DNA of 64,000 nt, taken from the NCBI GenBank assembly GCA_024742875.1, contig JANSXP010000026.1, forward strand, positions 1 to 64,000, written 5' to 3'. Position 1 is the stretch's first letter; each line of letters starts with the position of its first letter. A program made the position numbers and the translations under genes. The notes below the pieces were generated by a model. That model worked only from the letters and a program-made list of their open reading frames with translations, was not told where the DNA came from and did no database searches. Below, in pieces: positions 1-64,000 of the stretch. The DNA is from Planctomycetaceae bacterium. Its GTDB lineage: Bacteria > Planctomycetota > Planctomycetia > Planctomycetales > Planctomycetaceae.

Positions 1-1069
1 CCGTTTTGCCATCACCGCAGCGGTCGCACACGGTCTCAAAATATTGCGTCAGTTCAGGCCCCTGACCGATGATCACTGACGCATCGTATTCGGTCAGTCC
101 CAGTTCCTGCTGGAATCGCTCACGTCGGGCAGCCGGCGTTTCCGGCAGTTGCTCACGCACCGATGCGATCTGGGCCTCAGTCAAAACGACGGGGATCAGA
201 TCTGGATCCGGAAAGTAGCGATAGTCCGAAGAGTCTTCTTTCTCCCGCTGAGCGAATGTGGCGCTGCGTTCCGCGTCCCAGCCGCGTGTGACTTTGGGGG
301 CATCGTCAATCGTCTTGCCCGTCCTGCGAAACTCCTTCAGCTGCCGTTTGATTTCGTACTCAATGGCCAGTTCCACGTTGCGGAAGCTGTTCATATTCTT
401 GAGTTCCACGATGGGCGTCGCCGTTTTGGAACCATCTGCATTGTGCATGTGCAGGTTGACATTGGCATCGCACCGCAGCGAACCTTCCTGCATGTTGCAG
501 TCCGAAACCTCAATGAACAGCAGCAGCGTGCGCAGTTCTTCCAGATAACGACGCGCCTCGGAAGCTGTTCGCAGATCCGGCTCACTGACAATTTCCAGCA
601 GCGGGGTTCCCGTGCGGTTCAGATCGACGCAGCTGTCGCCTCCACCGCCCGACTCATCATGGATGTTCTTGCCGGCATCTTCCTCCAGATGAGCGCGCGT
701 AATATTGATGCGACGGGGTTCTCCGCCTTCTTCATCGCTGGCAATTTCCAGCCAGCCATTTTCACTGAAGGGCAGGTCAAACTGGCTGATCTGATAGGCC
801 TTCGGCAGATCCGGATAGTAATACTGCTTGCGATCCCATTTGGTGAACAGCGGGATGTGGCAGTTCAGGGCCAGCCCTGTCTTCAGGGACAAATCGAAAG
901 CATGCCGATTCATCACCGGCAGCGCGCCCGGCAACCCCAGACAAACTGGACAGGTCTGTGTATTGGGATGATCCGGATTGAACTTATTGGGACATCCGCA
1001 GAACAGCTTGGATTGGGTTTTGAGCTGAGTGTGGACTTCCAGTCCAATAATGACGGTATATTCAGACAT
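1..1069 (-). CDS. gatB: Asp-tRNA(Asn)/Glu-tRNA(Gln) amidotransferase subunit B (3' end outside window)
   Basis: GatB binds the mischarged tRNA and, with GatA and GatC, amidates Glu-tRNA(Gln) or Asp-tRNA(Asn) in the cytosol. About 356 N-terminal residues are visible; the family is usually near 480-500, so the tail domain lies beyond the window edge. The N-terminus reads IGLEVH, followed by a Zn-type cysteine set (C24, C26, C40, C43) around CPVCLGLPG. Further family signatures follow in order: [22 protein letters not shown] and [17 protein letters not shown]. The ATG at 1067-1069 puts IGLEVH at residue 8, as in homologues. No gatA or gatC is next to it here. The leader holds a 7-bp GCCCCTG/CAGGGGC hairpin of unknown role. 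Identification is very secure. Confidence 0.96.
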
Positions 1070-1265
1070 AACTTTGACAACGTCCGGGAACAGCTTCGCG
1101 TGGTGCGGCAGTGTATCGAATCAGCAGCCGGAGTACAGTTGGCCGCGGCTGTGCCCCTGAGCCATTCCGCCAGGGGCCCACACAGATGATCGGCCATGCA
1201 GACAGCGGAACCATTTTCAACCGCCACTGCACGCGGCAAGACGTCGAGGTGAATTGACCAGACTG

Positions 1266-1757
1266 TCAGACAATCCACTCGGCCACGATTTCATGGACCG
1301 TTTCGCCTTCCAGAATTTCATAAGCGAGCAGGTGATCCACGATGGCACCTATCGCCGCCCAGTGGTTATCAGAAGACAGCGTGCGATGCAGCTCAATCGT
1401 CGTGTTTTCCAGATACTTCAGTCGCTGCTGGGGACGTGCCTCAAATGCGGCCGCCTGCCATGCCAGTTCCCAGTCCTGTCGCCACTCCGCGACGGTAGCC
1501 GGGTGAAACGGATCTCCGCGATGAATCATCTCCGCCACCGGCCCCGCCAAAGCCACGAGGATGGCGTTCTCCTGGAGACGCCGCTCTGAGAACTGTCCGG
1601 CGGGCCAGTGAATGGTCACATCGCCAAACCGTTTCGGACCATCGTCCCAGTCGGGATCGATGCTCAGTGACTGCACTTCACCACCCAGATAAATGCCAAC
1701 AAACGCGTGGCCCGCTTCGTGCCAGGCCGTGATTTGTTCTTCGCTGGATTGTGGCAT
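1266..1757 (-). CDS. Stand-alone M41 (FtsH-type) metallopeptidase-like domain protein
   Basis: This 163-residue protein carries HEAGH at residues 13-17, the HExxH zinc motif in the form typical of the FtsH protease domain (HEAGHA), followed by LVALAGPVAEMI, which resembles the helix after the zinc site in M41 peptidases. There is no AAA+ ATPase domain, no transmembrane segment and no signal peptide, so it is not FtsH. I chose the ATG at 1755-1757 because an upstream in-frame extension would overlap the P450 gene; with this start the two genes are 19 bp apart on the same strand and probably cotranscribed. Function is unknown: it could be a small cytosolic protease or an inactive relative. I did not assign the third metal ligand. 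Confidence 0.8.
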   Translation of the reverse strand: MPQSSEEQITAWHEAGHAFVGIYLGGEVQSLSIDPDWDDGPKRFGDVTIHWPAGQFSERRLQENAILVALAGPVAEMIHRGDPFHPATVAEWRQDWELAWQAAAFEARPQQRLKYLENTTIELHRTLSSDNHWAAIGAIVDHLLAYEILEGETVHEIVAEWIV

Positions 1758-1776
1758 GTTGCTGCAGTTGCTTCGC

Positions 1777-3219
1777 TCAGGCAGCTCGTCGGACGACCGC
1801 CGTTCGGGCTTCCGACGGCAGTTCCACCAGGTCATGAATCGAGCCGTGGACGGGGACCGTATTCGCAATCTGATCTGCCGCAATCAGGCGTGACGGGACG
1901 GAGCTGGTCGGCCCCAGCATGGTGGCAATCACACGGCCATCAACCGTTGCCCCCGACTCGATCTGAAAATGCCACTTTCGCAGCATCACGGCCAGAATCG
2001 TCCGCAGTTCCACCATCGCCAGCGATGCGCCGATACACATCCGCGAACCGGCGCCAAACGGCAGATACTCATACGCCGACGGTTTTGCATTCTCCCAGCG
2101 CTGCGGGAGAAAACGCGCATAATCGGCAAACGTATCACCACGATGATGCGTCATGAACTGGCTGAAGATCACCGGCGTTCCGGCCGGCAGATTGAGTGGC
2201 CCCAGCGTCACCGGAGCCACGGCCACCCGCTGTGAATACGACGAGGCAGGCAGCACCCGCATACTCTCTTTGATGACCCAGTCCAGATACGTACAGTTCT
2301 GCAGTTCTGCAAAATCGGGCACACCTGCAGCCGTACAGGAATCGAGTTCCTGCTGTAGCCTCGCGGCCACATCCGGATGCTGGGCCAGCAAAAACAGCGT
2401 CCAGCTCAGAGTGTGTGCCGTCGTCAAATGGGCGGCAGCAAACGTCAGCGTGGCATGGCCCACCAGTTTTTCGTCGCTCAATTCCCGTTCGGTCCCCTGC
2501 GCGCGAAACATCAGACTCAGCACGTCCGGTCGCTGCGCAGAATTTCCTGCCTGCCGATGCCGACGAAACATGTCCTGAATACTGACCTCCAGTTCGTCGG
2601 CCATCTGCAACAGCTGTTCGTACTGACTGGTGTATTCTTCGGCCGCCACCAGCGCCCCCATGCCGACTCGGTGGTTCTGCCGCACCCAGTGATCGATTCG
2701 CGTTCCCAGCTCTTCGGAATACTCACCATCAGTAATGCCGAACAGCAGGGCGCCCGTCATTCGCACCATAAAGGTGACCATTTCTTCGTTCAGGTCGTGC
2801 AGCTGACCGGTCTGCCAGTCGGCCATCAGGTCGGACGTCATTCCCACGATGGTCTCGTGATACTGCGGAAGCACCTTTTTGGCAAAGACGTCCATCATGA
2901 TGCGACGGGCATCCCGGTGCTCGCTGCCATTGACGCTCAATAACCCCGACGTCACACGACGCTGGGCCGATCGTCTTCCGCCACGCACCGCAAAAAAACG
3001 GGAATGAAAATTGGTGGGGTCGGTCAGCACGCGACGATTGAGCTCTGGTGAGAACACAAACGCGATTCGCTGCCCTTTTTCTTCCAGCACGGCAAGATCG
3101 CCAAATTCTGCCTGCAGACTGCGCATGCAGGCAATGGGATCTTCGGGGAAGCTCATCAGGCTTCCGTGCCGAACGGGTGGCGATTGATCTGGCAGCGGTA
3201 GTGTTTGAAAGTCGCCCAT
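1777..3219 (-). CDS. Cytochrome P450
   Basis: A 480-residue haem-thiolate monooxygenase. The haem-binding loop FGAGSRMCIG places the cysteine ligand near residue 395. The K-helix ExxR is ESMR near residue 316, and the I-helix region around residue 262 reads AAAHLTTAHT, a variant of the usual AGxxT oxygen-activation motif. There is no N-terminal membrane anchor, so it is probably soluble and needs a separate ferredoxin/reductase, which is not encoded nearby. Substrate cannot be inferred from sequence; overall it resembles the CYP family widespread in bacteria with fatty-acid or terpenoid substrates. It is transcribed away from plsY and probably with the small M41-like gene just downstream. Confidence 0.93.
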   Translation of the reverse strand: MGDFQTLPLPDQSPPVRHGSLMSFPEDPIACMRSLQAEFGDLAVLEEKGQRIAFVFSPELNRRVLTDPTNFHSRFFAVRGGRRSAQRRVTSGLLSVNGSEHRDARRIMMDVFAKKVLPQYHETIVGMTSDLMADWQTGQLHDLNEEMVTFMVRMTGALLFGITDGEYSEELGTRIDHWVRQNHRVGMGALVAAEEYTSQYEQLLQMADELEVSIQDMFRRHRQAGNSAQRPDVLSLMFRAQGTERELSDEKLVGHATLTFAAAHLTTAHTLSWTLFLLAQHPDVAARLQQELDSCTAAGVPDFAELQNCTYLDWVIKESMRVLPASSYSQRVAVAPVTLGPLNLPAGTPVIFSQFMTHHRGDTFADYARFLPQRWENAKPSAYEYLPFGAGSRMCIGASLAMVELRTILAVMLRKWHFQIESGATVDGRVIATMLGPTSSVPSRLIAADQIANTVPVHGSIHDLVELPSEARTAVVRRAA

Positions 3220-3537
3220 ATTCCGGTCGTCCCTGACGGAAATTGACTGTTGGCGTGCTGGTTGCAGTCAGCCTGTCACTGCCCGCGAAGCGTGGTGAAA
3301 CGTCTCGGGAAGCTCGGCGGCAGGCTGGAGCTGATTGACTTGGTTTGCAAGAGGATCTGCAGACGGACAGCGTCTTGCGGAACGCGGTCGGTGCCACGCC
3401 GGTTTCTATCGGAAATCCCCCAAGTTGAACAGAGAAGCTGCAGAATTCGGGGCCTGCTGCCGGATATTTGTCCCCTGGATGACTATGGTGAGCGGCATTG
3501 AGTTTGCCCAGTTTACAGTTCCACTGCGGATAATTTT
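3220..3537. other. Divergent intergenic region between P450 and plsY
   Basis: About 318 bases between divergently transcribed genes, so promoters for both should lie here. Short ORFs in the region have no recognisable product and overlap one another, and I treat them as chance. No convincing operator, hairpin or RNA gene was seen. Confidence 0.5.
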
Positions 3538-4242
3538 GTGAGCGTTGTTTTTGGCTGTTTGGTGGGGTTTCTGATAGGCGGCATCCCGTTTGGGTATCTG
3601 CTGGGGAGATCGCTGCTGAAGGACGATATCCGCAATCATGGCAGCGGAAACATCGGGGCGACCAACGTCGCACGCGTCATCGGCTGGAAATGGGGCGCTG
3701 TCGTCCTTGTTCTGGATGCCCTGAAGGGCATGCTGCCCACGTGGGCCGCCGTCGCGTGGGCTCAGCAGAATCAGCCCCAACTGCAGTATCACCTGGCTGT
3801 CGCCACCGGCATCAGCGCTATTGTTGGACACATGTATCCCGTCTATCTGCGACTGCGGGGAGGCAAAGGGGTGGCGACCGCACTTGGCGTTGTACTGGTA
3901 CTCGGCCCCCAGGCCGTCCTGGCAGCATTCGTGGTGTTTGCCACCATTGCATTTACCACAAGGCTGATCGGACTGGCGTCCATGCTGGCGGCACTGACCT
4001 ATGGCGGATGCCAGTTGTACCTGCTTCGGGGGGTCTGGCTGACATCGGACAAGTGGTCATTAACCCTGTTTTCGGTCGCCATTCCTCTGCTGATTATCTG
4101 GCGGCACCGCTCAAACATCATGCGGATGATCAAAGGGACAGAGCCACCGATTTCTGAGTCCGCGCGGCCACAGGATGCCACCGGCGATCATGAGCAGCCG
4201 ACAGCACAGCCATCTGACTCAGACAGCGACACCCGCTCTTAG
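3538..4242 (+). CDS. plsY: Glycerol-3-phosphate acyltransferase PlsY
   Basis: PlsY is an inner-membrane enzyme that transfers an acyl group from acyl-phosphate to glycerol-3-phosphate, the first step of phosphatidic acid synthesis. Family signatures are GSGNIGATNVAR in the first cytosolic loop, HMYPVYLRLRGGKGVATALG in the second, and several hydrophobic segments between them. The protein is 234 residues, longer than the usual ~200 because of a hydrophilic acidic tail (about 35 residues rich in Asp, Ser and Pro). The start is GTG at 3538. It is convergent with the SecA-like gene, 32 bp away. Confidence 0.93.
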   Translation: MSVVFGCLVGFLIGGIPFGYLLGRSLLKDDIRNHGSGNIGATNVARVIGWKWGAVVLVLDALKGMLPTWAAVAWAQQNQPQLQYHLAVATGISAIVGHMYPVYLRLRGGKGVATALGVVLVLGPQAVLAAFVVFATIAFTTRLIGLASMLAALTYGGCQLYLLRGVWLTSDKWSLTLFSVAIPLLIIWRHRSNIMRMIKGTEPPISESARPQDATGDHEQPTAQPSDSDSDTRS

Positions 4243-4274
4243 CCCGCTGTCTGTTCTGCCTGCCACAGCAGCCA

Positions 4275-6173
4275 TCAGGCATCATCTGCCGCGTTGCCAA
4301 ACAGGTTGTCCCGGCTGATGTCTCGGCGCAGTAACTCCGCCCGCGCGTGAAACTGCAGTTTCTCAGCGGCCCCCTGAAGACGCCGCAGCTGTCTGCTGAA
4401 GTCGACGTCGGCTTCGCCCGTCGCCCCGGCTTCCCGGCAGATGGCGGCTCCCAGCCAGCCGCCGTAGCGCTGGATCAGAGTGTCCTCGGCCGACACAAAC
4501 GTCTCCGCCGACCCCGCATTTCCCTGGCGAGCGCCGCGCCCCACCAGCTGGCGATCCATACGACTGCTCAGTTGACACTCAGCCACCACAACGTGCAGAC
4601 CGCCTCTTTCCAGGACCACCCTGGCAACGGGAATATCGGTGCCTCGTCCCGCCAGATTGGTTGCGATTGTGATGGCTCGCAGCTCCCCCGCGCGATGGAC
4701 GATGTCGGCTTCTTCTTCGTTCTGCAGACCATTGAGCAGCTGAAACACGAGTCCCCGCTCGGTGAACAGGCGGGCGAGCGCACAGCTTTCCGAGATCGAC
4801 TGAGTGCCAATCAACACCGGTCGCCCCTGATCATGCAGTTCCCGCACACTCTCCACGATTGCCAGATGCTTGTCAGCACGCGTGGCAAAAAATCGAGTTG
4901 GCCGCACAATTCTCTGAGACGGTCGTCGCAGGGGAATCTCCGCCACTTCGCTGCGATACACCACCCGCAGTTCCGCCTCGCAGCCAACCGCGGTCCCCGT
5001 CATTCCACACAGATTCTGGTACAGCCGAAAAAACCTCTGCCGTGTGATCTGCGCCAGTGATTCCTTCTCGGCGGTAATCGGCAGACCTTCCCGGGCCTCG
5101 ATCGCCTGGTGAAGTCCGTCCTGCCACGAACGATCCTCAAAGATACGTCCTGTGGTTTCATCCACAATGCGGACTTCTTCGTCTTCCACCACATAGTGCA
5201 CATTGCGACGAAACGTATGCTCGGCCCGCAGAGCCTGCTCCACATAATCGGTCCAGGGACGCTGCAGTACAGCGGTCGGGATCGCGATATCATCCGCGTA
5301 GCAGCGCTGCTGACCGTCCGGCAGCAGCTGCGGTTTTCCTGTCACCACATCAATCCGATAGTGCTCCTCGGGTTGCAGCAGCCCCGCCACCTCACAGGCA
5401 ACCAGATGGGCCTCATGATCGATCGCCCGATCGCCCTGCGATACACTGAGGACCAGCGGAGAAGCCGCATCGTCAATCAGGACGCTGTCTGCTTCATCCA
5501 CGACAGCATGCACCAGCCCCCGCTGCATGGTGGCCCGCTGATCAGGGCCGGTCTGCTGTAAATCTCGCAGGAGACGACTCCCGAGAGTCGCTGACTGCTC
5601 CCGACGCAGCGTAAGCTGATCGCGCAGGTAGTCGAATCCGAATTCATGGCCCGTGCCGTAGGTCACATCGCAGTCGTACGCCGCCTGCTTCACTGACGTC
5701 TCCCCCTGCTCGGGCGTCAGGCCGACCGTCATCCCCAGTTGCTGCATCACGGGAATCGCCAGATTGCAGTCGCGTTCAGCCAGATAGCTGTTCGGCGTCA
5801 TCACGTGAACGCCGCTTCCGGGGATCGCCAGAAAACCGGCCGTGGCGATTGCGACAAACGTCTTGCCCTCTCCCGTCTGCATCTGGGCGATGTGTCCCTG
5901 AGCCAGCTGCAGCACGGCGGTCAGCTGGACATCGTACAACTCGACCTTGTGTGCGCGGCGCAGTGCCTCAAACACAAGGGCGATCCCCGCGACCAGTTGC
6001 TCAGGCTGCCCAGACTGCGGTGCTGCGCAAAACTCTGTGCGCAGATGGGCGGCTTCACGAATGAGTTCGTCTGCGCTGAGAGGCTGCAGCGACCGGGCAA
6101 GTGACCGGACAGGAGCAACCATCGTTTCCGTCCCGCGTCGCACGGGCTTTCGGGCAAAGACGGCTCCCCACAT
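4275..6173 (-). CDS. Short SecA-like translocase ATPase
   Basis: A 632-residue SecA/DEAD-family motor. Walker A is MQTGEGKT (residues 98-105), the DEAD box region is VVDEADSVLIDD (near 224), and the second ATPase half carries TNLAGRGTDI (near 507) and QLVGRGARQGNAG, all SecA signatures. Housekeeping SecA is 800 residues or more. Here the sequence ends soon after the second nucleotide-binding fold, so most of the helical scaffold/wing region and the C-terminal Cys-rich SecB/zinc tail are missing. The gene starts 30 bp after the stop of the TolC-family gene, so the two are probably one transcript. I infer an accessory, specialised export role rather than general secretion. A primary SecA should exist elsewhere in the genome. 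Confidence 0.88.
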   Translation of the reverse strand: MWGAVFARKPVRRGTETMVAPVRSLARSLQPLSADELIREAAHLRTEFCAAPQSGQPEQLVAGIALVFEALRRAHKVELYDVQLTAVLQLAQGHIAQMQTGEGKTFVAIATAGFLAIPGSGVHVMTPNSYLAERDCNLAIPVMQQLGMTVGLTPEQGETSVKQAAYDCDVTYGTGHEFGFDYLRDQLTLRREQSATLGSRLLRDLQQTGPDQRATMQRGLVHAVVDEADSVLIDDAASPLVLSVSQGDRAIDHEAHLVACEVAGLLQPEEHYRIDVVTGKPQLLPDGQQRCYADDIAIPTAVLQRPWTDYVEQALRAEHTFRRNVHYVVEDEEVRIVDETTGRIFEDRSWQDGLHQAIEAREGLPITAEKESLAQITRQRFFRLYQNLCGMTGTAVGCEAELRVVYRSEVAEIPLRRPSQRIVRPTRFFATRADKHLAIVESVRELHDQGRPVLIGTQSISESCALARLFTERGLVFQLLNGLQNEEEADIVHRAGELRAITIATNLAGRGTDIPVARVVLERGGLHVVVAECQLSSRMDRQLVGRGARQGNAGSAETFVSAEDTLIQRYGGWLGAAICREAGATGEADVDFSRQLRRLQGAAEKLQFHARAELLRRDISRDNLFGNAADDA

Positions 6174-6203
6174 GATTTTATCCGTCAGTTGTGCGGGCCG
6201 CGG

Positions 6204-9200
6204 TCACCGATCAGAAGGCAGACGTCGCCACGTGGTCGGGGTCAGAGGAATCGGAACACTGCGGGACCGACCACTGGCCGGACTCTGCCGCGATGTTGTG
6301 CGGCCCTGCGGCCGGCCAGTCGAACGACCGGGGGCTGTCGCCGGCGACCGTCGTGCAGGTCCTGCTGCCGGTCTTTCGATCGAATAACCAATCTGAATGT
6401 TGCCGTTGGTCGGATCATCCAAAGCTGCTTCCACGTCTGTTGCCGGCTCCAGCGGCTCGATGTCCCCAAACAGGGGCGCCTGAAGATCACTGTTCAGATT
6501 CTGTGTCGACGGACCAGCACTGGACTGCAGCCGCTCAGAGACCCATGCCTGCTGTGTGCCGTCCAGCTTCGGCCGCGAATTCCGGGAGCGGAGCAGGGTC
6601 CCCATCTCTTTTCTCAGTTTGATCAGGGCGATCGCATGGTCGATTTCTGCCTGGACAAATGAGGCTTCTTCGTCCGCGAGACGCTCAAAAGAGTCCAGCA
6701 GATCTTCCAGCAGCAGCGTCGCGGAATCCTCCGCGGATGGAAGCACTTCAAAGCGGTCCAGCAGGTAGCGGGATTCACGATCGGCGGCCAGCATCGATTG
6801 ATACCGGCTGAGGATTTCTGAGTGAGCGGTTTGCACTTCACGGTTGGCAATTTCGACGTCCGTGAGGGACTTCTCAACTGTCGCCCGAAAGATGTTGACC
6901 GCGCGCTTCAGTTCCCACTGCCGCTGCTCATATCTGGCCTGAGCGGCTCGGTTGCCCAGCGGCACTTCAAATTCCAGACCAAGCGTGTAGCCCGGACGAT
7001 TGTCGGCAAACTGCCCCTGAAACGCTCGGTACACATTGGAACTGCCTGCCAGGTCGGCCACGTAGGTTTCGACAAGAAAGTCCAGTCGCGGCAGCAGTTC
7101 ATTGCGACTGACGCCCAGTCGCACGCCGGCCGCTCTCATACGGCGAATGGCCTCCGAGATATCCGGTCGGTTGGCCAGCGCGGTGTGCAGAATGGTCTGC
7201 ACGTCCGCTCCGTCAGTCAGAAAACCGGGAGGTTCTGTCGGCAGCAGTTCTGTCTGTCCGCCGTTGAGCATGTACGGCGAATTGACTCGCAGTCGCAGCT
7301 GAGCTTCTGCATCCTTCACTCGGGCCAGCGTCCGCTGAATGCGGGTGCGAGCGCGGGCGACAGCTGCGCGAGCTCGCAGGACCTGCCGTGGAATTGTGTC
7401 CACCTTGCTGCGTCCCTCAAGACGATCGAGCACATCCTGAGCGGAAGCCAGCAGCTTTTGACGCTGGAAGAATTCGGCCCGGGCACGATACAGGGTCCAG
7501 TAGGCTTCGGTCACTTCTGTCAGATGATCCTGCAGCGCGGACACCACTTCGTCTTCCGACGTGTTGGCCTGGATGCGGGCCAGAACAATTTCGCTTTCGT
7601 TATACGTGCGCCCCGCTCCATCCAGCAGCGGCTGTCGGTAGCTGAGTTCCAGACGTGTCGAGCCCTGGTTGTTGGGGACAAAGAATCGCGAGTTCTGATT
7701 CTCATGGCCGATTTCCTGAGCAAAGCGGAATTCGCCCCCCTCTTTAGTGCGTCTGCGAAACCCGCCCGCACCCAGCACCTTTCGTGTGAGCAGGCGGTCT
7801 TCACCATTGCCTGTCGTCAGGTCACTGCCCACAGGGTCGTTCAGGTCGTCGTAGGTTGTTTCAAGAAATCCCGTCCAGTCAAATCGAGCCATCTCCTGAG
7901 CGACCACACGGTACTGCACCTCTGGCTCCGCCTTGATGGCGATGACCTGGGGAGAGTAAACCATCGCGTCCTGCAGCAGAGAACTGACATCAACCGGATG
8001 CGAGTCAGCGTGCACGCCCATGCTGCCGCGAACCGCAGCAGTCCACCACGGCTCGAAATCGGCCGGGATGTCGGGCACGACAGGAATGACGGGAGACAGG
8101 GTGGGCTGCGGCGTTGCCATCACCCGCGACTTATACGGCTCCATCCAGCGATCGGCGTCCGCTTCCACAGTCGCACGGAAACCCGACGTCCCCGGAGCGC
8201 GACCGAAAAACGAATGCCCAAACGCGGGCCGTTCCACCTGTTCAGAATTGGCTGGTGGTGATGAATCCAAACCCGGTGGAACGACGATAATTTCGGCGTC
8301 ATTGCGGCTGGCTGGCCCCTGTATGGATTCGGGCAACGGATCGGGTACTGGCTGAATCGGAAAGACTCCCGGAGAAGCATTCAGCGGCAGCCCGGGCACA
8401 GGTTCTGAGGGACCATCACCGGGAAGCGGTGGTTCGTACCCCTGAACACCAGGGGCGATGGGAACCGGTGGCGTGTCTTCCACGATTGGAGGGGCAGGCA
8501 GCGGCACGTCATCAGCAATCGGTGCCGGCGTCGGAGTAATTTGCTGGACGGTGGAGCGAGACAGTGCGGGCAGGGACGGCGTGGTGACTGGCCGACCGGG
8601 TGGACCGGCAACAGGCCCCCGCGAAGGCGAGTCCTGAGCAAACACTCTGGGCATCGTCGCCAGGACATCCGGCGCTGCGGGCTCGTTCAACACGGCGGGA
8701 TCAAACAGCGGGAAAGCAGGCAAGTCAGCGTCTACGGGCTCCGTCATCGGCCGGTTTCGTATGGCGTCAGGAGTATTCTGATGCGCTGGCTCACCATGCG
8801 GCAGACTTCCTGCCGCGTCAGACGGCAGACTTCCTGCCGCGTCAGACGGCAGACTTCCTGCCGCGTCAGACGGCAGACTTCCTGCCGCGTCAGACGGCAG
8901 ACTTCCTGCCGCGTCAGACGGCAGACTTCCTGCCGCGTTAGACGGCAGACTTCCTGCCGCGTTAAGAGACGAACTCTCTGGCGCGCTCGGGGGCAGACTC
9001 TCTGGCAGCTCAAACCGAGGAAGTTGGTCTTCAGGATCCGGCAGTTGAAATGCGGGCAGCGTGAGCGTTTCTTCAGAGTCAGAAGTGGCAACCTGCGCCT
9101 GAGAGACACTGTGAAAAGGATGGGCCGCAGCAATCTGTTCGTGCACACTGGTGTGCGGCTGTCTGGGGAGAATTTGAATGCTGTGTTCCTCGACGTCCGG

Positions 9201-9575
9201 CCGCAGTGACTTGTAAATCAACTGCATCTGTCGCCCATCTGCTTCGTAGCGACGCGGATCGACGGGTTGATTCGTCCCTTCAGCCTCCGGGCTGGCAGAG
9301 CGGGCGATGGGCTGAGAAGTCCGGGGCGGAGTCGGCGTACCGTCGGTCGCTGAATGCGTGCCCGAGGCCTGTTCGCTGTCTGCGACAGAAGTTCCAAACT
9401 GCGGCCGCTGCAGACGAATGCCGGTGGCAGGCGCCACAGACTCCGTGTCGGCAATTAGCTGATCGGGATTGTCTGGAAACAGGGTGACGACCAGACTGCC
9501 CAGCGCGATCGCCATGACGGCGATGACCTGCGCCGGCCCCGAAGTTGGTTGGTTGTTTTTCAGAATGCGGAACAT
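6204..9575 (-). CDS. TolC-family outer-membrane channel protein with long Pro-rich N-terminal region
   Basis: A protein of 1123 residues from the ATG at 9573-9575. Residues ~15-36 form a hydrophobic stretch (AQVIAVMAIALGSLVVTLF), either a signal peptide or an inner-membrane anchor. Residues ~40-525 are low-complexity, rich in Pro, Ser, Ala and Glu, and include a run of AAGSLPSD octapeptides at ~204-258 encoded by 24-bp repeats. From ~528 to ~1015 there is an outer-membrane efflux (OEP/TolC) domain: two repeats of beta segments and long coiled helices, with SYRQPLLDGAGR and LEFEVPLGNRAAQARYE as recognisable strand-turn motifs. A basic Arg/Pro-rich tail follows. Canonical TolC is 450-500 residues, so the front half is an extra region. 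The longer ORF from 9704 lacks a better start. It is followed 30 bp later by the SecA-like gene; no HlyD-type adaptor or inner-membrane pump is adjacent. Confidence 0.9.
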   Translation of the reverse strand: MFRILKNNQPTSGPAQVIAVMAIALGSLVVTLFPDNPDQLIADTESVAPATGIRLQRPQFGTSVADSEQASGTHSATDGTPTPPRTSQPIARSASPEAEGTNQPVDPRRYEADGRQMQLIYKSLRPDVEEHSIQILPRQPHTSVHEQIAAAHPFHSVSQAQVATSDSEETLTLPAFQLPDPEDQLPRFELPESLPPSAPESSSLNAAGSLPSNAAGSLPSDAAGSLPSDAAGSLPSDAAGSLPSDAAGSLPSDAAGSLPHGEPAHQNTPDAIRNRPMTEPVDADLPAFPLFDPAVLNEPAAPDVLATMPRVFAQDSPSRGPVAGPPGRPVTTPSLPALSRSTVQQITPTPAPIADDVPLPAPPIVEDTPPVPIAPGVQGYEPPLPGDGPSEPVPGLPLNASPGVFPIQPVPDPLPESIQGPASRNDAEIIVVPPGLDSSPPANSEQVERPAFGHSFFGRAPGTSGFRATVEADADRWMEPYKSRVMATPQPTLSPVIPVVPDIPADFEPWWTAAVRGSMGVHADSHPVDVSSLLQDAMVYSPQVIAIKAEPEVQYRVVAQEMARFDWTGFLETTYDDLNDPVGSDLTTGNGEDRLLTRKVLGAGGFRRRTKEGGEFRFAQEIGHENQNSRFFVPNNQGSTRLELSYRQPLLDGAGRTYNESEIVLARIQANTSEDEVVSALQDHLTEVTEAYWTLYRARAEFFQRQKLLASAQDVLDRLEGRSKVDTIPRQVLRARAAVARARTRIQRTLARVKDAEAQLRLRVNSPYMLNGGQTELLPTEPPGFLTDGADVQTILHTALANRPDISEAIRRMRAAGVRLGVSRNELLPRLDFLVETYVADLAGSSNVYRAFQGQFADNRPGYTLGLEFEVPLGNRAAQARYEQRQWELKRAVNIFRATVEKSLTDVEIANREVQTAHSEILSRYQSMLAADRESRYLLDRFEVLPSAEDSATLLLEDLLDSFERLADEEASFVQAEIDHAIALIKLRKEMGTLLRSRNSRPKLDGTQQAWVSERLQSSAGPSTQNLNSDLQAPLFGDIEPLEPATDVEAALDDPTNGNIQIGYSIERPAAGPARRSPATAPGRSTGRPQGRTTSRQSPASGRSRSVPIPLTPTTWRRLPSDR
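8801..8968. repeat. 24-bp tandem repeat inside the TolC-family gene, seven units
   Basis: Units start at 8801, 8825, 8849, 8873, 8897, 8921 and 8945. The first five are identical (gcagacttcctgccgc followed by gtcagacg); the last two differ only in their final bases (gttagacg and gttaagag). On the coding (minus) strand each unit encodes AAGSLPSD or a close variant. Near-perfect identity suggests recent slippage expansion, and the number of units may vary between strains. Confidence 0.97.
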
Positions 9576-9765
9576 GAGACCTGCAGCGAAAGACCAGACC
9601 GCCTGGACAGACGGCTCAGTCGAAGAGTCGTCAAATCCCGATCGACCAGTGCAACAAAACCAGTCGCATGCAAACGCTGAAGCCGGATCGTTGAGACAAG
9701 TCAACGCAGATCACCCAAACCCACAAAATGTAGAGGTCGCGGCAGAGACCAGTCAGGTGCGTCAC

Positions 9766-10626
9766 CTACCGTGCAGCGGCAGACTCTGCCGTCGCTTCCA
9801 CCGCCTGTTGCAGCCGGTCAAAGTTGCCGGTCAGTGCCTCCACTATGGACGAAGAGTCCGCCAAACACAGGTCAATCCCCACATTTCGGGGATCGACGGT
9901 CTGACCCGAAGATTCCGCGGACAGCAGCAAATCGGCATTGCAGTCAACAAGGTCCTCGACAGTGGCCTGTGGATCGACAGCCACAGTCTGCCAGCCGAGT
10001 CGTCGCACGAGGTAGTTCAGCTGTTCATCTGCGATCATCACCCTTCGCGGATGCAGTGCCAGCAGGTCAGCCCGATCGCCAAGTTTCTGCAACTGCGCAG
10101 CCAATTGTGCGACCGGCGCTGCCGCAGGATCAGCATCCCCGGCAGCCACGTTCTGCAGAGACTGCAGCAACAGTAAGGCGAGGTCGGGATCAACCCAGAC
10201 GGCCCAGAGATGGTCGGCCGACCGTTGAGCACCGTCGGGACCGTGCTGATGGGCGACCGCCCCCGCGGTCGTAAGCAGGCGCTCCTGCAAATCGTCTGAA
10301 AGATCTCGCTGTCTGCCAGACGGCAGGGAGACCATGTCACGCCACGGCTCGAATCCGGCACCATGCCAGATCACCAGCTGCGCACTTTGAAGTTGCTGCA
10401 GAGATTCACGGTCGGGCACGCGCGATTCCCCCGGACTGACGTCGATCAGAGAAACAGACGCGGTGTCTCCATAGACGGCCACGGCGAACTGCTGCATGAC
10501 GCGGCTCGTGACCACGATGCCCGACGACTGAGTCGAGGGCCCTTCTTCAGAGGCAGGTTGAGCCGATCGACCACAGCCAATACCAATCGCCAGCATGATG
10601 CCGCAACACAACAGTCGTGCCGTCAT
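9766..10626 (-). CDS. ZnuA/TroA-like metal-binding lipoprotein
   Basis: A 286-residue protein with a lipoprotein signal (LAIGIGCG; Cys near residue 18). It matches the metal ABC-transporter substrate-binding family (SBP_bac_9) in layout: the early WHGAGFEPW corresponds to the usual N-G-x-x-x-E-P-W region, a short His-containing linker HQHGPDG precedes DHLWAVWVDPD, and ADLLALHPRRVMIADEQLNYLVRRLGW matches the central helix and third-ligand region. The His-rich loop is much reduced. No ZnuB/ZnuC permease or ATPase genes are adjacent. The gene overlaps the upstream dehydrogenase by 4 bp (ATGA), so translation is coupled. It could be a metal chaperone, or the binding protein of a transporter encoded elsewhere. 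Confidence 0.78.
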   Translation of the reverse strand: MTARLLCCGIMLAIGIGCGRSAQPASEEGPSTQSSGIVVTSRVMQQFAVAVYGDTASVSLIDVSPGESRVPDRESLQQLQSAQLVIWHGAGFEPWRDMVSLPSGRQRDLSDDLQERLLTTAGAVAHQHGPDGAQRSADHLWAVWVDPDLALLLLQSLQNVAAGDADPAAAPVAQLAAQLQKLGDRADLLALHPRRVMIADEQLNYLVRRLGWQTVAVDPQATVEDLVDCNADLLLSAESSGQTVDPRNVGIDLCLADSSSIVEALTGNFDRLQQAVEATAESAAAR

Positions 10627-11594
10627 GATGGATTCACCGGATGTCGCAGCGGCTTGCCGGCCATCCCCAGCAACACATTGTCGGCGGCGATCTGCGCCAT
10701 CGCGTCCCGAGCGGCAACCGTGCCGCTGCCAATATGCGGCAGAATGACGCAGTTGGGAAGCTCATGCAGTTCGGAATCGGAGGGCAGCGGTTCCGGATCG
10801 GTCACGTCGAGACCGGCAGCGAAAATCTGCCCATTCGCCAGTGCCGCTGCCAGAGCCGCCTGATCAAGCACGCCGCCACGCGACGTATTCACCAGCACCG
10901 ATGTCGACTTCATACGGTCAAACGCCGCGGCGTCGAACAGGCGTTCTGTCTGCGGATTGAGATCTGTGTGTACGGAAATAAAGTCACTGATCTGCAGCAG
11001 TTCATTCAGCTCCACACGCCGTGCCTGCAGTTGATCGTCGACCTCAGGCTTGGGAGAACGACTGGTGTACACAACGTCCATGTTCCAGCCGTGCCGCAGC
11101 CGCGCGGCAGTGGCAGCGCCGATTCGTCCCATGCCCACAATACCCAGCGTTTTGCCCGCCAGATCCTGGCCAATGAATCCCATAGGCTCCCATGTCTTCC
11201 ACGCCAGCTGAGCAACATTTTCGATGCCCTCCCGAAAACATCGGGCGGCCGCCAGCAGGAGCCCCACTGCCACATCAGCCGTGGCGTCGGTCAGCACATC
11301 GGGCGTGTTGCCCACCGCGATCCCGCGTCGCGTCGCCTCTGCCACATCGATATTGTTGTAGCCAACCGCAAAGTTGCTGACGACCTTCAACTGTGGTCCC
11401 ACGGCGTCAAAAAAAGCGGCGTCTATGCGATCACTCAGCAGCGTCACAATGCCCGTGCAACCGGCGGAAATTTCCGCCAGTCGACTGGCATCCGGTGGCA
11501 GCTGCTCAGGCCAGACATTGCAGTCTGCCTGCTCGCGAATCCTGGCCAGACCGGATTCCGGAATACTGCGGGTAACAAAAACACGGTCAGACAT
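10623..11594 (-). CDS. D-2-hydroxyacid dehydrogenase (glyoxylate/hydroxypyruvate reductase type)
   Basis: A 323-residue NAD(P)-dependent reductase of the D-isomer 2-hydroxyacid dehydrogenase family. The N-terminal substrate domain carries VVSNFAVGYNNID, the Rossmann fold carries LGIVGMGRIGAA, and the catalytic region contains LVNTSRGGVLDQ followed by the Glu in DPEPL and the His in LPHIGSGT. This fits reductases of glyoxylate, hydroxypyruvate or glycerate rather than PGDH, since there is no ACT domain. I use the ATG at 11592-11594; an in-frame GTG at 11613-11615 would add seven residues. The stop codon overlaps the next gene's ATG. Confidence 0.92.
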   Translation of the reverse strand: MSDRVFVTRSIPESGLARIREQADCNVWPEQLPPDASRLAEISAGCTGIVTLLSDRIDAAFFDAVGPQLKVVSNFAVGYNNIDVAEATRRGIAVGNTPDVLTDATADVAVGLLLAAARCFREGIENVAQLAWKTWEPMGFIGQDLAGKTLGIVGMGRIGAATAARLRHGWNMDVVYTSRSPKPEVDDQLQARRVELNELLQISDFISVHTDLNPQTERLFDAAAFDRMKSTSVLVNTSRGGVLDQAALAAALANGQIFAAGLDVTDPEPLPSDSELHELPNCVILPHIGSGTVAARDAMAQIAADNVLLGMAGKPLRHPVNPS

Positions 11595-11753
11595 GGGCGG
11601 AGCTTCTACAGACACTGTTCGCCGCAGTCGACGACCGACTACGATTTCCCAGTCAGTATAGCCACTCGTGAGACCAATTCACGCCGCCGCGGATCTGCAG
11701 TTCACCGGATCGCCAAAGCGTCCACTCCTGAGATCGTCCGCCCTCTGGTCTGG

Positions 11754-12347
11754 TCAGGCACCGGCCGGGGAATGCAGCGGCGCCGCTTCCGGCTGAATCA
11801 GATCATTGAGCCCAAACACTTCGGCGGTACGCAATGGACTGCCCTGAGCATCTTTGGCAGAAATCGAAGGCGAATCCACCGGCCAGTCGATCCCCAGGTC
11901 GGGGTCGTTCCACAGGATCGATCGTTCGCCGGCTGGGTTGTAGTAGTCGGTGCACTTGTAGGAGAAATCGGCTGTCTCGCTGACAACACAAAAACCATGG
12001 GCGAACCCTGGCGGCACAAACAGCTGTCGGCCGTTTTCCGCACTGAGTGATACCCCCACCCATTTGCCAAACGTGGGACTGTTCGCACGAATGTCGACGG
12101 CCACATCAAACACTTCCCCCTGCACGACACTGACCAGTTTTCCCTGAGGATTCTGAATCTGATAGTGCAGCCCTCTCAGCACTCCCCGCTGTGAATGCGA
12201 GAAGTTGTCCTGCACGAATGGTCCCGCAATACCGGCATCCTGATAACGCTGAGCCTGAAACGTCTCGCAAAAGAATCCCCGTTCGTCGCCGAAACGACGG
12301 GGTTCAATAATCAGGACACCTTCAAGATCAGTTTCGATGATATTCAT
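11754..12347 (-). CDS. rmlC: dTDP-4-dehydrorhamnose 3,5-epimerase
   Basis: RmlC epimerises C3 and C5 of dTDP-4-keto-6-deoxyglucose on the route to dTDP-L-rhamnose. The 197-residue cupin contains the family landmarks RRFGDERGFFCETF, DNFSHSQRGVLRGLHYQ (catalytic His in GLHYQ), VQGEVFDVAVDIR and FVPPGFAHGFCV, and the late ILWNDPDLGIDWP. rmlA, rmlB and rmlD are not in this window. Nearby surface-polysaccharide functions (the WecG-type glycosyltransferase upstream on the same strand) fit a role in cell-surface glycan. Confidence 0.96.
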   Translation of the reverse strand: MNIIETDLEGVLIIEPRRFGDERGFFCETFQAQRYQDAGIAGPFVQDNFSHSQRGVLRGLHYQIQNPQGKLVSVVQGEVFDVAVDIRANSPTFGKWVGVSLSAENGRQLFVPPGFAHGFCVVSETADFSYKCTDYYNPAGERSILWNDPDLGIDWPVDSPSISAKDAQGSPLRTAEVFGLNDLIQPEAAPLHSPAGA

Positions 12348-12460
12348 GAGATGGCTTTTGAATGCAGCGGCCGCAGCCGACTGGCAGGGCGAGGCACCGT
12401 CGGTCGGCGGTGCAGAAGGCGGGACCAGCAGGCCCGCGACAGATGACGACGTTCGCGGCT

Positions 12461-13723
12461 TCAGGAGGAACGGGTCAGTCGGGTGTCTGCCGGTTTGGCC
12501 GTGCGAAACTCTGAACCGGTGTATTCCACCAGAAGAATCGAGACATCGTCGCCTGGCACACCGGATGCCGCCCAGTCCCGCACGTTTTCCGCCAGCAGGC
12601 GTACCACTTCGCTGACCCCCAGCATGTGTCCCTCATTGATCCAGCCGATGACGCGTTCCACGCCCGCTTCTTCCCGCTGGGCGTTGGCCACCTCCGTCAG
12701 ACCGTCACTGAAAAACAGCAGGCGGTCACCCGGTTCCAGCTTCATTTCATAGTGATCGTATTCCGCGACAGGCGCGATACCGATAGGGAAGCCCGTGCCT
12801 TCAAGCTGGCGGATGTCGCCGGTGGCCGGAATCAGAATCGGCGGTGGATGCCCGGCGGTGGAATACTGTATGCGGCCAGTGTCTGCTTCCAGCACACCGT
12901 ACAGCATGGAAAAATACTGTGCCGTTTCCATGTCCATCTGGAACTGCGTGTTCAGTCGCGACAGGACTTCCGTCGGCGGCACGACCAGATGTTTGGGGTC
13001 TGTGGCTGAGTCCGCCCACAGCAAAGGTGTGTGGCGGTCGCGGGGATCGATCACGTGCTGCACGGTGACCGCCAGCAGCGCGGACTTCAGACCGTGTCCA
13101 CACACGTCGACAAATGTGAATCCGAAACGATCTTCCGCCAGACGGAAGATATTGAACGCATCTCCGCCCAGCTGAATGGAAGGCTCGAACGACCAGGCAA
13201 AATCAATGCCATCGGTGTTGGCCAGTTCGGCCGGCAGCAAAGCACGCTGCACGTCCGCAGCCGCATCGAGTTCTTCCTGCAGTTTCTGGTGGGCTGCCTC
13301 AGTGGCTTCCCGGGAGTGCTTGATCTCCGCAATTTTCTCTTCGAGTTTGCCTTCCAGCTCAAGCACGCGGGCGCCTGATTTCATTCGAATCCGCAGCTCT
13401 GCCGGATCAAAGGGCTTGGTGACGAAGTCATCCGCTCCCGCCGCCAGACCACTGATGAAGTGTCCCTTTTCATGATTGGCAGTCAGCATGACCACATACG
13501 TGTAGCTGCCATTGTTTTCTTCGCGGATGCGGCGACACAGTTCCAGACCGGAGACCCCTGGCATCTTCCAGTCCGTGATCACAAACCGCGCGGGACTGGC
13601 CTGATAACGTTCCCAGGCCTCTTCTCCGCAGCTGGCCACAGTAACCTGATATCCCTCGCCCTCCAGGAACGAACGGATCAGTTCCTGGGCAATGGGATCA
13701 TCTTCTGCAACTAAGACTCTCAC
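12461..13723 (-). CDS. Response regulator with PP2C (RsbU-type) phosphatase output
   Basis: A 420-residue protein. Residues 1-120 are a receiver domain with the acidic pocket EDD at 7-9, phosphoacceptor D51 (ITDWKMPG) and the conserved Lys in FVTKPFDP. A coiled-coil linker (EGKLEEKIAEIKHSREATEAAHQKL cut at about 125-155) leads to a PPM/SpoIIE phosphatase domain beginning at AAADVQRALLP and carrying the metal-binding DVCGHGLKSALL and, later, FFSDGLTE and GDDVSILLVEY. Such proteins dephosphorylate anti-sigma-factor antagonists in partner-switching pathways; no STAS or anti-sigma gene is adjacent. The start is GTG at 13721-13723, preceded by the strong RBS AGGGGGA. It lies 43 bp after the glycosyltransferase gene. 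Confidence 0.94.
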   Translation of the reverse strand: MRVLVAEDDPIAQELIRSFLEGEGYQVTVASCGEEAWERYQASPARFVITDWKMPGVSGLELCRRIREENNGSYTYVVMLTANHEKGHFISGLAAGADDFVTKPFDPAELRIRMKSGARVLELEGKLEEKIAEIKHSREATEAAHQKLQEELDAAADVQRALLPAELANTDGIDFAWSFEPSIQLGGDAFNIFRLAEDRFGFTFVDVCGHGLKSALLAVTVQHVIDPRDRHTPLLWADSATDPKHLVVPPTEVLSRLNTQFQMDMETAQYFSMLYGVLEADTGRIQYSTAGHPPPILIPATGDIRQLEGTGFPIGIAPVAEYDHYEMKLEPGDRLLFFSDGLTEVANAQREEAGVERVIGWINEGHMLGVSEVVRLLAENVRDWAASGVPGDDVSILLVEYTGSEFRTAKPADTRLTRSS

Positions 13724-13766
13724 GTATTGTCCCCCTCATGGTGCGCGTCAGCATTGACCATCGAAG

Positions 13767-14591
13767 CTACCAGCGTCGAGTTGCGTCGCGAATGACGGCC
13801 TTCGCCAGAAACAGCCAGTTTGCCGCGTATCGCGGGCCGAGTCTTCGTGGTTCGCGGTAGAAGCGATACAGCCACTCCATTCCGATGCGTGCGATCCACT
13901 TTGGCGACCGGCTGATTCGTCCTGTCACAAAATTGAACGAACCTCCCAGCTGGACGCTGAGCGGCACTCCCAGTTTTTTGTACCAGCGGTGAATCCACAG
14001 TTCACCTTTTGGCTGTCCCAGAGCAACCAGCAGGATGTCCGGGCGAGCGATGCGAATTCGATCCGCCAGTTCGATTTCCTCGTCGTCGGTCAACTGACGA
14101 AACGGGGGCGACTCCACCCCCACCACCTGCAATCCGGCGTTTTTCTGCTGCAGGATGTCGGCCGTCTCCTGCGCCACACCCGATTCACCACCGAGAAAGA
14201 AAATCCGGTATCCGCGACGCGCCGCCAGCTCGGCGATGGAGTAAATCTGATCTGATCCGGCCACGCGTTCCGGCAGTGGGGTCGACATCGTGCGAGATCG
14301 CCAGACGATCGGCATACCGTCGGCGATAATGAACTTCGCGTCAGCGTTCACCTGCTGCAGTTCAGGATGACGGTCGGTCATCATCACATACTGCATGTTT
14401 GCCGTAATGAAGTAACCCGGCTGACTGGAACGTGCCTGCTGGTCAATCAGGTCGATGCTCTGCCCGTAAGTGACGGGCGTAAAGGGAACGCCCCAAACGC
14501 GCGTCTGACCAAAATCGTGCGATACAGAATCGTCCGGCGGCGATGGAACAGAGGGTTCAGAAACCGTGTTTTCCTGGAGGGCAGTCGGCAT
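13767..14591 (-). CDS. WecG/TagA/CpsF-family glycosyltransferase
   Basis: Enzymes of this family add a hexosamine or mannosaminuronate residue to a lipid-linked sugar in surface-polysaccharide assembly. The domain starts at VWGVPFTPVTYGQSID and shows GYFITANMQYVMM, the substrate-loop ADGMPIVWRSR, RIFFLGGESGVAQE, and LVALGQPKGELWIHRWYKKLG, followed by GGSFNFVTGRISRSPKW, all family hallmarks. I prefer the ATG at 14589-14591 (274 residues); the ORF could extend upstream to a GTG at 14711, but that adds residues with no domain match. It is probably the first gene of the minus-strand unit running down to rmlC and beyond. Confidence 0.92.
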   Translation of the reverse strand: MPTALQENTVSEPSVPSPPDDSVSHDFGQTRVWGVPFTPVTYGQSIDLIDQQARSSQPGYFITANMQYVMMTDRHPELQQVNADAKFIIADGMPIVWRSRTMSTPLPERVAGSDQIYSIAELAARRGYRIFFLGGESGVAQETADILQQKNAGLQVVGVESPPFRQLTDDEEIELADRIRIARPDILLVALGQPKGELWIHRWYKKLGVPLSVQLGGSFNFVTGRISRSPKWIARIGMEWLYRFYREPRRLGPRYAANWLFLAKAVIRDATRRW

Positions 14592-14884
14592 GATGGCAGT
14601 CAGCGAGTGAGTAAGAACGAAGGAGCAATTCCGACCGGGCATCGACTGCTTCCCAACCGACTTGCCCGCAATTTGCGGCCGATCACCCGTTTTTCCACCT
14701 TCCGCTGACACTCCGGCGATACGTCGATCCCATTCGGCTTGATCGCAGTGCAGTGTTGAAAAACGGCAACATCCGGGTGCCTCAGCCCGCCAGCGGTCGT
14801 GATAAGACCTACCGTTGGTCAGGAAAGTCCGCCATCCGTGGCGTGATGTGATACTCGCCCCGTGTTCTCACAAAGGAAGCCAAC

Positions 14885-17356
14885 ATGGCCCCCACTGCCA
14901 CGACTGTCGCGCCGAAAAATATCTTTGATGCGGATACAGAAAAGCTTGAGCAGGCCTTTGAGTATCACCTGCAGTACAGCCTGGCCAAGGACCTGTCCAC
15001 GGCAACATCCGACGAACTGTTCGCCGCTGTCGCGTTGTCGGTGCGGAACTTCTGCATCGAGCAGCTGAACGCCACAGAGCAGCGGTATCAGCAGCAGGAT
15101 GCAAAGCGCTGCTTTTATCTGTCCATGGAATTTCTCATGGGACAGAGCCTGGAAAACAACCTCCGCAATCTGGGACTGCTGACGGCCTGCCGGGACGTCC
15201 TGAGCCGTCACGGGCTGAAACTGGAAGAGATTCTCCACCACGAACCGGACGCGGGGCTGGGCAACGGTGGACTTGGACGACTGGCGGCCTGCTTTCTGGA
15301 TTCACTGGCCTCGCTCGACATGCCTGGCTACGGCTACGGAATCAACTATCAGTACGGCCTGTTCCGACAGGTGATCGTCGAAGGTTACCAGCGTGAGCAG
15401 CCGGACAACTGGCAAATCGCCGGTTCTCCCTGGCTGATCGAGCGTCCGGCCGAAGCATGCGTGATTCCTCTGTATGGACGCGTCGAGCACGGGCAGGATC
15501 GTGACGGCAACTTCTGTCCGCGATGGGTCGACTGGCAGGCCGTTGTGGGTATCCCTGCCGACCTGCCGATCGTGGGATTCGGCGGCGACACGGTCAACTC
15601 ACTGCGTCTGTTCACCGCCGCCGGCTCTCGTGAATTCGATATGGGCCAGTTTAATCAGGGCGACTACATGAGCGCCGTGCGGCAGAAATTCGAAGCCGAG
15701 AACATCTCCAAAGTCCTGTACCCTTCCGACAATTTCGCGCAGGGCAAAGAACTGCGTTTGATTCAGGAGTACTTCCTGGTCGCCTGCTCCATCCGCGACA
15801 TCGTCCGTCAGCTGGATGCGTCGGGCCGGCCAGTGACTGACCTGCCCAGCCAGGTTGCCATTCAGCTCAATGACACGCATCCGGCACTGTCGGTGGCCGA
15901 GCTGATGCGACTTCTGGTTGATGAGCGTGACATGGTCTGGGAAGACGCGTGGAAACTTACAGAGAAAACACTCGCCTACACCAATCACACGCTGCTGCCC
16001 GAAGCGCTGGAATGCTGGTCACTGGATTTGATTCAGCGTGTTCTGCCGCGTCACCTGGAGATCATCTATGAGGTGAATCGCCGTTTTATGGATCAGGTGC
16101 GAGAGCAGTGGCCCAGCGACTACGCCCGCCAGGGTCGCATGTCGATCGTGGACGATTCCGCGCGATCCGTTCGCATGTGCAACCTCGCTGTGGTTGGCAG
16201 CCACTCTGTCAACGGTGTTTCGGCCATGCACTCAGAGCTGGTGAAGAATGAACTGCTGGCCGACTTCCACAGTCTGTGGCCGGAGAAATTCAACAACAAG
16301 ACCAACGGCATCACACCGCGGCGATGGCTGTATCAGGCCAATCCAGGGCTGTCAGAACTCATTACCGAGACCATTGGCGAAGGCTGGATTCGCGATCTGG
16401 ATCAGCTGCAGATGGTCGATCCTTTCGCAGACGACGCCGCCTTCCGTGAGCAGTTTGCCAAAGTCAAACGCCGCAACAAGGTAGAACTTGGCAAGCTGAT
16501 TCGCCAAACCTCCGGTGTCGTCGTGGATCCCGATTCACTGTTTGACGTGCAGGTCAAACGCATCCATGAGTACAAGCGTCAGCTGCTCAATATCCTGCGA
16601 GTCATTCACGACTACTTCAGTATCGTTGACTATTCCAGCCCAGTCGCCTGCCCACGAACCTACATTTTTTCCGGCAAAGCGGCGCCCGGCTACTGGGCCG
16701 CCAAACAGCTGATCAAGCTGGTCAACTCACTGGCCGCAGTGATCAATCGTGATCCCCGCGCCAACCGTCTGATGAAAGTCGTCTTTATCCCCAATTACCG
16801 TGTCAGCGTGGCCGAACGCATCTTCCCGGCCTCCGAACTGAGCGAACAGATTTCCACCGCTGGCTATGAGGCTTCCGGCACAGGCAACATGAAGTTCGCT
16901 CTCAATGGAGCTCTGACAATCGGCACACTGGACGGTGCCAACATCGAAATCCGCGAAGAGGTGGGCGATGACAATATCTTCATCTTTGGCCTGAACGCCG
17001 ATGAAGTGGCCCAGAAACGCCGCGAAGGCTATGAGCCGGGAAGCTACTACCACAACGTGCCTCAGATTCGCCGAGTCCTCGACGCCCTCCGAACCAGTCG
17101 ATTCTGTCCGCAGGAGCCTGGTCTGTTCGGCTGGATCGCCGACAGTCTGATTCAGCACGACGAGTACCTGCTGCTGGCGGATTTCGAATCTTACGTGGCC
17201 GCGCAGGAGCAGGTCTCACAAGCATACACCAATCAGGAAACATGGAACCGCATGGCCATCCACAATACGGCACGTGTGGGCAAGTTCTCCAGCGACAGAA
17301 CGATCAGAGAATATGCGAGTGATATCTGGCAGATCCGTTCTGCCGTCTCACGCTAA
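14885..17356 (+). CDS. glgP: Glycogen/alpha-glucan phosphorylase
   Basis: An 823-residue GT35 enzyme that releases glucose-1-phosphate from glycogen. Matches run the whole length: FYLSMEFLMGQSLENNL, GLGNGGLGRLAACFLDSLA, YGYGINYQYGLF, QLNDTHPALSVAELMR, KTNGITPRRWL, DVQVKRIHEYKRQ and the PLP-lysine motif EASGTGNMKFALNG (Lys near residue 669). Length is typical of the family. The ATG at 14885 is preceded by an AAAGGAAG ribosome site. It is transcribed divergently from the WecG-type gene. The next gene (H-NOX) starts about 70 bp downstream; a functional link is not evident. Confidence 0.97.
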   Translation: MAPTATTVAPKNIFDADTEKLEQAFEYHLQYSLAKDLSTATSDELFAAVALSVRNFCIEQLNATEQRYQQQDAKRCFYLSMEFLMGQSLENNLRNLGLLTACRDVLSRHGLKLEEILHHEPDAGLGNGGLGRLAACFLDSLASLDMPGYGYGINYQYGLFRQVIVEGYQREQPDNWQIAGSPWLIERPAEACVIPLYGRVEHGQDRDGNFCPRWVDWQAVVGIPADLPIVGFGGDTVNSLRLFTAAGSREFDMGQFNQGDYMSAVRQKFEAENISKVLYPSDNFAQGKELRLIQEYFLVACSIRDIVRQLDASGRPVTDLPSQVAIQLNDTHPALSVAELMRLLVDERDMVWEDAWKLTEKTLAYTNHTLLPEALECWSLDLIQRVLPRHLEIIYEVNRRFMDQVREQWPSDYARQGRMSIVDDSARSVRMCNLAVVGSHSVNGVSAMHSELVKNELLADFHSLWPEKFNNKTNGITPRRWLYQANPGLSELITETIGEGWIRDLDQLQMVDPFADDAAFREQFAKVKRRNKVELGKLIRQTSGVVVDPDSLFDVQVKRIHEYKRQLLNILRVIHDYFSIVDYSSPVACPRTYIFSGKAAPGYWAAKQLIKLVNSLAAVINRDPRANRLMKVVFIPNYRVSVAERIFPASELSEQISTAGYEASGTGNMKFALNGALTIGTLDGANIEIREEVGDDNIFIFGLNADEVAQKRREGYEPGSYYHNVPQIRRVLDALRTSRFCPQEPGLFGWIADSLIQHDEYLLLADFESYVAAQEQVSQAYTNQETWNRMAIHNTARVGKFSSDRTIREYASDIWQIRSAVSR

Positions 17357-17425
17357 TTCACTGCACGGCAGTTTTCCTCCCCATAACATTCTGTGAAGGC
17401 CCCTCCCCGGGGACTGGTGTGTGTC

Positions 17426-17995
17426 ATGAAAGGCATCATCTTTACCGAGTTTATCGAGCTGGTCGAAACCGCGTTTTCGATTGAAACAGCTGAAGACATG
17501 CTCGAACTGGCCAATCCGTCCTCTGGCGGCATCTACACGGCCGTTGGCAATTACGACCATCAGGAACTGGTCACCATGGTCGGGCACCTGAGTGCGCTCA
17601 CGGGGGTCGAGGCGTCTGATCTGGTGATGGCATTCGGCGAACATCTGTTCAACCGCTTCACACAGCTGTATCCACAGATGTTCGTGGGCAAGGAAACTGT
17701 TTACGACTTTGTGGAGTCTGTTGAAGGCGTCATTCACGTTGAAGTACGCAAACTCTACCCCGATGCAGAGCTGCCCACGATCAGCACCAGCCGCACCGAC
17801 GACGGGGCCCTCGACATGACCTATCGTTCTCCCCGACAGCTGGGAGACGTCGCCCACGCGCTGCTGTCGGGCTGCATTAAACATTATCAGGAAGATCTGA
17901 CGATTCGTCGCCACGACGTGGTGGATGAGTCCGGACCGTCGGTCCATTTCCGCCTGCAGCCAGCACACAGTGAGGCCCTCGCATGGACGACCTAG
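17426..17995 (+). CDS. H-NOX haem nitric-oxide sensor
   Basis: A 189-residue haem-NO/oxygen-binding protein. It begins MKGIIFTEF, the standard H-NOX start, which fixes the ATG at 17426 rather than the longer ORF. The proximal haem ligand is H104 in [15 protein letters not shown], and the haem-propionate YxSxR motif is Y133-R134-S135-P136-R137. By register against these motifs, the position of the distal-pocket Tyr that stabilises O2 in the Thermoanaerobacter H-NOX is V142 here, which predicts NO selectivity. The gene overlaps the next one, a histidine kinase with no sensor domain of its own, by 13 bp, the arrangement of characterised H-NOX/kinase pairs in which H-NOX controls kinase activity in trans. 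Confidence 0.96.
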
Positions 17996-20193
17996 ACAAG
18001 GCGTTGCGCCGTGCCGTGCGGGAGCGTGCTGCCAGAAAGCAGGCCGAACAACTGCTCGAAGAACGCAGCCTCGATCTTTTTCTGGCCAACGAACGCATCT
18101 GCAAAGCTCACGAAGAGCTGGAAGATCGCGTCCAGGAACGCACGCGCGAACTGGCGATCGCCACGGAACTGCTGCGTAAGGCCGCTCAGCGGGCCGAGGC
18201 GGCCAACGAAGCCAAGAGTACGTTTCTGGCCAACATGAGCCACGAAATCCGCACGCCAATGAATGGCATCATTGGCATGACGGAACTGGTTCTGGAGACC
18301 GAACTCACGCCCACTCAGCGCAACTATCTGAGCATTGTGCGGGATTCGTCCCACGCGCTGCTGAGTATCATCAACGACGTGCTGGACTTTTCCAAAGTGG
18401 AAGCCGGCAAGCTGGAACTGGCGCCCACCGACTTTCAGATTCGGGACACGGTGATGACGGCCGCCCGCACACTGGCCGTCAAAGCCCAGTCACGCGGTGT
18501 GGAACTGATCTGTCGCATCTCTCCCCGAGTGCCGCAGTGGGCCTGGGGTGATGCCGGCCGTCTGTCCCAGATTCTCATCAACCTGATCGGCAACGCCATC
18601 AAGTTTACCGAAGAAGGACACGTGTTCGTCAACGTGTATCCCGGCGAAAGCGAGTCGGGGCGACTCCCCATGGTGTTTGAAGTCGTGGACACCGGAATCG
18701 GCATTCCACTGGCCAAGCAGGACGTCATTTTTCACCCGTTCGACCAGGCCGACGCGTCCACCAGCCGGGTCTTTGGTGGATCCGGCCTGGGACTGACGAT
18801 TTCCCGGCAGCTTGCGGAGCTGATGGAAGGCGAAATTCACGTCAGCAGCGACGGCCGGAACGGATCGACATTCACACTGCGTGTGCTGCTGGATCGATCC
18901 AGTCGGCGGGAGCCGCGCCGGCAAACAGTCTCGCCACCTGCGGCTGGCTGCCGCCCGACAATCATCACCGACAGCGAACTCACACACCGCATCATTCTGG
19001 AAACCCTCAATCATGTTTCCATCGATGTCGCCGTTACGGGCGAACAGCCAACCGTACTGATCGTTGACGAAGCGAGTCTGAATTCTCCGGCTGTCGCGGA
19101 TCTGTCACAGATCCCCCGCATTGTGCTGACCACAGTGATGTCAGCCACCGAGCTCCCGGACAGCAGCGCTCTCGCCTCAGGTGCCGGGCCTTCGGTCAGT
19201 CTGGTGAAACCATTTTCGGGCAGGGACTTTCTCAACGCTCTGACGACCGCCCTGCATCCGGAAAAGGATCGGGAAGCGGCACTGAACGACGAAACAGACA
19301 ACGCTGGTTCGCGTCGGTCGGGAAGTCGTTTTCTGCTGGCAGAAGACAACAACGTCAATCAGCTGCTGGCAGAAACCCTGCTGCGAAACATGGGACATGA
19401 CGTGGTCATCGTCAGCAACGGCCAGCAGGCGGTCAACGCCTACACGAGCGACACCAACTTTGACATCATCCTGATGGACGTGCAGATGCCGCTGCTGGAC
19501 GGCATCGGGGCCACCGAGCAAATCCGTTCGTGGGAAAAGCAACAGGGGCTGCCTGGCATCCCCATCATTGCCCTGACGGCCCACGCCATGGCCACAGACC
19601 AGAGTCGCTGTCTGGATGCGGGCATGGACGATTATGTCACCAAGCCAATTGACAAATCACTGCTTCAAACGGCGATCGCCAAACAACTTGGCAAGAATCC
19701 CGGTCGGGAATCGACACAGGGTACCGGGCCCACACAGGAATTCGCCGGGGATCGACTGTCCAACCAGGCATCGGGTCCAGCGCTGGCTTCAGAAAGCGAC
19801 AGTAAAGACATGAGCAGCACTAACGATACCGAGAGCTTCGTGGAATTCCCAGTCTTCGATCTGGAAGACCTGCAAAGCCGAGTGGGAGACAACCTCGATC
19901 TGATCGAGAAAATCGTCACCATCTTCGAGTCATCAAGCCAGCAGTACATCAGCGACTTTCAGCAGGCGGTCGAGAACGACGATGCGCATGCGGCCAACAA
20001 CGCGGCCCACGCCCTGAAGGGAGCAGCCGCCAGTCTCGGCGGCAAGCGATGTGCGGAAATCGCCCGCGTGCTGGAATATGCCAGCCGGGATGGCGACAAG
20101 GCCACACTGCAGCAGCACGCTTCCGGCCTCGCTCCACAAGTCCGGAAGCTCCAGGACGAACTCGCCGCACAAATTGCACAGCTGAGGGGGTGA
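17983..20193 (+). CDS. H-NOX-associated hybrid histidine kinase (HisKA-HATPase-pseudoREC-REC-HPt)
   Basis: A 736-residue soluble hybrid kinase. Order: coiled-coil N-terminus (1-75) with no transmembrane or PAS segment; HisKA with phospho-His H87 in [15 protein letters not shown]; HATPase with N-box [12 protein letters not shown]1 DTGIGIP and G2 [10 protein letters not shown]; a degenerate receiver-like region (~315-430) that keeps a C-terminal LVKPFSG but no clear Asp acceptor; an intact receiver with AEDNNVNQ and acceptor Asp near 498 in ILMDVQMP; and an HPt domain with His near 676 in [12 protein letters not shown]. The missing input domain and the overlap with the H-NOX gene imply that H-NOX supplies the signal. 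The likely end point of the phosphorelay is the GGDEF regulator starting 3 bp downstream. Confidence 0.95.
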
Positions 20194-20196
20194 CCC

Positions 20197-21159
20197 ATGA
20201 TTGGCATCCCGATTCTGGTCGCCGATGATGATGAAATCGCCCGCTGTCTGCTGGTCGAGAATCTCACGTCATGGGGCTATGCGCCGATCACCTATCCCAA
20301 CGGACAGGCGGCTCTGGAAGCACTGCGCCAGCCAGGAGCACCGCAGATTGCCATTCTGGACTGGAACATGCCCGGACTTTCTGGCGTGGAAATCTGTCGG
20401 CAGCTGCGAGAACGACAGCCGGACCAATACACGTTTGTTGTGCTGCTGACGCATCGGGATCAATATGCGGACCGGATCGCCGGTCTGGAATCCGGAGCGG
20501 ACGATTTTGTCACCAAGCCGTTTGACCCGCGCGAACTTCAGCTGCGTCTGAGAACAGCGATCCGCATTCTGGAACTGCAGGCTCAGCTGGAAGAGGCACG
20601 GGACGTCTATCGCCACGAAGCGGAGTCAGACGAACTGACAGGATTGTGGAATCGACGCAGCCTGTTCTCCCGATTGACCCGAGAACTGGCCAACCTGAAG
20701 ACGCCCGAGGACATACTGAGCGTGGTTCTGGTGGATGTTGACGAATTCAAATCCATCAACGACGAGCGGGGGCATGTTTTCGGAGATCGCGTGCTGCGAT
20801 TCGTCGGCCAGTGTCTGAAACAGGCGTCCCGCAGCAATGACGTTGTGGCTCGACACGGCGGAGATGAATTCGCCCTGCTGCTGCCCGGCGTTGACCGGGT
20901 CGCCGCGCAGAATGCAGCCGAACGATTCCGACTGTACGTCGCCTCCAGTGACCTGTTTGGTGTGGAAGAGTCATGCCCGATCTCGGTGAGTGTGGGTGTG
21001 GCGGAAATCAACGTCAACTGCGCTTCCACGCCGGACCATGCGATCGAAATGGCAGACAAAGCCCTGTATGCCGCAAAACGATCGGGCCGCAATCGTGTTG
21101 AAATTTTTCAACGGAGCGAGCCACTGGACACACCGGGCGACTTTCGCCTTTTCACCTGA
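20197..21159 (+). CDS. Response regulator with GGDEF diguanylate cyclase domain
   Basis: A 320-residue regulator. The receiver (1-120) has an acidic pocket DDD (10-12), phosphoacceptor D55 in ILDWNMPG and Lys in FVTKPFDP. After a short helical linker the cyclase domain begins DELTGLWNRR and contains an intact active site RHGGDEFALL (GGDEF near 221-225) and a DFVDVDEFK-like metal site (VDVDEFKSIND). It should make cyclic di-GMP from GTP. No RxxD inhibitory site was identified immediately upstream of GGDEF. Its receiver is similar to that of the PP2C regulator at 12461-13723. Being 3 bp behind the H-NOX kinase, it is the obvious phosphorelay output. Confidence 0.95.
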   Translation: MIGIPILVADDDEIARCLLVENLTSWGYAPITYPNGQAALEALRQPGAPQIAILDWNMPGLSGVEICRQLRERQPDQYTFVVLLTHRDQYADRIAGLESGADDFVTKPFDPRELQLRLRTAIRILELQAQLEEARDVYRHEAESDELTGLWNRRSLFSRLTRELANLKTPEDILSVVLVDVDEFKSINDERGHVFGDRVLRFVGQCLKQASRSNDVVARHGGDEFALLLPGVDRVAAQNAAERFRLYVASSDLFGVEESCPISVSVGVAEINVNCASTPDHAIEMADKALYAAKRSGRNRVEIFQRSEPLDTPGDFRLFT

Positions 21160-21180
21160 ATCAGAACGTCAGACCGACCT

Positions 21181-22842
21181 ATGTCTCATCGCATTGTCAT
21201 CATCGGACACCGCAACCCGGACACAGACTCCACAACGTCTGCCGTCTCCTACGCGCGTTTTCTGGAACGCCTTGGACGGTACGACGAGCAGATTCAACCC
21301 GTCGTTCCCGGCGACATTACGCCGCAGACACGCTGGGTGTTCGAGCAGGCAGGCGTTGATCTGCCTGAACAGGTCGCCACACTCTCGCCTCGCGTGAAAG
21401 ATGTGATGTGCACCAGCATGGAGACACTGCGGTCCAGTGACCGGCTCCGCGACGCCATCGATCTTCTGATCCGCTCCAGCCACAGCATGATTCCCATCGT
21501 GGACGATCACGGCCGACTGGAATCCGTCTTCAGCAATCGGGAAGACTTCAGCCGTTTCCTGCTGAGTCTGGATGTTGCGCCCATCGCCGAAAGCCTGCTC
21601 AACTGGGAAGATTTGTGCCAGCTGCCCGGAGCCACATGCCTGGGGCAACGTGATGAGGATCGGCCGTGTGGGCGAATCATTTTTGCGATGGCCGCCGGCC
21701 TGGAGTGGCAGCACGACGTCTGCAAAGACGATATTCTCGTGGCCGGAAGCATTGATGTGCTGAGTGAAGTCCCTCTTGACCACTGCCCCGATCGGGTCAT
21801 CGTCGTGACGGGCGGTGAACTGAGTGCGCGCCACCAGGAGAGAATTGAGCGCAACAACCTTGCTGTCATCTGCTTTCGCGGCGGAATTTCCGACCTGATG
21901 TTCGCCCTCACGCGGCAGGTCCGACTGGGGGCACTGAGTTTTGACTCCGGCCTGTGCGTTGGTCCCGATGACCTGCTGCACGATGTTCGCGATCTGGTGC
22001 GATCGCAGCGCCGCGCCCTTCCAGTCGTGGACGAAGACAACAAACTCGTGGGCATCGTCGCCCGCAAAGATCTCAAAGCGCCGCCGCAGCGTAAGGCAAT
22101 CCTCATCGACCATTTCGAATCGGATCAGGCAGTGCCGGGAATCGACAGTCTTGAGATCATCGAAATCATTGACCACCACCGCATCGGTAACATCGAAACC
22201 CGCGGGCCGGTTCGTGTGGACTGTCGCCCCATCGGCAGTGCGTGCAGTATTGTCGCGCTGAACTATTTTGAAGCCGAGATGGATCCGGATCCGGCCACCG
22301 CGCTGCTGATGCTCGGGGGCATCTGTGCTGACACGCTGGTCCTGCGCGGGCCAACCACCACAGACCGCGATCGCGAAGTCGCTCGGCGTCTGGCGGCCAT
22401 CGCGGGTGTTGACGTCAACACATTCGGGCAGCAGGTGCTGCGTGCCGGGGACGACCTGATGAATTCCCGTGCCGAGCAGATCTGGAATCGGGACCAGAAG
22501 GTTTTTGGGATCCGAAATCAGCGATTTGCCGTTGCCCAGCTGGAGACCGTAGCGCTTGCGGAGCTGTCTGACGAACAGCTTCAGGCATTCCGCGATGAAC
22601 TGCAGCGGGACTTTGAAAAGAACAATTACCTGACCAGCCTGCTGGTCGTCACCGACGTGGTGGATGGCAACAGCTGGATTACCGGCTGTGAGTCGCCCGG
22701 CGTGGAAGGCACCACCGAAATGGCATTTGGTCGGGAAGTCGAGTCACCGCATCCCGGCTGGCTGAAGGCCACCAACGTGGTGTCACGAAAAAAGCAGATC
22801 ATTCCTGCTTTGATGAAGACTTTTGCCGAGTACCCGATGTAA
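21181..22842 (+). CDS. Mn-dependent inorganic pyrophosphatase with CBS and DRTGG domains
   Basis: A 553-residue family II pyrophosphatase (DHH/DHHA2). The N-terminal metal site is GHRNPDTDS (H10, D14, D16); the second half of the catalytic DHH domain resumes near residue 320 with IDHHRIGN and continues to the DHHA2 domain. Between them lie two CBS parts (SHSMIPIVDDHGRLESVFS and ALPVVDEDNKLVGIVARKDL) flanking a DRTGG-like segment. CBS-pyrophosphatases hydrolyse PPi under adenine-nucleotide control. It follows the GGDEF gene by 21 bp; cotranscription is likely, but a functional link to NO signalling is not implied. Confidence 0.94.
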   Translation: MSHRIVIIGHRNPDTDSTTSAVSYARFLERLGRYDEQIQPVVPGDITPQTRWVFEQAGVDLPEQVATLSPRVKDVMCTSMETLRSSDRLRDAIDLLIRSSHSMIPIVDDHGRLESVFSNREDFSRFLLSLDVAPIAESLLNWEDLCQLPGATCLGQRDEDRPCGRIIFAMAAGLEWQHDVCKDDILVAGSIDVLSEVPLDHCPDRVIVVTGGELSARHQERIERNNLAVICFRGGISDLMFALTRQVRLGALSFDSGLCVGPDDLLHDVRDLVRSQRRALPVVDEDNKLVGIVARKDLKAPPQRKAILIDHFESDQAVPGIDSLEIIEIIDHHRIGNIETRGPVRVDCRPIGSACSIVALNYFEAEMDPDPATALLMLGGICADTLVLRGPTTTDRDREVARRLAAIAGVDVNTFGQQVLRAGDDLMNSRAEQIWNRDQKVFGIRNQRFAVAQLETVALAELSDEQLQAFRDELQRDFEKNNYLTSLLVVTDVVDGNSWITGCESPGVEGTTEMAFGREVESPHPGWLKATNVVSRKKQIIPALMKTFAEYPM

Positions 22843-22905
22843 GCCGTCGGGCGCATTTCTGATCACCGATTTCTCTCACGCTGTTCACCTGCGAAAGCAC
22901 ACGTC

Positions 22906-23898
22906 ATGGCCACAATTGTTGTTACCGGGGGCGCCGGATTTCTTGGCAGCCATTTGATCGATCGCTTGATTGCCCGCGGAGATGATGTCGTTTGCGTCGA
23001 CAATCTGTTTACCGGTCGCAAAGACAACATCCGCCACCTGATTGGCAACCCTCAATTCGAATTCATCCGCCACGACATCGTCAATCCGCTGTATGTCGAA
23101 TGCGATCAGATCTACAACCTGGCGTGTCCTGCTTCACCGGTTTCGTATCAGTACAACCCGATCAAAACGATCAAGACCTCGTCAGTCGGCACTGTCAACG
23201 TGCTGGGGCTGGCCAAACGATGTCAGGCCCGCATCCTGCACGCTTCCACATCGGAGATCTACGGTGACCCGGAAGTTCACCCTCAAACGGAAGACTACTG
23301 GGGCCATGTCAGCTCTACCGGACCGCGCAGCTGCTATGACGAAGGCAAACGCGTGGCCGAATCACTGTGCGTCAACTACCACCGCTCCCACGGTGTGGAA
23401 ACGCGCATCATCCGCATTTTCAATACGTATGGCCCGCGCATGGATCCCAATGACGGACGTGTGGTTTCCAACTTTATCAATCAGGCACTGCGTGGTCAGG
23501 ACATCAGCGTTTACGGAGATGGAAGCCAGACGCGATCATTCTGCTTTGTGGATGACCTGATTGATGGCATGATCCGGCTCATGGACCAGGACGAAACCAC
23601 AGAACCTGTGAACATTGGTAACCCCGTCGAGACATCGATGCTGGAGCTCGCGCAAACCGTGATCGGGCTGATCGGTTCACAATCAGAAATTGTGCATATG
23701 CCGCTGCCCAAAGATGATCCGACACGCCGCTGTCCTGATATCACGCGTGCAAAAACGTATCTGGATTGGGAGCCGCGCGTGTCTCTGGCAAGCGGCCTGA
23801 GCAGCACCATTGACTACTACCGTCAGTTGCGAGACACAGATGACATCTGGACGAACTCGTCACATCAACACGAGCCCGAAGCGACCGTGCCGGTCTAG
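22906..23898 (+). CDS. uxs: UDP-glucuronate decarboxylase (UDP-xylose synthase)
   Basis: A 330-residue extended short-chain dehydrogenase that converts UDP-glucuronate to UDP-xylose. The NAD site is [12 protein letters not shown] (residues 6-17), and the catalytic pair Tyr144/Lys148 sits in [11 protein letters not shown]. Uxs-specific signatures are [28 protein letters not shown], the [11 protein letters not shown] block and [19 protein letters not shown]. It is soluble with no N-terminal extension. UDP-xylose would feed surface glycan, in line with rmlC and the WecG-type enzyme in this region. Confidence 0.95.
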
Positions 23899-24054
23899 GT
23901 CACCGCTGGTGCCGTCGCTCGACCGGTTCTCAGGACGTCTGTGTTTCACGCGGCGAGCGTGAACGTTAACGTGAGGTCCCGAGCCCGGCGGAGGTGCGAT
24001 GATATGAGGTCGCCTGCTGTTTTCGGTCACGCAGCGAAGCGGGGGCGCCGAATT

Positions 24055-25068
24055 CTAACTGGCCACGGCCGCAGTGTCTGCCGTTGCTGACTCAGCCGTT
24101 TCCGGCGGTGTCGACAGGTCGATGTAATTGGGACGATCGGCGGCCGACGTGTGGCGATAGGATCGCAGGATACGCCCGCCCTTGATCAGGAACGTGCCCG
24201 GCATACGAAATCCGTTGCCATTCAGCCCGCCGATGCCATGACCGGCCAGGAACGCCTGGAAGCCACGCCACCAGACTTTCAGGCCGAACAACTGACGGAA
24301 CCCGCCCATCTGCAGTCCGAACGCTTCGTAGAGAGAGCATACGGGATCGCGGAAACAGTGCAGATCGGTCAGGCCGTTCTTCTCCAGTAACTCGGCCGGC
24401 TCTTCGTGACCCATGTGAACCAGTGCGATCGCCGTACCGCGTTTCTCAATCTCGCTGCGCTGCTCGGCCAAATCGCTCAATGCCTCCCGGCAGAACGTAC
24501 ATCCGGAGTGCCGCAGAAACACGACCAGCAGCGGTTTACGGCGTGACAACTCAGAGATCGTGGCGCCCATCTGGCTCATCAGACGGCCCATGGGGTCGAT
24601 CGAATGGCTGGGCGGGGTGACGGTCAGCAGGTGATACTCCGCCTGATTAGCCTGAGCGGCCTTCCAGAGAATGAGAGTGAAGGGCACCCACCAAATCAGG
24701 TCGTTGGTGAGGATCGTGGCTCCCAGGGCCATCGGCAGGCGATCGTTCATAACGGCCGAGAGGAATCCGATCGGCCCAAACACTTTGCCAAGCAGCCCGA
24801 CGAGCACAATGGGCCAGTGTCGAAACGGATCCCTTGCGGCAATTCCGTAACCCACTCCGTAGACTCCGACAATCATGCCAATGCACTGCCACAATTCCGG
24901 ATACAGGGGCAGGGGATCAAAGCCCGTCCACCGGAAGATGGTCGTGGGGCTGAAAATCGCAAACGCGCCCCACAGCAGGTTGTAAGCGGCGGCAAACCAC
25001 AGGACACGCCGCATCCAGGGAGCGGCGACGATGCGAGACGTCGCTCCTGAGCAGCTATCTGTTGTCAT
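24055..25068 (-). CDS. Membrane-anchored peroxiredoxin-like (AhpC/TSA_2) protein
   Basis: A 337-residue fusion. Residues ~15-140 contain about four hydrophobic helices (LWFAAAYNLLWGAFAIF, MIVGVYGVGYGIAA, IVLVGLLGKVFGPIGFL, LIWWVPFTLILW). The C-terminal half is a thioredoxin-fold domain: LLVVFLRHSGCTFCREALSDL gives the redox CxxC (GCTFC), then AIALVHMG, FRDPVCSLYEAFGL and the late PGTFLIKGGRI, which resemble the PRXL2/AhpC-TSA_2 family. A membrane-tethered thiol reductase or peroxidase is the natural reading, but the substrate is unknown. I chose the ATG at 25066-25068 (GGAA upstream) over the GTG five codons earlier. Confidence 0.8.
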   Translation of the reverse strand: MTTDSCSGATSRIVAAPWMRRVLWFAAAYNLLWGAFAIFSPTTIFRWTGFDPLPLYPELWQCIGMIVGVYGVGYGIAARDPFRHWPIVLVGLLGKVFGPIGFLSAVMNDRLPMALGATILTNDLIWWVPFTLILWKAAQANQAEYHLLTVTPPSHSIDPMGRLMSQMGATISELSRRKPLLVVFLRHSGCTFCREALSDLAEQRSEIEKRGTAIALVHMGHEEPAELLEKNGLTDLHCFRDPVCSLYEAFGLQMGGFRQLFGLKVWWRGFQAFLAGHGIGGLNGNGFRMPGTFLIKGGRILRSYRHTSAADRPNYIDLSTPPETAESATADTAAVAS

Positions 25069-25097
25069 GGTTTCCGCAATCACGAGTCAGCTTTCAT

Positions 25098-26024
25098 TCA
25101 AGCGCGGGCAGACAGGATCTCAGGGTCCAGTTCATCAAACAGATCTCGCAGCTTCTCGATCGCAATGATCTGCAGCTGGCGAATGCGTTCTTTTGACAGG
25201 CCCATTTCGCTGGAGAGCTCACGTAGAGTCTTGGCAACACCATCGCTCGACAGCCCAAAACGAGCCACCACGATTTTGTGTTCGCGTTCGTCCAGACGGT
25301 CGGCCATGCAGCCGATCAGCGCTGTCATCCGCTGCTCTTCACGGACCCACTGATCGATCACCTCATCTGATTCCCCGTTGGGGATTTCGTTCAGAAGTTC
25401 GACAGAAGACTTGTGTTCCAGAGTGTTGCGTTTTTGCCGACGCTGTGTGTAGCGGTAGAAGTGACGCTGAACAGAATGCGTCGCGTAGGTGCTGAATCGA
25501 AAGCCGCGTGAGAAATCGAACTTGTTGATGGCCTTGAGCAGGATCTCATTGCCCTCACTCATCAATTCATCAAAATCGCTGGCGGAAGCGGAAAACTTGC
25601 GGGCGATAGAAATCACCAGCCGCAGATTGCACTCCGCGATGTGATTACGAACCGCGTCAGCATCAGCCAGCAGATCTTCTAACTCCTGCAAAGCCGATTT
25701 GCTGCGTCGCTTTGTGAGTTTCAGTCGCGTCTTCTCCGCAAGGAACTTCAAATAGTTCATCTTGCGGAACAGAAACGCCTCGCCGGTTGAGGACAACAGC
25801 GGCAGTCCACGCAGATTCTCGTAGTCACCAGACTCAGATGCTTCGGTGGAGTCGGAACTCTCTGAGTAAATACTTTGCCCTGCCTCCAGATAGAGCAGGT
25901 CATCGGCCCCGACCCGAAAGGCTTCGTTCGGCAGGTAGAAGACCGGCTCCGTCAGGTCCAGATCTTCCGGAACAGTTTGGTTTCGCTGGTTGTCCACTGT
26001 CGCTGTGGTCATGCTTGGTTCCAT
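25098..26024 (-). CDS. RNA polymerase sigma-70 family factor
   Basis: A 308-residue sigma factor. Region 1.2/2.1 starts near ATGEAFLFRKMNYLK-like residues 80-95; region 2 is NHIAECNLRLVISIARKF and DELMSEGNEILLKAINKFD followed by RGFRFSTYATHSVQRHFYR, the -10 recognition helix. Region 4 is LDEREHKIVVARFGL and, in the helix-turn-helix, LRELSSEMGLSKERIRQLQ. Region 3 looks short. The first ~75 residues are acidic and without domain similarity. This is a group 2/3-type factor rather than ECF. The leader of about 450 bp upstream lacks genes. A second ATG four codons in (26012) is an alternative start. Confidence 0.92.
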   Translation of the reverse strand: MEPSMTTATVDNQRNQTVPEDLDLTEPVFYLPNEAFRVGADDLLYLEAGQSIYSESSDSTEASESGDYENLRGLPLLSSTGEAFLFRKMNYLKFLAEKTRLKLTKRRSKSALQELEDLLADADAVRNHIAECNLRLVISIARKFSASASDFDELMSEGNEILLKAINKFDFSRGFRFSTYATHSVQRHFYRYTQRRQKRNTLEHKSSVELLNEIPNGESDEVIDQWVREEQRMTALIGCMADRLDEREHKIVVARFGLSSDGVAKTLRELSSEMGLSKERIRQLQIIAIEKLRDLFDELDPEILSARA

Positions 26025-26478
26025 TCACCAGGGAAGCTCAAATATTTTCGCTTGTACCGTGGTGCGATCCGCAGTTTGACAAATCGCACCACACCAGAAC
26101 GTCCAAAACGTTCCCATTTTCCCAGGAATCTGACGTAAACCCTTTCCATTCAATGAAAAACGTTCAATGCCGTCAGAAAACCCGTTGGTTCTAGCGAGGC
26201 CTTCAGGAGTGGCCAGGCAATACTTCGAAAGGTTTTCAAACTTTTTTCTGAGCCCGGCTGTGGCGGTTGGAGGGGCTTTTCGGGATACAGCCCCTGCGAA
26301 ATCAGGGTCAGCCGCGGAGGCATGAAAAGATAGAAGGTCTGGTCAACCAGCACGGGTCATGGTGCCGATTCCGTTCGCAGAGCAAATGCTCCCACAAAGC
26401 CTGGTCGCAGCCCGCCAGTTTCTGTTTGGCTCCCGGGAACGTCTTCACCTCCAACACTCACCTTCACAAGGCTCACTC
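26025..26478. other. Gene-poor region between sigma factor and small ORF
   Basis: About 450 bases between divergent genes. It should hold the sigma-factor promoter. I see one hairpin (AGGGGCT pairing with AGCCCCT, about 26273-26297) without a T tract, and no convincing gene; short ORFs on both strands look like chance. Confidence 0.5.
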
Positions 26479-26733
26479 ATGACACGCTCCGCGTCCGTGT
26501 TTGAAGATGATCATATCGCCGGTCCCGACGAATTCTCCGACTCCGCCGACTGGCTCAGCGACGATGAACAACTGGCCAGCTGGCAGGAGCAACTGGTTGA
26601 CAGCTGCCATGCCATCAGTCGGCAGCTGACGGAAATACAAAGCGACCTGCACCGTGACCTGGCGCCCGCCATTCCCTTTCGCCTGATTAAGGGGCAGTCA
26701 CACAGCGAGGATTTTCAGCCACGACTCGTCTAG
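26479..26733 (+). CDS. Small acidic hypothetical protein
   Basis: An 84-residue ORF with an ATG at 26479 and AAGG eight bases upstream. It is acidic in the first half and predicted helical (WLSDDEQLASWQEQL, AISRQLTEIQSDLHRDL), with no membrane segment. No family recognised. A good rho-independent terminator follows at 26878, which supports a real transcript. It could be a small regulatory or adaptor protein, but nothing in the sequence says which. Confidence 0.55.
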   Translation: MTRSASVFEDDHIAGPDEFSDSADWLSDDEQLASWQEQLVDSCHAISRQLTEIQSDLHRDLAPAIPFRLIKGQSHSEDFQPRLV

Positions 26734-26877
26734 CGGCAGAACGTCGGCGGCCGCCTTCGGCATATGTCGCCGGTTACCCGTTACCGAACCAGCCGGCTCG
26801 GCTGAGATTGAGCCGCCTTCCCTGCCACAGCAACAACCTGACACTGTGCCCTGTCAGCAGATGAACTAGTCTCCCGC

Positions 26878-26911
26878 ACGCCGGACAACTTGTCCGGCGT
26901 GTTTCTTTTTT
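26878..26911 (+). terminator. Intrinsic terminator
   Basis: A perfect inverted repeat (ACGCCGGACAA, one centre base, TTGTCCGGCGT; 26878-26900) followed by GTTTCTTTTTT. Orientation fits termination of plus-strand transcription from the small ORF at 26479. The sulfotransferase start lies 23 bases after the T tract. Confidence 0.85.
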
Positions 26912-26933
26912 GCGCAATCGGGGAAGGTCGAGC

Positions 26934-28103
26934 ATGACACAAGTCGCAGACGAACGGGAACCTGTCGTCCCGGTCGACCGCAGCAGCTTCAATACCTACC
27001 CCTTCTGGAGTCCGCGCTTCTGGGCAGGGATGCGGCTTGGCCACTGGCTGAAGCTGCTGTCTCGTCATGGTTTTCGCATTCATCCATCGCGTCTTCCGTG
27101 GGCAATGGCGACCACCTGCGCGGCTCCGTTCAACACGGGCTTGTGTGGCCTGCAGCAACTCGTCTACGGCCGTCGCATCCGAGAGACCGCCCCTGTCGCT
27201 CCTCCCATTTTCATTCTGGGACACTGGCGGACGGGCACCACTTTTCTGCAGGAACTGCTTAGTCGTGACCCGCGACTCACCAGCCCGTCCAACTATCAGG
27301 TCTACGCGACCAACCATTTTCTGCTGACGGAAGCTCTGGTTGTGCGGTACCTGCGTTTTCTCCTGCCCGCTCGTCGACCAATGGACAACGTCACCCTGCG
27401 ATGGGACAGTCCACAGGAAGACGAGTGGGCGAGGATCACCATGGGACTGCCATCGCCCTATCAGCGAATTGCGTTCTCCGCAGAAGCGCCACCGTACGAT
27501 GAATATCTTGATATGGAAGGTCTGTCCACGGCCGAACTCGACGCCTGGAAGTCCGGGTTCATGTGGTTCCTGCAGGCCGTGACTCTGCGCACCCAGCGGA
27601 GAGTCGTCTTCAAATCGCCCCACAATACGGGACGCCTGGCGCTGCTTCATGAAATGTTTCCGAACGCCAGATTTCTGCACGTCACACGTCATCCATTCAC
27701 GTTTTTCCCCTCCACTTTGCGAATGCACAGGGCGTTCGACGCCTCCCAGTCACTGCAGTCCGCGCCCGAAGCTGACGGGCTGGAACGCTATGTCCTGCGA
27801 ACAGGCCGCCGCATTTACGATGCTTTTCTGACTCAGCGCGGCGATATTCCGCCAGACCAGATCATGGATGTTCGCTTTGAGGATCTGGTCGCTGATCCGC
27901 TGGAAACCATGAAGACGGTTTATGAGCGTCTGAACCTGGGTGACGTACAGCCAGCATTAGCCGAATTCGAAAAACACGTCGCTCCGCGGAAAAATTACGT
28001 GAGGAATCGCCACCACTTACCAGAGTATTGGGAAGGCGAAATTCGTCGGGAATGGGCACAGTATTTCGAATCTTTCGGATACACGTGCGACGAAGAAGGT
28101 TAA
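26934..28103 (+). CDS. Sulfotransferase family protein
   Basis: A 389-residue PAPS-dependent sulfotransferase. The 5'-phosphosulfate-binding loop is PIFILGHWRTGTTFLQELL and the 3'-phosphate site is FLHVTRHPFTFFPSTLR; both are typical of the bacterial Sulfotransfer_3 group. There is no signal peptide or membrane helix, so it acts in the cytosol. The substrate cannot be read from sequence; given nearby glycan and lipid genes it may be a glycolipid, polysaccharide or small metabolite. The ATG at 26934 has a GGGAAGG ribosome site seven bases upstream, which decides against the ORF's earlier start at 26910. Confidence 0.92.
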   Translation: MTQVADEREPVVPVDRSSFNTYPFWSPRFWAGMRLGHWLKLLSRHGFRIHPSRLPWAMATTCAAPFNTGLCGLQQLVYGRRIRETAPVAPPIFILGHWRTGTTFLQELLSRDPRLTSPSNYQVYATNHFLLTEALVVRYLRFLLPARRPMDNVTLRWDSPQEDEWARITMGLPSPYQRIAFSAEAPPYDEYLDMEGLSTAELDAWKSGFMWFLQAVTLRTQRRVVFKSPHNTGRLALLHEMFPNARFLHVTRHPFTFFPSTLRMHRAFDASQSLQSAPEADGLERYVLRTGRRIYDAFLTQRGDIPPDQIMDVRFEDLVADPLETMKTVYERLNLGDVQPALAEFEKHVAPRKNYVRNRHHLPEYWEGEIRREWAQYFESFGYTCDEEG

Positions 28104-28159
28104 AGCGTAGCCGGCGTGAATCAGGTCACGCTTTGCCGTTTCACCTTCGAGACCTGTCG

Positions 28160-29323
28160 ATGCCCGCTTCCGTTCAACGCACGTCTGTTCGCGACCTCGC
28201 TGCGGCAAGGCTTTCTCGCAGCACCTATGCGGAACGCTCGTTCCAGCACGTCGAACAACTCGCCCGAACATTCGGCAGTTCGTACGACTCGTACATCGCC
28301 ACAGACACAGAAGGGAAAGAATTCTTCTGGTCCTCCAGCGGCGATGGAGTGCTGTGCACAATTCCTCAGGGACGGTATGTCTTTATCTACGGTGGCATCC
28401 TTTGTCCATCAGAGTCCCGGGAACAGCTTGTCACCGAGTTTCTCGAGGACTGCAGCCGTCGCCGGCTGACTCCCAGCTTTTTCAACGTGGGCCGCAGTGA
28501 CGCAGAGTTGCTGCGGACGTTTGGTTTTGACGCCACAAAATTTGGCGAAGAACCAATCGTGGAGCTCGACCACTGTACCTGGAAGGGCAAACCGTACGAA
28601 TGGGTGCGTCGCCAGTCCAACTTCTGTCACCGCCACGATCTGGAAATGGAGGAAGTGATTCGCAGCGAAATGACTGAAGACGAGTGGAACGCCCTGATGG
28701 ACGAACTGGACGTCATCTCCGATCATTTCCTGGAAGACAAGCCGCATGCGCACCGCATGCGAAACTGCGTCAGCCGATTCTGCCGAACACTGCTGTTTGG
28801 CCAGCGGATCTTCGTCGCCCGCCACACGCCGTCGCGGCGCATCGATGGATTCGTGGTTTGCAACCCCTGTCTGGGTGGCCGCATGTGGGCGATCGAATCG
28901 TACCGCAAACGACGTGACGCGGTTCGGGGCGTGATTCCGTTTCTGATGCACCAGTGCATGCAGAAATTTCAAACAGAAGACGTTCCGTTTGTCACGCTGT
29001 CAATGCTGCCGCTGATTCGCTGCGACCAGCCACGTGCCGGAGACAGCTGGCTGCTGCGAAAGGTCATCACGCTCGTGCATCGACACGGCAGTGCGCTGTA
29101 CGACTCCGCGGGTCTGTTCCATTTCAAATCGCGATTTCGACCACACCGATTTGACGATCGTTTCATCTGCAATCGGCACGGTGTGTCGGTCGGCATGCTG
29201 ATCGCCGGCATGAAGTCCTGGGGCTTTCACGAGGTGAGCCCCGGCAAAGCCCTGCGTCGTTTTGTGCGACAGCAATGGACACGTTCGTCACGCCGGAAAC
29301 TGGCGAGTCCCAAAGCCGCCTGA
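28160..29323 (+). CDS. DUF2156 (phosphatidylglycerol lysyltransferase C-terminal-like) protein
   Basis: A 387-residue protein with the double GNAT-like layout of DUF2156/LPG synthase C-terminal domains: an early GKEFFWSSSGDGVLCTIPQGRYVFIYGG, then LLRTFGFDATKFGEEPIVELDHCTWKG (the segment where the first domain closes), VRRQSNFCHRHDLEMEEV, and a late SMLPLIRCDQ. No MprF-type membrane half is present, so it is a soluble transferase. Members acylate lipids or other acceptors with aminoacyl-tRNA, but many are uncharacterised. Start at ATG 28160; the ORF upstream of it overlaps the sulfotransferase gene. Transcription with the sulfotransferase (57 bp upstream) is likely. Confidence 0.78.
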   Translation: MPASVQRTSVRDLAAARLSRSTYAERSFQHVEQLARTFGSSYDSYIATDTEGKEFFWSSSGDGVLCTIPQGRYVFIYGGILCPSESREQLVTEFLEDCSRRRLTPSFFNVGRSDAELLRTFGFDATKFGEEPIVELDHCTWKGKPYEWVRRQSNFCHRHDLEMEEVIRSEMTEDEWNALMDELDVISDHFLEDKPHAHRMRNCVSRFCRTLLFGQRIFVARHTPSRRIDGFVVCNPCLGGRMWAIESYRKRRDAVRGVIPFLMHQCMQKFQTEDVPFVTLSMLPLIRCDQPRAGDSWLLRKVITLVHRHGSALYDSAGLFHFKSRFRPHRFDDRFICNRHGVSVGMLIAGMKSWGFHEVSPGKALRRFVRQQWTRSSRRKLASPKAA

Positions 29324-29496
29324 CGGTCAGCTCCGGGTGACCGCACGTTCGACGGCAGCCCGAACCGGCAGAATCTGCTGCCTGACTTACCTAACCCGAA
29401 CGCCCTGTGTCAGGATCTGGCCGTCAGCCCCGATCGCATCTTCTCGCTGGGTGGCAAACAACTACGATTCTGCGACTGCTCAACAGAATCGACGTC

Positions 29497-30240
29497 ATGG
29501 CTGCATATCGGGAACACATAACTGTCAGTGGTGCACTGGGGCTGGCCTATTGGTTCGCTTCCGTATCGCTGATGTCGTTCTCGCTGACGCAGGCCACCAT
29601 TGCATCCATCCTGACATGGCTTTCGGGGATGCTGCCAGACCTCGATTCGCAAAGCGGCAAGCCCGTGCGGGAATTATTCGGGTTGACGGCTGCCGTCGCT
29701 CCACTGCTCCTGCTGCAGCACACTAACAGTCTGGGGATCAGCGGCGATCGCGCGATGCTGTTCGCGCTGCTGCTGTATGGCAGTGTGCGGTACGGTGGCG
29801 CCGCGGTGCTGGCGAAGGTGACTGTCCATCGCGGCATGTTTCACAGCATCCCCGCTTTGCTCATCGCTGCCGAATTGACGTTCCTGGGATACCACAGCCC
29901 GGAAACGCGGGTCCGCCTCCTCATGGCCGGAGGCGTGGCGCTGGGCTTTTTATCGCACCTTGTGCTCGATGAAATGTACAGCGTGCAGTGGGACGGCACC
30001 CGCATTCGACTGAACAAGTTCGCCGGCAGTGCGATCAAATTTTACGGAAAGAACTCACTGGCCAACGGCTTGACGCTGGGGCTGCTGATGTTTTTTACCT
30101 ACGCCTCTTTGTCGTCTGCCGGGCTGATTCCGGACCCCACCGTCCAGCCGGCTCCTGATGTCCTTGAGATCTCAGGCGATCTGGACGATGCGCCGTTCTA
30201 CCGCATGGCCGACGAACCGAAGGACACCATCCTGCGTTAA
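29497..30240 (+). CDS. YdjM-like membrane-bound metal-dependent hydrolase
   Basis: A 247-residue integral membrane protein. After HITVSGALGLAY there are several hydrophobic helices with DLDSQSGKPVRELFG, VHRGMFHSIPALL and FLSHLVLDEM, the His/Asp pattern of the YdjM (DUF457) family: H in VHRGMFHS, D in LDSQ and H in SHLVLDE. The assigned hydrolase activity of the family is by annotation, not by clear biochemistry. The acidic C-terminus is outside the domain. I start at ATG 29497; the ORF opens at 29407, but the first 30 residues have no domain match. Downstream about 380 bp precedes leuB. Confidence 0.82.
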   Translation: MAAYREHITVSGALGLAYWFASVSLMSFSLTQATIASILTWLSGMLPDLDSQSGKPVRELFGLTAAVAPLLLLQHTNSLGISGDRAMLFALLLYGSVRYGGAAVLAKVTVHRGMFHSIPALLIAAELTFLGYHSPETRVRLLMAGGVALGFLSHLVLDEMYSVQWDGTRIRLNKFAGSAIKFYGKNSLANGLTLGLLMFFTYASLSSAGLIPDPTVQPAPDVLEISGDLDDAPFYRMADEPKDTILR

Positions 30241-30620
30241 TCGCCGCCTTCCGGTCTCAGAGGGTCGGGGGTCAACAGTCAGTTCGGGATGCGTCAAATA
30301 CCAACCGCAAGGGTGAGGCGACCAAATCCCGATCAGGCAGTTCCGACGCCCCGCGATGGAGCCCGGATGGATTCCCAGTCGAGCGAGTCACGTTCTCGTT
30401 CGCTCCATCCCGACCCGGGATTCGGCTCGCGGGGTTGCAATGCCCAGGCGGCCCCTTATCTTGACCGCTGAGGCTGTCCACCAACGGCTGATCGGCGGAA
30501 GTCGAACTCCCACCATCGTGCCCTCCGCGGACGTTCACGCCAGCACCAGCACAGCCTCAACGCTCACGCATTGTGACGCATTCTCCTTCGTTCTCCATCT
30601 TCAGCAATTCAGGTATTTCA
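30241..30620. other. Leader region of leuB
   Basis: About 380 bases with no supported gene. Two overlapping inverted repeats occur: GATGGAGC (30355-30362) with GCTCCATC (30402-30409), and inside it GAGCGA (30381-30386) with TCGCTC (30400-30405). They are mutually exclusive, so could fold alternatively, but I see no leucine-rich leader peptide or T-box specifier and do not call an attenuator. Confidence 0.4.
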
Positions 30621-31694
30621 GTGGACGCGAATATTGTCCTGCTCCCGGGCGACGGAATCGGCCCGGAAATTGTCACTCAGGGTCAGCGAGTTCTCGAAGC
30701 GATCGCCAGCCGCTTCGGCCACAACTTCGTGATGTCCGAGCACCCGATTGGCGGCAACGCGATCGATGACTTTGGGGACCCACTGCCTCAGGCCACCATT
30801 GACGCCTGCAAAGCGTCAGACGCGATCCTGCTGGGCGCCGTCGGTGGTCCCAAGTGGGATGATCCCGCGGCAAAAACTCGACCGGAAGCGGGCCTGCTGA
30901 AGATTCGTCAGGAACTGCAGCTGTTTGCCAACCTGCGCCCCATCCAGACATGGGATGAACTCGTTGACGCGTCTCCGCTGAAAACAGAAATTGTCGCCGG
31001 AACCGACATCCTGTTTTTTCGCGAACTGACAGGAGGCGTGTACTTTGGAGATTCGGGGCGTCGCGAGCACAGTTCAGGAGAAGAAGCCTATTGCGAGATG
31101 GTCTATTCTACAGGCGAAATTGAGCGGATCGTGCGACTGGCCGCAGAAGCGGCCCGAGGTCGTCAGGGACGCGTCACATCTGTCGACAAAGCCAACGTGC
31201 TGGAGGTGTCACGGCTGTGGCGGCAGGTGGCCGAACGCGTCATGAAAGAAGAATATCCCGATGTAGAATACGATGTCGTCCTTGTGGACGCGATGGCCAT
31301 GCATCTGATTGCCCGGCCAAAGACATTCGATGTGGTGGTCACCGGTAACCTGTTTGGTGACATCCTCACGGATGCGGCGTCCATGCTGCCAGGCTCACTG
31401 GGACTGCTGCCGTCCGCCTCTCTTGGCAGCGACGGTCCCGGTCTTTACGAACCCATCCACGGTTCGGCGCCCGATATCGCCGGCAGGGGCATTGCCAATC
31501 CGCTGGCCACATTCCTGGCTGCGGCGATGCTGCTGCGTCACTCTCTCAAACTGAACGAAGAGGCCAGTGTGATTGAAGCGGCCGTGGCCGCCACCCTGAA
31601 GGCGGGCCACCGCACTGCCGACATCGCATCTGGTGGATCGAGCATCTCCACCAGCGAGATGGGCGATCTGGTAGTTGCACAAATCAGCGGATAG
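30621..31694 (+). CDS. leuB: 3-isopropylmalate dehydrogenase
   Basis: LeuB oxidises and decarboxylates 3-isopropylmalate in leucine biosynthesis. The 357-residue sequence starts [15 protein letters not shown] and carries the family signatures [60 protein letters not shown], and [13 protein letters not shown] choose GTG at 30621 (AGG seven bases upstream), which gives the usual start two residues before NIVLLPG. A GTG at 30573 in the same frame lacks a ribosome site. leuA, leuC and leuD are not adjacent. Confidence 0.96.
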
Positions 31695-31718
31695 CAACAC
31701 TTCGCAGTGCTGCTTCAC

Positions 31719-31762
31719 AAAAAAAAGACGGGCCGAATCTGCACATACAGATTCGGCCCGTC
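31719..31762 (-). terminator. Intrinsic terminator for the isomerase-like gene
   Basis: A 15-bp perfect stem (GACGGGCCGAATCTG with CAGATTCGGCCCGTC, 31727-31762, 6-nt loop) preceded on the plus strand by eight A, which is a T tract on the minus transcript. It sits between leuB (plus) and the minus-strand gene ending at 31893; the T tract favours the minus gene. Confidence 0.85.
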
Positions 31763-31777
31763 TATGTATTGGCTCGG

Positions 31778-31841
31778 TTCGGTCTGAGCTGTTCGGTCTG
31801 AGCTGTTCGGTCTGAGCAGTTCGGTCTGAGCAGTTCGGTCT
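31778..31841. repeat. 14-bp tandem repeat, four copies and a partial fifth
   Basis: Units TTCGGTCTGAGCTG or TTCGGTCTGAGCAG start at 31778, 31792, 31806 and 31820; a fifth, at 31834, keeps TTCGGTCT. They lie between the terminator and the stop of the isomerase-like gene, not in a reading frame that I can support. Confidence 0.9.
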
Positions 31842-31892
31842 ATGGTCCGGCTCGGTCGCGAATTCTCGCTGCAGCCAGCCGGATCAAATCAA

Positions 31893-32645
31893 TCAAAGAT
31901 GACTCTCGATCAGCCGACGGAGTTTTCGCATTTCCAACAGACGTTCTTCTCCGTCCATCGTCTGCGGAAACAAATCCACACTCATACTACGATTGTAGTA
32001 TTCCTGCCGCAGGGCAGACACGATGCGATTGTAATCCATCGCGCCCAGGCCCGTGGGAACCTGCAATTCTGTTGTCGAAGTATCCCGCAGGTGCACGTGC
32101 GTCACATTGGGAAAGACAACATCGAACGGCAGTTCCGCGCCGCCCGTGCAGATGTAGTAGCTCGGATCCAGTGTGATTCCCAGCCCCTTGACCGACTGGC
32201 AAAGCTCGACTGCGGTATGGGGATCTTCGGTGAGCAGACCTTTGCGAGTCAGAATCGAAAGGCGAATGGCTTCTGCTTCGCACAGTTGGTTGCGTTCACG
32301 GAGGCGATCAATCTCCGAATTGAACGGGGTGCCCACCGGGGACGCCAGAATTGTGATCTGTGCCACTCTTAACTGCTTGGCGAAGTCGACGACTGCTTCG
32401 AAACTGGTCAGACTCTCCGCGTCCGGTGTTTCTTCGAGCAGAATGGCGACGGGACTGAGGCGGCTGGCGTCACGAAACGCGGCGACTGTTGCATCCACGT
32501 TCCCGACCAGTTCCGAGGGCTTCAGCTGATCGAGCTCCTCGTTGATACAGATTTCCACCTTGTCAAATCCCAGATCCTGCAGCTGTTTGCAGGCCGCCTG
32601 AAATGACAGATCCCAGAGACTTCGCGTCGTTGCCGCGATTTGCAC
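31893..32645 (-). CDS. Sugar phosphate isomerase/epimerase-like TIM-barrel protein
   Basis: A 250-residue protein of the AP endonuclease family 2 / xylose-isomerase-like TIM-barrel fold (pfam AP_endonuc_2). Visible barrel elements include FQAACKQLQDLGFDKVEICI, GVTLDPSYY-type strand LGITLDPSYYICTG, VTHVHLRDT (the His-containing strand end) and VSALRQEYYNRSMSVDLF. Metal-ligand His/Asp/Glu positions are only partly recognisable. Such proteins act on diverse sugars and inositols; no substrate can be named. It has its own terminator and no operon partner on the minus strand. Confidence 0.75.
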   Translation of the reverse strand: MQIAATTRSLWDLSFQAACKQLQDLGFDKVEICINEELDQLKPSELVGNVDATVAAFRDASRLSPVAILLEETPDAESLTSFEAVVDFAKQLRVAQITILASPVGTPFNSEIDRLRERNQLCEAEAIRLSILTRKGLLTEDPHTAVELCQSVKGLGITLDPSYYICTGGAELPFDVVFPNVTHVHLRDTSTTELQVPTGLGAMDYNRIVSALRQEYYNRSMSVDLFPQTMDGEERLLEMRKLRRLIESHL

Positions 32646-32937
32646 TATGTCGCTCCCTCTTCTCGAAACAGCCCAACTACTGGCTGATTCACAACTTACA
32701 TAAAACCACGAGGTAACGGGAACGTCCGGTTCCCCACCGGAATGTATTTGTGATTCGCAGATCCCGCAATACCTCTCAAACTTCCTGTTTCAACATCTGT
32801 AGGAATTGGAGGGATTTTGCATGTTTGTGAGCCTGGTGTGCCGATAACGAAAGCAGCGCGTGATTTCACGATCGCATGATTGGGCGATTTCCGCGTGCCG
32901 TCAGAATTTGCAACAACCCACGGATAGGGGATTCCAC

Positions 32938-33300
32938 ATGCAGGCTCGAATCTTGACCTTTGTGCTTTCGGGGGCGATTGGATTAATTGTCACCGGCTGT
33001 GCCAACACGGCTCCCACCATGCGGGCGCAGAGCCCACACGCACATATGGGCGCTCACCACAACTGCGATATGTGTGACAGTGGCTACGCAGAAGCCGGCG
33101 TACCGATGTATGACTGCAATAACTGTCAGGGAGCCTGTCCGGGCCCCTGTCTGAATCTGCCGTTTCACCCGGTTCACAGAAACTTCCACACGTACGACGT
33201 GCCGGATGACCTTTGCTACCCGGACGCCAACCAGAATCCTGCGATGTACCAGTACCCTTACTACACGCATCGCGGTCCAACGGACTTCTTCATGAAGTAA
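32938..33300 (+). CDS. Small Cys/His-rich lipoprotein
   Basis: A 120-residue putative lipoprotein: signal peptide with lipobox IVTGC (Cys near residue 20). The mature part holds several Cys and His groups: HMGAHHNCDMCDSG (CxxC), YDCNNCQGACPGPC (CxxC, CxxxC) and a His-containing HPVHRNFHTYD. It ends in PTDFFMK. Density of Cys suggests metal binding or disulphides outside the membrane, but there is no family I can name; similar small lipoproteins are common in planctomycetes. The ATG at 32938 has AGGGG upstream. A terminator follows the stop. Confidence 0.72.
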   Translation: MQARILTFVLSGAIGLIVTGCANTAPTMRAQSPHAHMGAHHNCDMCDSGYAEAGVPMYDCNNCQGACPGPCLNLPFHPVHRNFHTYDVPDDLCYPDANQNPAMYQYPYYTHRGPTDFFMK

Positions 33301-33327
33301 GCCGTCGGCTGACGAGCTGTGCACATC

Positions 33328-33356
33328 AGGACGCTGCCCGTGGCAGCGTCCTTTGT
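33328..33356 (+). terminator. Terminator after the Cys-rich lipoprotein
   Basis: A perfect 11-bp stem (AGGACGCTGCC / GGCAGCGTCCT, 3-nt loop CGT; 33328-33352) ending in a short T run (TTTGT). The T tract is short, so termination may be partly factor-dependent. Confidence 0.72.
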
Positions 33357-33445
33357 CATGCGCTCACGGCAGTCAGCGGCTGGCCATCCACCGCAAGAAC
33401 CACTCACAATCGCACAGGGGTTTCACGTCGCTCGACCAGCGAACA

Positions 33446-34600
33446 TCACACCAGCGCGATCCGGTGATCGCTGAGTTGTTCCGCACCGGATTCTGTCACG
33501 AGGTAGTTGTGCTCGAACCGCATTCCACCGACACCCTCGACATATAGTCCCGGCTCGATCGTGACGACATCACCGGCACGCAGGACATCCGTGCTTTCGG
33601 GGACCAGAATTGGCGGCTCCGGATGTTCCATACCAAGGCCGTGCCCGCAGTGATGGGCCAAAGCCGGGTAGCCACGCTGCAGAAACTGGGCGGAAGCAGC
33701 CTCGTACACATCGGCGCCGCGAGCCCCGGCTTTCAAAACACAGGCAGCAGCAGACAATGCTGCCTCACAGGCTTCAAACTGCTTCACCTGTGCTTCACTG
33801 GGCGTGCCGACCGCGATTGTGTTGGTGAAGTCGCTGCGGTAGCCATCCAGAATGACGCTGAAATCGAGAATCAGGAGGTCACCGTCCTGCAGCACATTGT
33901 TGGTGGGCAGACCGCCCGCTTTGTGTCGCTCCGCGTTGGTGGAACGAAAATCGCCGTAAACAATGGCCGCCGTTCCGACCTCCCGCTGACAGGCCTGCTG
34001 AATGGCCAGATACACGTCCAGTTCTGTCTGGCCGGCGGCGGTCGCTGCAAATGCGGCAGCATGCCCGGCCGCTCCCGCTCTCATACAGGTTTTCAGCAGC
34101 GCCACTTCATCGGGAAGTTTGCACCGCCGCAGATCACGAATCAGTGACCCAACTGTCAATGCACGGCCGTCCTGCGGAAACTCCGTTCGCATATGTGAGC
34201 GGAGGTGATCAGCGAGCGCGAACGAAACCCCCTCGCCTTCCACCAGGCCCTCACCGCTCGTCCAGACATCCGAGACTTCATCCAGTGCGATGGCCAGGGC
34301 GTGGTCACGGTTGATGACCGACTTTTTGTGTGTGTACCAGGGAACCACAATTTCCCGAGTCACATGCGGATCGGTAATGGCGGTCCGCCGCGTGAAGTTG
34401 TCCGCCAGCAGGGTGGCGCCACCCTCACGTTCCAGCAACAGCAGACTTTTCTGATCCGCCGAAAAGCTGATCGGGTTGGGGCGAAAATCGCAAAAGTACT
34501 GAACGTGTCGCGGATCGCCGATCAGCGCCCACGAGAATTCACGGGGAACGCGGGTCCAGAAATTGGCCACACGCTGGGTGCAGCCGTCCTTTGTCAGCAT
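33446..34600 (-). CDS. pepQ: Xaa-Pro aminopeptidase / M24 family metallopeptidase
   Basis: A 384-residue pita-bread-fold peptidase that removes residues next to proline. The dimetal ligands are visible in order: Asp in LLILDFSVILDG, Asp in RSDFTNTIAV, His in HHCGHGLGMEHPEP, Glu in VVTIEPGLY and Glu in MRFEHNYLV. The N-terminal creatinase-like domain occupies the first ~150 residues. Aminopeptidase P and prolidase cannot be told apart by eye; pepQ is the usual label. Adjacent to trpB on the same strand with about 56 bp between. Confidence 0.92.
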   Translation of the reverse strand: MLTKDGCTQRVANFWTRVPREFSWALIGDPRHVQYFCDFRPNPISFSADQKSLLLLEREGGATLLADNFTRRTAITDPHVTREIVVPWYTHKKSVINRDHALAIALDEVSDVWTSGEGLVEGEGVSFALADHLRSHMRTEFPQDGRALTVGSLIRDLRRCKLPDEVALLKTCMRAGAAGHAAAFAATAAGQTELDVYLAIQQACQREVGTAAIVYGDFRSTNAERHKAGGLPTNNVLQDGDLLILDFSVILDGYRSDFTNTIAVGTPSEAQVKQFEACEAALSAAACVLKAGARGADVYEAASAQFLQRGYPALAHHCGHGLGMEHPEPPILVPESTDVLRAGDVVTIEPGLYVEGVGGMRFEHNYLVTESGAEQLSDHRIALV

Positions 34601-34656
34601 ATGTCAGACCGATCAATGTCAAAGCCGGATGAAGTGAGAGTCGCCAGCGGAAAGGA

Positions 34657-35880
34657 TCACATTTCCTGTCCGGTGAGTCGAGCGACTTCATTCACGTCTT
34701 TATCCCCCCGGCCGGATAGACACACCACGATGACCTCGTCTTTGTTGCGCTCGGCCGCAGCCTTCATCGCATAGGCGATGGCGTGACTGGTTTCGATGGC
34801 GGGCAGAATGCCTTCCGTGCGTGCCATCTTCATGAAGGCAGACAGGGCTTCTTCATCGCCGGCGCTCACGTAGTTCACACGGCCAGAGTCCTTCCAGTAG
34901 CTGTGCTCCGGGCCAACTCCCGGGTAATCAAGCCCGGCAGAAATGGAATGCACGTCCTGAGTCTGGCCATCGTCGTCCTGCAGGACGTAGCTGTAACTGC
35001 CATGCAGAATGCCTGGCTGGCCGTAGGTGAGCGTACTGGCATGATCGCCTGGCTTCCCTCCACGACCGCCGGCTTCCACGCCGGTGAGGGCAACGCCCTC
35101 GTCATCCACAAATGGATAGAACATGCCGGCTGAGTTGGAACCGCCGCCCACACAGGCAATGACTTCGTCCGGCAGACGACCGATCACCTGCAGCGACTGC
35201 TCGCGTGTTTCCTGACCAATCACCGACTGAAAGTCTCGCACCATCATGGGAAACGGATGCGGCCCCACCACACTGCCGATGATGTAATGTGTGTCACGCA
35301 CAGACGCCATCCAGTCTCGCATGGCCTCATTGATGGCGTCACGCAGCGTCCGACTGCCGGTCGTGACGGGCCGCACTTCCGCGCCCATCGTCCGCATGTT
35401 GAAGACATTGAGTTTTTGGCGACGAACGTCTTCCTCTCCCATGTAAACCACACAGGGAAAACCGAAGCGAGCACAGGCGGTGGCGGTCGCGACGCCATGC
35501 TGTCCGGCGCCGGTTTCCGCGATGATGCGGGTCTTGCCCATCCGCCGGGTCAGCAGCACCTGGCCGATGGTGTTGTTGATCTTGTGAGCACCCGTCAGAT
35601 TCAGATCTTCACGCTTGAAGAAAATGCGAGCACCACCGCAGGCTTCCGTGAGCCGTTCGGCAAAGTAGAGCGGGTTCGGCCGGCCCACATAGTTGGTAAT
35701 CAGATCCCGAAACTCCCGGTCAAATTCCGGATCCTGTTTGGCGTCCTCATAGGCCTGAGCCAGTTCATCCAGGGCGTACATCAACGTTTCGGGGACGTAA
35801 CGCCGCCCAAACTCACCAAAACGACCTCGCGCGTCGGGTACAGCGCTCATGGGAGCCTGAGAGGGTGTGTCAGTGGCCAT
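34657..35880 (-). CDS. trpB: Tryptophan synthase beta chain
   Basis: TrpB condenses indole and serine to tryptophan on PLP. The 407-residue sequence has the PLP-lysine motif HKINNTIGQ (Lys near residue 98), preceded by NLTGAHK, then [48 protein letters not shown], the [12 protein letters not shown] block and the late [10 protein letters not shown], all typical of TrpB1. No trpA or other trp gene is next to it. The ORF start is near residue 1 of the usual length. Confidence 0.97.
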
Positions 35881-36187
35881 ATCCGGCTCATTCCTTATCT
35901 GCAGTCAAAAATCCGCTCGGCGTAAGTTCCGCCGCGGGCCACGCAGTTTAACGAGCCCAAAGCGTCAGATCGACGATCTCCCGCCCGCGTTCCGCGACGA
36001 TTGGCGGGGTTCCCGGACGAATCGGTCGAATTCCCGCACTTTAACCATCCGACACCACAATTCGTCCAGCGGCTCGGTCGTTGTCTGAACGAATCCCGCA
36101 AATGGCGGGCGAAAAAACGAAAAGCTCTCGCGAATGCATCACGAGAGCCTTTCCGTTGTCAGTCACAAAATACACCGCCGCCTGCCT
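35881..36187. other. Region upstream of trpB
   Basis: About 307 bases holding the trpB upstream region and the PQQ-protein terminator. Aside from that terminator I see no gene, no tryptophan-rich leader and no convincing operator. Confidence 0.45.
36111..36148 (-). terminator. Intrinsic terminator after the PQQ-repeat gene
   Basis: On the minus strand a hairpin (GCTCTCG / CGAGAGC, 7-bp stem, 11-nt loop; 36124-36148) is followed by TTTTCGTTTTTTC. It closes the minus-strand unit ending at 36188. Confidence 0.78.
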
Positions 36188-37450
36188 CTATTCGAAGCAA
36201 TACAGCGCCTTGTTGGACCGCACGTAAACGCGTCCGTCAGCTACGGCGGGGGTGGCATTAAAGTCGGTGTCATCCAGCGGCGGATTCACTCGCACCTGCT
36301 TCATCTGCGGAGTCGCCTCGTAGACATATGTTCCGCTGCGACGGGTGACCACGTAAATATGATCGCCCGCTTTCACGGGTGAGGCGTAAACGGGACGACC
36401 GCCGGACTGCAGCCCCTGCAAACGAGAACGGGTGACCGTCTCCCCCGACTTCGCATTGACCGAGTAAGCCTGACCGCGATCACTCACCCAGTACAAATGA
36501 CCGTCAGACAGCACGGGGGTCGCCACATAACTGCTGTCCCGGCCCTGCCACAATCGGTGAGTTTTCGAAATGTCTTTGCGACCTCCTCGACGAATCGCGT
36601 TGGTCTGCTGCGCGGGATACCCGCCAAACGTGTAGAACGCATCCTCGCCGACAACCACACTCGGGCTCACATTCCCGCCGTTGTCAATTTCGCAGTACCA
36701 TCGCAGTTTGCCGTTCTCCACGTTAATGCCCCAGACTTCTCCCGGCATTGAGATGACCGCCTCCATCACGCCGCCGTCTGCTTCGACCAGCACGGGCGTG
36801 GCGAAACACAGTTCCAGACCGGCGTATTCGGCCCGCCATTTCTCTTCACCGGTCGCCGCATCCAGCCCAAGAATCGCACGATTCTCTTCCGACGCATTGA
36901 CAATCAGCAAACCGTCGTGCAACAGGGGGCTGGCGGCGGAGCCCCAGCGTCTGTTGCTGGACATCTGCCCTACGTCTTTTTGCCAGATCTTTCTGCCTTC
37001 CATGTCCCAGGCAACCACACCCGCCTTGCCAAAAAAGGCAAACACATTTTTGCCGTCGCTGACCGGCGTACCGCTGGCGTACCCGTGCTCCCGCAGATAG
37101 CCGGAATACGAATCGTCCCGCTGCGGACCGGACACAGAATCCGACCACACGATCATTCCCGTCCGGGCGTCAACGCAAACCAGCGTGCGCTGGGAATCGG
37201 CGCCGTCCACTCCCGAGTAACACGTAACAAAAATCTTTCCATCAACAACGATGGGCGAAGACGAGCCCTCACCAGGCAGATCAAGCGTCCACTTTGCGGA
37301 TTCCGCCGACCATTCCAGGGGCACTTTTTCTGCCGTGACTCCCTGGCCGTTGGGGCCTCGAAAACGCGTCCAGTCCGAGGCAGACACAGTGCCCAGGCTG
37401 GCCACCAGCAACACACCTGACAACACACCTGACAATACAGCGACTCTCAT
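36188..37450 (-). CDS. PQQ-like beta-propeller repeat protein, exported
   Basis: A 420-residue exported protein. The signal peptide is VLSGVLSGVLLVASLG ending near TVSAS; the mature chain starts DWTRFRGPNGQG, the classic opening of planctomycete PQQ-repeat propellers. WD-like PQQ repeats recur: GKIFVTCYSGVDG, VFAFFGKAGVVAWDMEGRKIW, GLDAATGEEKWRA, VNAKSGETVTRSR and VADGRVYVRSNKALYCFE. No quinoprotein dehydrogenase active-site residues are evident, so it is more likely a scaffold or binding protein. I choose ATG at 37450 with GAGG six bases upstream over upstream ATGs in the same ORF. It is the last gene of the unit with ECF sigma and kinase. Confidence 0.88.
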   Translation of the reverse strand: MRVAVLSGVLSGVLLVASLGTVSASDWTRFRGPNGQGVTAEKVPLEWSAESAKWTLDLPGEGSSSPIVVDGKIFVTCYSGVDGADSQRTLVCVDARTGMIVWSDSVSGPQRDDSYSGYLREHGYASGTPVSDGKNVFAFFGKAGVVAWDMEGRKIWQKDVGQMSSNRRWGSAASPLLHDGLLIVNASEENRAILGLDAATGEEKWRAEYAGLELCFATPVLVEADGGVMEAVISMPGEVWGINVENGKLRWYCEIDNGGNVSPSVVVGEDAFYTFGGYPAQQTNAIRRGGRKDISKTHRLWQGRDSSYVATPVLSDGHLYWVSDRGQAYSVNAKSGETVTRSRLQGLQSGGRPVYASPVKAGDHIYVVTRRSGTYVYEATPQMKQVRVNPPLDDTDFNATPAVADGRVYVRSNKALYCFE

Positions 37451-37584
37451 CGACGACCTCATTGAGCAAAAAACCTCGAACACGCTGATGCGCCGACGCG
37501 CGTCAGATCAGACCATCTCAGCGGCCAATGCACAAACAAACGTCAGCGGCGGCGGAATGTGTCCGCAAATCCGGAGAGTTTTCG

Positions 37585-40296
37585 TCAATTCCGCCCACGT
37601 GGCGGCCCCCAGCCGGGGCTGTCACCAAACATCAGCTGTTCCAGCAACTGCGTCCTGCGGCCCTCAAACCGTAACAGCCACTGCTGGTAGCCGGTCGCCT
37701 GGGGATAGCGTTTGGCCAGTTGAGTCTGCAGACGAATGGATTCTTCCACTTCCGTCACGGCTTCCATCAACAGCACCTGCGACTGCAGACGATCAAACGT
37801 CCGTCGCGATCGCGACTCCAGCACAGCCGCCATCTTGCTGTGCGTATGCACCAGCGTGAATTTGTAGTCAGGAACAAACGGGTGATTCACCAGCAGTTCC
37901 TGACTGACCATCATCGAATCCGCCAGGCGGTCCTCAATTTCACGCAGCGTGTTTTCGTCGAGCATCTGCAACGATCGTGTATCGACCTCCGCCAGCAGTT
38001 CGGCCAGCTTGGCCGTAATGGCCGGAGCATCCGGATACTCCTCGTGCAAATCGCTGAGCCTCCGGTCTGCTTCCTCTCCGGCATCCTCCGTCTGACGACT
38101 GGGATTGGTGAAGCGTCCCATGGAAAGCCCTGCGTAGCACTGAGCCAGCAGGAATCGAGCGCGTACGGAAGGTGCCTCAGCGCCCGTCTCAAGCAGGGCG
38201 ATCGCGCGCTCCAGTTGTGTCCGCTGTTTGCTGGACATTTCCATCTCAAAGCGGCCGGCGTCCCGCGGCTCCGGGCGACTTGTGCGCCCCGGGATCAAAT
38301 GCCGCCATACACCCGGCATCGGTCCGCCCGATCGGGGAGGGCGGCGGCCACTACGGTCAGGTGGTTCATTCGCTCGAGCGGACAGACTATTCAACGGACT
38401 TTCCCCCGGACGCAGCTTCCGAGAGGCCAGAAAATGGGTGCGTGCCAGCTCGTAGCGTACGTCCGCAGAATCGATGTCGAGCTGCTCCAGGGCCGACTGC
38501 GCCCTGGCATGCCACCGCGCACTCGCATCCGGCTGGCCAAGAAACAGAAGGCATGTCCCCAGTTCGTTGTAAATCGCCGCAATGGTCAGCCGCAGTGATG
38601 TCAGCTGCTCCGCAGTTGCAGTTGCCACAAGAACGTCCCACTCCCGCAGCGCGGCTTCGTATTCTACGGTCGCCGCTTCAAAGTCATTCAGACGCTGACT
38701 GAAATCGCCGAACCGTTTGCGCGTCGCGATCGTCCAGGCCATGTCTTCGGGGCTGGCCCCGGCACGTTCGACAAATTCTCGATAAAGACCAAACGCGTAG
38801 CCGAGAGTCTCGGCTGTCTCCGGAGTCAGCACCGAGGTCGACAGCACGTCCTGATCCCGCGATGCGGAATCCCCGCTGCCGCTGAATTCATCCAGCGCTT
38901 CATCCAGTGACTCACGACTTTTGATGATGGCGCTGCTTTTCTCCAGCTCCGTTTGCTGTTCCGCCAGCCGCGCCTGCCGCTCCAGCGAATAGCCGACAAC
39001 GGCAATCCCCGCCACAAGCAGCAGCGACAGTGCGGACACACAGATACTTGCCGCCAGCAGCGGGTTGCGCCGTGACCATTTGGTCAGCTGTTCCAGAGCA
39101 CCGGGTGGTCGGGCCAGCACACTGCGACCTTCCAGAAATCGCTGCAGGTCGTCGGCCAGCTGACCGCAGTCGGCATAGCGATCCGCTGGCTCACGGGACA
39201 CGGCTTTCATTACGATCGTTTCCAGATCGATCGGCACCTGGGCGTTCACGCTGCGAGGTGTGGCGATCCGCGATTCCGCAATCGCCCGCATGACTTCCGC
39301 CTGGGTCGTGGTATCGCCGGTGGCCGCCTTAAGTGTCAGCAGCTCATACAGCGTGACGCCCAGTCCGTACTGGTCCGAAGCTTCGTTGCAGGTGCCCTGA
39401 AACTGCTCCGGACTCAAATACCGCAGCGTCCCCGCCAGACTGTTGGTCTGCGACCAGTGCCCGGTGTCAGACTGCATCGCCAGGCCGAAATCTGCTATCC
39501 AGACCGTGCCGTCCTGGTCCAGCAGCAGATTGGCCGGCTTCAGGTCGCGGTGAATGGTACTCTGAGAGTGTGCATAGTGAACCGCCTGCGCTGCCTGCAC
39601 GCCGGCACTGGCGACGAATCGCCAGAAGGCATCGGTGCCATAGTCGGGAATGTCACACTCTTCTGCGGGTGCCTCCAGCAAATTGTGAGACGTTTCTGCG
39701 TCTGCTCCGACCAGATCACCGTCGCGGCGCAGACGGCCAATCACCCGGTCCAGCGCAGCCCCGCGAATCAGCTGCATGGCAATAAAGTACAGCCCGTCCT
39801 GCTCGCCAAAATTGAAGACCGGAATGATATTGGTGTGATGCAGCCGGGCGGCCGACCGGGCTTCGCGAAGAAAACGCTCCAGTCCTTTGTCGGCATGCAC
39901 AGCCTGTCCGGACAGCACCTTAACGGCCACCCGCCGCTGCAGCTGTCCGTGCTGCGCTTCGTAGACAACCCCCATTCCACCCCGGCCGATTTCCCGTTCC
40001 AGCCGATACGGCCCCAGTTGGCAGGGCAGCTGCATTCCTGTGCGTTTTCGAGAGACGGACTGCTTCCAGTCGGACGACAGACTCTGCAAAGCTTCCAGCG
40101 CTGGCCAGACGTCACGAATCTGATCCGCCAGCGCCGGGTAGTCGGCAATCAGCTGCCCCATGGAAACCGCCTCGCCGGCTTTTTGACGTGCCAGCGTTTG
40201 CTCCACGAGTTCCTCCACCGACAGTGGGGAGCGACTCGAGGCCTCGGGCGAACTGCCAGGATTATCTGAACTTTCGGATCGGCGGGCGTCTGTCAT
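37585..40296 (-). CDS. Ser/Thr protein kinase with membrane segment and TPR-like C-terminal region
   Basis: A 903-residue Hanks-type kinase. The kinase domain spans about 94-380: glycine loop GRGGMGVVYEA, AVKVLSGQ with the ATP-Lys, catalytic HRDLKPANLLL, DFGLAM and the late AP-E-like region with ASDQYGLGVTLYELLT. A transmembrane helix near 420-445 (ASICVSALSLLLVAGIAVVGY) puts the kinase in the cytosol and a ~450-residue C-terminal part outside. That part is helical and resembles TPR-like repeats with many Arg/Ala/Leu heptads. The first ~80 residues contain an SVEELVEQTLARQ segment found in other planctomycete kinases paired with ECF sigma factors. The ECF gene ends 3 bp upstream. Confidence 0.93.
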   Translation of the reverse strand: MTDARRSESSDNPGSSPEASSRSPLSVEELVEQTLARQKAGEAVSMGQLIADYPALADQIRDVWPALEALQSLSSDWKQSVSRKRTGMQLPCQLGPYRLEREIGRGGMGVVYEAQHGQLQRRVAVKVLSGQAVHADKGLERFLREARSAARLHHTNIIPVFNFGEQDGLYFIAMQLIRGAALDRVIGRLRRDGDLVGADAETSHNLLEAPAEECDIPDYGTDAFWRFVASAGVQAAQAVHYAHSQSTIHRDLKPANLLLDQDGTVWIADFGLAMQSDTGHWSQTNSLAGTLRYLSPEQFQGTCNEASDQYGLGVTLYELLTLKAATGDTTTQAEVMRAIAESRIATPRSVNAQVPIDLETIVMKAVSREPADRYADCGQLADDLQRFLEGRSVLARPPGALEQLTKWSRRNPLLAASICVSALSLLLVAGIAVVGYSLERQARLAEQQTELEKSSAIIKSRESLDEALDEFSGSGDSASRDQDVLSTSVLTPETAETLGYAFGLYREFVERAGASPEDMAWTIATRKRFGDFSQRLNDFEAATVEYEAALREWDVLVATATAEQLTSLRLTIAAIYNELGTCLLFLGQPDASARWHARAQSALEQLDIDSADVRYELARTHFLASRKLRPGESPLNSLSARANEPPDRSGRRPPRSGGPMPGVWRHLIPGRTSRPEPRDAGRFEMEMSSKQRTQLERAIALLETGAEAPSVRARFLLAQCYAGLSMGRFTNPSRQTEDAGEEADRRLSDLHEEYPDAPAITAKLAELLAEVDTRSLQMLDENTLREIEDRLADSMMVSQELLVNHPFVPDYKFTLVHTHSKMAAVLESRSRRTFDRLQSQVLLMEAVTEVEESIRLQTQLAKRYPQATGYQQWLLRFEGRRTQLLEQLMFGDSPGWGPPRGRN

Positions 40297-40299
40297 CGG

Positions 40300-40935
40300 T
40301 CACCACGCCTTGTCGGAATCCGGCAGTTTGGCCATGATCTGCTGCAGACGCTTCAGAGCGCGGACGTAACGGAGACTGGCGGCGCCCTGGTTGATCCCCA
40401 GCACTTCCGCCACTTCCTGGTTGCTCAAATCTTCAAAGTTCCGCAGCGCCAGCACCTCTCGATCGATTTCCTCCATCTCCTGCAGCGCTCGCTGTACGGC
40501 ATCCACCGCTTCCGCCCGCTGGATGGCCTGACTGGGAGACGTGAGGTTTCCTGCCAAAGCGTGCGCCATGGAGGTCGCCGTGGAATTGCCACTCACGAGA
40601 TTCAGAGACTGATCTCGCCCGGCGTCACGAGCCTTCGTTCCCAGATGTCGCCGATGCACGTCACACAGTGTTTGCATGGCCACCAGTCGCAGCCACACAT
40701 AGGCCGAAGAGCCCTCTGGTGTGGCGGCAAAATGGGACAGCCGTTTCTGCGCATCCAGAAAGACCTCCTGCAGCAGATCGTCCACATCCACGCGAGACGC
40801 CACGCGGGGATCCAGACGAAAGAACAGCATTTGACGCAGCCGCGCTTCACAAACCGCCAGCAACTCACCAAGAGCCGCTTCTTCTCCGGCCCGCAGCCGG
40901 GCAATCAGTTCTGCAGAAATGCCGTCTTCCAGCAT
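40300..40935 (-). CDS. ECF-family RNA polymerase sigma factor
   Basis: A 211-residue ECF sigma with region 2 (DVDDLLQEVFLDAQKRLSHF, then AYVWLRLVAMQTLCD) and region 4 (EEIDREVLALRNFEDLSNQEVAEVLGINQGAASLRYVRALKRLQ). It belongs to the planctomycete type with an N-terminal AELIARLRAGEEAALGEL and no adjacent anti-sigma gene. The kinase that follows after 3 bp is a likely regulator. The NHL-propeller gene lies upstream on the same strand (42 bp). Confidence 0.94.
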   Translation of the reverse strand: MLEDGISAELIARLRAGEEAALGELLAVCEARLRQMLFFRLDPRVASRVDVDDLLQEVFLDAQKRLSHFAATPEGSSAYVWLRLVAMQTLCDVHRRHLGTKARDAGRDQSLNLVSGNSTATSMAHALAGNLTSPSQAIQRAEAVDAVQRALQEMEEIDREVLALRNFEDLSNQEVAEVLGINQGAASLRYVRALKRLQQIMAKLPDSDKAW

Positions 40936-40977
40936 TTGATTCCTCTGTCCTGGAAACGAGGCTGATACCGCCGGGCG

Positions 40978-41991
40978 TCACTGGTTCTCTACACCAACGC
41001 GGACCAGCTTGATGATGCGTCCCGAGACATTCCAGTCCTGAACGTAAAGATTGCCCTCAGCGTCCCAATACGAACCGTGAGTGCCGCTAAAAACGCCCTC
41101 AATCCACTTTTCCTGAGGCACGCGAAAGCTGCCGCCGACCTTCGGATCCGGATTGAACCCCAGCACGGCCATAATGGTGTTGGTCTTATCCAGAATCACG
41201 ACACGTCCCTTCAAATCGGGCACAGACACATAGTCTCCCTGAATGGCCACCGACGTGGGCATCCCCAGTCCTGTGATGACCTCACCGAGGAAATTGCCGT
41301 CCAGGTCATAATGGACAAGTCGCCCTTTGGGCGCATGATTGCGGTCGCAGACCAGCAGCCGCGGCGGGTCATATCGCTTATCCAGCGTCATGCCGTGGGC
41401 CGTGTTGAACTGCTTCATCCCGTTGCCTTTTTCCCCGAAGTGCATCAGGTATTTGCCGTTCTTATCGAACTTGAAGATGTGGTTGCTGGCGTATCCATCA
41501 GACAGGTAGATCTCACCGGCATCTGTCACCGTGATGGCCGTGGGGCTGAAACGTTTCAGATCCAGTCCACTCTCTTTGGGGAACGGCAGCTTCAGCACAA
41601 TGTCACCGGTCTCCGCACTGAACTTCACGCCCTCCGCATCTTTGTTGCGTGCCCCGTAGATGAACTCGCCGTCGGCCTCAGAGCGAATCTCCAGATCGTG
41701 CATATTGGAATATTCCGGCCCCACAAAACGTTTCACCAGTTTGCCGTCCGGACTGAATGCAAAAATCCCCAGCGAGGAACTGGTGTAAATCAGCCCGGCG
41801 CTATCGACCACCACACCACCATGCGTGGAACCAATCTGAGATTTGCCGTCCTCGCCCAGCCCCCATCCGGGAACCGTTTCAAACGTCATCATCCCGGCAC
41901 CCATCCGGACTGGCTGCACGTCGCTCGCCACAGCAGCGCCGCCGAGATAAGAAAGGCCAACCGCAATACACAGCATGCTCACACTTCTCAT
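40978..41991 (-). CDS. Exported NHL-repeat / six-bladed beta-propeller protein
   Basis: A 337-residue protein with a signal peptide (SMLCIAVGLSYLGGAAVAS). NHL-type repeats follow: GVVVDSAGLIYTSSSLGIFAFSPDGKLVKRF, DLEIRSEADGEFIYGA, TAITVTDAGEIYLSDGYASNHIFKFDKNGK, TAHGMTLDKRYDPPRLLVCDR and PTSVAIQGDYVSVPDLKGRVVILD, each ~45 residues. Such proteins occur near planctomycete extracellular enzymes; no catalytic residue pattern for a lactonase is obvious. I use ATG 41991 with AGGTGG eight bases upstream. It begins the four-gene minus unit NHL - ECF sigma - kinase - PQQ propeller. Confidence 0.85.
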   Translation of the reverse strand: MRSVSMLCIAVGLSYLGGAAVASDVQPVRMGAGMMTFETVPGWGLGEDGKSQIGSTHGGVVVDSAGLIYTSSSLGIFAFSPDGKLVKRFVGPEYSNMHDLEIRSEADGEFIYGARNKDAEGVKFSAETGDIVLKLPFPKESGLDLKRFSPTAITVTDAGEIYLSDGYASNHIFKFDKNGKYLMHFGEKGNGMKQFNTAHGMTLDKRYDPPRLLVCDRNHAPKGRLVHYDLDGNFLGEVITGLGMPTSVAIQGDYVSVPDLKGRVVILDKTNTIMAVLGFNPDPKVGGSFRVPQEKWIEGVFSGTHGSYWDAEGNLYVQDWNVSGRIIKLVRVGVENQ

Positions 41992-42211
41992 GATCATTCC
42001 CACCTGTCCCCACGAAAAAACGAACCACGCCGCCCGGCGACGGGTCCGCAGTCAGATCCGACACCCGAGCATAAATTAACTTTCCCACTGTTTGAAGTCG
42101 GCAGTGGAAATCACTTCGTGATGACCTGCGGTTGTACGTATCATTAGACGCCCTACGACTGCCCCCTGAGACACCGGAAGACGAAGTCGCCACGGCGACA
42201 CGGATGGAACC

Positions 42212-43206
42212 ATGAGCACGTCTGCGACTCCCTGGACTGAATCCCCCGTTCTCACGGTGGCTCTCGACGAGCCTGCCACCACGCGTTATGAGCACGTGCC
42301 GGAATCGATTCGCGAACTGGGCCGCAATCTGCTTGACGGCCTGGCCACGCAGCTGCCACAAACACCGGACCCGTTTCTGCGCCATGTGATTGCCACCACG
42401 GATGGACGCTTTGATGCCGAAACCCGCGCACTGGCCGACATCCTGACGGTTCCCTGGCAGGAACTCACCGTGGCCAATCTGGCCTATGACATCGCCGTTA
42501 GTCTGTTCGGTTGTTCCACCATCGCGCTGCCGACACCGTCCGGTCCCGTCGTTGCCCGCAACATGGACTGGCCGCAGCAGGATATTCTGGCGCGCAGCAG
42601 TTGCCTGATTCGATACACAGAAAAGGGCCGCCTGAAGTTTGCCAATGCCGGCTGGCCGGGAGCGGTCGGTGCAGTCACAGGGCTGTCGGGCAATGGTTTC
42701 TGCGTGACGCTTAACGCAGTGCTCAGTTCAGAACCACCGTCGACCGACGGTTACCCGGTCCTGCTGCAGATTCGGCGTGTGCTGGAAGACGCAGACAACT
42801 TTGACGCCGCCCTCAAGGCCCTGTCCGAACAGCCATTGACCACCTCCGCGCTGCTGACACTGGTGGGAACAGACAATGACCAGCGGGTCGTGATTGAACG
42901 CTCAGCCAATCGGTGCGCCCTGCGCTGGCCGGAAGGAGACGCCCCGCTGATCACCACCAACGACTACCGCGAACTGGCCAGGCCGCAAACCAGCGACGAA
43001 GTGGAAATCTACGAAACCACCTGCTCGCGGTTCGACTACCTCACCTCGTTTTTTGAAAGCCACTCCCCGGATACGTCACCCACCAACGACCACCTGCTGT
43101 ACGCCCTCACAGAGCCGTCCGTCATCCAGTCCATCACCGCACAGCACATCATCATGCATCCGGCCAGCAGTCGCGTGCAGCTGTTTGTGCCGACGAGGTA
43201 TCTGAC

Positions 43207-43210
<4 letters not shown>
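42212..43210 (+). CDS. Acid-ceramidase/NAAA-like Ntn amidase
   Basis: A 332-residue protein resembling the linear amide C-N hydrolase (choloylglycine/acid-ceramidase) superfamily. The likely nucleophile is the Cys in [22 protein letters not shown]: the GCST beginning of the beta subunit and the following RNMDW pair are typical. The ~100-residue N-terminal part ([16 protein letters not shown]...) would be the alpha subunit released by autocleavage before that Cys. No signal peptide, so it is cytosolic, unlike lysosomal homologues. Substrate is probably a fatty amide. Its TGA overlaps the ATG of the DUF1559-type gene (ATGA), so they are translationally coupled. Confidence 0.8.
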
Positions 43211-44274
<1,064 letters not shown>

Positions 44275-44305
44275 CAAAGCTCAAACCTCTCCGGATGTGA
44301 TCGAC

Positions 44306-45357
44306 ATGAGCCACCCGTATCCACCATCACTCAACGACGCCGGGGACTGGTCGTTCACGACAGGATCCGGCGTCCTGACGATCACAATCGGCTTGCTGCT
44401 CCTCACCCTGCTGCGCAAACGCAACGCTGCTGGCCTCCACGTTCTGATCGCTGGCTGCAGTTTTCTGAGCCTCACAGCCTGGTATGACTGGCCAGCTGCC
44501 GACGTCCGTGGGTCGTACTACAGCCGGACGTCCCTGCTGGATCTCTGGCTGCTGCGTGGCGCAGTCACACTGACCCTGATCACCAACACCCGCACGCTGC
44601 AACTGTGGTCACGCCAAAACTCGAACGCTGCCTGGTATCAGGTTCTGGCCATCTACGGCCTGGCCTTTCTTGCCACGATCAGTCAGGCAACACTCTGCCC
44701 TCCGGAAGCCCCGTGGCGAACGCAATGCAGAAACAACCTGAAGCAACTCGGACTGTCACTTCAAAATTACCATGATGTCTGGGCCGAGTTTCCGCCCCTC
44801 GCCGCGGGAACTCCCCCTGTGTCGTGGCGAGTTCAACTGCTGCCTTACATCGAACAAGAGGATCTGCATCGTGCCTATGACGTTACCAGCGCATGGAATT
44901 CGGCAACTTCCCCCTGATCGGGCAGCAGCCAGCAGCATTCAGGTGCCCCACCGCCAGAGCTCACCTCGGTGAGACACGATCTGAATATACGGACTATCTG
45001 GGCCTGGAGCACAACTCTTCGGTTCTGCAGAGCGGTCGGTCACTTCGTCTCAAAGACATCACTGATGGAACCTCCACCACCCTCATGGTCGTCGAAGCGT
45101 GCGGAAGTCAGGTCCTGTGGACCGAGCCGCGAGACGCTCGTGTTGACGACCTCACTCTCCAGGTCAACGCCCCGGGTCATCAGGTCGGTCAGTCAGATGG
45201 CCTGATGTCTTCCTGGCACGCCGGTTGCGCCCAGGGTCTGTTGGCTGATGGCTCTGTTCACACCTTCTCTGAATCCACGGACCCTCGGATTCTCAAAGCG
45301 CTGACCACCGCTGCGGGAGGCGACGGACCTGTGTCCCAGGACGACTGGGCCCCATAA
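44306..45357 (+). pseudogene. Frameshifted tandem paralogue of the multi-TM DUF1559 gene
   Basis: The N-terminal half (44306-44917) opens [17 protein letters not shown], parallel to [11 protein letters not shown] of the upstream gene, has a similar multi-TM region, then [20 protein letters not shown] and AEFPPLAAG, and ends prematurely after SAWNSATSP at the TGA at 44915-44917. The rest of the domain resumes in the -1 frame: [59 protein letters not shown], to 45357. The break sits exactly at a run of five C (44910-44914); six C would restore one open frame of about 350 residues. This is a lost base, a sequencing error or, less likely, -1 recoding. Confidence 0.78.
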
Positions 45358-45442
45358 ATCCATGCATAAGAAAATCCTGTGATCCGACCGCTGGCGTCCT
45401 GCGTTGCTCTGTCATCGGTTCGTCTCACTTCGGATGCTCTTT

Positions 45443-45748
45443 ATGTCTGTCGGCCCCAAACCCAACTGCCCGTGGCGAAAACCGCCCCGCCATCCCCTTG
45501 ACCACGCCGAGAAAATCGCCCACGTGATCGGCGGCGCGATGTTTGGCGGACTGGCCAGCCTGTACCACACCATCGCGGCGTTCTTCGCCATCTCAATCTC
45601 CGAACAGGGTTCTCTGTGGATCCCCGCCGGTATTCTGCTGGGCAGCATGACTCTGTGCGCGATACTCGCCGCTGTCTTCGGGCATCGTTTCATCGACTGG
45701 ATCGAAGCGAACTTCACCAGGTTCTGGCGATCACACGAGCATCACTGA
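45443..45748 (+). CDS. Small two-helix membrane protein
   Basis: A 101-residue hypothetical protein. A short hydrophilic Pro-rich start (PNCPWRKPPRHPLDH) is followed by two probable transmembrane helices (HVIGGAMFGGLASLYHTIAAFFAI and WIPAGILLGSMTLCAILAAVFGH, cut at 20 residues or fewer in each) and a basic tail (RFWRSHEHH). No family recognised. ATG 45443 is preferred; GGA is eight bases upstream. An ATG nine bases earlier (45434) is possible. It follows the broken paralogue by about 85 bp. Confidence 0.6.
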   Translation: MSVGPKPNCPWRKPPRHPLDHAEKIAHVIGGAMFGGLASLYHTIAAFFAISISEQGSLWIPAGILLGSMTLCAILAAVFGHRFIDWIEANFTRFWRSHEHH

Positions 45749-45896
45749 GGCTAACACACTGCACAAAGTGATGTGCGGCAGTTGCCGCCTCAATGCTGTC
45801 TCGATGTTGTTTCCATGTCGCCGCGCTGCCACCTCAATGTCGTCTCTCTTTCCTCAGCACTCAGCGGCCGATGCGCTACGCACTCGCCGACTCTGC

Positions 45897-47051
45897 TCAA
45901 CCTCGCAGCCGCTCCCGCAGTTCACTGGGCGTCTCGCCCGTCTCCCGCCGAAACATGGCCGCCATATACTCGCCATATTCGAAGCCGGTCCGCTGGGCAA
46001 TCTGCTGAATGGACAGATCTGTCTCCACCAGCAATTCGGTAATCCGATTGACCCGCACCCGCTGGATCTCCTGGTGCGGTGTCACGCCCAGCGCTTTGCG
46101 AAATCGATGCTCCAGCGCACGACGTGACAGCGTCGTTTCCCGGAGCACATCCGCCACCCGAATATTGTCGGTCGCGTGCCGCCGAATAAAACTCAGGGCA
46201 GCGGCCACCTGTTTGTCTTCGATGGCAAACGTGTCCGTCGACTCCCGCAGCCGGATACCCCGCGGCATCGTAATCAACGGTTCGTCCGACGAAACATTCT
46301 CCCCGTCCATCATTCGCTGCAGCAGTTCCGCCGCTTCATAGCCCGTGCGATGCGTATCAGGCTGAATACTCGACAGCGTCGGCTCTGACAGTTCGCAGAT
46401 CAGCCGATCATCATCGACACCCAGCACAGCCACTTCCTCCGGCACAGAAATCTCCAGTTGCCGACATACATCCAGCACCTGTTGCGCTTTAAAGTCGTAG
46501 CATCCCATAATGGCCACCGGGCGCGGCAACGCCCTCAGCAAATCGGCAAGGCTCTCCATCTCCTGCGTCAGATCGAACGCCTCGGCATACCGCGCTGCCG
46601 CATGATGCTCGTAAAACTCGCAGCCTGACTCCCGCGCCAACTGCTCAAAGTGCCGACACCGCTTGTTCGACCACTCAAATCCCGCGTCGCCGCAATACGC
46701 CAGATGCCGGAACCCCCGCTCCGTAAAATGCTGCACGGCCAGTTCGGCGATCGCCCGGTCCTGCGTATCGGCCCACGGAACCCCTTTGATGTGCTGCGCC
46801 GCGCTGAGATCCACCAGCGGCACGCCTATCCGCGTCAGCTGCCGACCAATCGCCGCCGTCTCAATCCGCGCGATGATGCCGTCCCCCCGCCAGTTCTTCA
46901 GCCAGGCTGGCGGCGCTGCTCCCCGTTCCTGCTCTGTTAAATGCACCGACCAGTCACCGCACTCCTTGGTAAACGCAATCACGCCTTCCAGCAGCCCGCG
47001 GCTGTAGCCGTTTGACGTTTCAATCAGCAGTGCTACCGACTTGCGCCGCAT
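45897..47051 (-). CDS. xylR: XylR-type regulator (LacI-like sensor, AraC-type HTH)
   Basis: A 384-residue regulator. The N-terminal ~270 residues are a periplasmic-binding-protein-like sugar sensor ([71 protein letters not shown]). The C-terminal ~100 residues are an AraC-type double HTH ([22 protein letters not shown] and [22 protein letters not shown]). This architecture is the XylR activator of xylose operons. It is divergent from xylA, so it likely controls that gene in response to xylose. ATG at 47049-47051 follows GGAGGAAA on the minus strand. A 3-AA longer TTG start exists at 47063. Confidence 0.93.
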
Positions 47052-47273
47052 TTTCCTCCCCAACGAGTGTGTAAAATATCTCTGACACTATGCGCGATAT
47101 CTACTGGAAAATCGAGTTTGGAATGCCGAAATTCTCCGAATCGCATGTGCAATAACTCTGATCACCGCGATCAGACGCCATTCGAGACACCAACCGGACA
47201 TCCATTCCGCACATCACTCAGGCGACCCCAACAACCGGCGACGCACCTCGCCCCAGTCAACGAAACATCCATC
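47052..47273. promoter_or_regulatory. Divergent xylR-xylA control region with candidate operator
   Basis: About 220 bases between divergent genes. TCTGATC (47157-47163) and GATCAGA (47169-47175) form a perfect 7-bp inverted repeat with a 5-base centre (ACCGC). AT-rich stretches near 47070-47100 could hold promoters. I name no -10 or -35. Confidence 0.45.
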
Positions 47274-48590
47274 ATGACCGCATTTCCCGAAGTCTCCAGA
47301 GTCACCTACGAAGGTCCCGACTCCGACAATCCGCTTGCCTTCCGCTGGTACAACCCGGACGAAGTCGTCATGGGCAAAACCATGAAGGAGCACCTGCGGT
47401 TCACCGTCGTCTACTGGCACACCTTCCGCGGGACTGGCAGCGACCCCTTTGGCGGCGGCACCATGCATCGTCCCTGGGATGACGGCTCCGAATCCGTCGA
47501 AAACGCGTGCAACCGCGCCCGCGCGGCCTTCGAATTCTTCGAAAAACTGGACGCCCCGTTCTACGCCTTCCACGATCGCGACGTTGCCCCCGAAGGCGCC
47601 ACCCTGGCAGAATCCCACGCCAACTTTGACGCGGTCGCCGCCGTCCTCAAAGAAGAGCAGGAACGCACGGGCGTCAAACTGCTCTGGGGCACAGCCAACA
47701 TGTTCAGCAACCCCCGCTTCATGCACGGCGCCGCCACCACCTGCAACGTCGAGGTTTTCGCCTACGCCGCCGCCCAGGTCAAAAAAGCGCTCGAAGTCAC
47801 CAAAATGCTGGGCGGAGAGAACTACGTGTTCTGGGGCGGTCGCGAAGGCTACCAGTGTCTCTACAACACCGACATGAAACGCGAGCTCGATCACCTCGGT
47901 CGCTTCTTCCACATGGCCGTTGATTACGCCAAAGAGATTGGCTTCACCGGTCAGTTCCTCATCGAACCCAAACCCAAAGAACCCACCAAGCATCAGTACG
48001 ACTCCGACGCCGCCGCCTGTCTGAACTTCCTCCGCACCTACGGTCTCAACGATCACTTCAAGCTCAACATCGAAACCAACCATGCCACCCTGGCCGGTCA
48101 CGAAATGATGCACGAGCTCGAATACGCCGGCATGCAGGGCGGCCTGGGTTCCATCGATGCCAACACGGGCGACCTGCTCCTGGGCTGGGACACCGACCAG
48201 TTCGCCACCAACTACTACCTCACGACCCAGATCATGCTTGTCCTCCTCAAATACGGTCTCGCTCCCGGTGGCGTAAACTTCGATGCCAAAGTCCGTCGCG
48301 AAAGCTTCGAGCCCATCGACCTGTTCTACGCCCACATCGGCAGCATGGACGCCTTCGCTCGCGGTCTCAAAGTGGCCGCCTCCATCATCGAAGATGGCGC
48401 CATCGACTCCCTCGTCAAGGATCGCTACAGCAGCTGGGACGGCGAACTCGGCCAGAAAATCGAAGCCGGGAACGCCACCTTCACCGAACTCGAAGCCCTC
48501 ATGCTCGAAAAAGGCGAAGCGGCCCCCAACACCAGCGGACGACAGGAACTCCTCGAAAACATCGTCAACCGCTACCTCGACAAACGCTAG
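47274..48590 (+). CDS. xylA: Xylose isomerase
   Basis: XylA interconverts D-xylose and D-xylulose. The 438-residue product has the standard signatures: [84 protein letters not shown] (metal/substrate Glu and His), [14 protein letters not shown], and [14 protein letters not shown]. The ORF opens at 47067, but ATG 47274 gives the usual length and start. No xylulokinase gene follows; the next gene is an unrelated lipoprotein. Transcribed divergently from xylR. Confidence 0.97.
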
Positions 48591-48848
48591 CCGGGGCCGG
48601 GTGGTCCCGGCGGACCATGGCGTTGAAGAATCGACTCGGTGTGGTACGTCGCTGCGCCGAGTCGCTCTCGTTGTTCGCTACGGCAAAACGAATGGCTCCG
48701 CGCTTGTGCAGGCTGGAAGAAGCGTCGCGGGTAGGCTGGCCGGGACGGAGAACTCCGCCGCGTGGATGCGTCACTCTCTGATGGCCTGTAAACTCTCCCC
48801 TCACACCACGGCGAGGTCGAGATTGCGAGCGGCCAACAGGAGAGGAAA
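48591..48848. other. Region after xylA
   Basis: About 260 bases without a gene I support. A 10-bp stem (CGACTCGGTG / CGCCGAGTCG, 48632-48664) follows xylA but has no T tract, so I do not call it a terminator with confidence. The 3' part contains the AGGAGAGGAAA ribosome site for the next gene. Confidence 0.45.
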
Positions 48849-49271
48849 ATGAGACGTCGACAACGGGCGAAATTGCGGTTCTCCATGATCGCCGTGATGC
48901 TCATCACCGGGCTCACCGGCTGCCCCGCGCCCACACCCGGTGAGAGAATCAGCCAACTCAATGGCAAGGTCACCGTCTGCAATCAGAGCGGCGTGATTGA
49001 CCTCGACCTGTCCAACACCCAGCTGTCCGACGGTGACTTCAGCTACGTCAACGGTTTCTGCTCCAACACACCGAAGTACAGATCGATTCACACGCTGAAC
49101 CTTTCCAACACGGCCGTCACGGACAAATTCCTGGACAACATGACACTGCAGGGCGGCACGTTCGTTTCAAAGTCTGGTCTCGAGGCACTGATTCTAACAG
49201 GAACCAACACCACGGAAGCCGCCATCAAAAAATATCAGGCCGTCGATCCGGATTGCCGCATCGTGCGTTAG
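48849..49271 (+). CDS. Small lipoprotein with leucine-rich-repeat-like segment
   Basis: A 140-residue predicted lipoprotein (signal with LITGLTGC, Cys near residue 25). The mature part contains repeated LxLSNTxLSD-type stretches: VIDLDLSNTQLSDGDFSYV and HTLNLSNTAVTDKFLDN, and LEALILTGTNTTEAAIKKYQ, which resemble bacterial leucine-rich repeats of planctomycete proteins. Only about three units are present, too few for a full solenoid. The ATG at 48849 is preceded by AGGAGAGGAAA. Function unknown. Confidence 0.75.
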   Translation: MRRRQRAKLRFSMIAVMLITGLTGCPAPTPGERISQLNGKVTVCNQSGVIDLDLSNTQLSDGDFSYVNGFCSNTPKYRSIHTLNLSNTAVTDKFLDNMTLQGGTFVSKSGLEALILTGTNTTEAAIKKYQAVDPDCRIVR

Positions 49272-49283
49272 AGTTCGGCCAGC

Positions 49284-49772
49284 ATGACCTACTTTGAAGA
49301 CCTGACCCCACTTGTGGGAAGCCCGCTGGAATCCAGTGCCTGTCTCGCCGTTGGCTGGCTGGAACCGGAGTACGCTTATCCCCAGGGGCCGTTGCAGCCA
49401 TTCGTCGTCGAACGACTCATCGAATTGCTGGTCGATCCCTGGCAACCCTTTGTGTACATGGGAACGCACGACTGTGGATTCTGCCGTCTGACTGGCGGAC
49501 CTTGCCAATTCACATACGGTAACACTTCGATCCAGATGAAAGTCAACAACCTGCTCGTTCCCTTCGAGCAGCATGTCTTCGTCGCGCCGTCTTTAATCCG
49601 GCACTACATGGACGCGCACCAGTACTGCCCACCACAGGAGTTTCAGGAGGCTGTTCTCGCCTGCCCACCAATGCGATCAGTGGCATATCTGAAAGCGATT
49701 CGCAGAATTGTTCCCCGCGACGTGCTGTGCGGCACGAAGTCAGGCGGCAGGCTCGATCAGCAAAGGATGTAA
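49284..49772 (+). CDS. Hypothetical protein with MTYFEDL start and Cys pair
   Basis: A 162-residue cytosolic protein. It starts MTYFEDLTPLVG, continues ACLAVGWLEPEYAYPQG, has GTHDCGFCRLTGG (CxxC), VKVNN-type strand QMKVNNLLVPFEQHVFVAPSLIRHYM, and YCPPQEFQEAVL. This layout resembles a group of uncharacterised bacterial proteins (DUF7919, from memory). Starts 13 bp after the lipoprotein. No catalytic motif is evident. Confidence 0.65.
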   Translation: MTYFEDLTPLVGSPLESSACLAVGWLEPEYAYPQGPLQPFVVERLIELLVDPWQPFVYMGTHDCGFCRLTGGPCQFTYGNTSIQMKVNNLLVPFEQHVFVAPSLIRHYMDAHQYCPPQEFQEAVLACPPMRSVAYLKAIRRIVPRDVLCGTKSGGRLDQQRM

Positions 49773-49777
49773 CTGGC

Positions 49778-50239
49778 ATGGCTGAAGAAATTCGTGTTTC
49801 CGGCATCAACAAAGCATCCGGGCAGCAGGCTATGCTCGTGGATGACGGTGTGAGTGCGTGGCTGTATCTGCACGCTCCTGCCTGGGAAGGAGCCAGTGCG
49901 GCGGCCGGTTCGGGGCCCGTGATCGCAACTGCCCTGGCGTATAATCGGGTGCAGCCCATTGCTGTTGCGGATGTCAAAAACTACCGCCCAGGTCCTCCTC
50001 CCATTGCAATCGGCTACGCCTCGGAGATCGCGGTCTGCGAAACGCCCGATCAGCCCCAATGGACACTGGCGTGGTCGGCATCAGGTGACAGCGTCATGCT
50101 CGCACGAGATGGGCAACCGTGGTGTTTCATCACTCCCGAATATGTTCAGGGCTGCAGCAAAGCCGTGGAAAAATCGGGCCCGTGGGGTGCCGCATGGACG
50201 GAGGATGCGTACGCCGATATTGAGTGGACCGGCAGTTAG
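49778..50239 (+). CDS. Hypothetical protein
   Basis: A 153-residue protein, starting MAEEIRVSGI at ATG 49778, 6 bp after the previous stop. It is rich in beta-prone segments, Pro and Trp (MLVDDGVSAWLYLHAPAW, YASEIAVCETPDQP, LAWSASGDSVMLARDGQP, CFITPEYVQGCSKAVEKSG) and has no signal peptide or membrane helix. No family recognised. Tight spacing suggests cotranscription with its neighbours. Confidence 0.62.
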   Translation: MAEEIRVSGINKASGQQAMLVDDGVSAWLYLHAPAWEGASAAAGSGPVIATALAYNRVQPIAVADVKNYRPGPPPIAIGYASEIAVCETPDQPQWTLAWSASGDSVMLARDGQPWCFITPEYVQGCSKAVEKSGPWGAAWTEDAYADIEWTGS

Positions 50240-50291
50240 GTGCGGATGCCCGCAATCCGTGCGAACGACACGATTCAGGACTTCGTGCTTT

Positions 50292-50885
50292 ATGAACGAC
50301 ACAATCGACGACCTCTGGGCCTGGTTCACAGAATTTGTGCAGCGGCTGCCGGACTCATTCCCCGAAGCAGCGCAGGAAGAGCTGCTTTCCGCTCTTCACC
50401 AGATTGACGATCGACTGTTCTATCTGGTTTCCACCGAATCACGCCCTCGCGAACTGATCGTGACCGCCGACGGAAACACGAGCGCATTTGAGATCATCGA
50501 ACAACTGATCGATGCCGCTCCACCGAGCCCGCAGTGGCAATACTTTGCACTCAAACCTCCCATGGGGTTTGGTTTCACTCATCGGGACGGACCGATTTCA
50601 CTGCGGGTTGCAGAACTCTGGTTCAAACCGCTGAAGTCTCAGGATGCCCCGACGGAACTCGGTGTTCTGGTCGGTTTTCCGGATGCCGATTTGGTACTGG
50701 AAAATCAATCCGTCGACACCGCATGGACGATTCTGGAAACCGCACTGGGCGAGCGTTCCAGCGCACTGGACATCGCCCATGTGGCGGTCGACGATCTGCC
50801 GGAAGACCCTCGTGCCCACCGATTCCTGCCGCTGCCGGAACTGCCACGCTACATCGACTTTCACAATTGTCGAAACGACGCCTAA
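50292..50885 (+). CDS. Hypothetical DUF695-like protein
   Basis: A 197-residue acidic cytosolic protein: DLWAWFTEFVQRLPDSF, RLFYLVSTESRPRELIVTADGN, FEIIEQLIDAAPPSPQWQYFALKPP, and VDTAWTILETALGE. The RELIVTADGN / LIDAAPPSPQWQYFALKPP pair resembles the small proteins often labelled DUF695. ATG 50292 was chosen because the longer ORF from 49959 has no supported start and overlaps the upstream gene out of frame. Function unknown. Confidence 0.65.
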   Translation: MNDTIDDLWAWFTEFVQRLPDSFPEAAQEELLSALHQIDDRLFYLVSTESRPRELIVTADGNTSAFEIIEQLIDAAPPSPQWQYFALKPPMGFGFTHRDGPISLRVAELWFKPLKSQDAPTELGVLVGFPDADLVLENQSVDTAWTILETALGERSSALDIAHVAVDDLPEDPRAHRFLPLPELPRYIDFHNCRNDA

Positions 50886-50949
50886 TCCGGGAATGCACTG
50901 CGGTTGATCTTCGGCAGACAAATTCTCACTCCCGCTGCCTCCTGTCAGA

Positions 50950-51381
50950 ATGAAGTCTGACACAACAGCTGTTACGCAGTCCGCACCGGGGCGACGTCGA
51001 TCGCGACGCCGCACCTGCGGCGTGCGTCTGTCAAAAACGGACGTCGTCGTCATGCTGCTGGCCACTGTCTCTGGCATCACAGCCCGGCGAACCAGTTTGG
51101 GTTATTCGTGGTTCATTCCGTTTGTCGTCTATCACTTCTTTCTGTTCTGCAACGTGTTTCGTATTCGCCGGATCGCAGAACTGACCTGGGCCGGCATATT
51201 TTTAGCGCACGCCGCCCTTTGGTTTCAACAGGGCCAGGTGAACATTGCGTTGCTGTTCGGGCTGCAAACAGCTTTTACGGTCGTGCTGATCACCTACGAA
51301 ATCCGCCAGCCGTGCTACCACGGCGTTGCCGCCAGACGCCTCAACCCGCGGATTGATGAATACCTGTCGGGACAGATATAA
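50950..51381 (+). CDS. Hypothetical integral membrane protein
   Basis: A 143-residue protein with a basic N-terminus (GRRRSRRRTCGVR) and about four hydrophobic helices (KTDVVVMLLATVSGI, WFIPFVVYHFFLFCNVF, ELTWAGIFLAHAALWF, NIALLFGLQTAFTVVLITY). A short charged loop FRIRRIAE sits between the second and third. No family recognised; not an obvious transporter. Confidence 0.65.
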   Translation: MKSDTTAVTQSAPGRRRSRRRTCGVRLSKTDVVVMLLATVSGITARRTSLGYSWFIPFVVYHFFLFCNVFRIRRIAELTWAGIFLAHAALWFQQGQVNIALLFGLQTAFTVVLITYEIRQPCYHGVAARRLNPRIDEYLSGQI

Positions 51382-51437
51382 AGTCAGCCGTGAAACACAG
51401 CCCCGCGTCCCTCCAATCCAGAAACAACAAACCCACC

Positions 51438-52187
51438 ATGCAATCTCCCTTTTATGCCGGAATCGGCGGTGTCCTGAGCGCAGACATCGCAGTGGCAGAG
51501 CATGAACGTGAACTCGAGTTTTATGCGGCCGTACTCACCACGGGAAATCCGCCGCTGTGGCAAAACGATTTGCTCAATGGCCGTGGCGTGCCGATCATTG
51601 GCCTGGGTCAGCAGTCGCCCGAAACAGAAGGTCTGCCCATGCAGTGGATGCCCCATTTTCAGGTGGCTGATGTGGCCAGCAGCGCGAACACAGCCGTCGC
51701 AGAAGGTGGGACCCAACTGATGCGTGATCCTTCCGACCAGTGTCAGTGGGCAGTGCTGGCGGACCCCGCTGGCGCCACATTTGGCGTGATTCCAGTTGTC
51801 GATTCGGCAGAGGAACCTGGCGCGACGTCCGGCAGCATCTGCGGCCTTTCACTTTACAGCCCTGATCCCACGTCATCAGCCGCGTTCTATGAGCAGGTCG
51901 TCGGCTGGACTCAGGATCCAAAGCCCGCAGATCCATCAGCCACGCTCAGCGAGATCGCGACGCGGGGAAGGAACGACATTCCCGCTGCCTTCATCCGTCC
52001 ACAGGCTGGCGCAAACGTCCCGGCTGTCTGGCTGATGCATCTGTCGGTCGGCGATTTGAAGGAAAGCCTGCTGCAGGTCGAGCGGCATGGCGGACGGCAA
52101 ATTCATCAGGCGACTGCCGGCAACTGCATCGTACAGGATCCGCTGGGTGTGTGTTTTGCACTGTCGGACCGTTCAGAAGGGAACTGA
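51438..52187 (+). CDS. Two-domain VOC (glyoxalase-like) protein
   Basis: A 249-residue vicinal-oxygen-chelate protein with two glyoxalase-fold halves: FYAAVLTTGNPPLW ... WMPHFQVADVASSANTAVAEGG ... AVLADPAGATFGVI, then LSLYSPDPTSSAAFYEQVVGWTQ ... WLMHLSVGDLKESLLQVERHGG ... VQDPLGVCFALSD. Metal-ligand His/Glu pattern is incomplete, so it may be a binding rather than catalytic protein. I choose ATG 51438; a GTG at 51390 would extend the N-terminus without domain match. Confidence 0.82.
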   Translation: MQSPFYAGIGGVLSADIAVAEHERELEFYAAVLTTGNPPLWQNDLLNGRGVPIIGLGQQSPETEGLPMQWMPHFQVADVASSANTAVAEGGTQLMRDPSDQCQWAVLADPAGATFGVIPVVDSAEEPGATSGSICGLSLYSPDPTSSAAFYEQVVGWTQDPKPADPSATLSEIATRGRNDIPAAFIRPQAGANVPAVWLMHLSVGDLKESLLQVERHGGRQIHQATAGNCIVQDPLGVCFALSDRSEGN

Positions 52188-52232
52188 TTTAAGGTGCCTG
52201 TCGCATTTTCCTGACGATGAAACGGCGAAACC

Positions 52233-52796
52233 ATGTACGTTTCTGACCAGCAGCTCACCAGCTACATCAAGGATCAGGCGCTGGTGGCGATCCGGCGAGA
52301 GTCTATCGACACCCGCCTGATCCAGGGCATCATCCTGCAGTTTTCCAACGATCTGTTGCTGCTGCAATACGTGCACGATTTTCACCTCGACGGGCGATTG
52401 GTTGTGCGACGAGAAGACATCACGGAAATTCGTTGTCGCAGCACGGATATCTTTCAACGACAACTGCTGATCGACAGCCGGATGTTTGACCAGATCGATT
52501 TTCAGGTCTCACTGGACCTGACATCATTCACCAGTCTGCTCAATCATCAGGCGGGCACGCCCATTGTGATCATCGAACGGGAACAGCCGGATAACGCGAG
52601 CTTCTGGATCGGACAGCATCTGGGATCCACCTCGCATAACATTCGTCTCAGAGAATTCACAGGATCCGGACGCTGGTTTGAGGATCCCACTGACGTCCCG
52701 GCGAACGAGGTGACGTGCTGCCAGCTCAACACCAACTACATCCAATTCTATGCAGACTATTTTCGCCGCCATCCGCCCGGGGACAGCGGGAACTAA
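52233..52796 (+). CDS. Hypothetical protein, two Sm-like halves
   Basis: A 187-residue soluble protein. Each half has a similar beta-strand pattern: LIQGIILQFSNDLLLLQYVHDF ... GRLVVRREDITEIR, then TPIVIIEREQPDNASFWIGQHL ... VPANEVTCCQL ... YIQFYADYF. This strand-loop pattern resembles a widespread family of small uncharacterised bacterial proteins, and perhaps the immunity-like type. No catalytic residues. Cytosolic. Confidence 0.6.
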   Translation: MYVSDQQLTSYIKDQALVAIRRESIDTRLIQGIILQFSNDLLLLQYVHDFHLDGRLVVRREDITEIRCRSTDIFQRQLLIDSRMFDQIDFQVSLDLTSFTSLLNHQAGTPIVIIEREQPDNASFWIGQHLGSTSHNIRLREFTGSGRWFEDPTDVPANEVTCCQLNTNYIQFYADYFRRHPPGDSGN

Positions 52797-52820
52797 CAGC
52801 TCGCCCGCTGCGAATACCGC

Positions 52821-53288
52821 ATGACACATTCTCGCATCGTCCACCCCCTGATTGCCCTGCTGTTCCTGCCTGTCGCGCAGACTGGCTGTCGAAGACACTC
52901 CACAGCAGAACACGTGGCAGCCAGCCCTGGGCCTGACGCAGCAGTTGACCGCACTCGCAATCCCTCCGAACTGGCAGGGATCTGGCAGTGGCAATGGACG
53001 GATGGTATCATCCAGCATGTGGTGCTCAGCGAGGACGGATCCGTGCGTCGGTTTCATGGAACTGATCTGGTGGCCGACAACGGCAGGTGGCAGGTCGACG
53101 GCTACAACCTGCTGCAGATCACATTTGCAGATGAAGTACCACCGCAGACGTTTCGCATCGACAGTCTCTTCCGCATGACCGACCTCCAAACGCTGCCCAC
53201 GGACCGCGATTTCCCGTGGTGTCGCGTGCACCGGTTGACCACCAAACTGTCCCGCGAAAACATCATCAGGCCACCTGATGGTGCGTAA
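52821..53288 (+). CDS. Small lipoprotein
   Basis: A 155-residue predicted lipoprotein (LLFLPVAQTGC, Cys near residue 23). The mature part is beta-rich: GIWQWQWTDGIIQHVVLSEDG, VADNGRWQVDGYNLLQITFADE. That pattern, a single lipocalin-like or avidin-like sheet with RWQVDG, is common in small bacterial lipoproteins. Starts 24 bp after the preceding gene. Confidence 0.68.
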   Translation: MTHSRIVHPLIALLFLPVAQTGCRRHSTAEHVAASPGPDAAVDRTRNPSELAGIWQWQWTDGIIQHVVLSEDGSVRRFHGTDLVADNGRWQVDGYNLLQITFADEVPPQTFRIDSLFRMTDLQTLPTDRDFPWCRVHRLTTKLSRENIIRPPDGA

Positions 53289-53342
53289 GATTTACGCGAT
53301 CGCAACAACACCGCCATCTCTGGACCAATCGGAGACTCAATA

Positions 53343-54089
53343 ATGTTGACTCACCGTACCAAACACCGCATCGCGATACTGTGCGTCTGTGTGCTGGCAG
53401 GCTGTTCCCGGAAGGCTGCCACCCCGGCAACGGATCCGGTAAGCGACTCAGAAAACGCAGCGCCACAGTCCTCCGTCGTCTACGCACAGGACGAACTGCC
53501 TGAGCAAATCACCAATCAGTTTGGCGCCGTCTTTTGTCGTGTGAACGTGGACACACAGCGACCGGACCATCAGGAGACGTTCCCGACGGCCACTTACTAC
53601 CTGCAGAAAACGGAACTCGATGGCACGTCCCACAAGGCCTTTCGCAAGGCAGCGTGGGGCGACGGCTCCTATGAATCCATTGACTGGAACTTTAACGGCG
53701 GTTTCCCGTCAGAATGGCGGGAGGTGGAACGATACGCGGCCGCACTGTCAAAATTCGATACACAGTACGACTACTGTCTGCCCACGCAGGCGCAGTGGGC
53801 ATTCGCCTGCATGAACGGCTATGAACAGTCGTGTCCGGGCGACGGCGCGCAGTCGACGGTGGACTCCACAGATTCCGTCCGTCCCAACAGTTTCGGCATC
53901 GAAGGATTCATGAACTACGATGTCGAATGCACAAACGAGCCGGGCGTGTTTATGGGCAAATCGACGCGCGACAATTCCTGCCGCTGCCGGCAGGTGACCA
54001 AAGGCAACCCCGACGCGGACGACGGGTTGAATGAACTCATCACGGGGCGACTGGTGCTCATCCTGCAATCCCGGGACGACGGTGACTGA
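53343..54089 (+). CDS. Lipoprotein with degenerate formylglycine-generating-enzyme-like fold
   Basis: A 248-residue predicted lipoprotein (LCVCVLAGC). The mature part resembles the FGE/SUMF1 family: TATYYLQKTELDGTSHKAF corresponds to the usual E-V-T-x-x-x-Y-x-x-F segment, YCLPTQAQWAFACMNGYE to the Y-R-L-P-T-E-A-E-W block, and RPNSFGIEGFMNYDVECTNEPG to the A-N-x-F-G-L-x-D-M-x-G-N-V-x-E-W block, but the last is degenerate (no GNVWEW). The Cys pair of true FGE is not preserved. So it is probably non-catalytic, perhaps lectin-like (many FGE-sulfatase domains in planctomycetes are). The arylsulfatase lies 2.6 kb downstream. Confidence 0.68.
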   Translation: MLTHRTKHRIAILCVCVLAGCSRKAATPATDPVSDSENAAPQSSVVYAQDELPEQITNQFGAVFCRVNVDTQRPDHQETFPTATYYLQKTELDGTSHKAFRKAAWGDGSYESIDWNFNGGFPSEWREVERYAAALSKFDTQYDYCLPTQAQWAFACMNGYEQSCPGDGAQSTVDSTDSVRPNSFGIEGFMNYDVECTNEPGVFMGKSTRDNSCRCRQVTKGNPDADDGLNELITGRLVLILQSRDDGD

Positions 54090-54324
54090 TGGCCTGCGGT
54101 GGTACAAAACGGGCGAACGAGCCGCAGAGCCTGTGCATCCCGCAGTGGCTCGACTTTCATCACGTCCTTCGTCGACTAAGTTGCTCTCGTCAGACGCTCC
54201 TGTGATTCTGGATGATTGCACCGATGGCTTCACTGCGCGATGCTCGTCTGTTTCGCGAACGGGGCGGAAACTGTTGTGAACCCACAAACCGTGCGAGTGT
54301 CTTTTAGGTGCGAAAGGCGATCTC

Positions 54325-54888
54325 ATGACGGTACTCACACGACTCAATTCATCGATCTTCACAGTCCGCGATTTTCTCACGCCACAGCAGTGCGGGGAAT
54401 ATATTCGCCTGACTGAAGGGCGCGGCTACACGTCCGCTCCCATCACGACCGCACATGGCCCCGTCCATCGTCCGGACATCCGCAACAACACACGCGTGAT
54501 GTTCGACGACGCTTCGGCAACGGATGCCCTGTGGGAGCTGGCGGCTCCGTGCCTGGAAGAATGGGACGCCAGTCGGCAGCCTCTGGGACTCAACGAACGA
54601 CTGCGATTCTATCGATACGATGTGGATCAGCAGTTCGAATGGCACTATGACGGATACTACGAGCGGCCAACCGGCGAACGCAGCCTGCTAACGTTCATGG
54701 TCTACCTGAATGATAACTTCACCGGCGGCGAGACCCTGTTTCGCGAAACCCGCGTGCAGCCGGAGACCGGCATGGCGCTGTTCTTTGTCCACCAGATCCG
54801 ACATAAAGGTGCGGCGGTCACAGAGGGACGCAAATACGTGCTGCGCAGCGATGTCATGTACGGCTATGGGGAGCGGAGATTTCGGTAA
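54325..54888 (+). CDS. 2-oxoglutarate-Fe(II) oxygenase (prolyl-4-hydroxylase-like)
   Basis: A 187-residue dioxygenase. The iron triad is seen as HYDG (His and Asp near 112-114), His in HQIRHKGA and the 2OG-binding Lys/Arg in GRKYVLRSDVMY. N-terminal FTVRDFLTPQQCGEYI and the PDIRNNTRVMFDD segment match P4H-type enzymes. Substrate is not inferable. It is convergent with the membrane protein at 54890, one base away. Confidence 0.9.
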   Translation: MTVLTRLNSSIFTVRDFLTPQQCGEYIRLTEGRGYTSAPITTAHGPVHRPDIRNNTRVMFDDASATDALWELAAPCLEEWDASRQPLGLNERLRFYRYDVDQQFEWHYDGYYERPTGERSLLTFMVYLNDNFTGGETLFRETRVQPETGMALFFVHQIRHKGAAVTEGRKYVLRSDVMYGYGERRFR

Positions 54889-54889
54889 C

Positions 54890-55528
54890 TCAGCTGTCAC
54901 GAGGTGCTGTCACCACGCTTGTCGCGGGCTCCGACTCCGGAGACCGCGACGCGGGTGGTCGTGAGTCGCTGCGCTGAGGGCCGCGGCGGCTCTGTCCCTG
55001 GCGGCTTCTTCGACGACGCCCGCTGCGACGTCTCCTCCGGCTGCGATGACCGGGCAGGCGGAGACGGGCCGTCACTCCACGCGATCGATCAACCATCTTC
55101 AGCACCCGTCGATGAGCGACGCGATCCTGAAATATGTGTTCCGGCAGGGTCGCGCCGGTCACCAGCACGGCCGTCAGCAATACGGCCAGAATGACGGGGG
55201 CCGAATAGCAAAGTACTGCTCCCGTCAGCACTCCACTCAGCAGCGACGCTCGCATGGCCCATTTTGGCGACAACCGCCGCCCGTGGAACAGGCCGACGAC
55301 ACCGAAGCTCACGACACTCCCTGCCAGCCCCGCCAGGGCCACACGAGGGCTGAGAAACATGAGCCCCCAGGCACCTCCAGCGAAAAAACCGAGGATCACC
55401 CCAGCTGCGCCAATACCCGTCCAGCAGCGAATCCAGACGACCAGCGTTCGCCGCGGCGCCGCCGGACAGGCTCTCCGCTTCACAACCGAACTTCGCGTCG
55501 GCCCGGCATAAGGGTCGTAGTCTGTCAT
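54890..55528 (-). CDS. Membrane protein with Arg-rich tail
   Basis: A 212-residue hypothetical protein. Four hydrophobic segments lie in residues ~30-125 (VVWIRCWTGIGAAGVILGFF, WGLMFLSPRVALAGLAG, ASLLSGVLTGAVLCYSAP, VILAVLLTAVLVTGATL). The C-terminal ~65 residues are strongly basic, with runs of Arg and Ser (GHRSRRRRRSGRRRRSRQG) and likely bind nucleic acid or polyanions. No family recognised. The N-terminus (MTDYDPYAGPT) resembles other small planctomycete membrane proteins. Confidence 0.65.
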   Translation of the reverse strand: MTDYDPYAGPTRSSVVKRRACPAAPRRTLVVWIRCWTGIGAAGVILGFFAGGAWGLMFLSPRVALAGLAGSVVSFGVVGLFHGRRLSPKWAMRASLLSGVLTGAVLCYSAPVILAVLLTAVLVTGATLPEHIFQDRVAHRRVLKMVDRSRGVTARLRLPGHRSRRRRRSGRRRRSRQGQSRRGPQRSDSRPPASRSPESEPATSVVTAPRDS

Positions 55529-55753
55529 AAGAGCGAAAACGGCCGATGCCCCATCGGGATCATCTTTTCGGCGTTCGCGTTGCCGGAATTTGAAGGACCG
55601 AATGCCCGGCGATTCTGCTATTCCTGGAACAGGAGATCCGGTGATGATAGTGTTTTCAGGTGAATCGATGACTATTCGAGACCAGCGGCGAAATGCGGCT
55701 GACGCTGCATCATGGCGTTATCATTGCATCGGTAACTCGGGTCAGGAGGGAAC

Positions 55754-56317
55754 ATGAGCGAATGGCTCCTGCAGCAAAAACACTTCCAGGGCCCATTGCC
55801 CGAACGCTGGATCCTCGCTCGCTATTTTCGCGTGCTGGATCGCGCACTGCACGCGGCGCGAGCTGGCTGCCGCGGCTCGTGGCCGGAAGTGGTGCAGCAG
55901 TTGACGCTTGCAATCGATCGTGCTGCCCCCAATCCTCTCGCCGCCGACGAGCGATCGATTCGCCTTCATCTGTACCGCACAGAACGCGCCATCGTTGAGT
56001 CACGCTTCCTGTGCGATGAGCCCTTCGATCCGGAAGGCCGGCCATTTTCTCTCACTCAAACAGAACAGCCAGGGGAGGCCCGCGTGCAGGCTCCCGGCTG
56101 CCGTCAGGCCTGGGCGCTGCTGGATGCCGTCCACAACCTGCCGGAACTGCTGACCAACTGGCACGATTCGTTCTGGTGCACACCGAGCGTGCAGTTTGAT
56201 ACGCTTCGAGAGTACGAACGCGAATATGAATCAGGGCTGGCACGATTCACCGGCTTCCTGACGCCCGTCGATCAGGTGGCTCCGGAAACGTGGCCAACGC
56301 GACAGCCCGGCGTTTAA
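55754..56317 (+). CDS. Hypothetical protein
   Basis: A 187-residue soluble protein beginning MSEWLLQQKHFQGPLPERW, preceded by AGGAGGG at good spacing. It is mostly helical (RYFRVLDRALHAARAGC, SWPEVVQQLTLAIDRAA, ERSIRLHLYRTERAIVE) with an acidic/aromatic end (LREYEREYESGLARFTGFL). No signal peptide or membrane helix. No family recognised. Confidence 0.65.
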   Translation: MSEWLLQQKHFQGPLPERWILARYFRVLDRALHAARAGCRGSWPEVVQQLTLAIDRAAPNPLAADERSIRLHLYRTERAIVESRFLCDEPFDPEGRPFSLTQTEQPGEARVQAPGCRQAWALLDAVHNLPELLTNWHDSFWCTPSVQFDTLREYEREYESGLARFTGFLTPVDQVAPETWPTRQPGV

Positions 56318-56734
56318 TCGAGCCTGAGATGATTATTGCCTTTCTCATTGCCTTCCTGGCGTTGAGCTCACGGGATTGGCCACCTGTGACGAAGCGACTG
56401 CAGCCGTCTTCCTGAGAAATCTGCAGGAACGAGGACGAGGCGTGCTGGAGATCAACGCCGCCGTGCACCAGGCTGACAACAAAATCCTCCAGGCAACATT
56501 CGGCTGGTTTGCGTCACAACGCGCGAAGCTTTGACCAAACACCTGCGGTCCTGGCGGCCCACGCTCTCAGCATGCACATTACGAACACACGTAACGCCAA
56601 CCTGCAGCCATTGCTTTGTCGGCGTTGTGCTTGAAGACAGCTGGGGACGACCTGTAAACTCGCCGACGGGGCGCAGGTGTGTCCGACAACACACAACGCC
56701 ATCCGTCATTGCCGTCTGCTGAAAGTCAAACCAG
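56318..56734. other. Region upstream of the arylsulfatase, with a possible mini-ORF
   Basis: About 417 bases without a firm gene. In the plus frame a TTG at 56376 opens a 52-codon ORF to 56534 (ATCDEATAAVFLRNLQERGRG and QADNKILQATFGWFASQ within it), which looks protein-like but has no ATG and no ribosome site. An ATG at 56329 (MIIAFLIAFLALSS) in another frame stops early; together they might be remnants of one frameshifted gene. I treat this as unproven. Confidence 0.35.
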
Positions 56735-58219
56735 ATGCCTGATTGCCGTTCCCAAATCGCTCCCTCCGTCCGCGTTGCCCGCTTCACTCTTCTGCTCGTG
56801 ATTGTCTCCGCCATTCAGCAGTCGACAACTGCGGCTGAGCACCGTGAGCGTCCCAACATCATTTTCGTGCTGGCGGATGACCTGGGTTACGGTGACCTGG
56901 GCTGCTACGGGCAGAAGTTGATTCAAACGCCCCATCTGGACCGCATGGCTGCCGAGGGCATGCGATTTACAGATTTTTATGCGGGCAACACGGTCTGCGC
57001 TCCCTCTCGCAGCGTTCTGATGACCGGACAGCACATGGGCCACACTCATGTGCGTGGCAATGCGGGTGGCCCGGACATGTCAAAGCAAACACTGCGGGAC
57101 GAAGATGTGACGGTGGCCGAAGTGCTGAAGTCGGCCGGTTATCAGACGGCTCTGACGGGCAAATGGGGACTGGGCGACAAAACGCAGGGCGGCGAAGCAG
57201 GACTGCCACTGCGACAGGGCTTCGATTACGCCTATGGTTATCTGAATCAGGTTCACGCCCACAACTACTATCCCGAATTCCTCTGGCGTAACAATGATCG
57301 TCATCAACTGCGGAACATCGTGCAGCGCATGGATCGTAGTTATGGAGGATTCACGGGCGGATGGGCAACGAAGAAGGTGGATTACAGCCACGACCTGGTG
57401 GTGCAGGAAGCTCTGGCCTTTATCCGCCGCGCCGCGGCTGCCGATGACAAGCCCTTCTTTTTGTATCTGGCGACCACCATTCCCCACGCCAACAACGAAG
57501 CCACCAAAGCCACGGGGGACGGCCAGGAGGTTCCGGACTACGGCCAATACGCAGACCTGGACTGGAGCAACCAGGACAAAGGGCAGGCCGCCATGATTTC
57601 ACGCATGGACAAAGACATTGGTCAGCTGATGGACGTGCTGGAGGAACTGGGCATCGCTGACGACACGGTCATGATGTTTTCCAGCGACAATGGCCCACAC
57701 AATGAAGGTGGCCACAATCCGGAACGCTTTCAGCCGGCCGGCCCCCTGCAGGGCATGAAACGCGATCTGTACGAAGGCGGTGTGCGAGTCCCCATGATTG
57801 TCCGCTGGCCGGGAACCACGCCGGCTGGCACAGTGACTGACCACATCGGCTATTTTGGAGACCTGATGGCCACAGCCGCCGAATTGTCCGGGGCAGAACC
57901 ACCGGACAACATCGACTCCATCAGTTTCGTCCCCACCATCAAAGGGCAGGAAGAACGCCAGCAGTCACACGACTATCTGTACTGGGAGTTTTACGAGCAG
58001 GGTGGCAAACAGGCGGTTCGCACGGGCGAGTGGAAGGCGATTCGCATGCCGTGGAAAACGGGCAAGACGCGGCTGTTCAATCTGGCGAACGATCTGGCCG
58101 AAGCCACAGACGTGGCTGACAGCCACCCGGAAATCGTCACCCGCATGGAGGCCATCATGGACGAGGCACACACGCCTCATCCCAACTGGCAGCCCCGCGG
58201 ACGAGCTCGAAAAAAATAG
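56735..58219 (+). CDS. Arylsulfatase (formylglycine-dependent)
   Basis: A 494-residue exported sulfatase. Signal peptide near 10-32; the mature part starts [21 protein letters not shown] (metal ligands D and D). The active-site motif is CAPSR (Cys near residue 88) in [15 protein letters not shown], the cysteine that FGE converts to formylglycine. Further ligands: GKWGLGDK and DNGPHNEGG. It belongs to the S1 family typical of planctomycetes acting on sulfated algal glycans. The substrate cannot be named. Downstream on the opposite strand lies the LysR gene. Confidence 0.95.
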
Positions 58220-58225
58220 GCACGT

Positions 58226-59125
58226 CTATTTGTTCATCTCAATGACGGTTTCCACAAAGTCGACCATGGCGTCACTGAGCAGCCGACCTTTGCGCCACAT
58301 GAAAACGATTTTGCGCTGACCCAGCTGACGGCTGAGTGACCGGGAAACCAGCTTGCGTGACAGTTGTCCCTGTGGGCGTCCGGCCAGAATCCCAACGCCC
58401 ATTCCTGCCGAAACGCAGGCCAGTGTAAAAGCGCTGTTGTCCGTTTCCGCCACGATATTGGCAGTCAGGCCATCGCGGTGGAAGGCGCGATCCAGAGCAT
58501 CACGACCGTGAGTGCCTTCTGCCGTCACCACCAGTTCGTGCCGCGAAAGTTCCCGCAGACCACCGCCCGCTTTAGTCCATGGGTGAGAGCGTTTTGCGAC
58601 CGCCATGAATTCCACCGTGTACGCCGGCTCGTAGTGGATACTGTCGGACTGCTGCTGAAATCCGGGTTCCAGCGTCATGCCGATATCTGCTTCGTCTGCA
58701 AGCAGCAGTTCTTCAGCACGCAGGCCGTTTCCCTGGCGAATCACCAGGCGATTGTTGTGGTGGCGGTGAAATTCGGCCAGCGGTTCTGTCATGTCCTCCA
58801 GCAGCATGCGGGCTCCCGTGACCAGTCGGATCGTTTGTTCATTGGCGTCAGAGCCCACCACGTCAAAGGTGGAATCCAGCTGCACCAACACCGACTCCAC
58901 CTGCCGACTGAGGCGTTGAGCGGCTTCTGTGGGCTGGACCTGACGCCCCTGACGCACAAACAAAGACACACCATAAGCTTTCTCTAAAGCCTGAATGTGC
59001 TGCCAGACCGATGGCACTGACAAACGGGACTGCCGCGCGGCGGCCGAATAGCCACCGGCCTGCATGACCATCTGGAAGGTCCGCAGCTGGGCCAGGTTCA
59101 GCGTTTCGGTGCGATCGTGATTCAT
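58226..59125 (-). CDS. LysR-family transcriptional regulator
   Basis: A 299-residue regulator. The N-terminal winged HTH is seen in LRTFQMVMQAGGYSAAARQSRLSVPSVWQHIQALEKAYGVSLF (as shorter pieces). The effector domain follows from about residue 90 (IRLVTGARMLLEDM, DIGMTLEPGF). It is divergent from the MFS transporter gene and so most likely controls that operon; the effector should be the substrate or an intermediate of the pathway. Convergent with the arylsulfatase, 6 bp between the stops. Confidence 0.93.
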   Translation of the reverse strand: MNHDRTETLNLAQLRTFQMVMQAGGYSAAARQSRLSVPSVWQHIQALEKAYGVSLFVRQGRQVQPTEAAQRLSRQVESVLVQLDSTFDVVGSDANEQTIRLVTGARMLLEDMTEPLAEFHRHHNNRLVIRQGNGLRAEELLLADEADIGMTLEPGFQQQSDSIHYEPAYTVEFMAVAKRSHPWTKAGGGLRELSRHELVVTAEGTHGRDALDRAFHRDGLTANIVAETDNSAFTLACVSAGMGVGILAGRPQGQLSRKLVSRSLSRQLGQRKIVFMWRKGRLLSDAMVDFVETVIEMNK

Positions 59126-59229
59126 TAGCCCACGCTAAAAGACATTTAATAACTGTTTAATTGTACTGAACGGCGTGCAGCTTACACTTGTGCCCGGTCA
59201 AACGCGAGAACAAGAGACCAGGACAGTGC
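59126..59229. promoter_or_regulatory. LysR-MFS divergent control region
   Basis: About 100 bases between divergent genes, distinctly AT-rich for this genome. TTTAA occurs twice, 11 bases apart, in ATTTAATAACTGTTTAAT (59144-59161), a plausible LysR-type site. The exact operator and promoter are not defined. Confidence 0.4.
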
Positions 59230-60819
59230 ATGTCAAAGACAGCGAATGAAAATCCCTATGACAGCTCGGGCAGTGGAGCAGCCGATGAAGTGGCCTTCGC
59301 CGGGGCGACGCGACAGCGATACTGGCTCGTCTTTCTGCTGTTTCTCCACACCGTCAACACGTACATGGATCGGGTCTGCATCTCTGCCGCCAAAGGCGAC
59401 ATGCAAAAAGATATTTCCGGCCTGACCGATCAGAACATGGGGTATGTGTTTGGCATCTTCGCCATCGGCTACGCACTGTTTCAAATTCCCGCCGGCTGGT
59501 TCAGCGACAAGGCGGGGCCCCGCAAGGCACTCACTATCGTGGTGATTGTCTGGTCTGTCTTCACGGCACTCAGTGGGGCCGTCTACACAGCAGCGAGTCT
59601 GCTGCTGGTGAGATTCCTGTTTGGCGTCGGAGAGGCGGGCGCTTATCCGGGTGCCACGCGAGCTTTGTACACATGGCTGCCGGCAAAAGAGCGCGGACTG
59701 GGACAGGGCATGTTTCACTCGGGGGCCAGAATTGGCGCAGCGGTTTCCCTGCTGCTCATGCCGGCGCTGATCGATCTGATCGGCTGGCGCATGACGTTTG
59801 TGGCCAATGCCCTGGTCGGTCTGGTGTGGGGGGCTGTCTGGTGGTTCTGGTACCGCAACAATCCCTCTGAGCACGCTGGCGTCAACGCCGCGGAAGTGGC
59901 TCAGATTCAGCATGGACTCAAAGAAGAAGCCGCGCGGGAATGCACGGTGCCTTATGTGCAGGTGGTCACATCGTCCAACGTGCTCCTGGCCATGTTTCAG
60001 TATGCGGCCAGCAACATCACGTTTTTCATCAGCATTACCTGGCTGCAGCCCTATCTGAAGTCGACCTGGGGCGATGAATACGCCTGGCTGGCTTCGCTGC
60101 CATTACTCTGCGGCGCAGTCGCTTTGTGGGTTTCCGGCTATGCGGTCACATGGCTGCATCGTCAGGGCCATCACGTGATGTCCCGCCGACTGCCGGCAAT
60201 GACGGGCTACTCTCTTGGTGCTGTGGGTCTGCTGCTGTGCACCCAGACGGCCGGTGCGGAATCGGTCTGGGTCTTCATCGCCTGTTTTTCTCTGGCCACT
60301 TTCGGCGTGGAGATGACGCTCAGTCCCAGTTGGGCCTTCTGCATGGATATCGGTGGCTCTCGGTCGGGAGCCGTCTCGGCCGCCATGAATATGGTCGGCA
60401 ACATGGGGGCAGCTGTCAGTGCCGTCGCATTTCCGTTCTTCGTCTCAAGCGTGACAATTCCGTTCGTCGCCGAGCAGACAGGCACGGCCAATTCGTTTTT
60501 TGTGTTTGCCGCCATAATGAACATTCTGGCGGTGATCGCCTGGGCATTCATGAACCCGCTGCGAGAGCTGAAGGAAGTCTCCAGATCAGCCCTGCAGCGA
60601 CGCTTTGTGCTGTTCGCATTAATGATCGTCACTGTCCTGTCAGCGCTGGTCTACACCAAGTTTTTCCTGGGCTCCGGCACACAAGAGCCGGCCGAAGCAT
60701 CTCAGGAAGAGACCGAGACAGCCGCCGCAACCGTGCCTGCCGTTTGGAACCATCCCACCCTCGTGTGGCTGCCGAACGGTGAACGACCGGCATCTGCTGA
60801 CCCGGAGGTGCGGTCATGA
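59230..60819 (+). CDS. MFS transporter, sugar-acid (ACS) family type
   Basis: A 529-residue inner-membrane permease with about 12 hydrophobic segments. Family signs: VNTYMDRVCISAAKG near the first helix, then AGWFSDKAGPRKAL (the MFS loop D-x-x-G-x-R motif), and FLFGVGEAGAYPGATRALYTWLP, typical of the anion:cation symporter (hexuronate, tartrate, galactonate) group. It precedes the enzymes in the operon with a 4-bp overlap (ATGA) to the Gfo/Idh gene, so it likely imports the substrate. The C-terminal ~50 residues are a hydrophilic acidic tail. ATG 59230 is preferred to 59188. Confidence 0.93.
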   Translation: MSKTANENPYDSSGSGAADEVAFAGATRQRYWLVFLLFLHTVNTYMDRVCISAAKGDMQKDISGLTDQNMGYVFGIFAIGYALFQIPAGWFSDKAGPRKALTIVVIVWSVFTALSGAVYTAASLLLVRFLFGVGEAGAYPGATRALYTWLPAKERGLGQGMFHSGARIGAAVSLLLMPALIDLIGWRMTFVANALVGLVWGAVWWFWYRNNPSEHAGVNAAEVAQIQHGLKEEAARECTVPYVQVVTSSNVLLAMFQYAASNITFFISITWLQPYLKSTWGDEYAWLASLPLLCGAVALWVSGYAVTWLHRQGHHVMSRRLPAMTGYSLGAVGLLLCTQTAGAESVWVFIACFSLATFGVEMTLSPSWAFCMDIGGSRSGAVSAAMNMVGNMGAAVSAVAFPFFVSSVTIPFVAEQTGTANSFFVFAAIMNILAVIAWAFMNPLRELKEVSRSALQRRFVLFALMIVTVLSALVYTKFFLGSGTQEPAEASQEETETAAATVPAVWNHPTLVWLPNGERPASADPEVRS

Positions 60820-61859
60820 AACCACTCCGCGGCGCCGTTATTGGCGCAGGGTATTTCAGTCAGTTTCATTTCGACGCGTGGCAGAGAATCGAAGGCTGCG
60901 AGATTGTTGCAGTCTGCGATACGTCGCCCGAGGCGGCCGCCACGGCGGCAAAGACCTGGAACATTTCCGGGCAGTACTCAGATATTGATCAACTGCTGCA
61001 GCAGGAACGTCTGGATTTTGTTGACATCGTCACTCGTCCGGACACACACCTGCGGCTGGTACAGGCGGTCGCCGCCAGAGGCCTGCCGATCATCTGCCAG
61101 AAAGCTCTGGCTCCCACGATCGGCGAGGCGCAGCAGATCGTGGCCATCGCCCGTCGTAGTGGCGTGCCGTTCATGGTCCACGAGAATTTTCGCTTTCAAC
61201 CATGGTATCGTGAGATTCGCCGACAGATCGAAGCACACGCTATCGGCGAAAAACTGCACAGCATCAGCTTTCGGTGCCGTACCGGCGACGGCTGGCAGCC
61301 GGACGCGTATCTGGCCAGACAGCCTTATTTCCGGGACATGCCTCGGCTGTTGATCTTTGAAACGGGCGTGCATTTTGTGGACACGTACCGCTACCTGGTT
61401 GGAGAGATCGACGGCGTTTACGCCTCACTCAAGCGGCTCAACGGCGACATCGCCGGCGAAGACGCGGGCGTGGTGATGTTCGAATTTCAGTCCGGCGCGA
61501 CCGGAATCTGGGACGCCAATCGCTATAACGAGCCCGCCTCTGCTGACGCCCGCTTCACGTTCGGAGAAGCGATTGTGGAAGGCAGTGGCGGCACCATCCG
61601 GCTTTACGGAAACGGTCGGCTGACGCTTCAGCCCCTCGATCAGCCGGAAAGAGACCTCGATTACAACTATTCACGACACGGGTTTGCGGGCGACTGTGTC
61701 TTTGCCACGCAGCAGCATTTTGTCGATCAGCTGCGCGCCGGCGAGGATTTTGAGACCAGCGGCGAACAGTATCTGAAATCGCTGCAGGTGGTCGAAGCCA
61801 TCTACGAATCGGCCACAGACCGCACACCAGTCCGCGGTCTGCAGGGAGAGGCATCATGA
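60816..61859 (+). CDS. Gfo/Idh/MocA-family oxidoreductase
   Basis: A 347-residue NAD(P)-dependent dehydrogenase. The Rossmann N-terminus is RGAVIGAGYFSQFH, followed by EIVAVCDTSPEAA. The C-terminal alpha/beta domain has the EN FRFQPWYR-type substrate face (VHENFRFQPW) and FETGVHFVDTYRYL with the catalytic His. It sits between the transporter and the cyclase and should oxidise a hydroxyl of the imported sugar acid. Overlaps both neighbours by 4 bp. Substrate unknown. Confidence 0.93.
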   Translation: MKPLRGAVIGAGYFSQFHFDAWQRIEGCEIVAVCDTSPEAAATAAKTWNISGQYSDIDQLLQQERLDFVDIVTRPDTHLRLVQAVAARGLPIICQKALAPTIGEAQQIVAIARRSGVPFMVHENFRFQPWYREIRRQIEAHAIGEKLHSISFRCRTGDGWQPDAYLARQPYFRDMPRLLIFETGVHFVDTYRYLVGEIDGVYASLKRLNGDIAGEDAGVVMFEFQSGATGIWDANRYNEPASADARFTFGEAIVEGSGGTIRLYGNGRLTLQPLDQPERDLDYNYSRHGFAGDCVFATQQHFVDQLRAGEDFETSGEQYLKSLQVVEAIYESATDRTPVRGLQGEAS

Positions 61860-62500
61860 AGGTCATCGACCTGAGCCTGCCTGTAAGCAGCGACATGCCC
61901 GGCGTGGAGATTTCAGTGGCCAGGGAACTGGAGCGGGACGGCTGGAACGCCACGACGCTGAATCTTTACTCCCACTGTGGCACGCACATGGACGCGCCAA
62001 AGCACTTTCTGCCGGACGGGGCATCACTGGATTTTCTGGACCTGTCCGTATGCCTCGGTCCGGCAACTTTAATCAATCTTGCTCCGGCTGATCCGGCTCA
62101 GCTGATCACCGTGAAGGACCTCGGTGATCAGGCTGAGTCGGTCTTACCAGGCAGTCGACTGCTGTTTCGCACCGACTGGCACAAGCGTTACGGAACCGCC
62201 GACTATCGGGATGCCCTGCCGCGGATCTCGCTGTCGCTGGCAGAATGGCTGGTGGAAAAACGCGTCGCGCTGATTGGCGTAGAGCCACCTTCAGTTGCCG
62301 ACGTCAACAACATGCAGGAACTAACCGAAGTCCACCAGACACTGTTTCGCGGCGATGTGCGAATTGTTGAGGGACTGGCCCATTTGGATCAGATCACCGC
62401 ACCAAACTTCGATTTCATCGCTCTGCCATTACTGATCAGAAACGGCGACGGCTGTCCCGTTCGAGCGATCGCCGTTGAGCACGACACTCCCGCTTCCTGA
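61856..62500 (+). CDS. Cyclase-family (kynurenine-formamidase-like) hydrolase
   Basis: A 214-residue protein of the cyclase family (PF04199). The metal-binding motif is SHCGTHMDAPKHF (HxGTHxDxPxH), preceded by the opening VIDLSLPVSSDMPG; the later GVEPPSVADVNN and RIVEGLAHLDQI fit the family. Members hydrolyse amides, lactams or lactones (kynurenine formamidase, isatin hydrolase). In this operon a lactone or amide of a sugar acid is a sensible but unproven substrate. Its end overlaps the start of the kinase gene by 26 bp. Confidence 0.9.
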   Translation: MKVIDLSLPVSSDMPGVEISVARELERDGWNATTLNLYSHCGTHMDAPKHFLPDGASLDFLDLSVCLGPATLINLAPADPAQLITVKDLGDQAESVLPGSRLLFRTDWHKRYGTADYRDALPRISLSLAEWLVEKRVALIGVEPPSVADVNNMQELTEVHQTLFRGDVRIVEGLAHLDQITAPNFDFIALPLLIRNGDGCPVRAIAVEHDTPAS

Positions 62501-63815
62501 ATCCCCCGACAGCACCTTGAACAGTCCTCCCACAACCCGACGCCTGGCTCTTGGCTGCATCGCCGACGATGTGACGGGCGCGACAGATCTGGCCACCGCC
62601 CTGGCCCAGGGAGGCCTGCGCGTGCTGCAGGTCTTCGGGACAGACGGCATCGATACGATCCCTGCCGAACGGGACGTGGACGCCGTGGTGGTGGCATTGA
62701 AGACGCGTTCCGTGCCCGTCGGAGAAGCCGTCAGCAGAAGTCTGCGGGCGTTTACGCAACTGTCGGAACTTGGTGCGGAGCGGTTTTACTTCAAGTACTG
62801 TTCGACATTTGACTCCACGAGTGACGGAAATATTGGTCCCGTCACTGAGGCACTGATGGACGCATTGGGCGTGCAGCAGACTCTTTACTGTCCCGCATTT
62901 CCGGAAGCAGGACGGACCGTGTTCAATGGGCATTTATTTGTCGACCGACAACTGCTGCACGAATCGCCACTAAAAGACCACCCGCTGAATCCCATGACGG
63001 ACGCGAGCCTGATTCGGCATCTGCAGCAGCAGGTGTCGGGAGCCGTGGGACTGCTGCCACATGAGACGATCGACAGCGGCCCCGATGCTATTCGCTCTGT
63101 ACTGCAGCAGTTGAGCGAAAAAGGAGTGCAGCATGTCATTGTGGACACGTGCCATGATCAGCATTTGGCGACGATCAGCCGTGTGGCCGGAGCAATGAAA
63201 CTGGTCACGGGCGGTTCCGGACTGGCCGCATTTTTGCCGGAGAATTACCAGTCACAGGGACTCACCTCGACCAGGCCAAAGGCCGCGAAGCTGCCGCAGG
63301 TTTCCGGAAGGGCGGCTGTGATTGCAGGCAGTTGCTCAGCCGCCACTGTCGCGCAAGTGGCCGACTGGAAGGACAAAGGCCTGTCCTGGGATGTGGATGT
63401 CCAGGCGGTGATGAAGGACGCTGGGGAACAGCTGCAGCAACTAACGGCGTGGCTGGCAAACACAGATGGCCGACCGGTGTTGATCTGTTCGTCGGCCACA
63501 CCGGAACGAGTGGCGCAACTGCAAAGTGAGTTTGGCGCGACGACAGTCGCCCATGCTCTGGAAGATTTCCTGTCACGTGCCGCCGTTCTGCTGGCCAGCG
63601 AGTATGGTGTGCGGCGATTTGTTGTGGCCGGAGGAGAAACATCGGGAGCGGTGACGGCCGCGCTGGGCGTCACGGCGGTCCGCATCGGTCCCAACATCTG
63701 CCCGGGGGTGCCGTGGACCGAATCGCTGCAGGAACGCCCGCTGGCATTGGCCCTGAAGTCGGGAAACTTTGGTGATCTCCAGTTTTTCACCCAGGCCCTG
63801 GAGATGCTGCCATGA
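62475..63815 (+). CDS. otnK: Four-carbon acid sugar kinase (DUF1537, OtnK-like)
   Basis: A 446-residue kinase of the DUF1537 family that phosphorylates 3-oxo-tetronates. Signatures are GCIADDVTGATDLATALA at the N-terminus, FYFKYCSTFDSTSDGNIGPV, and CPAFPEAGRTVFNGHLFVD; the C-terminal half carries ATP-site segments (AGSCSAATVAQV, FVVAGGETSGAV, RIGPNICPG). There is no ATG before the first conserved block; the frame opens at TTG 62475 (next TTG 62519), so the start is uncertain. It overlaps the cyclase gene and its stop overlaps the next start (ATGA). Confidence 0.9.
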   Translation: MSTTLPLPESPDSTLNSPPTTRRLALGCIADDVTGATDLATALAQGGLRVLQVFGTDGIDTIPAERDVDAVVVALKTRSVPVGEAVSRSLRAFTQLSELGAERFYFKYCSTFDSTSDGNIGPVTEALMDALGVQQTLYCPAFPEAGRTVFNGHLFVDRQLLHESPLKDHPLNPMTDASLIRHLQQQVSGAVGLLPHETIDSGPDAIRSVLQQLSEKGVQHVIVDTCHDQHLATISRVAGAMKLVTGGSGLAAFLPENYQSQGLTSTRPKAAKLPQVSGRAAVIAGSCSAATVAQVADWKDKGLSWDVDVQAVMKDAGEQLQQLTAWLANTDGRPVLICSSATPERVAQLQSEFGATTVAHALEDFLSRAAVLLASEYGVRRFVVAGGETSGAVTAALGVTAVRIGPNICPGVPWTESLQERPLALALKSGNFGDLQFFTQALEMLP

Positions 63816-64000
63816 CAGAAAGAGACCTCAGAGAGAGAATCGCAGAGCAGGGCGCATCATTGTTTGACCGGGGGCTGACGGCCGGGAGTTCGGGCAATAT
63901 CAGCGTCAGGCTGCCCGATGGCATGCTGGTCACCCCAACCAATTCCTGCCTGGGTCGTCTGGATCCGGACCGCATTTCCCGTCTCGACTCGGTCGGCAAT
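63812..64000 (+). CDS. otnC: Class II aldolase, OtnC-like (5' part only)
   Basis: Sixty-three N-terminal residues are visible: RERIAEQGASLFDRGLTAGSSGNISVRLPDG, then MLVTPTNSCLGRL. GxSGNISxR and the TPTxxxLG block are the class II aldolase (fuculose-phosphate aldolase/AraD) N-terminal signature. Next to an OtnK-like gene, the natural assignment is 3-oxo-tetronate-4-phosphate decarboxylase, giving dihydroxyacetone phosphate and CO2. The His ligands are outside the window. Starts with ATGA overlap to otnK. Confidence 0.9.
   Translation, partial: MTERDLRERIAEQGASLFDRGLTAGSSGNISVRLPDGMLVTPTNSCLGRLDPDRISRLDSVGN

Follow-up and report, generated by a model that had tools for sequence, protein, structure and literature searches.

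A TolC and short SecA gene pair of a Planctomycetaceae bacterium as a candidate part of a split secretion module with DUF4347 giants as proposed cargo

The window, that is, the whole stretch of 64,000 nucleotides analysed here (positions 1 to 64,000 of contig JANSXP010000026.1, assembly GCA_024742875.1, from a Planctomycetaceae bacterium), carries a gene for a TolC-family protein and, 30 bp downstream, a gene for a short SecA (Table 1). The lengths, spacing and identities of the two genes given in the initial annotation of this DNA are confirmed by the open reading frames and by Pfam. The tolC frame starts with ATG at 9575, and an in-frame TTG at 9704 is an alternative start that would give 1166 amino acids. 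The neighbours scanned (1266-11615) encode a ZnuA-like protein, a 2-hydroxyacid dehydrogenase, a P450, a G3P acyltransferase and a weak peptidase-like protein; among them there is no HlyD, ABC or RND gene, which bears out within this range the earlier statement that neither an HlyD adaptor nor an inner-membrane pump adjoins the pair, and no cargo gene adjoining the pair was seen. The ZnuA-like gene upstream was rejected as a module member because other genes occupy the same place in loci L045 and L047. The P450 gene matches the RiPP family ApyO below the cut-off.

Table 1. Features of the tolC and short secA pair, in positions of the window
Feature	Position	Strand	Basis
tolC, TolC-family (OEP) outer-membrane protein, 1123 aa	6204..9575	-	ORF; Pfam OEP, E 4.3e-24; tree
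N-terminal segment, residues 1-43, probable signal peptide	9447..9575	-	hydrophobic stretch and LIA-DT, compared by eye with relatives
Pro-rich low-complexity linker, about residues 44-510	8046..9446	-	17.9% Pro in residues 60-500; length variable among relatives
24-bp tandem repeat inside linker, 6.8 copies, 99% matches	8799..8962	.	repeat within tolC
First OEP stretch, residues 619-762	7290..7721	-	Pfam OEP
Second OEP stretch	6600..7199	-	Pfam OEP
Short secA (secondary SecA_DEAD type), 632 aa	4275..6173	-	Pfam; clade in SecA tree
Walker A (GEGKT)	5859..5873	-	motif
DEAD box	5487..5498	-	motif
Preprotein cross-linking domain, residues 259-359	5097..5399	-	Pfam
NLAGRGTDI motif	4632..4658	-	motif

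The TolC protein has two OEP stretches over the cut-off, and in a tree it is placed with the TolC proteins of other modules; across the whole genome there are 26 OEP match stretches. Its architecture is as first described, with a hydrophobic segment near the N-terminus, a long low-complexity region (proline, alanine, serine and threonine make up 46% of residues 60-500) and then a TolC domain. An uncleaved inner-membrane anchor at the N-terminus, as had been proposed, is unlikely, since inspection by eye finds plausible signal-peptidase sites after a similar hydrophobic stretch in TolC relatives (e.g., TFA-QD, VVA-QE and VSA-QQ) and a lipobox instead of such a site in another TolC sub-clade; also by eye, LIA-DT of the window's TolC aligns where close relatives show LSA-AS and IAA-SE. 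Judged from these sequences, the TolC N-terminus is a probable signal peptide. The further proposal that the Pro-rich region tethers the two membranes across the envelope is not supported, because the length of this linker is not conserved and is far shorter in TolC homologues of 621-664 amino acids.

In the short SecA, Pfam finds SecA_DEAD (E 4.7e-80), P-loop_SecA and SecA_PP_bind, and SecA_SW (scaffold/wing) is absent from the result. Walker A begins near residue 101, DEAD at residue 226 and NLAGRGTDI at residue 506, all three intact as initially reported, and TGEGKT is invariant in a 10-row SecA alignment. The view that the protein is without most of the C-terminal half has to be corrected: residues 24-618 align with residues 28-606 of a 781-aa SecA2, and the protein retains three SecA domains (DEAD, preprotein cross-linking and second P-loop), SecA_SW being missing from the Pfam result. 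The closest solved relatives are SecA2 proteins. With 499 bits the protein stays below the NCBIfam cut-off of 800 for canonical SecA, and with 482 bits at best below that of 1085 for the Gram-positive accessory SecA2, the other NCBIfam SecA2 models being likewise below theirs; with SecA_DEAD present and SecA_SW absent, it belongs to the secondary SecA_DEAD type. In a SecA tree built without the sequences of Kamneva 2015 itself, it lies inside a 28-row clade (100/100) that includes SecAs linked to the adaptor trio described below.

Kamneva, Poudel and Ward (2015; PMC4452313) describe, in passages of their article, "secondary SecA_DEAD" genes beside genes for HlyD, GAF-HlyD and M50-HlyD proteins and sometimes TolC, and these passages add that module partners may sit elsewhere in the genome and that the broader role of the module is "completely unknown". 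The pairing seen in the window is conserved among relatives, tolC lying directly upstream of secA in 19/27 loci of the window's SecA clade. The trio or adaptor genes (HlyD, GAF-HlyD, M50-HlyD) lie beside secA in 18/27 of these loci, and no ABC or RND gene was found among the proteins scanned; in their gene content these loci resemble secretion modules. In 7/8 loci of the window type the tolC-secA pair is present and the trio is not, and the window's secA has none of the three genes next to it, which denies a complete linked module only. The genome does have an HlyD, GAF-HlyD and M50-HlyD trio, on contig C93. Its M50 forms a clade with the M50s of genomes G042, G053 and G047 (SH-aLRT 100; second tree 100/100), which hold the window-type SecA clade (100/100), and the SecA, TolC and M50 trees agree. 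The matching trio on C93, together with the lack of adaptors at the window, suggests that the module of the window's sub-clade is split between two places in the genome. This trio and the adaptors adjacent in the clade loci also speak against the earlier idea that TolC and SecA work without adaptors. Furthermore, genomes G065, G151 and G183 carry DUF4347-OEP-HlyD-GAF-M50 clusters with canonical-length SecA only, so the core does not require the short SecA.

In the M50-HlyD protein, HExxH and the DG motif (second metal site) are invariant in 19/19 sequences (alignment A2). At E up to 1, Peptidase_M50 is matched in 19/19 rows, and PqqD is not among the Pfam families listed. The model of the N-terminal domain (pLDDT 86.8) gives Z 9.6-9.7 with leader-binding B1 proteins, 9.2 with LynD and 8.6 with PqqD, although unrelated enzymes score just as high or higher, up to 10.5, and no structural match reaches a Foldseek E of 0.001, either here or in the search with the DUF4347 model. 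The domain is tentatively predicted to fold like RiPP leader-binding (RRE-like) domains; it would resemble RRE and PqqD domains in this predicted fold (Z 8.6-9.7) and differs from them in being fused to a membrane protease-adaptor, leader binding being putative.

In this SecA clade, giant genes whose products carry DUF4347 and an N-terminal LExRxLxSA leader are often found beside the module. Linked modules with an adjacent DUF4347 gene occur, e.g., in Methylomonas sp. LW13 (L250) and Rhodopirellula rubra (L204), and in the window's own genome the candidate giants are on contigs C134 and C92. Among the matches listed, and with genomes treated as independent, DUF4347 is present in 9/10 genomes with the highest-scoring SecA relatives versus 10/51 others. 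It is found in 9/27 clade loci, or in 8/26 without L109, which entered the count because of its own DUF4347 gene; the DUF4347 gene on the L052 contig lies outside the fetched stretch and is left out of the nine. Of the 80 loci fetched by SecA alone, nine carry DUF4347 (two of them gammaproteobacterial), versus 0/40 random regions. Two of these 40 random regions (L161 and L174) hold module genes by chance. The first set had 35 DUF4347 rows, reduced to 34 by dropping the second stretch in one gene. In an independent sample of the phylum, 8/13 strong DUF4347 genes lie within 12 kb of an M50-HlyD gene, with 0.107 expected, and M50-HlyD is present in 9/10 DUF4347 genomes versus 46/273 others, again taking genomes as independent. 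This sample had 26 DUF4347 rows, from which those of two genomes already present in the first set (four of G000, one of G060) and eight weak ones (E 8e-13 or worse: G142, G126, G093, G152, G181, G062, G195 and G270) were dropped; G096:C403:16072, at 13.9 kb from M50-HlyD, was scored as a miss. When the weak rows are kept, counting by eye gives 8/21 DUF4347 genes near M50-HlyD and 12/18 genomes holding it. DUF4347 is absent from most short-SecA loci (found in 1/40 and 0/40 in two sets), and the presence of any short SecA is not significantly associated with DUF4347 among the matches listed in 61 genomes (Fisher 0.25). In addition, DUF4347 is not confined to modules of this kind, since one protein with the domain serves Pseudomonas as a type VI effector.

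The DUF4347 domain may be CHAT-like, its model giving Z 9.7 to SAVED-CHAT and 8.1 to Csx29, while Foldseek alone is not significant; His177 and Cys220 are invariant in 9/9 sequences. A flavodoxin- or receiver-like fold was considered and set aside, the matches being many but middling. A leader region is readable in 17/20 DUF4347 regions (the exceptions being L281, L288 and L294), and the leaders split with the module clades, 4/4 versus 0/8, a post hoc observation. Leaders of the FD/LD type are likewise found beyond that clade, in distant classes (L296, L298, L301, L303, L304 and L306), so no universal leader code is claimed.

Taken with even chances of being right or wrong, the window pair would be the TolC exit and the accessory short SecA of a split type-I-like exporter of leader-tagged DUF4347 giants. 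Speaking for this are the conserved pairing, the agreeing trees, the co-location of the proposed cargo, the intact motifs and the predicted folds. Speaking against it are the clusters without a short SecA, the many short-SecA loci that lack DUF4347, the generic LEPR motif and the giant reading frames that are not enriched near short SecA, the missing cargo gene beside the pair and the type VI effector with DUF4347. In the scheme that we infer for its assembly, direction of transport, leader recognition and division of labour, the window's TolC would be the outer-membrane exit and the short SecA an accessory cytosolic ATPase, and C93 would encode the inner part, made up of two adaptors (HlyD and GAF-HlyD) and a membrane protein in which an RRE-like domain is fused to an S2P-type (M50) metalloprotease and an HlyD arm. 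As cargo we propose giants in which the N-terminal LExRxLxSA leader is followed by a DUF4347 (CHAT-like) domain. First the RRE-like domain would read the leader. The M50/HlyD proteins would provide a path, and ATP hydrolysis of the SecA type (by the short SecA or, in lineages that lack it, by canonical SecA) would push the chain along it; the leader may be trimmed at the M50 site, and the HlyD arms and TolC would carry the chain outside.

Several other explanations have to be weighed against this split exporter. That TolC and the short SecA alone make a two-part exporter, with the uncleaved N-terminus as anchor and the Pro-rich stretch spanning the envelope, agrees with the lack of an adjoining adaptor and with the trio-free window-type loci, but it is very improbable in view of the cleavage-like sites and lipoboxes of relatives, the unconserved linker length and the matching trio in the same genome. 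The pair might also be an orphaned remnant of a module, without current function, as the pair has lost the trio from its neighbourhood and has no cargo gene beside it; the intact motifs, the pair kept in 7/8 window-type loci and the agreement of the three trees make this quite unlikely too.

It is rather improbable that the short SecA is a SecA2-like accessory of SecYEG, the TolC an ordinary efflux protein and their operon a matter of envelope co-regulation only. Bit scores of the short SecA well short of the NCBIfam cut-offs for SecA2 and SecA, the missing SecA_SW and the HlyD/GAF/M50 genes by secA in 18/27 clade loci argue otherwise, although the closest solved relatives are SecA2, passages of Kamneva 2015 (PMC4452313) put the group near actinobacterial SecA2, and the 26 OEP stretches of the genome offer many possible TolC partners. 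Export and trimming of a small ribosomal peptide (bacteriocin-like), the DUF4347 giants being separate neighbours with a role in, e.g., defence or regulation, would suit an RRE-like fold and an M50 protease, both at home in RiPP export, together with HlyD, and also the below-cut-off ApyO match of the window's P450; this too is improbable, because DUF4347 genes are found close to M50-HlyD much more often than expected (partly among the matches listed) and the leaders split with the module clades, as noted post hoc.

Type I secretion (HlyB-HlyD-TolC) resembles the proposed split exporter in the TolC exit, the HlyD-type adaptors and the large repeat proteins nearby in several lineages. Unlike it, the window has no ABC transporter among the neighbours scanned, and no classic ABC exporter is among ten neighbours of the genome's own DUF4347 loci C37 and C134. 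In addition, the type I signal is C-terminal, whereas the signal proposed here is N-terminal. Accessory SecA2 systems likewise have a second SecA-type ATPase, and SecA2 proteins are the best solved matches of the short SecA, but the latter is without SecA_SW, scores below the NCBIfam SecA2 cut-offs and is linked to TolC/HlyD genes. The secondary SecA_DEAD module, as given in passages of PMC4452313, shares the short SecA without SecA_SW, the HlyD/GAF-HlyD/M50-HlyD genes of relatives and sometimes OEP, while in window-type loci only the tolC-secA pair is still linked. This kind of module has been known since 2015; new, as proposals, are the candidate cargo family, the N-terminal leader as signal and the RRE-like reader domain, none of which turned up in the passages or in a term search of that article. 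They make the 2015 module testable and, if true, suggest an exit route for planctomycete giants that show no obvious Sec signal peptide, and a SecA-type motor with a TolC exit would join the known secretion designs. More tentatively, and less likely than not, this may be a distinct secretion system in which one membrane protein unites a leader reader of the RiPP style with an intramembrane protease and an HlyD arm, and CHAT-domain giants are exported by an N-terminal leader through a TolC exit; a SecA-derived ATPase would replace the ABC transporter in many lineages, and parallel machines in one cell would use different leaders (LExRxLMSASP, LExRxLFDAVPD), which would direct each cargo to its own machine.

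LEPR-XLL (NCBIfam NF012209) is similar in having an N-terminal LExR-LL-type motif on very large proteins, but most DUF4347 leaders scanned are below its cut-off, which was passed in 2/10 neighbours scanned (L080 and L096). A generic LEPR-like motif is not enriched near the short SecA (7 proteins/626 kb and 2/597 kb versus 4/780 kb in random regions), nor are giant open reading frames of 1000 aa or more (13/624 kb and 10/595 kb versus 18/777 kb). Among the matches listed, the presence of any short SecA against that of NF012209 gives Fisher 0.052 in 61 genomes, taken as independent, and 2/115 NF012209 matches lie within 10 kb of a short SecA versus 0.62 expected, which is not significant. Near either a short SecA or M50-HlyD there are 9/115 such matches versus 1.40 expected, again among the matches listed.

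The two genes named in the initial annotation are a tolC and a short secA separated by 30 bp (see the table), and the ATPase motifs of the SecA are intact as stated there. However, it has not lost most of the C-terminal half; the missing part is the scaffold/wing (SecA_SW), and residues 24-618 align with residues 28-606 of a 781-aa SecA2. Four SecA_DEAD matches occur in the genome (G000, 8.2 Mb in 168 contigs), one in a canonical-length frame (1181 aa) and three in short ones, along with 26 stretches matching OEP, the TolC-family domain. Of the fetched loci with a named source, the closest is that of a Fuerstiella MAG, with a SecA identity of 65%. An uncleaved TolC anchor and a Pro-rich tether spanning the envelope had also been suggested, but in relatives plausible cleavage sites follow the hydrophobic segment, another sub-clade having lipoboxes instead (both by eye), and the linker varies in length among them.

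Features of the window and of related loci, with coordinates
Feature	Sequence	Coordinates	Strand	Remarks
tolC	window	6204..9575	-	OEP domain; 1123 aa; ORF and domain search
short secA	window	4275..6173	-	632 aa; ORF and domain search
TolC linker repeat	window	8799-8962		6.8 tandem copies of a 24-bp unit, 99% matches; encodes 8-residue repeat
cytochrome P450	window	1777-3219	-	best NCBIfam likeness ApyO (RiPP biosynthesis), 283 bits against cut-off 525
small protein with HEAGH	window	1266-1883	-	M41 and M50B peptidase matches below cut-off
ZnuA-like metal-binding protein	window	9766-10626	-	190 bp upstream of tolC, same strand; absent from corresponding position in L045 and L047
HlyD	own contig C93 (L098)	1830-2783
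GAF-HlyD	own contig C93 (L098)	2780-4729
M50-HlyD	own contig C93 (L098)	4704-6893
GAF-HlyD/M50-HlyD/HlyD cluster	own contig C23 (L097)	4498-12879		with divergent TolC; no SecA within this stretch
HlyD/GAF/M50 trio	locus L207	4083-13897		span of the trio together with the two short SecA genes that flank it
haem-peroxidase with RTX repeats	locus L080	5885-8581		LEPR-XLL motif over cut-off; directly upstream of short-SecA module

Secondary SecA_DEAD proteins without SecA_SW were found in planctomycetes and other phyla by Kamneva and colleagues (PMC4452313), and their genes are linked to those of HlyD, GAF-HlyD and M50-HlyD (hereafter the trio) and sometimes OEP, the broader role of the module being stated as unknown. 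The window pair belongs to this known kind, to which we add a testable idea on cargo and leader; searches of open-access papers, judged mostly by title and abstract, brought up none recognised as linking the module to DUF4347 or LEPR-XLL proteins.

Short SecA is common, with at least 95 short-frame matches in at least 52 of 61 family genomes among the matches listed. The pairing recurs in relatives. The SecA clade that includes the window's gene comprises 27 loci; tolC lies directly upstream of secA in 19 of them, with gaps of -4 to 208 bp, and anywhere in the locus in 22, and trio parts are present in 18. L052 and L200 start at a contig end. The trio precedes tolC in L205 and L206, and M50 precedes it in L056.

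The sub-clade of eight loci containing the window pair forms one group (100/100 in the SecA tree), with tolC beside secA in seven and an adjacent trio in none; for L046 and L196 a contig end accounts, or may account, for the missing trio. The M50 of the own-genome trio on C93 clades with those of genomes G042, G053 and G047 (SH-aLRT 100; 100/100 in a second tree), all of which have a SecA of this sub-clade in the SecA tree. The C93 trio may be the detached part of a split module to which the window pair belongs. G005 (86% complete) has the tolC-secA pair, and its fetched M50-HlyD locus falls in another clade. A second own-genome module is split otherwise: contig C133 has secA and the trio without tolC, and a TolC on contig C37, whose gene is divergent from a giant DUF4347 gene, groups with the TolCs of matching modules (with L206, 93/92). 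The cluster on C23 resembles L105 (G005) and L161 (G042), and the M50 and TolC of this type fall in separate clades.

Clusters of DUF4347, OEP, HlyD, GAF and M50 genes also occur in G065, G151 and G183, where SecA is of canonical length only. The short SecA is absent also from G085 and G099, no SecA match was found in G295 (81% complete), and G096, G109, G115 and G292 have the short form. Since such clusters exist in genomes without it, the short SecA is regarded as an added part.

Giant proteins with a DUF4347 domain, possibly CHAT-like, are the proposed cargo. In L047 (G053) such a gene is divergent from tolC-secA. Of the 61 family genomes, 19 carry DUF4347; it is present in all but one (G005) of the 10 with top-scoring SecA relatives, hence in 9, versus 10 of 51 others (Fisher 4.4e-5). 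Among the matches listed, 6 of 34 DUF4347 places lie within 10 kb of a short SecA or M50-HlyD (0.52 expected). Retrieval by SecA alone gave 80 named loci, a few of them with canonical SecA from Bacillota; nine of these hold DUF4347, versus none of 40 random regions. Two of the nine are gammaproteobacterial (Methylomonas sp. LW13 and an Ectothiorhodospiraceae MAG), the other seven planctomycete. DUF4347 is almost absent from two further short-SecA sets (1/40 and 0/40 loci), so the link concerns the window's SecA clade and some others, not short SecA generally. A scan of 294 genomes from the phylum supplied an independent set: outside the first set it gave 13 strong DUF4347 genes, in 10 genomes. 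Eight of these genes (6/10 genomes) lie within 12 kb of M50-HlyD, against 0.107 expected, and M50-HlyD (E 1e-50 or better) is present in 9/10 DUF4347 genomes versus 46/273 others (Fisher 1.9e-6), genomes being counted as independent throughout. With eight weak DUF4347 rows included, 8/21 genes are near M50-HlyD and 12/18 genomes hold it. Module-adjacent giants in other phyla, chosen by size and uncontrolled, have Ig/cadherin, Calx-beta or RTX repeats in 6/7. In L298 (G096, contig C403) three DUF4347 ORFs, 676-695 aa long, have almost the same leader (LEERVLFDAAP) and are close to M50-HlyD and OEP genes.

DUF4347 proteins mostly start with a stretch ending LExR.L.SA or LExR.LFDA (the FD type), with no obvious Sec signal. 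The motif is present in 28 of 31 (L306 counted by eye), the exceptions being L284 and L297, without Arg, and L307, which has no motif and resembles a Sec signal; its Glu, Arg and Leu are invariant in 9/9 aligned rows, and 2 of 10 scanned neighbours reach the cut-off of the LEPR-XLL model NF012209. FD-type leaders stand beside clade-2 modules of the M50 tree in 4/4 cases (L205, L206, L207 and own C37) and beside other clade-A modules in 0/8 (L047, L107, L109, L198, L199, L201, L204 and L297), a split (P 0.002) noticed after the fact. A prediction fixed before further sequences were fetched held over the range that it covered (0/11 readable leaders FD-type in genomes for which only other clade-A modules were known); in genomes with both module kinds, 1/3 readable leaders is FD-type in G042 and 0/1 in G017. 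Distant classes have FD/LD forms as well, which would make the rule, if there is one, a local matter. By leader type only, the giants of own contigs C134 (LEQRLLMSA) and C92 (LEERLLMSA) are the candidate cargo of the window pair.

The HExxH and second motif are kept in 19/19 M50-HlyD proteins. The first 125 residues of that of L205 are modelled (pLDDT 86.8) with an RRE/PqqD-like fold. Foldseek ranks 2-6 are lasso-peptide B1-leader complexes at E 0.004-0.05, and no hit gets down to 0.001. By VIA-align such complexes score Z 9.7, 9.6 and 9.6, LynD 9.2 and PqqD 8.6, with enzymes having a similar end domain (GdmN, Rv2067c) scoring higher (10.1-10.5). The DUF4347 core was modelled with a pLDDT of 75-94 depending on the block (56.1 over the whole model). 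It resembles 9qpe chain G (Z 11.8), which also bears the name DUF4347, as well as CHAT proteins (Z 9.7 and 8.1), although Foldseek alone gave no significant match; its His177 and Cys220 are invariant in 9/9.
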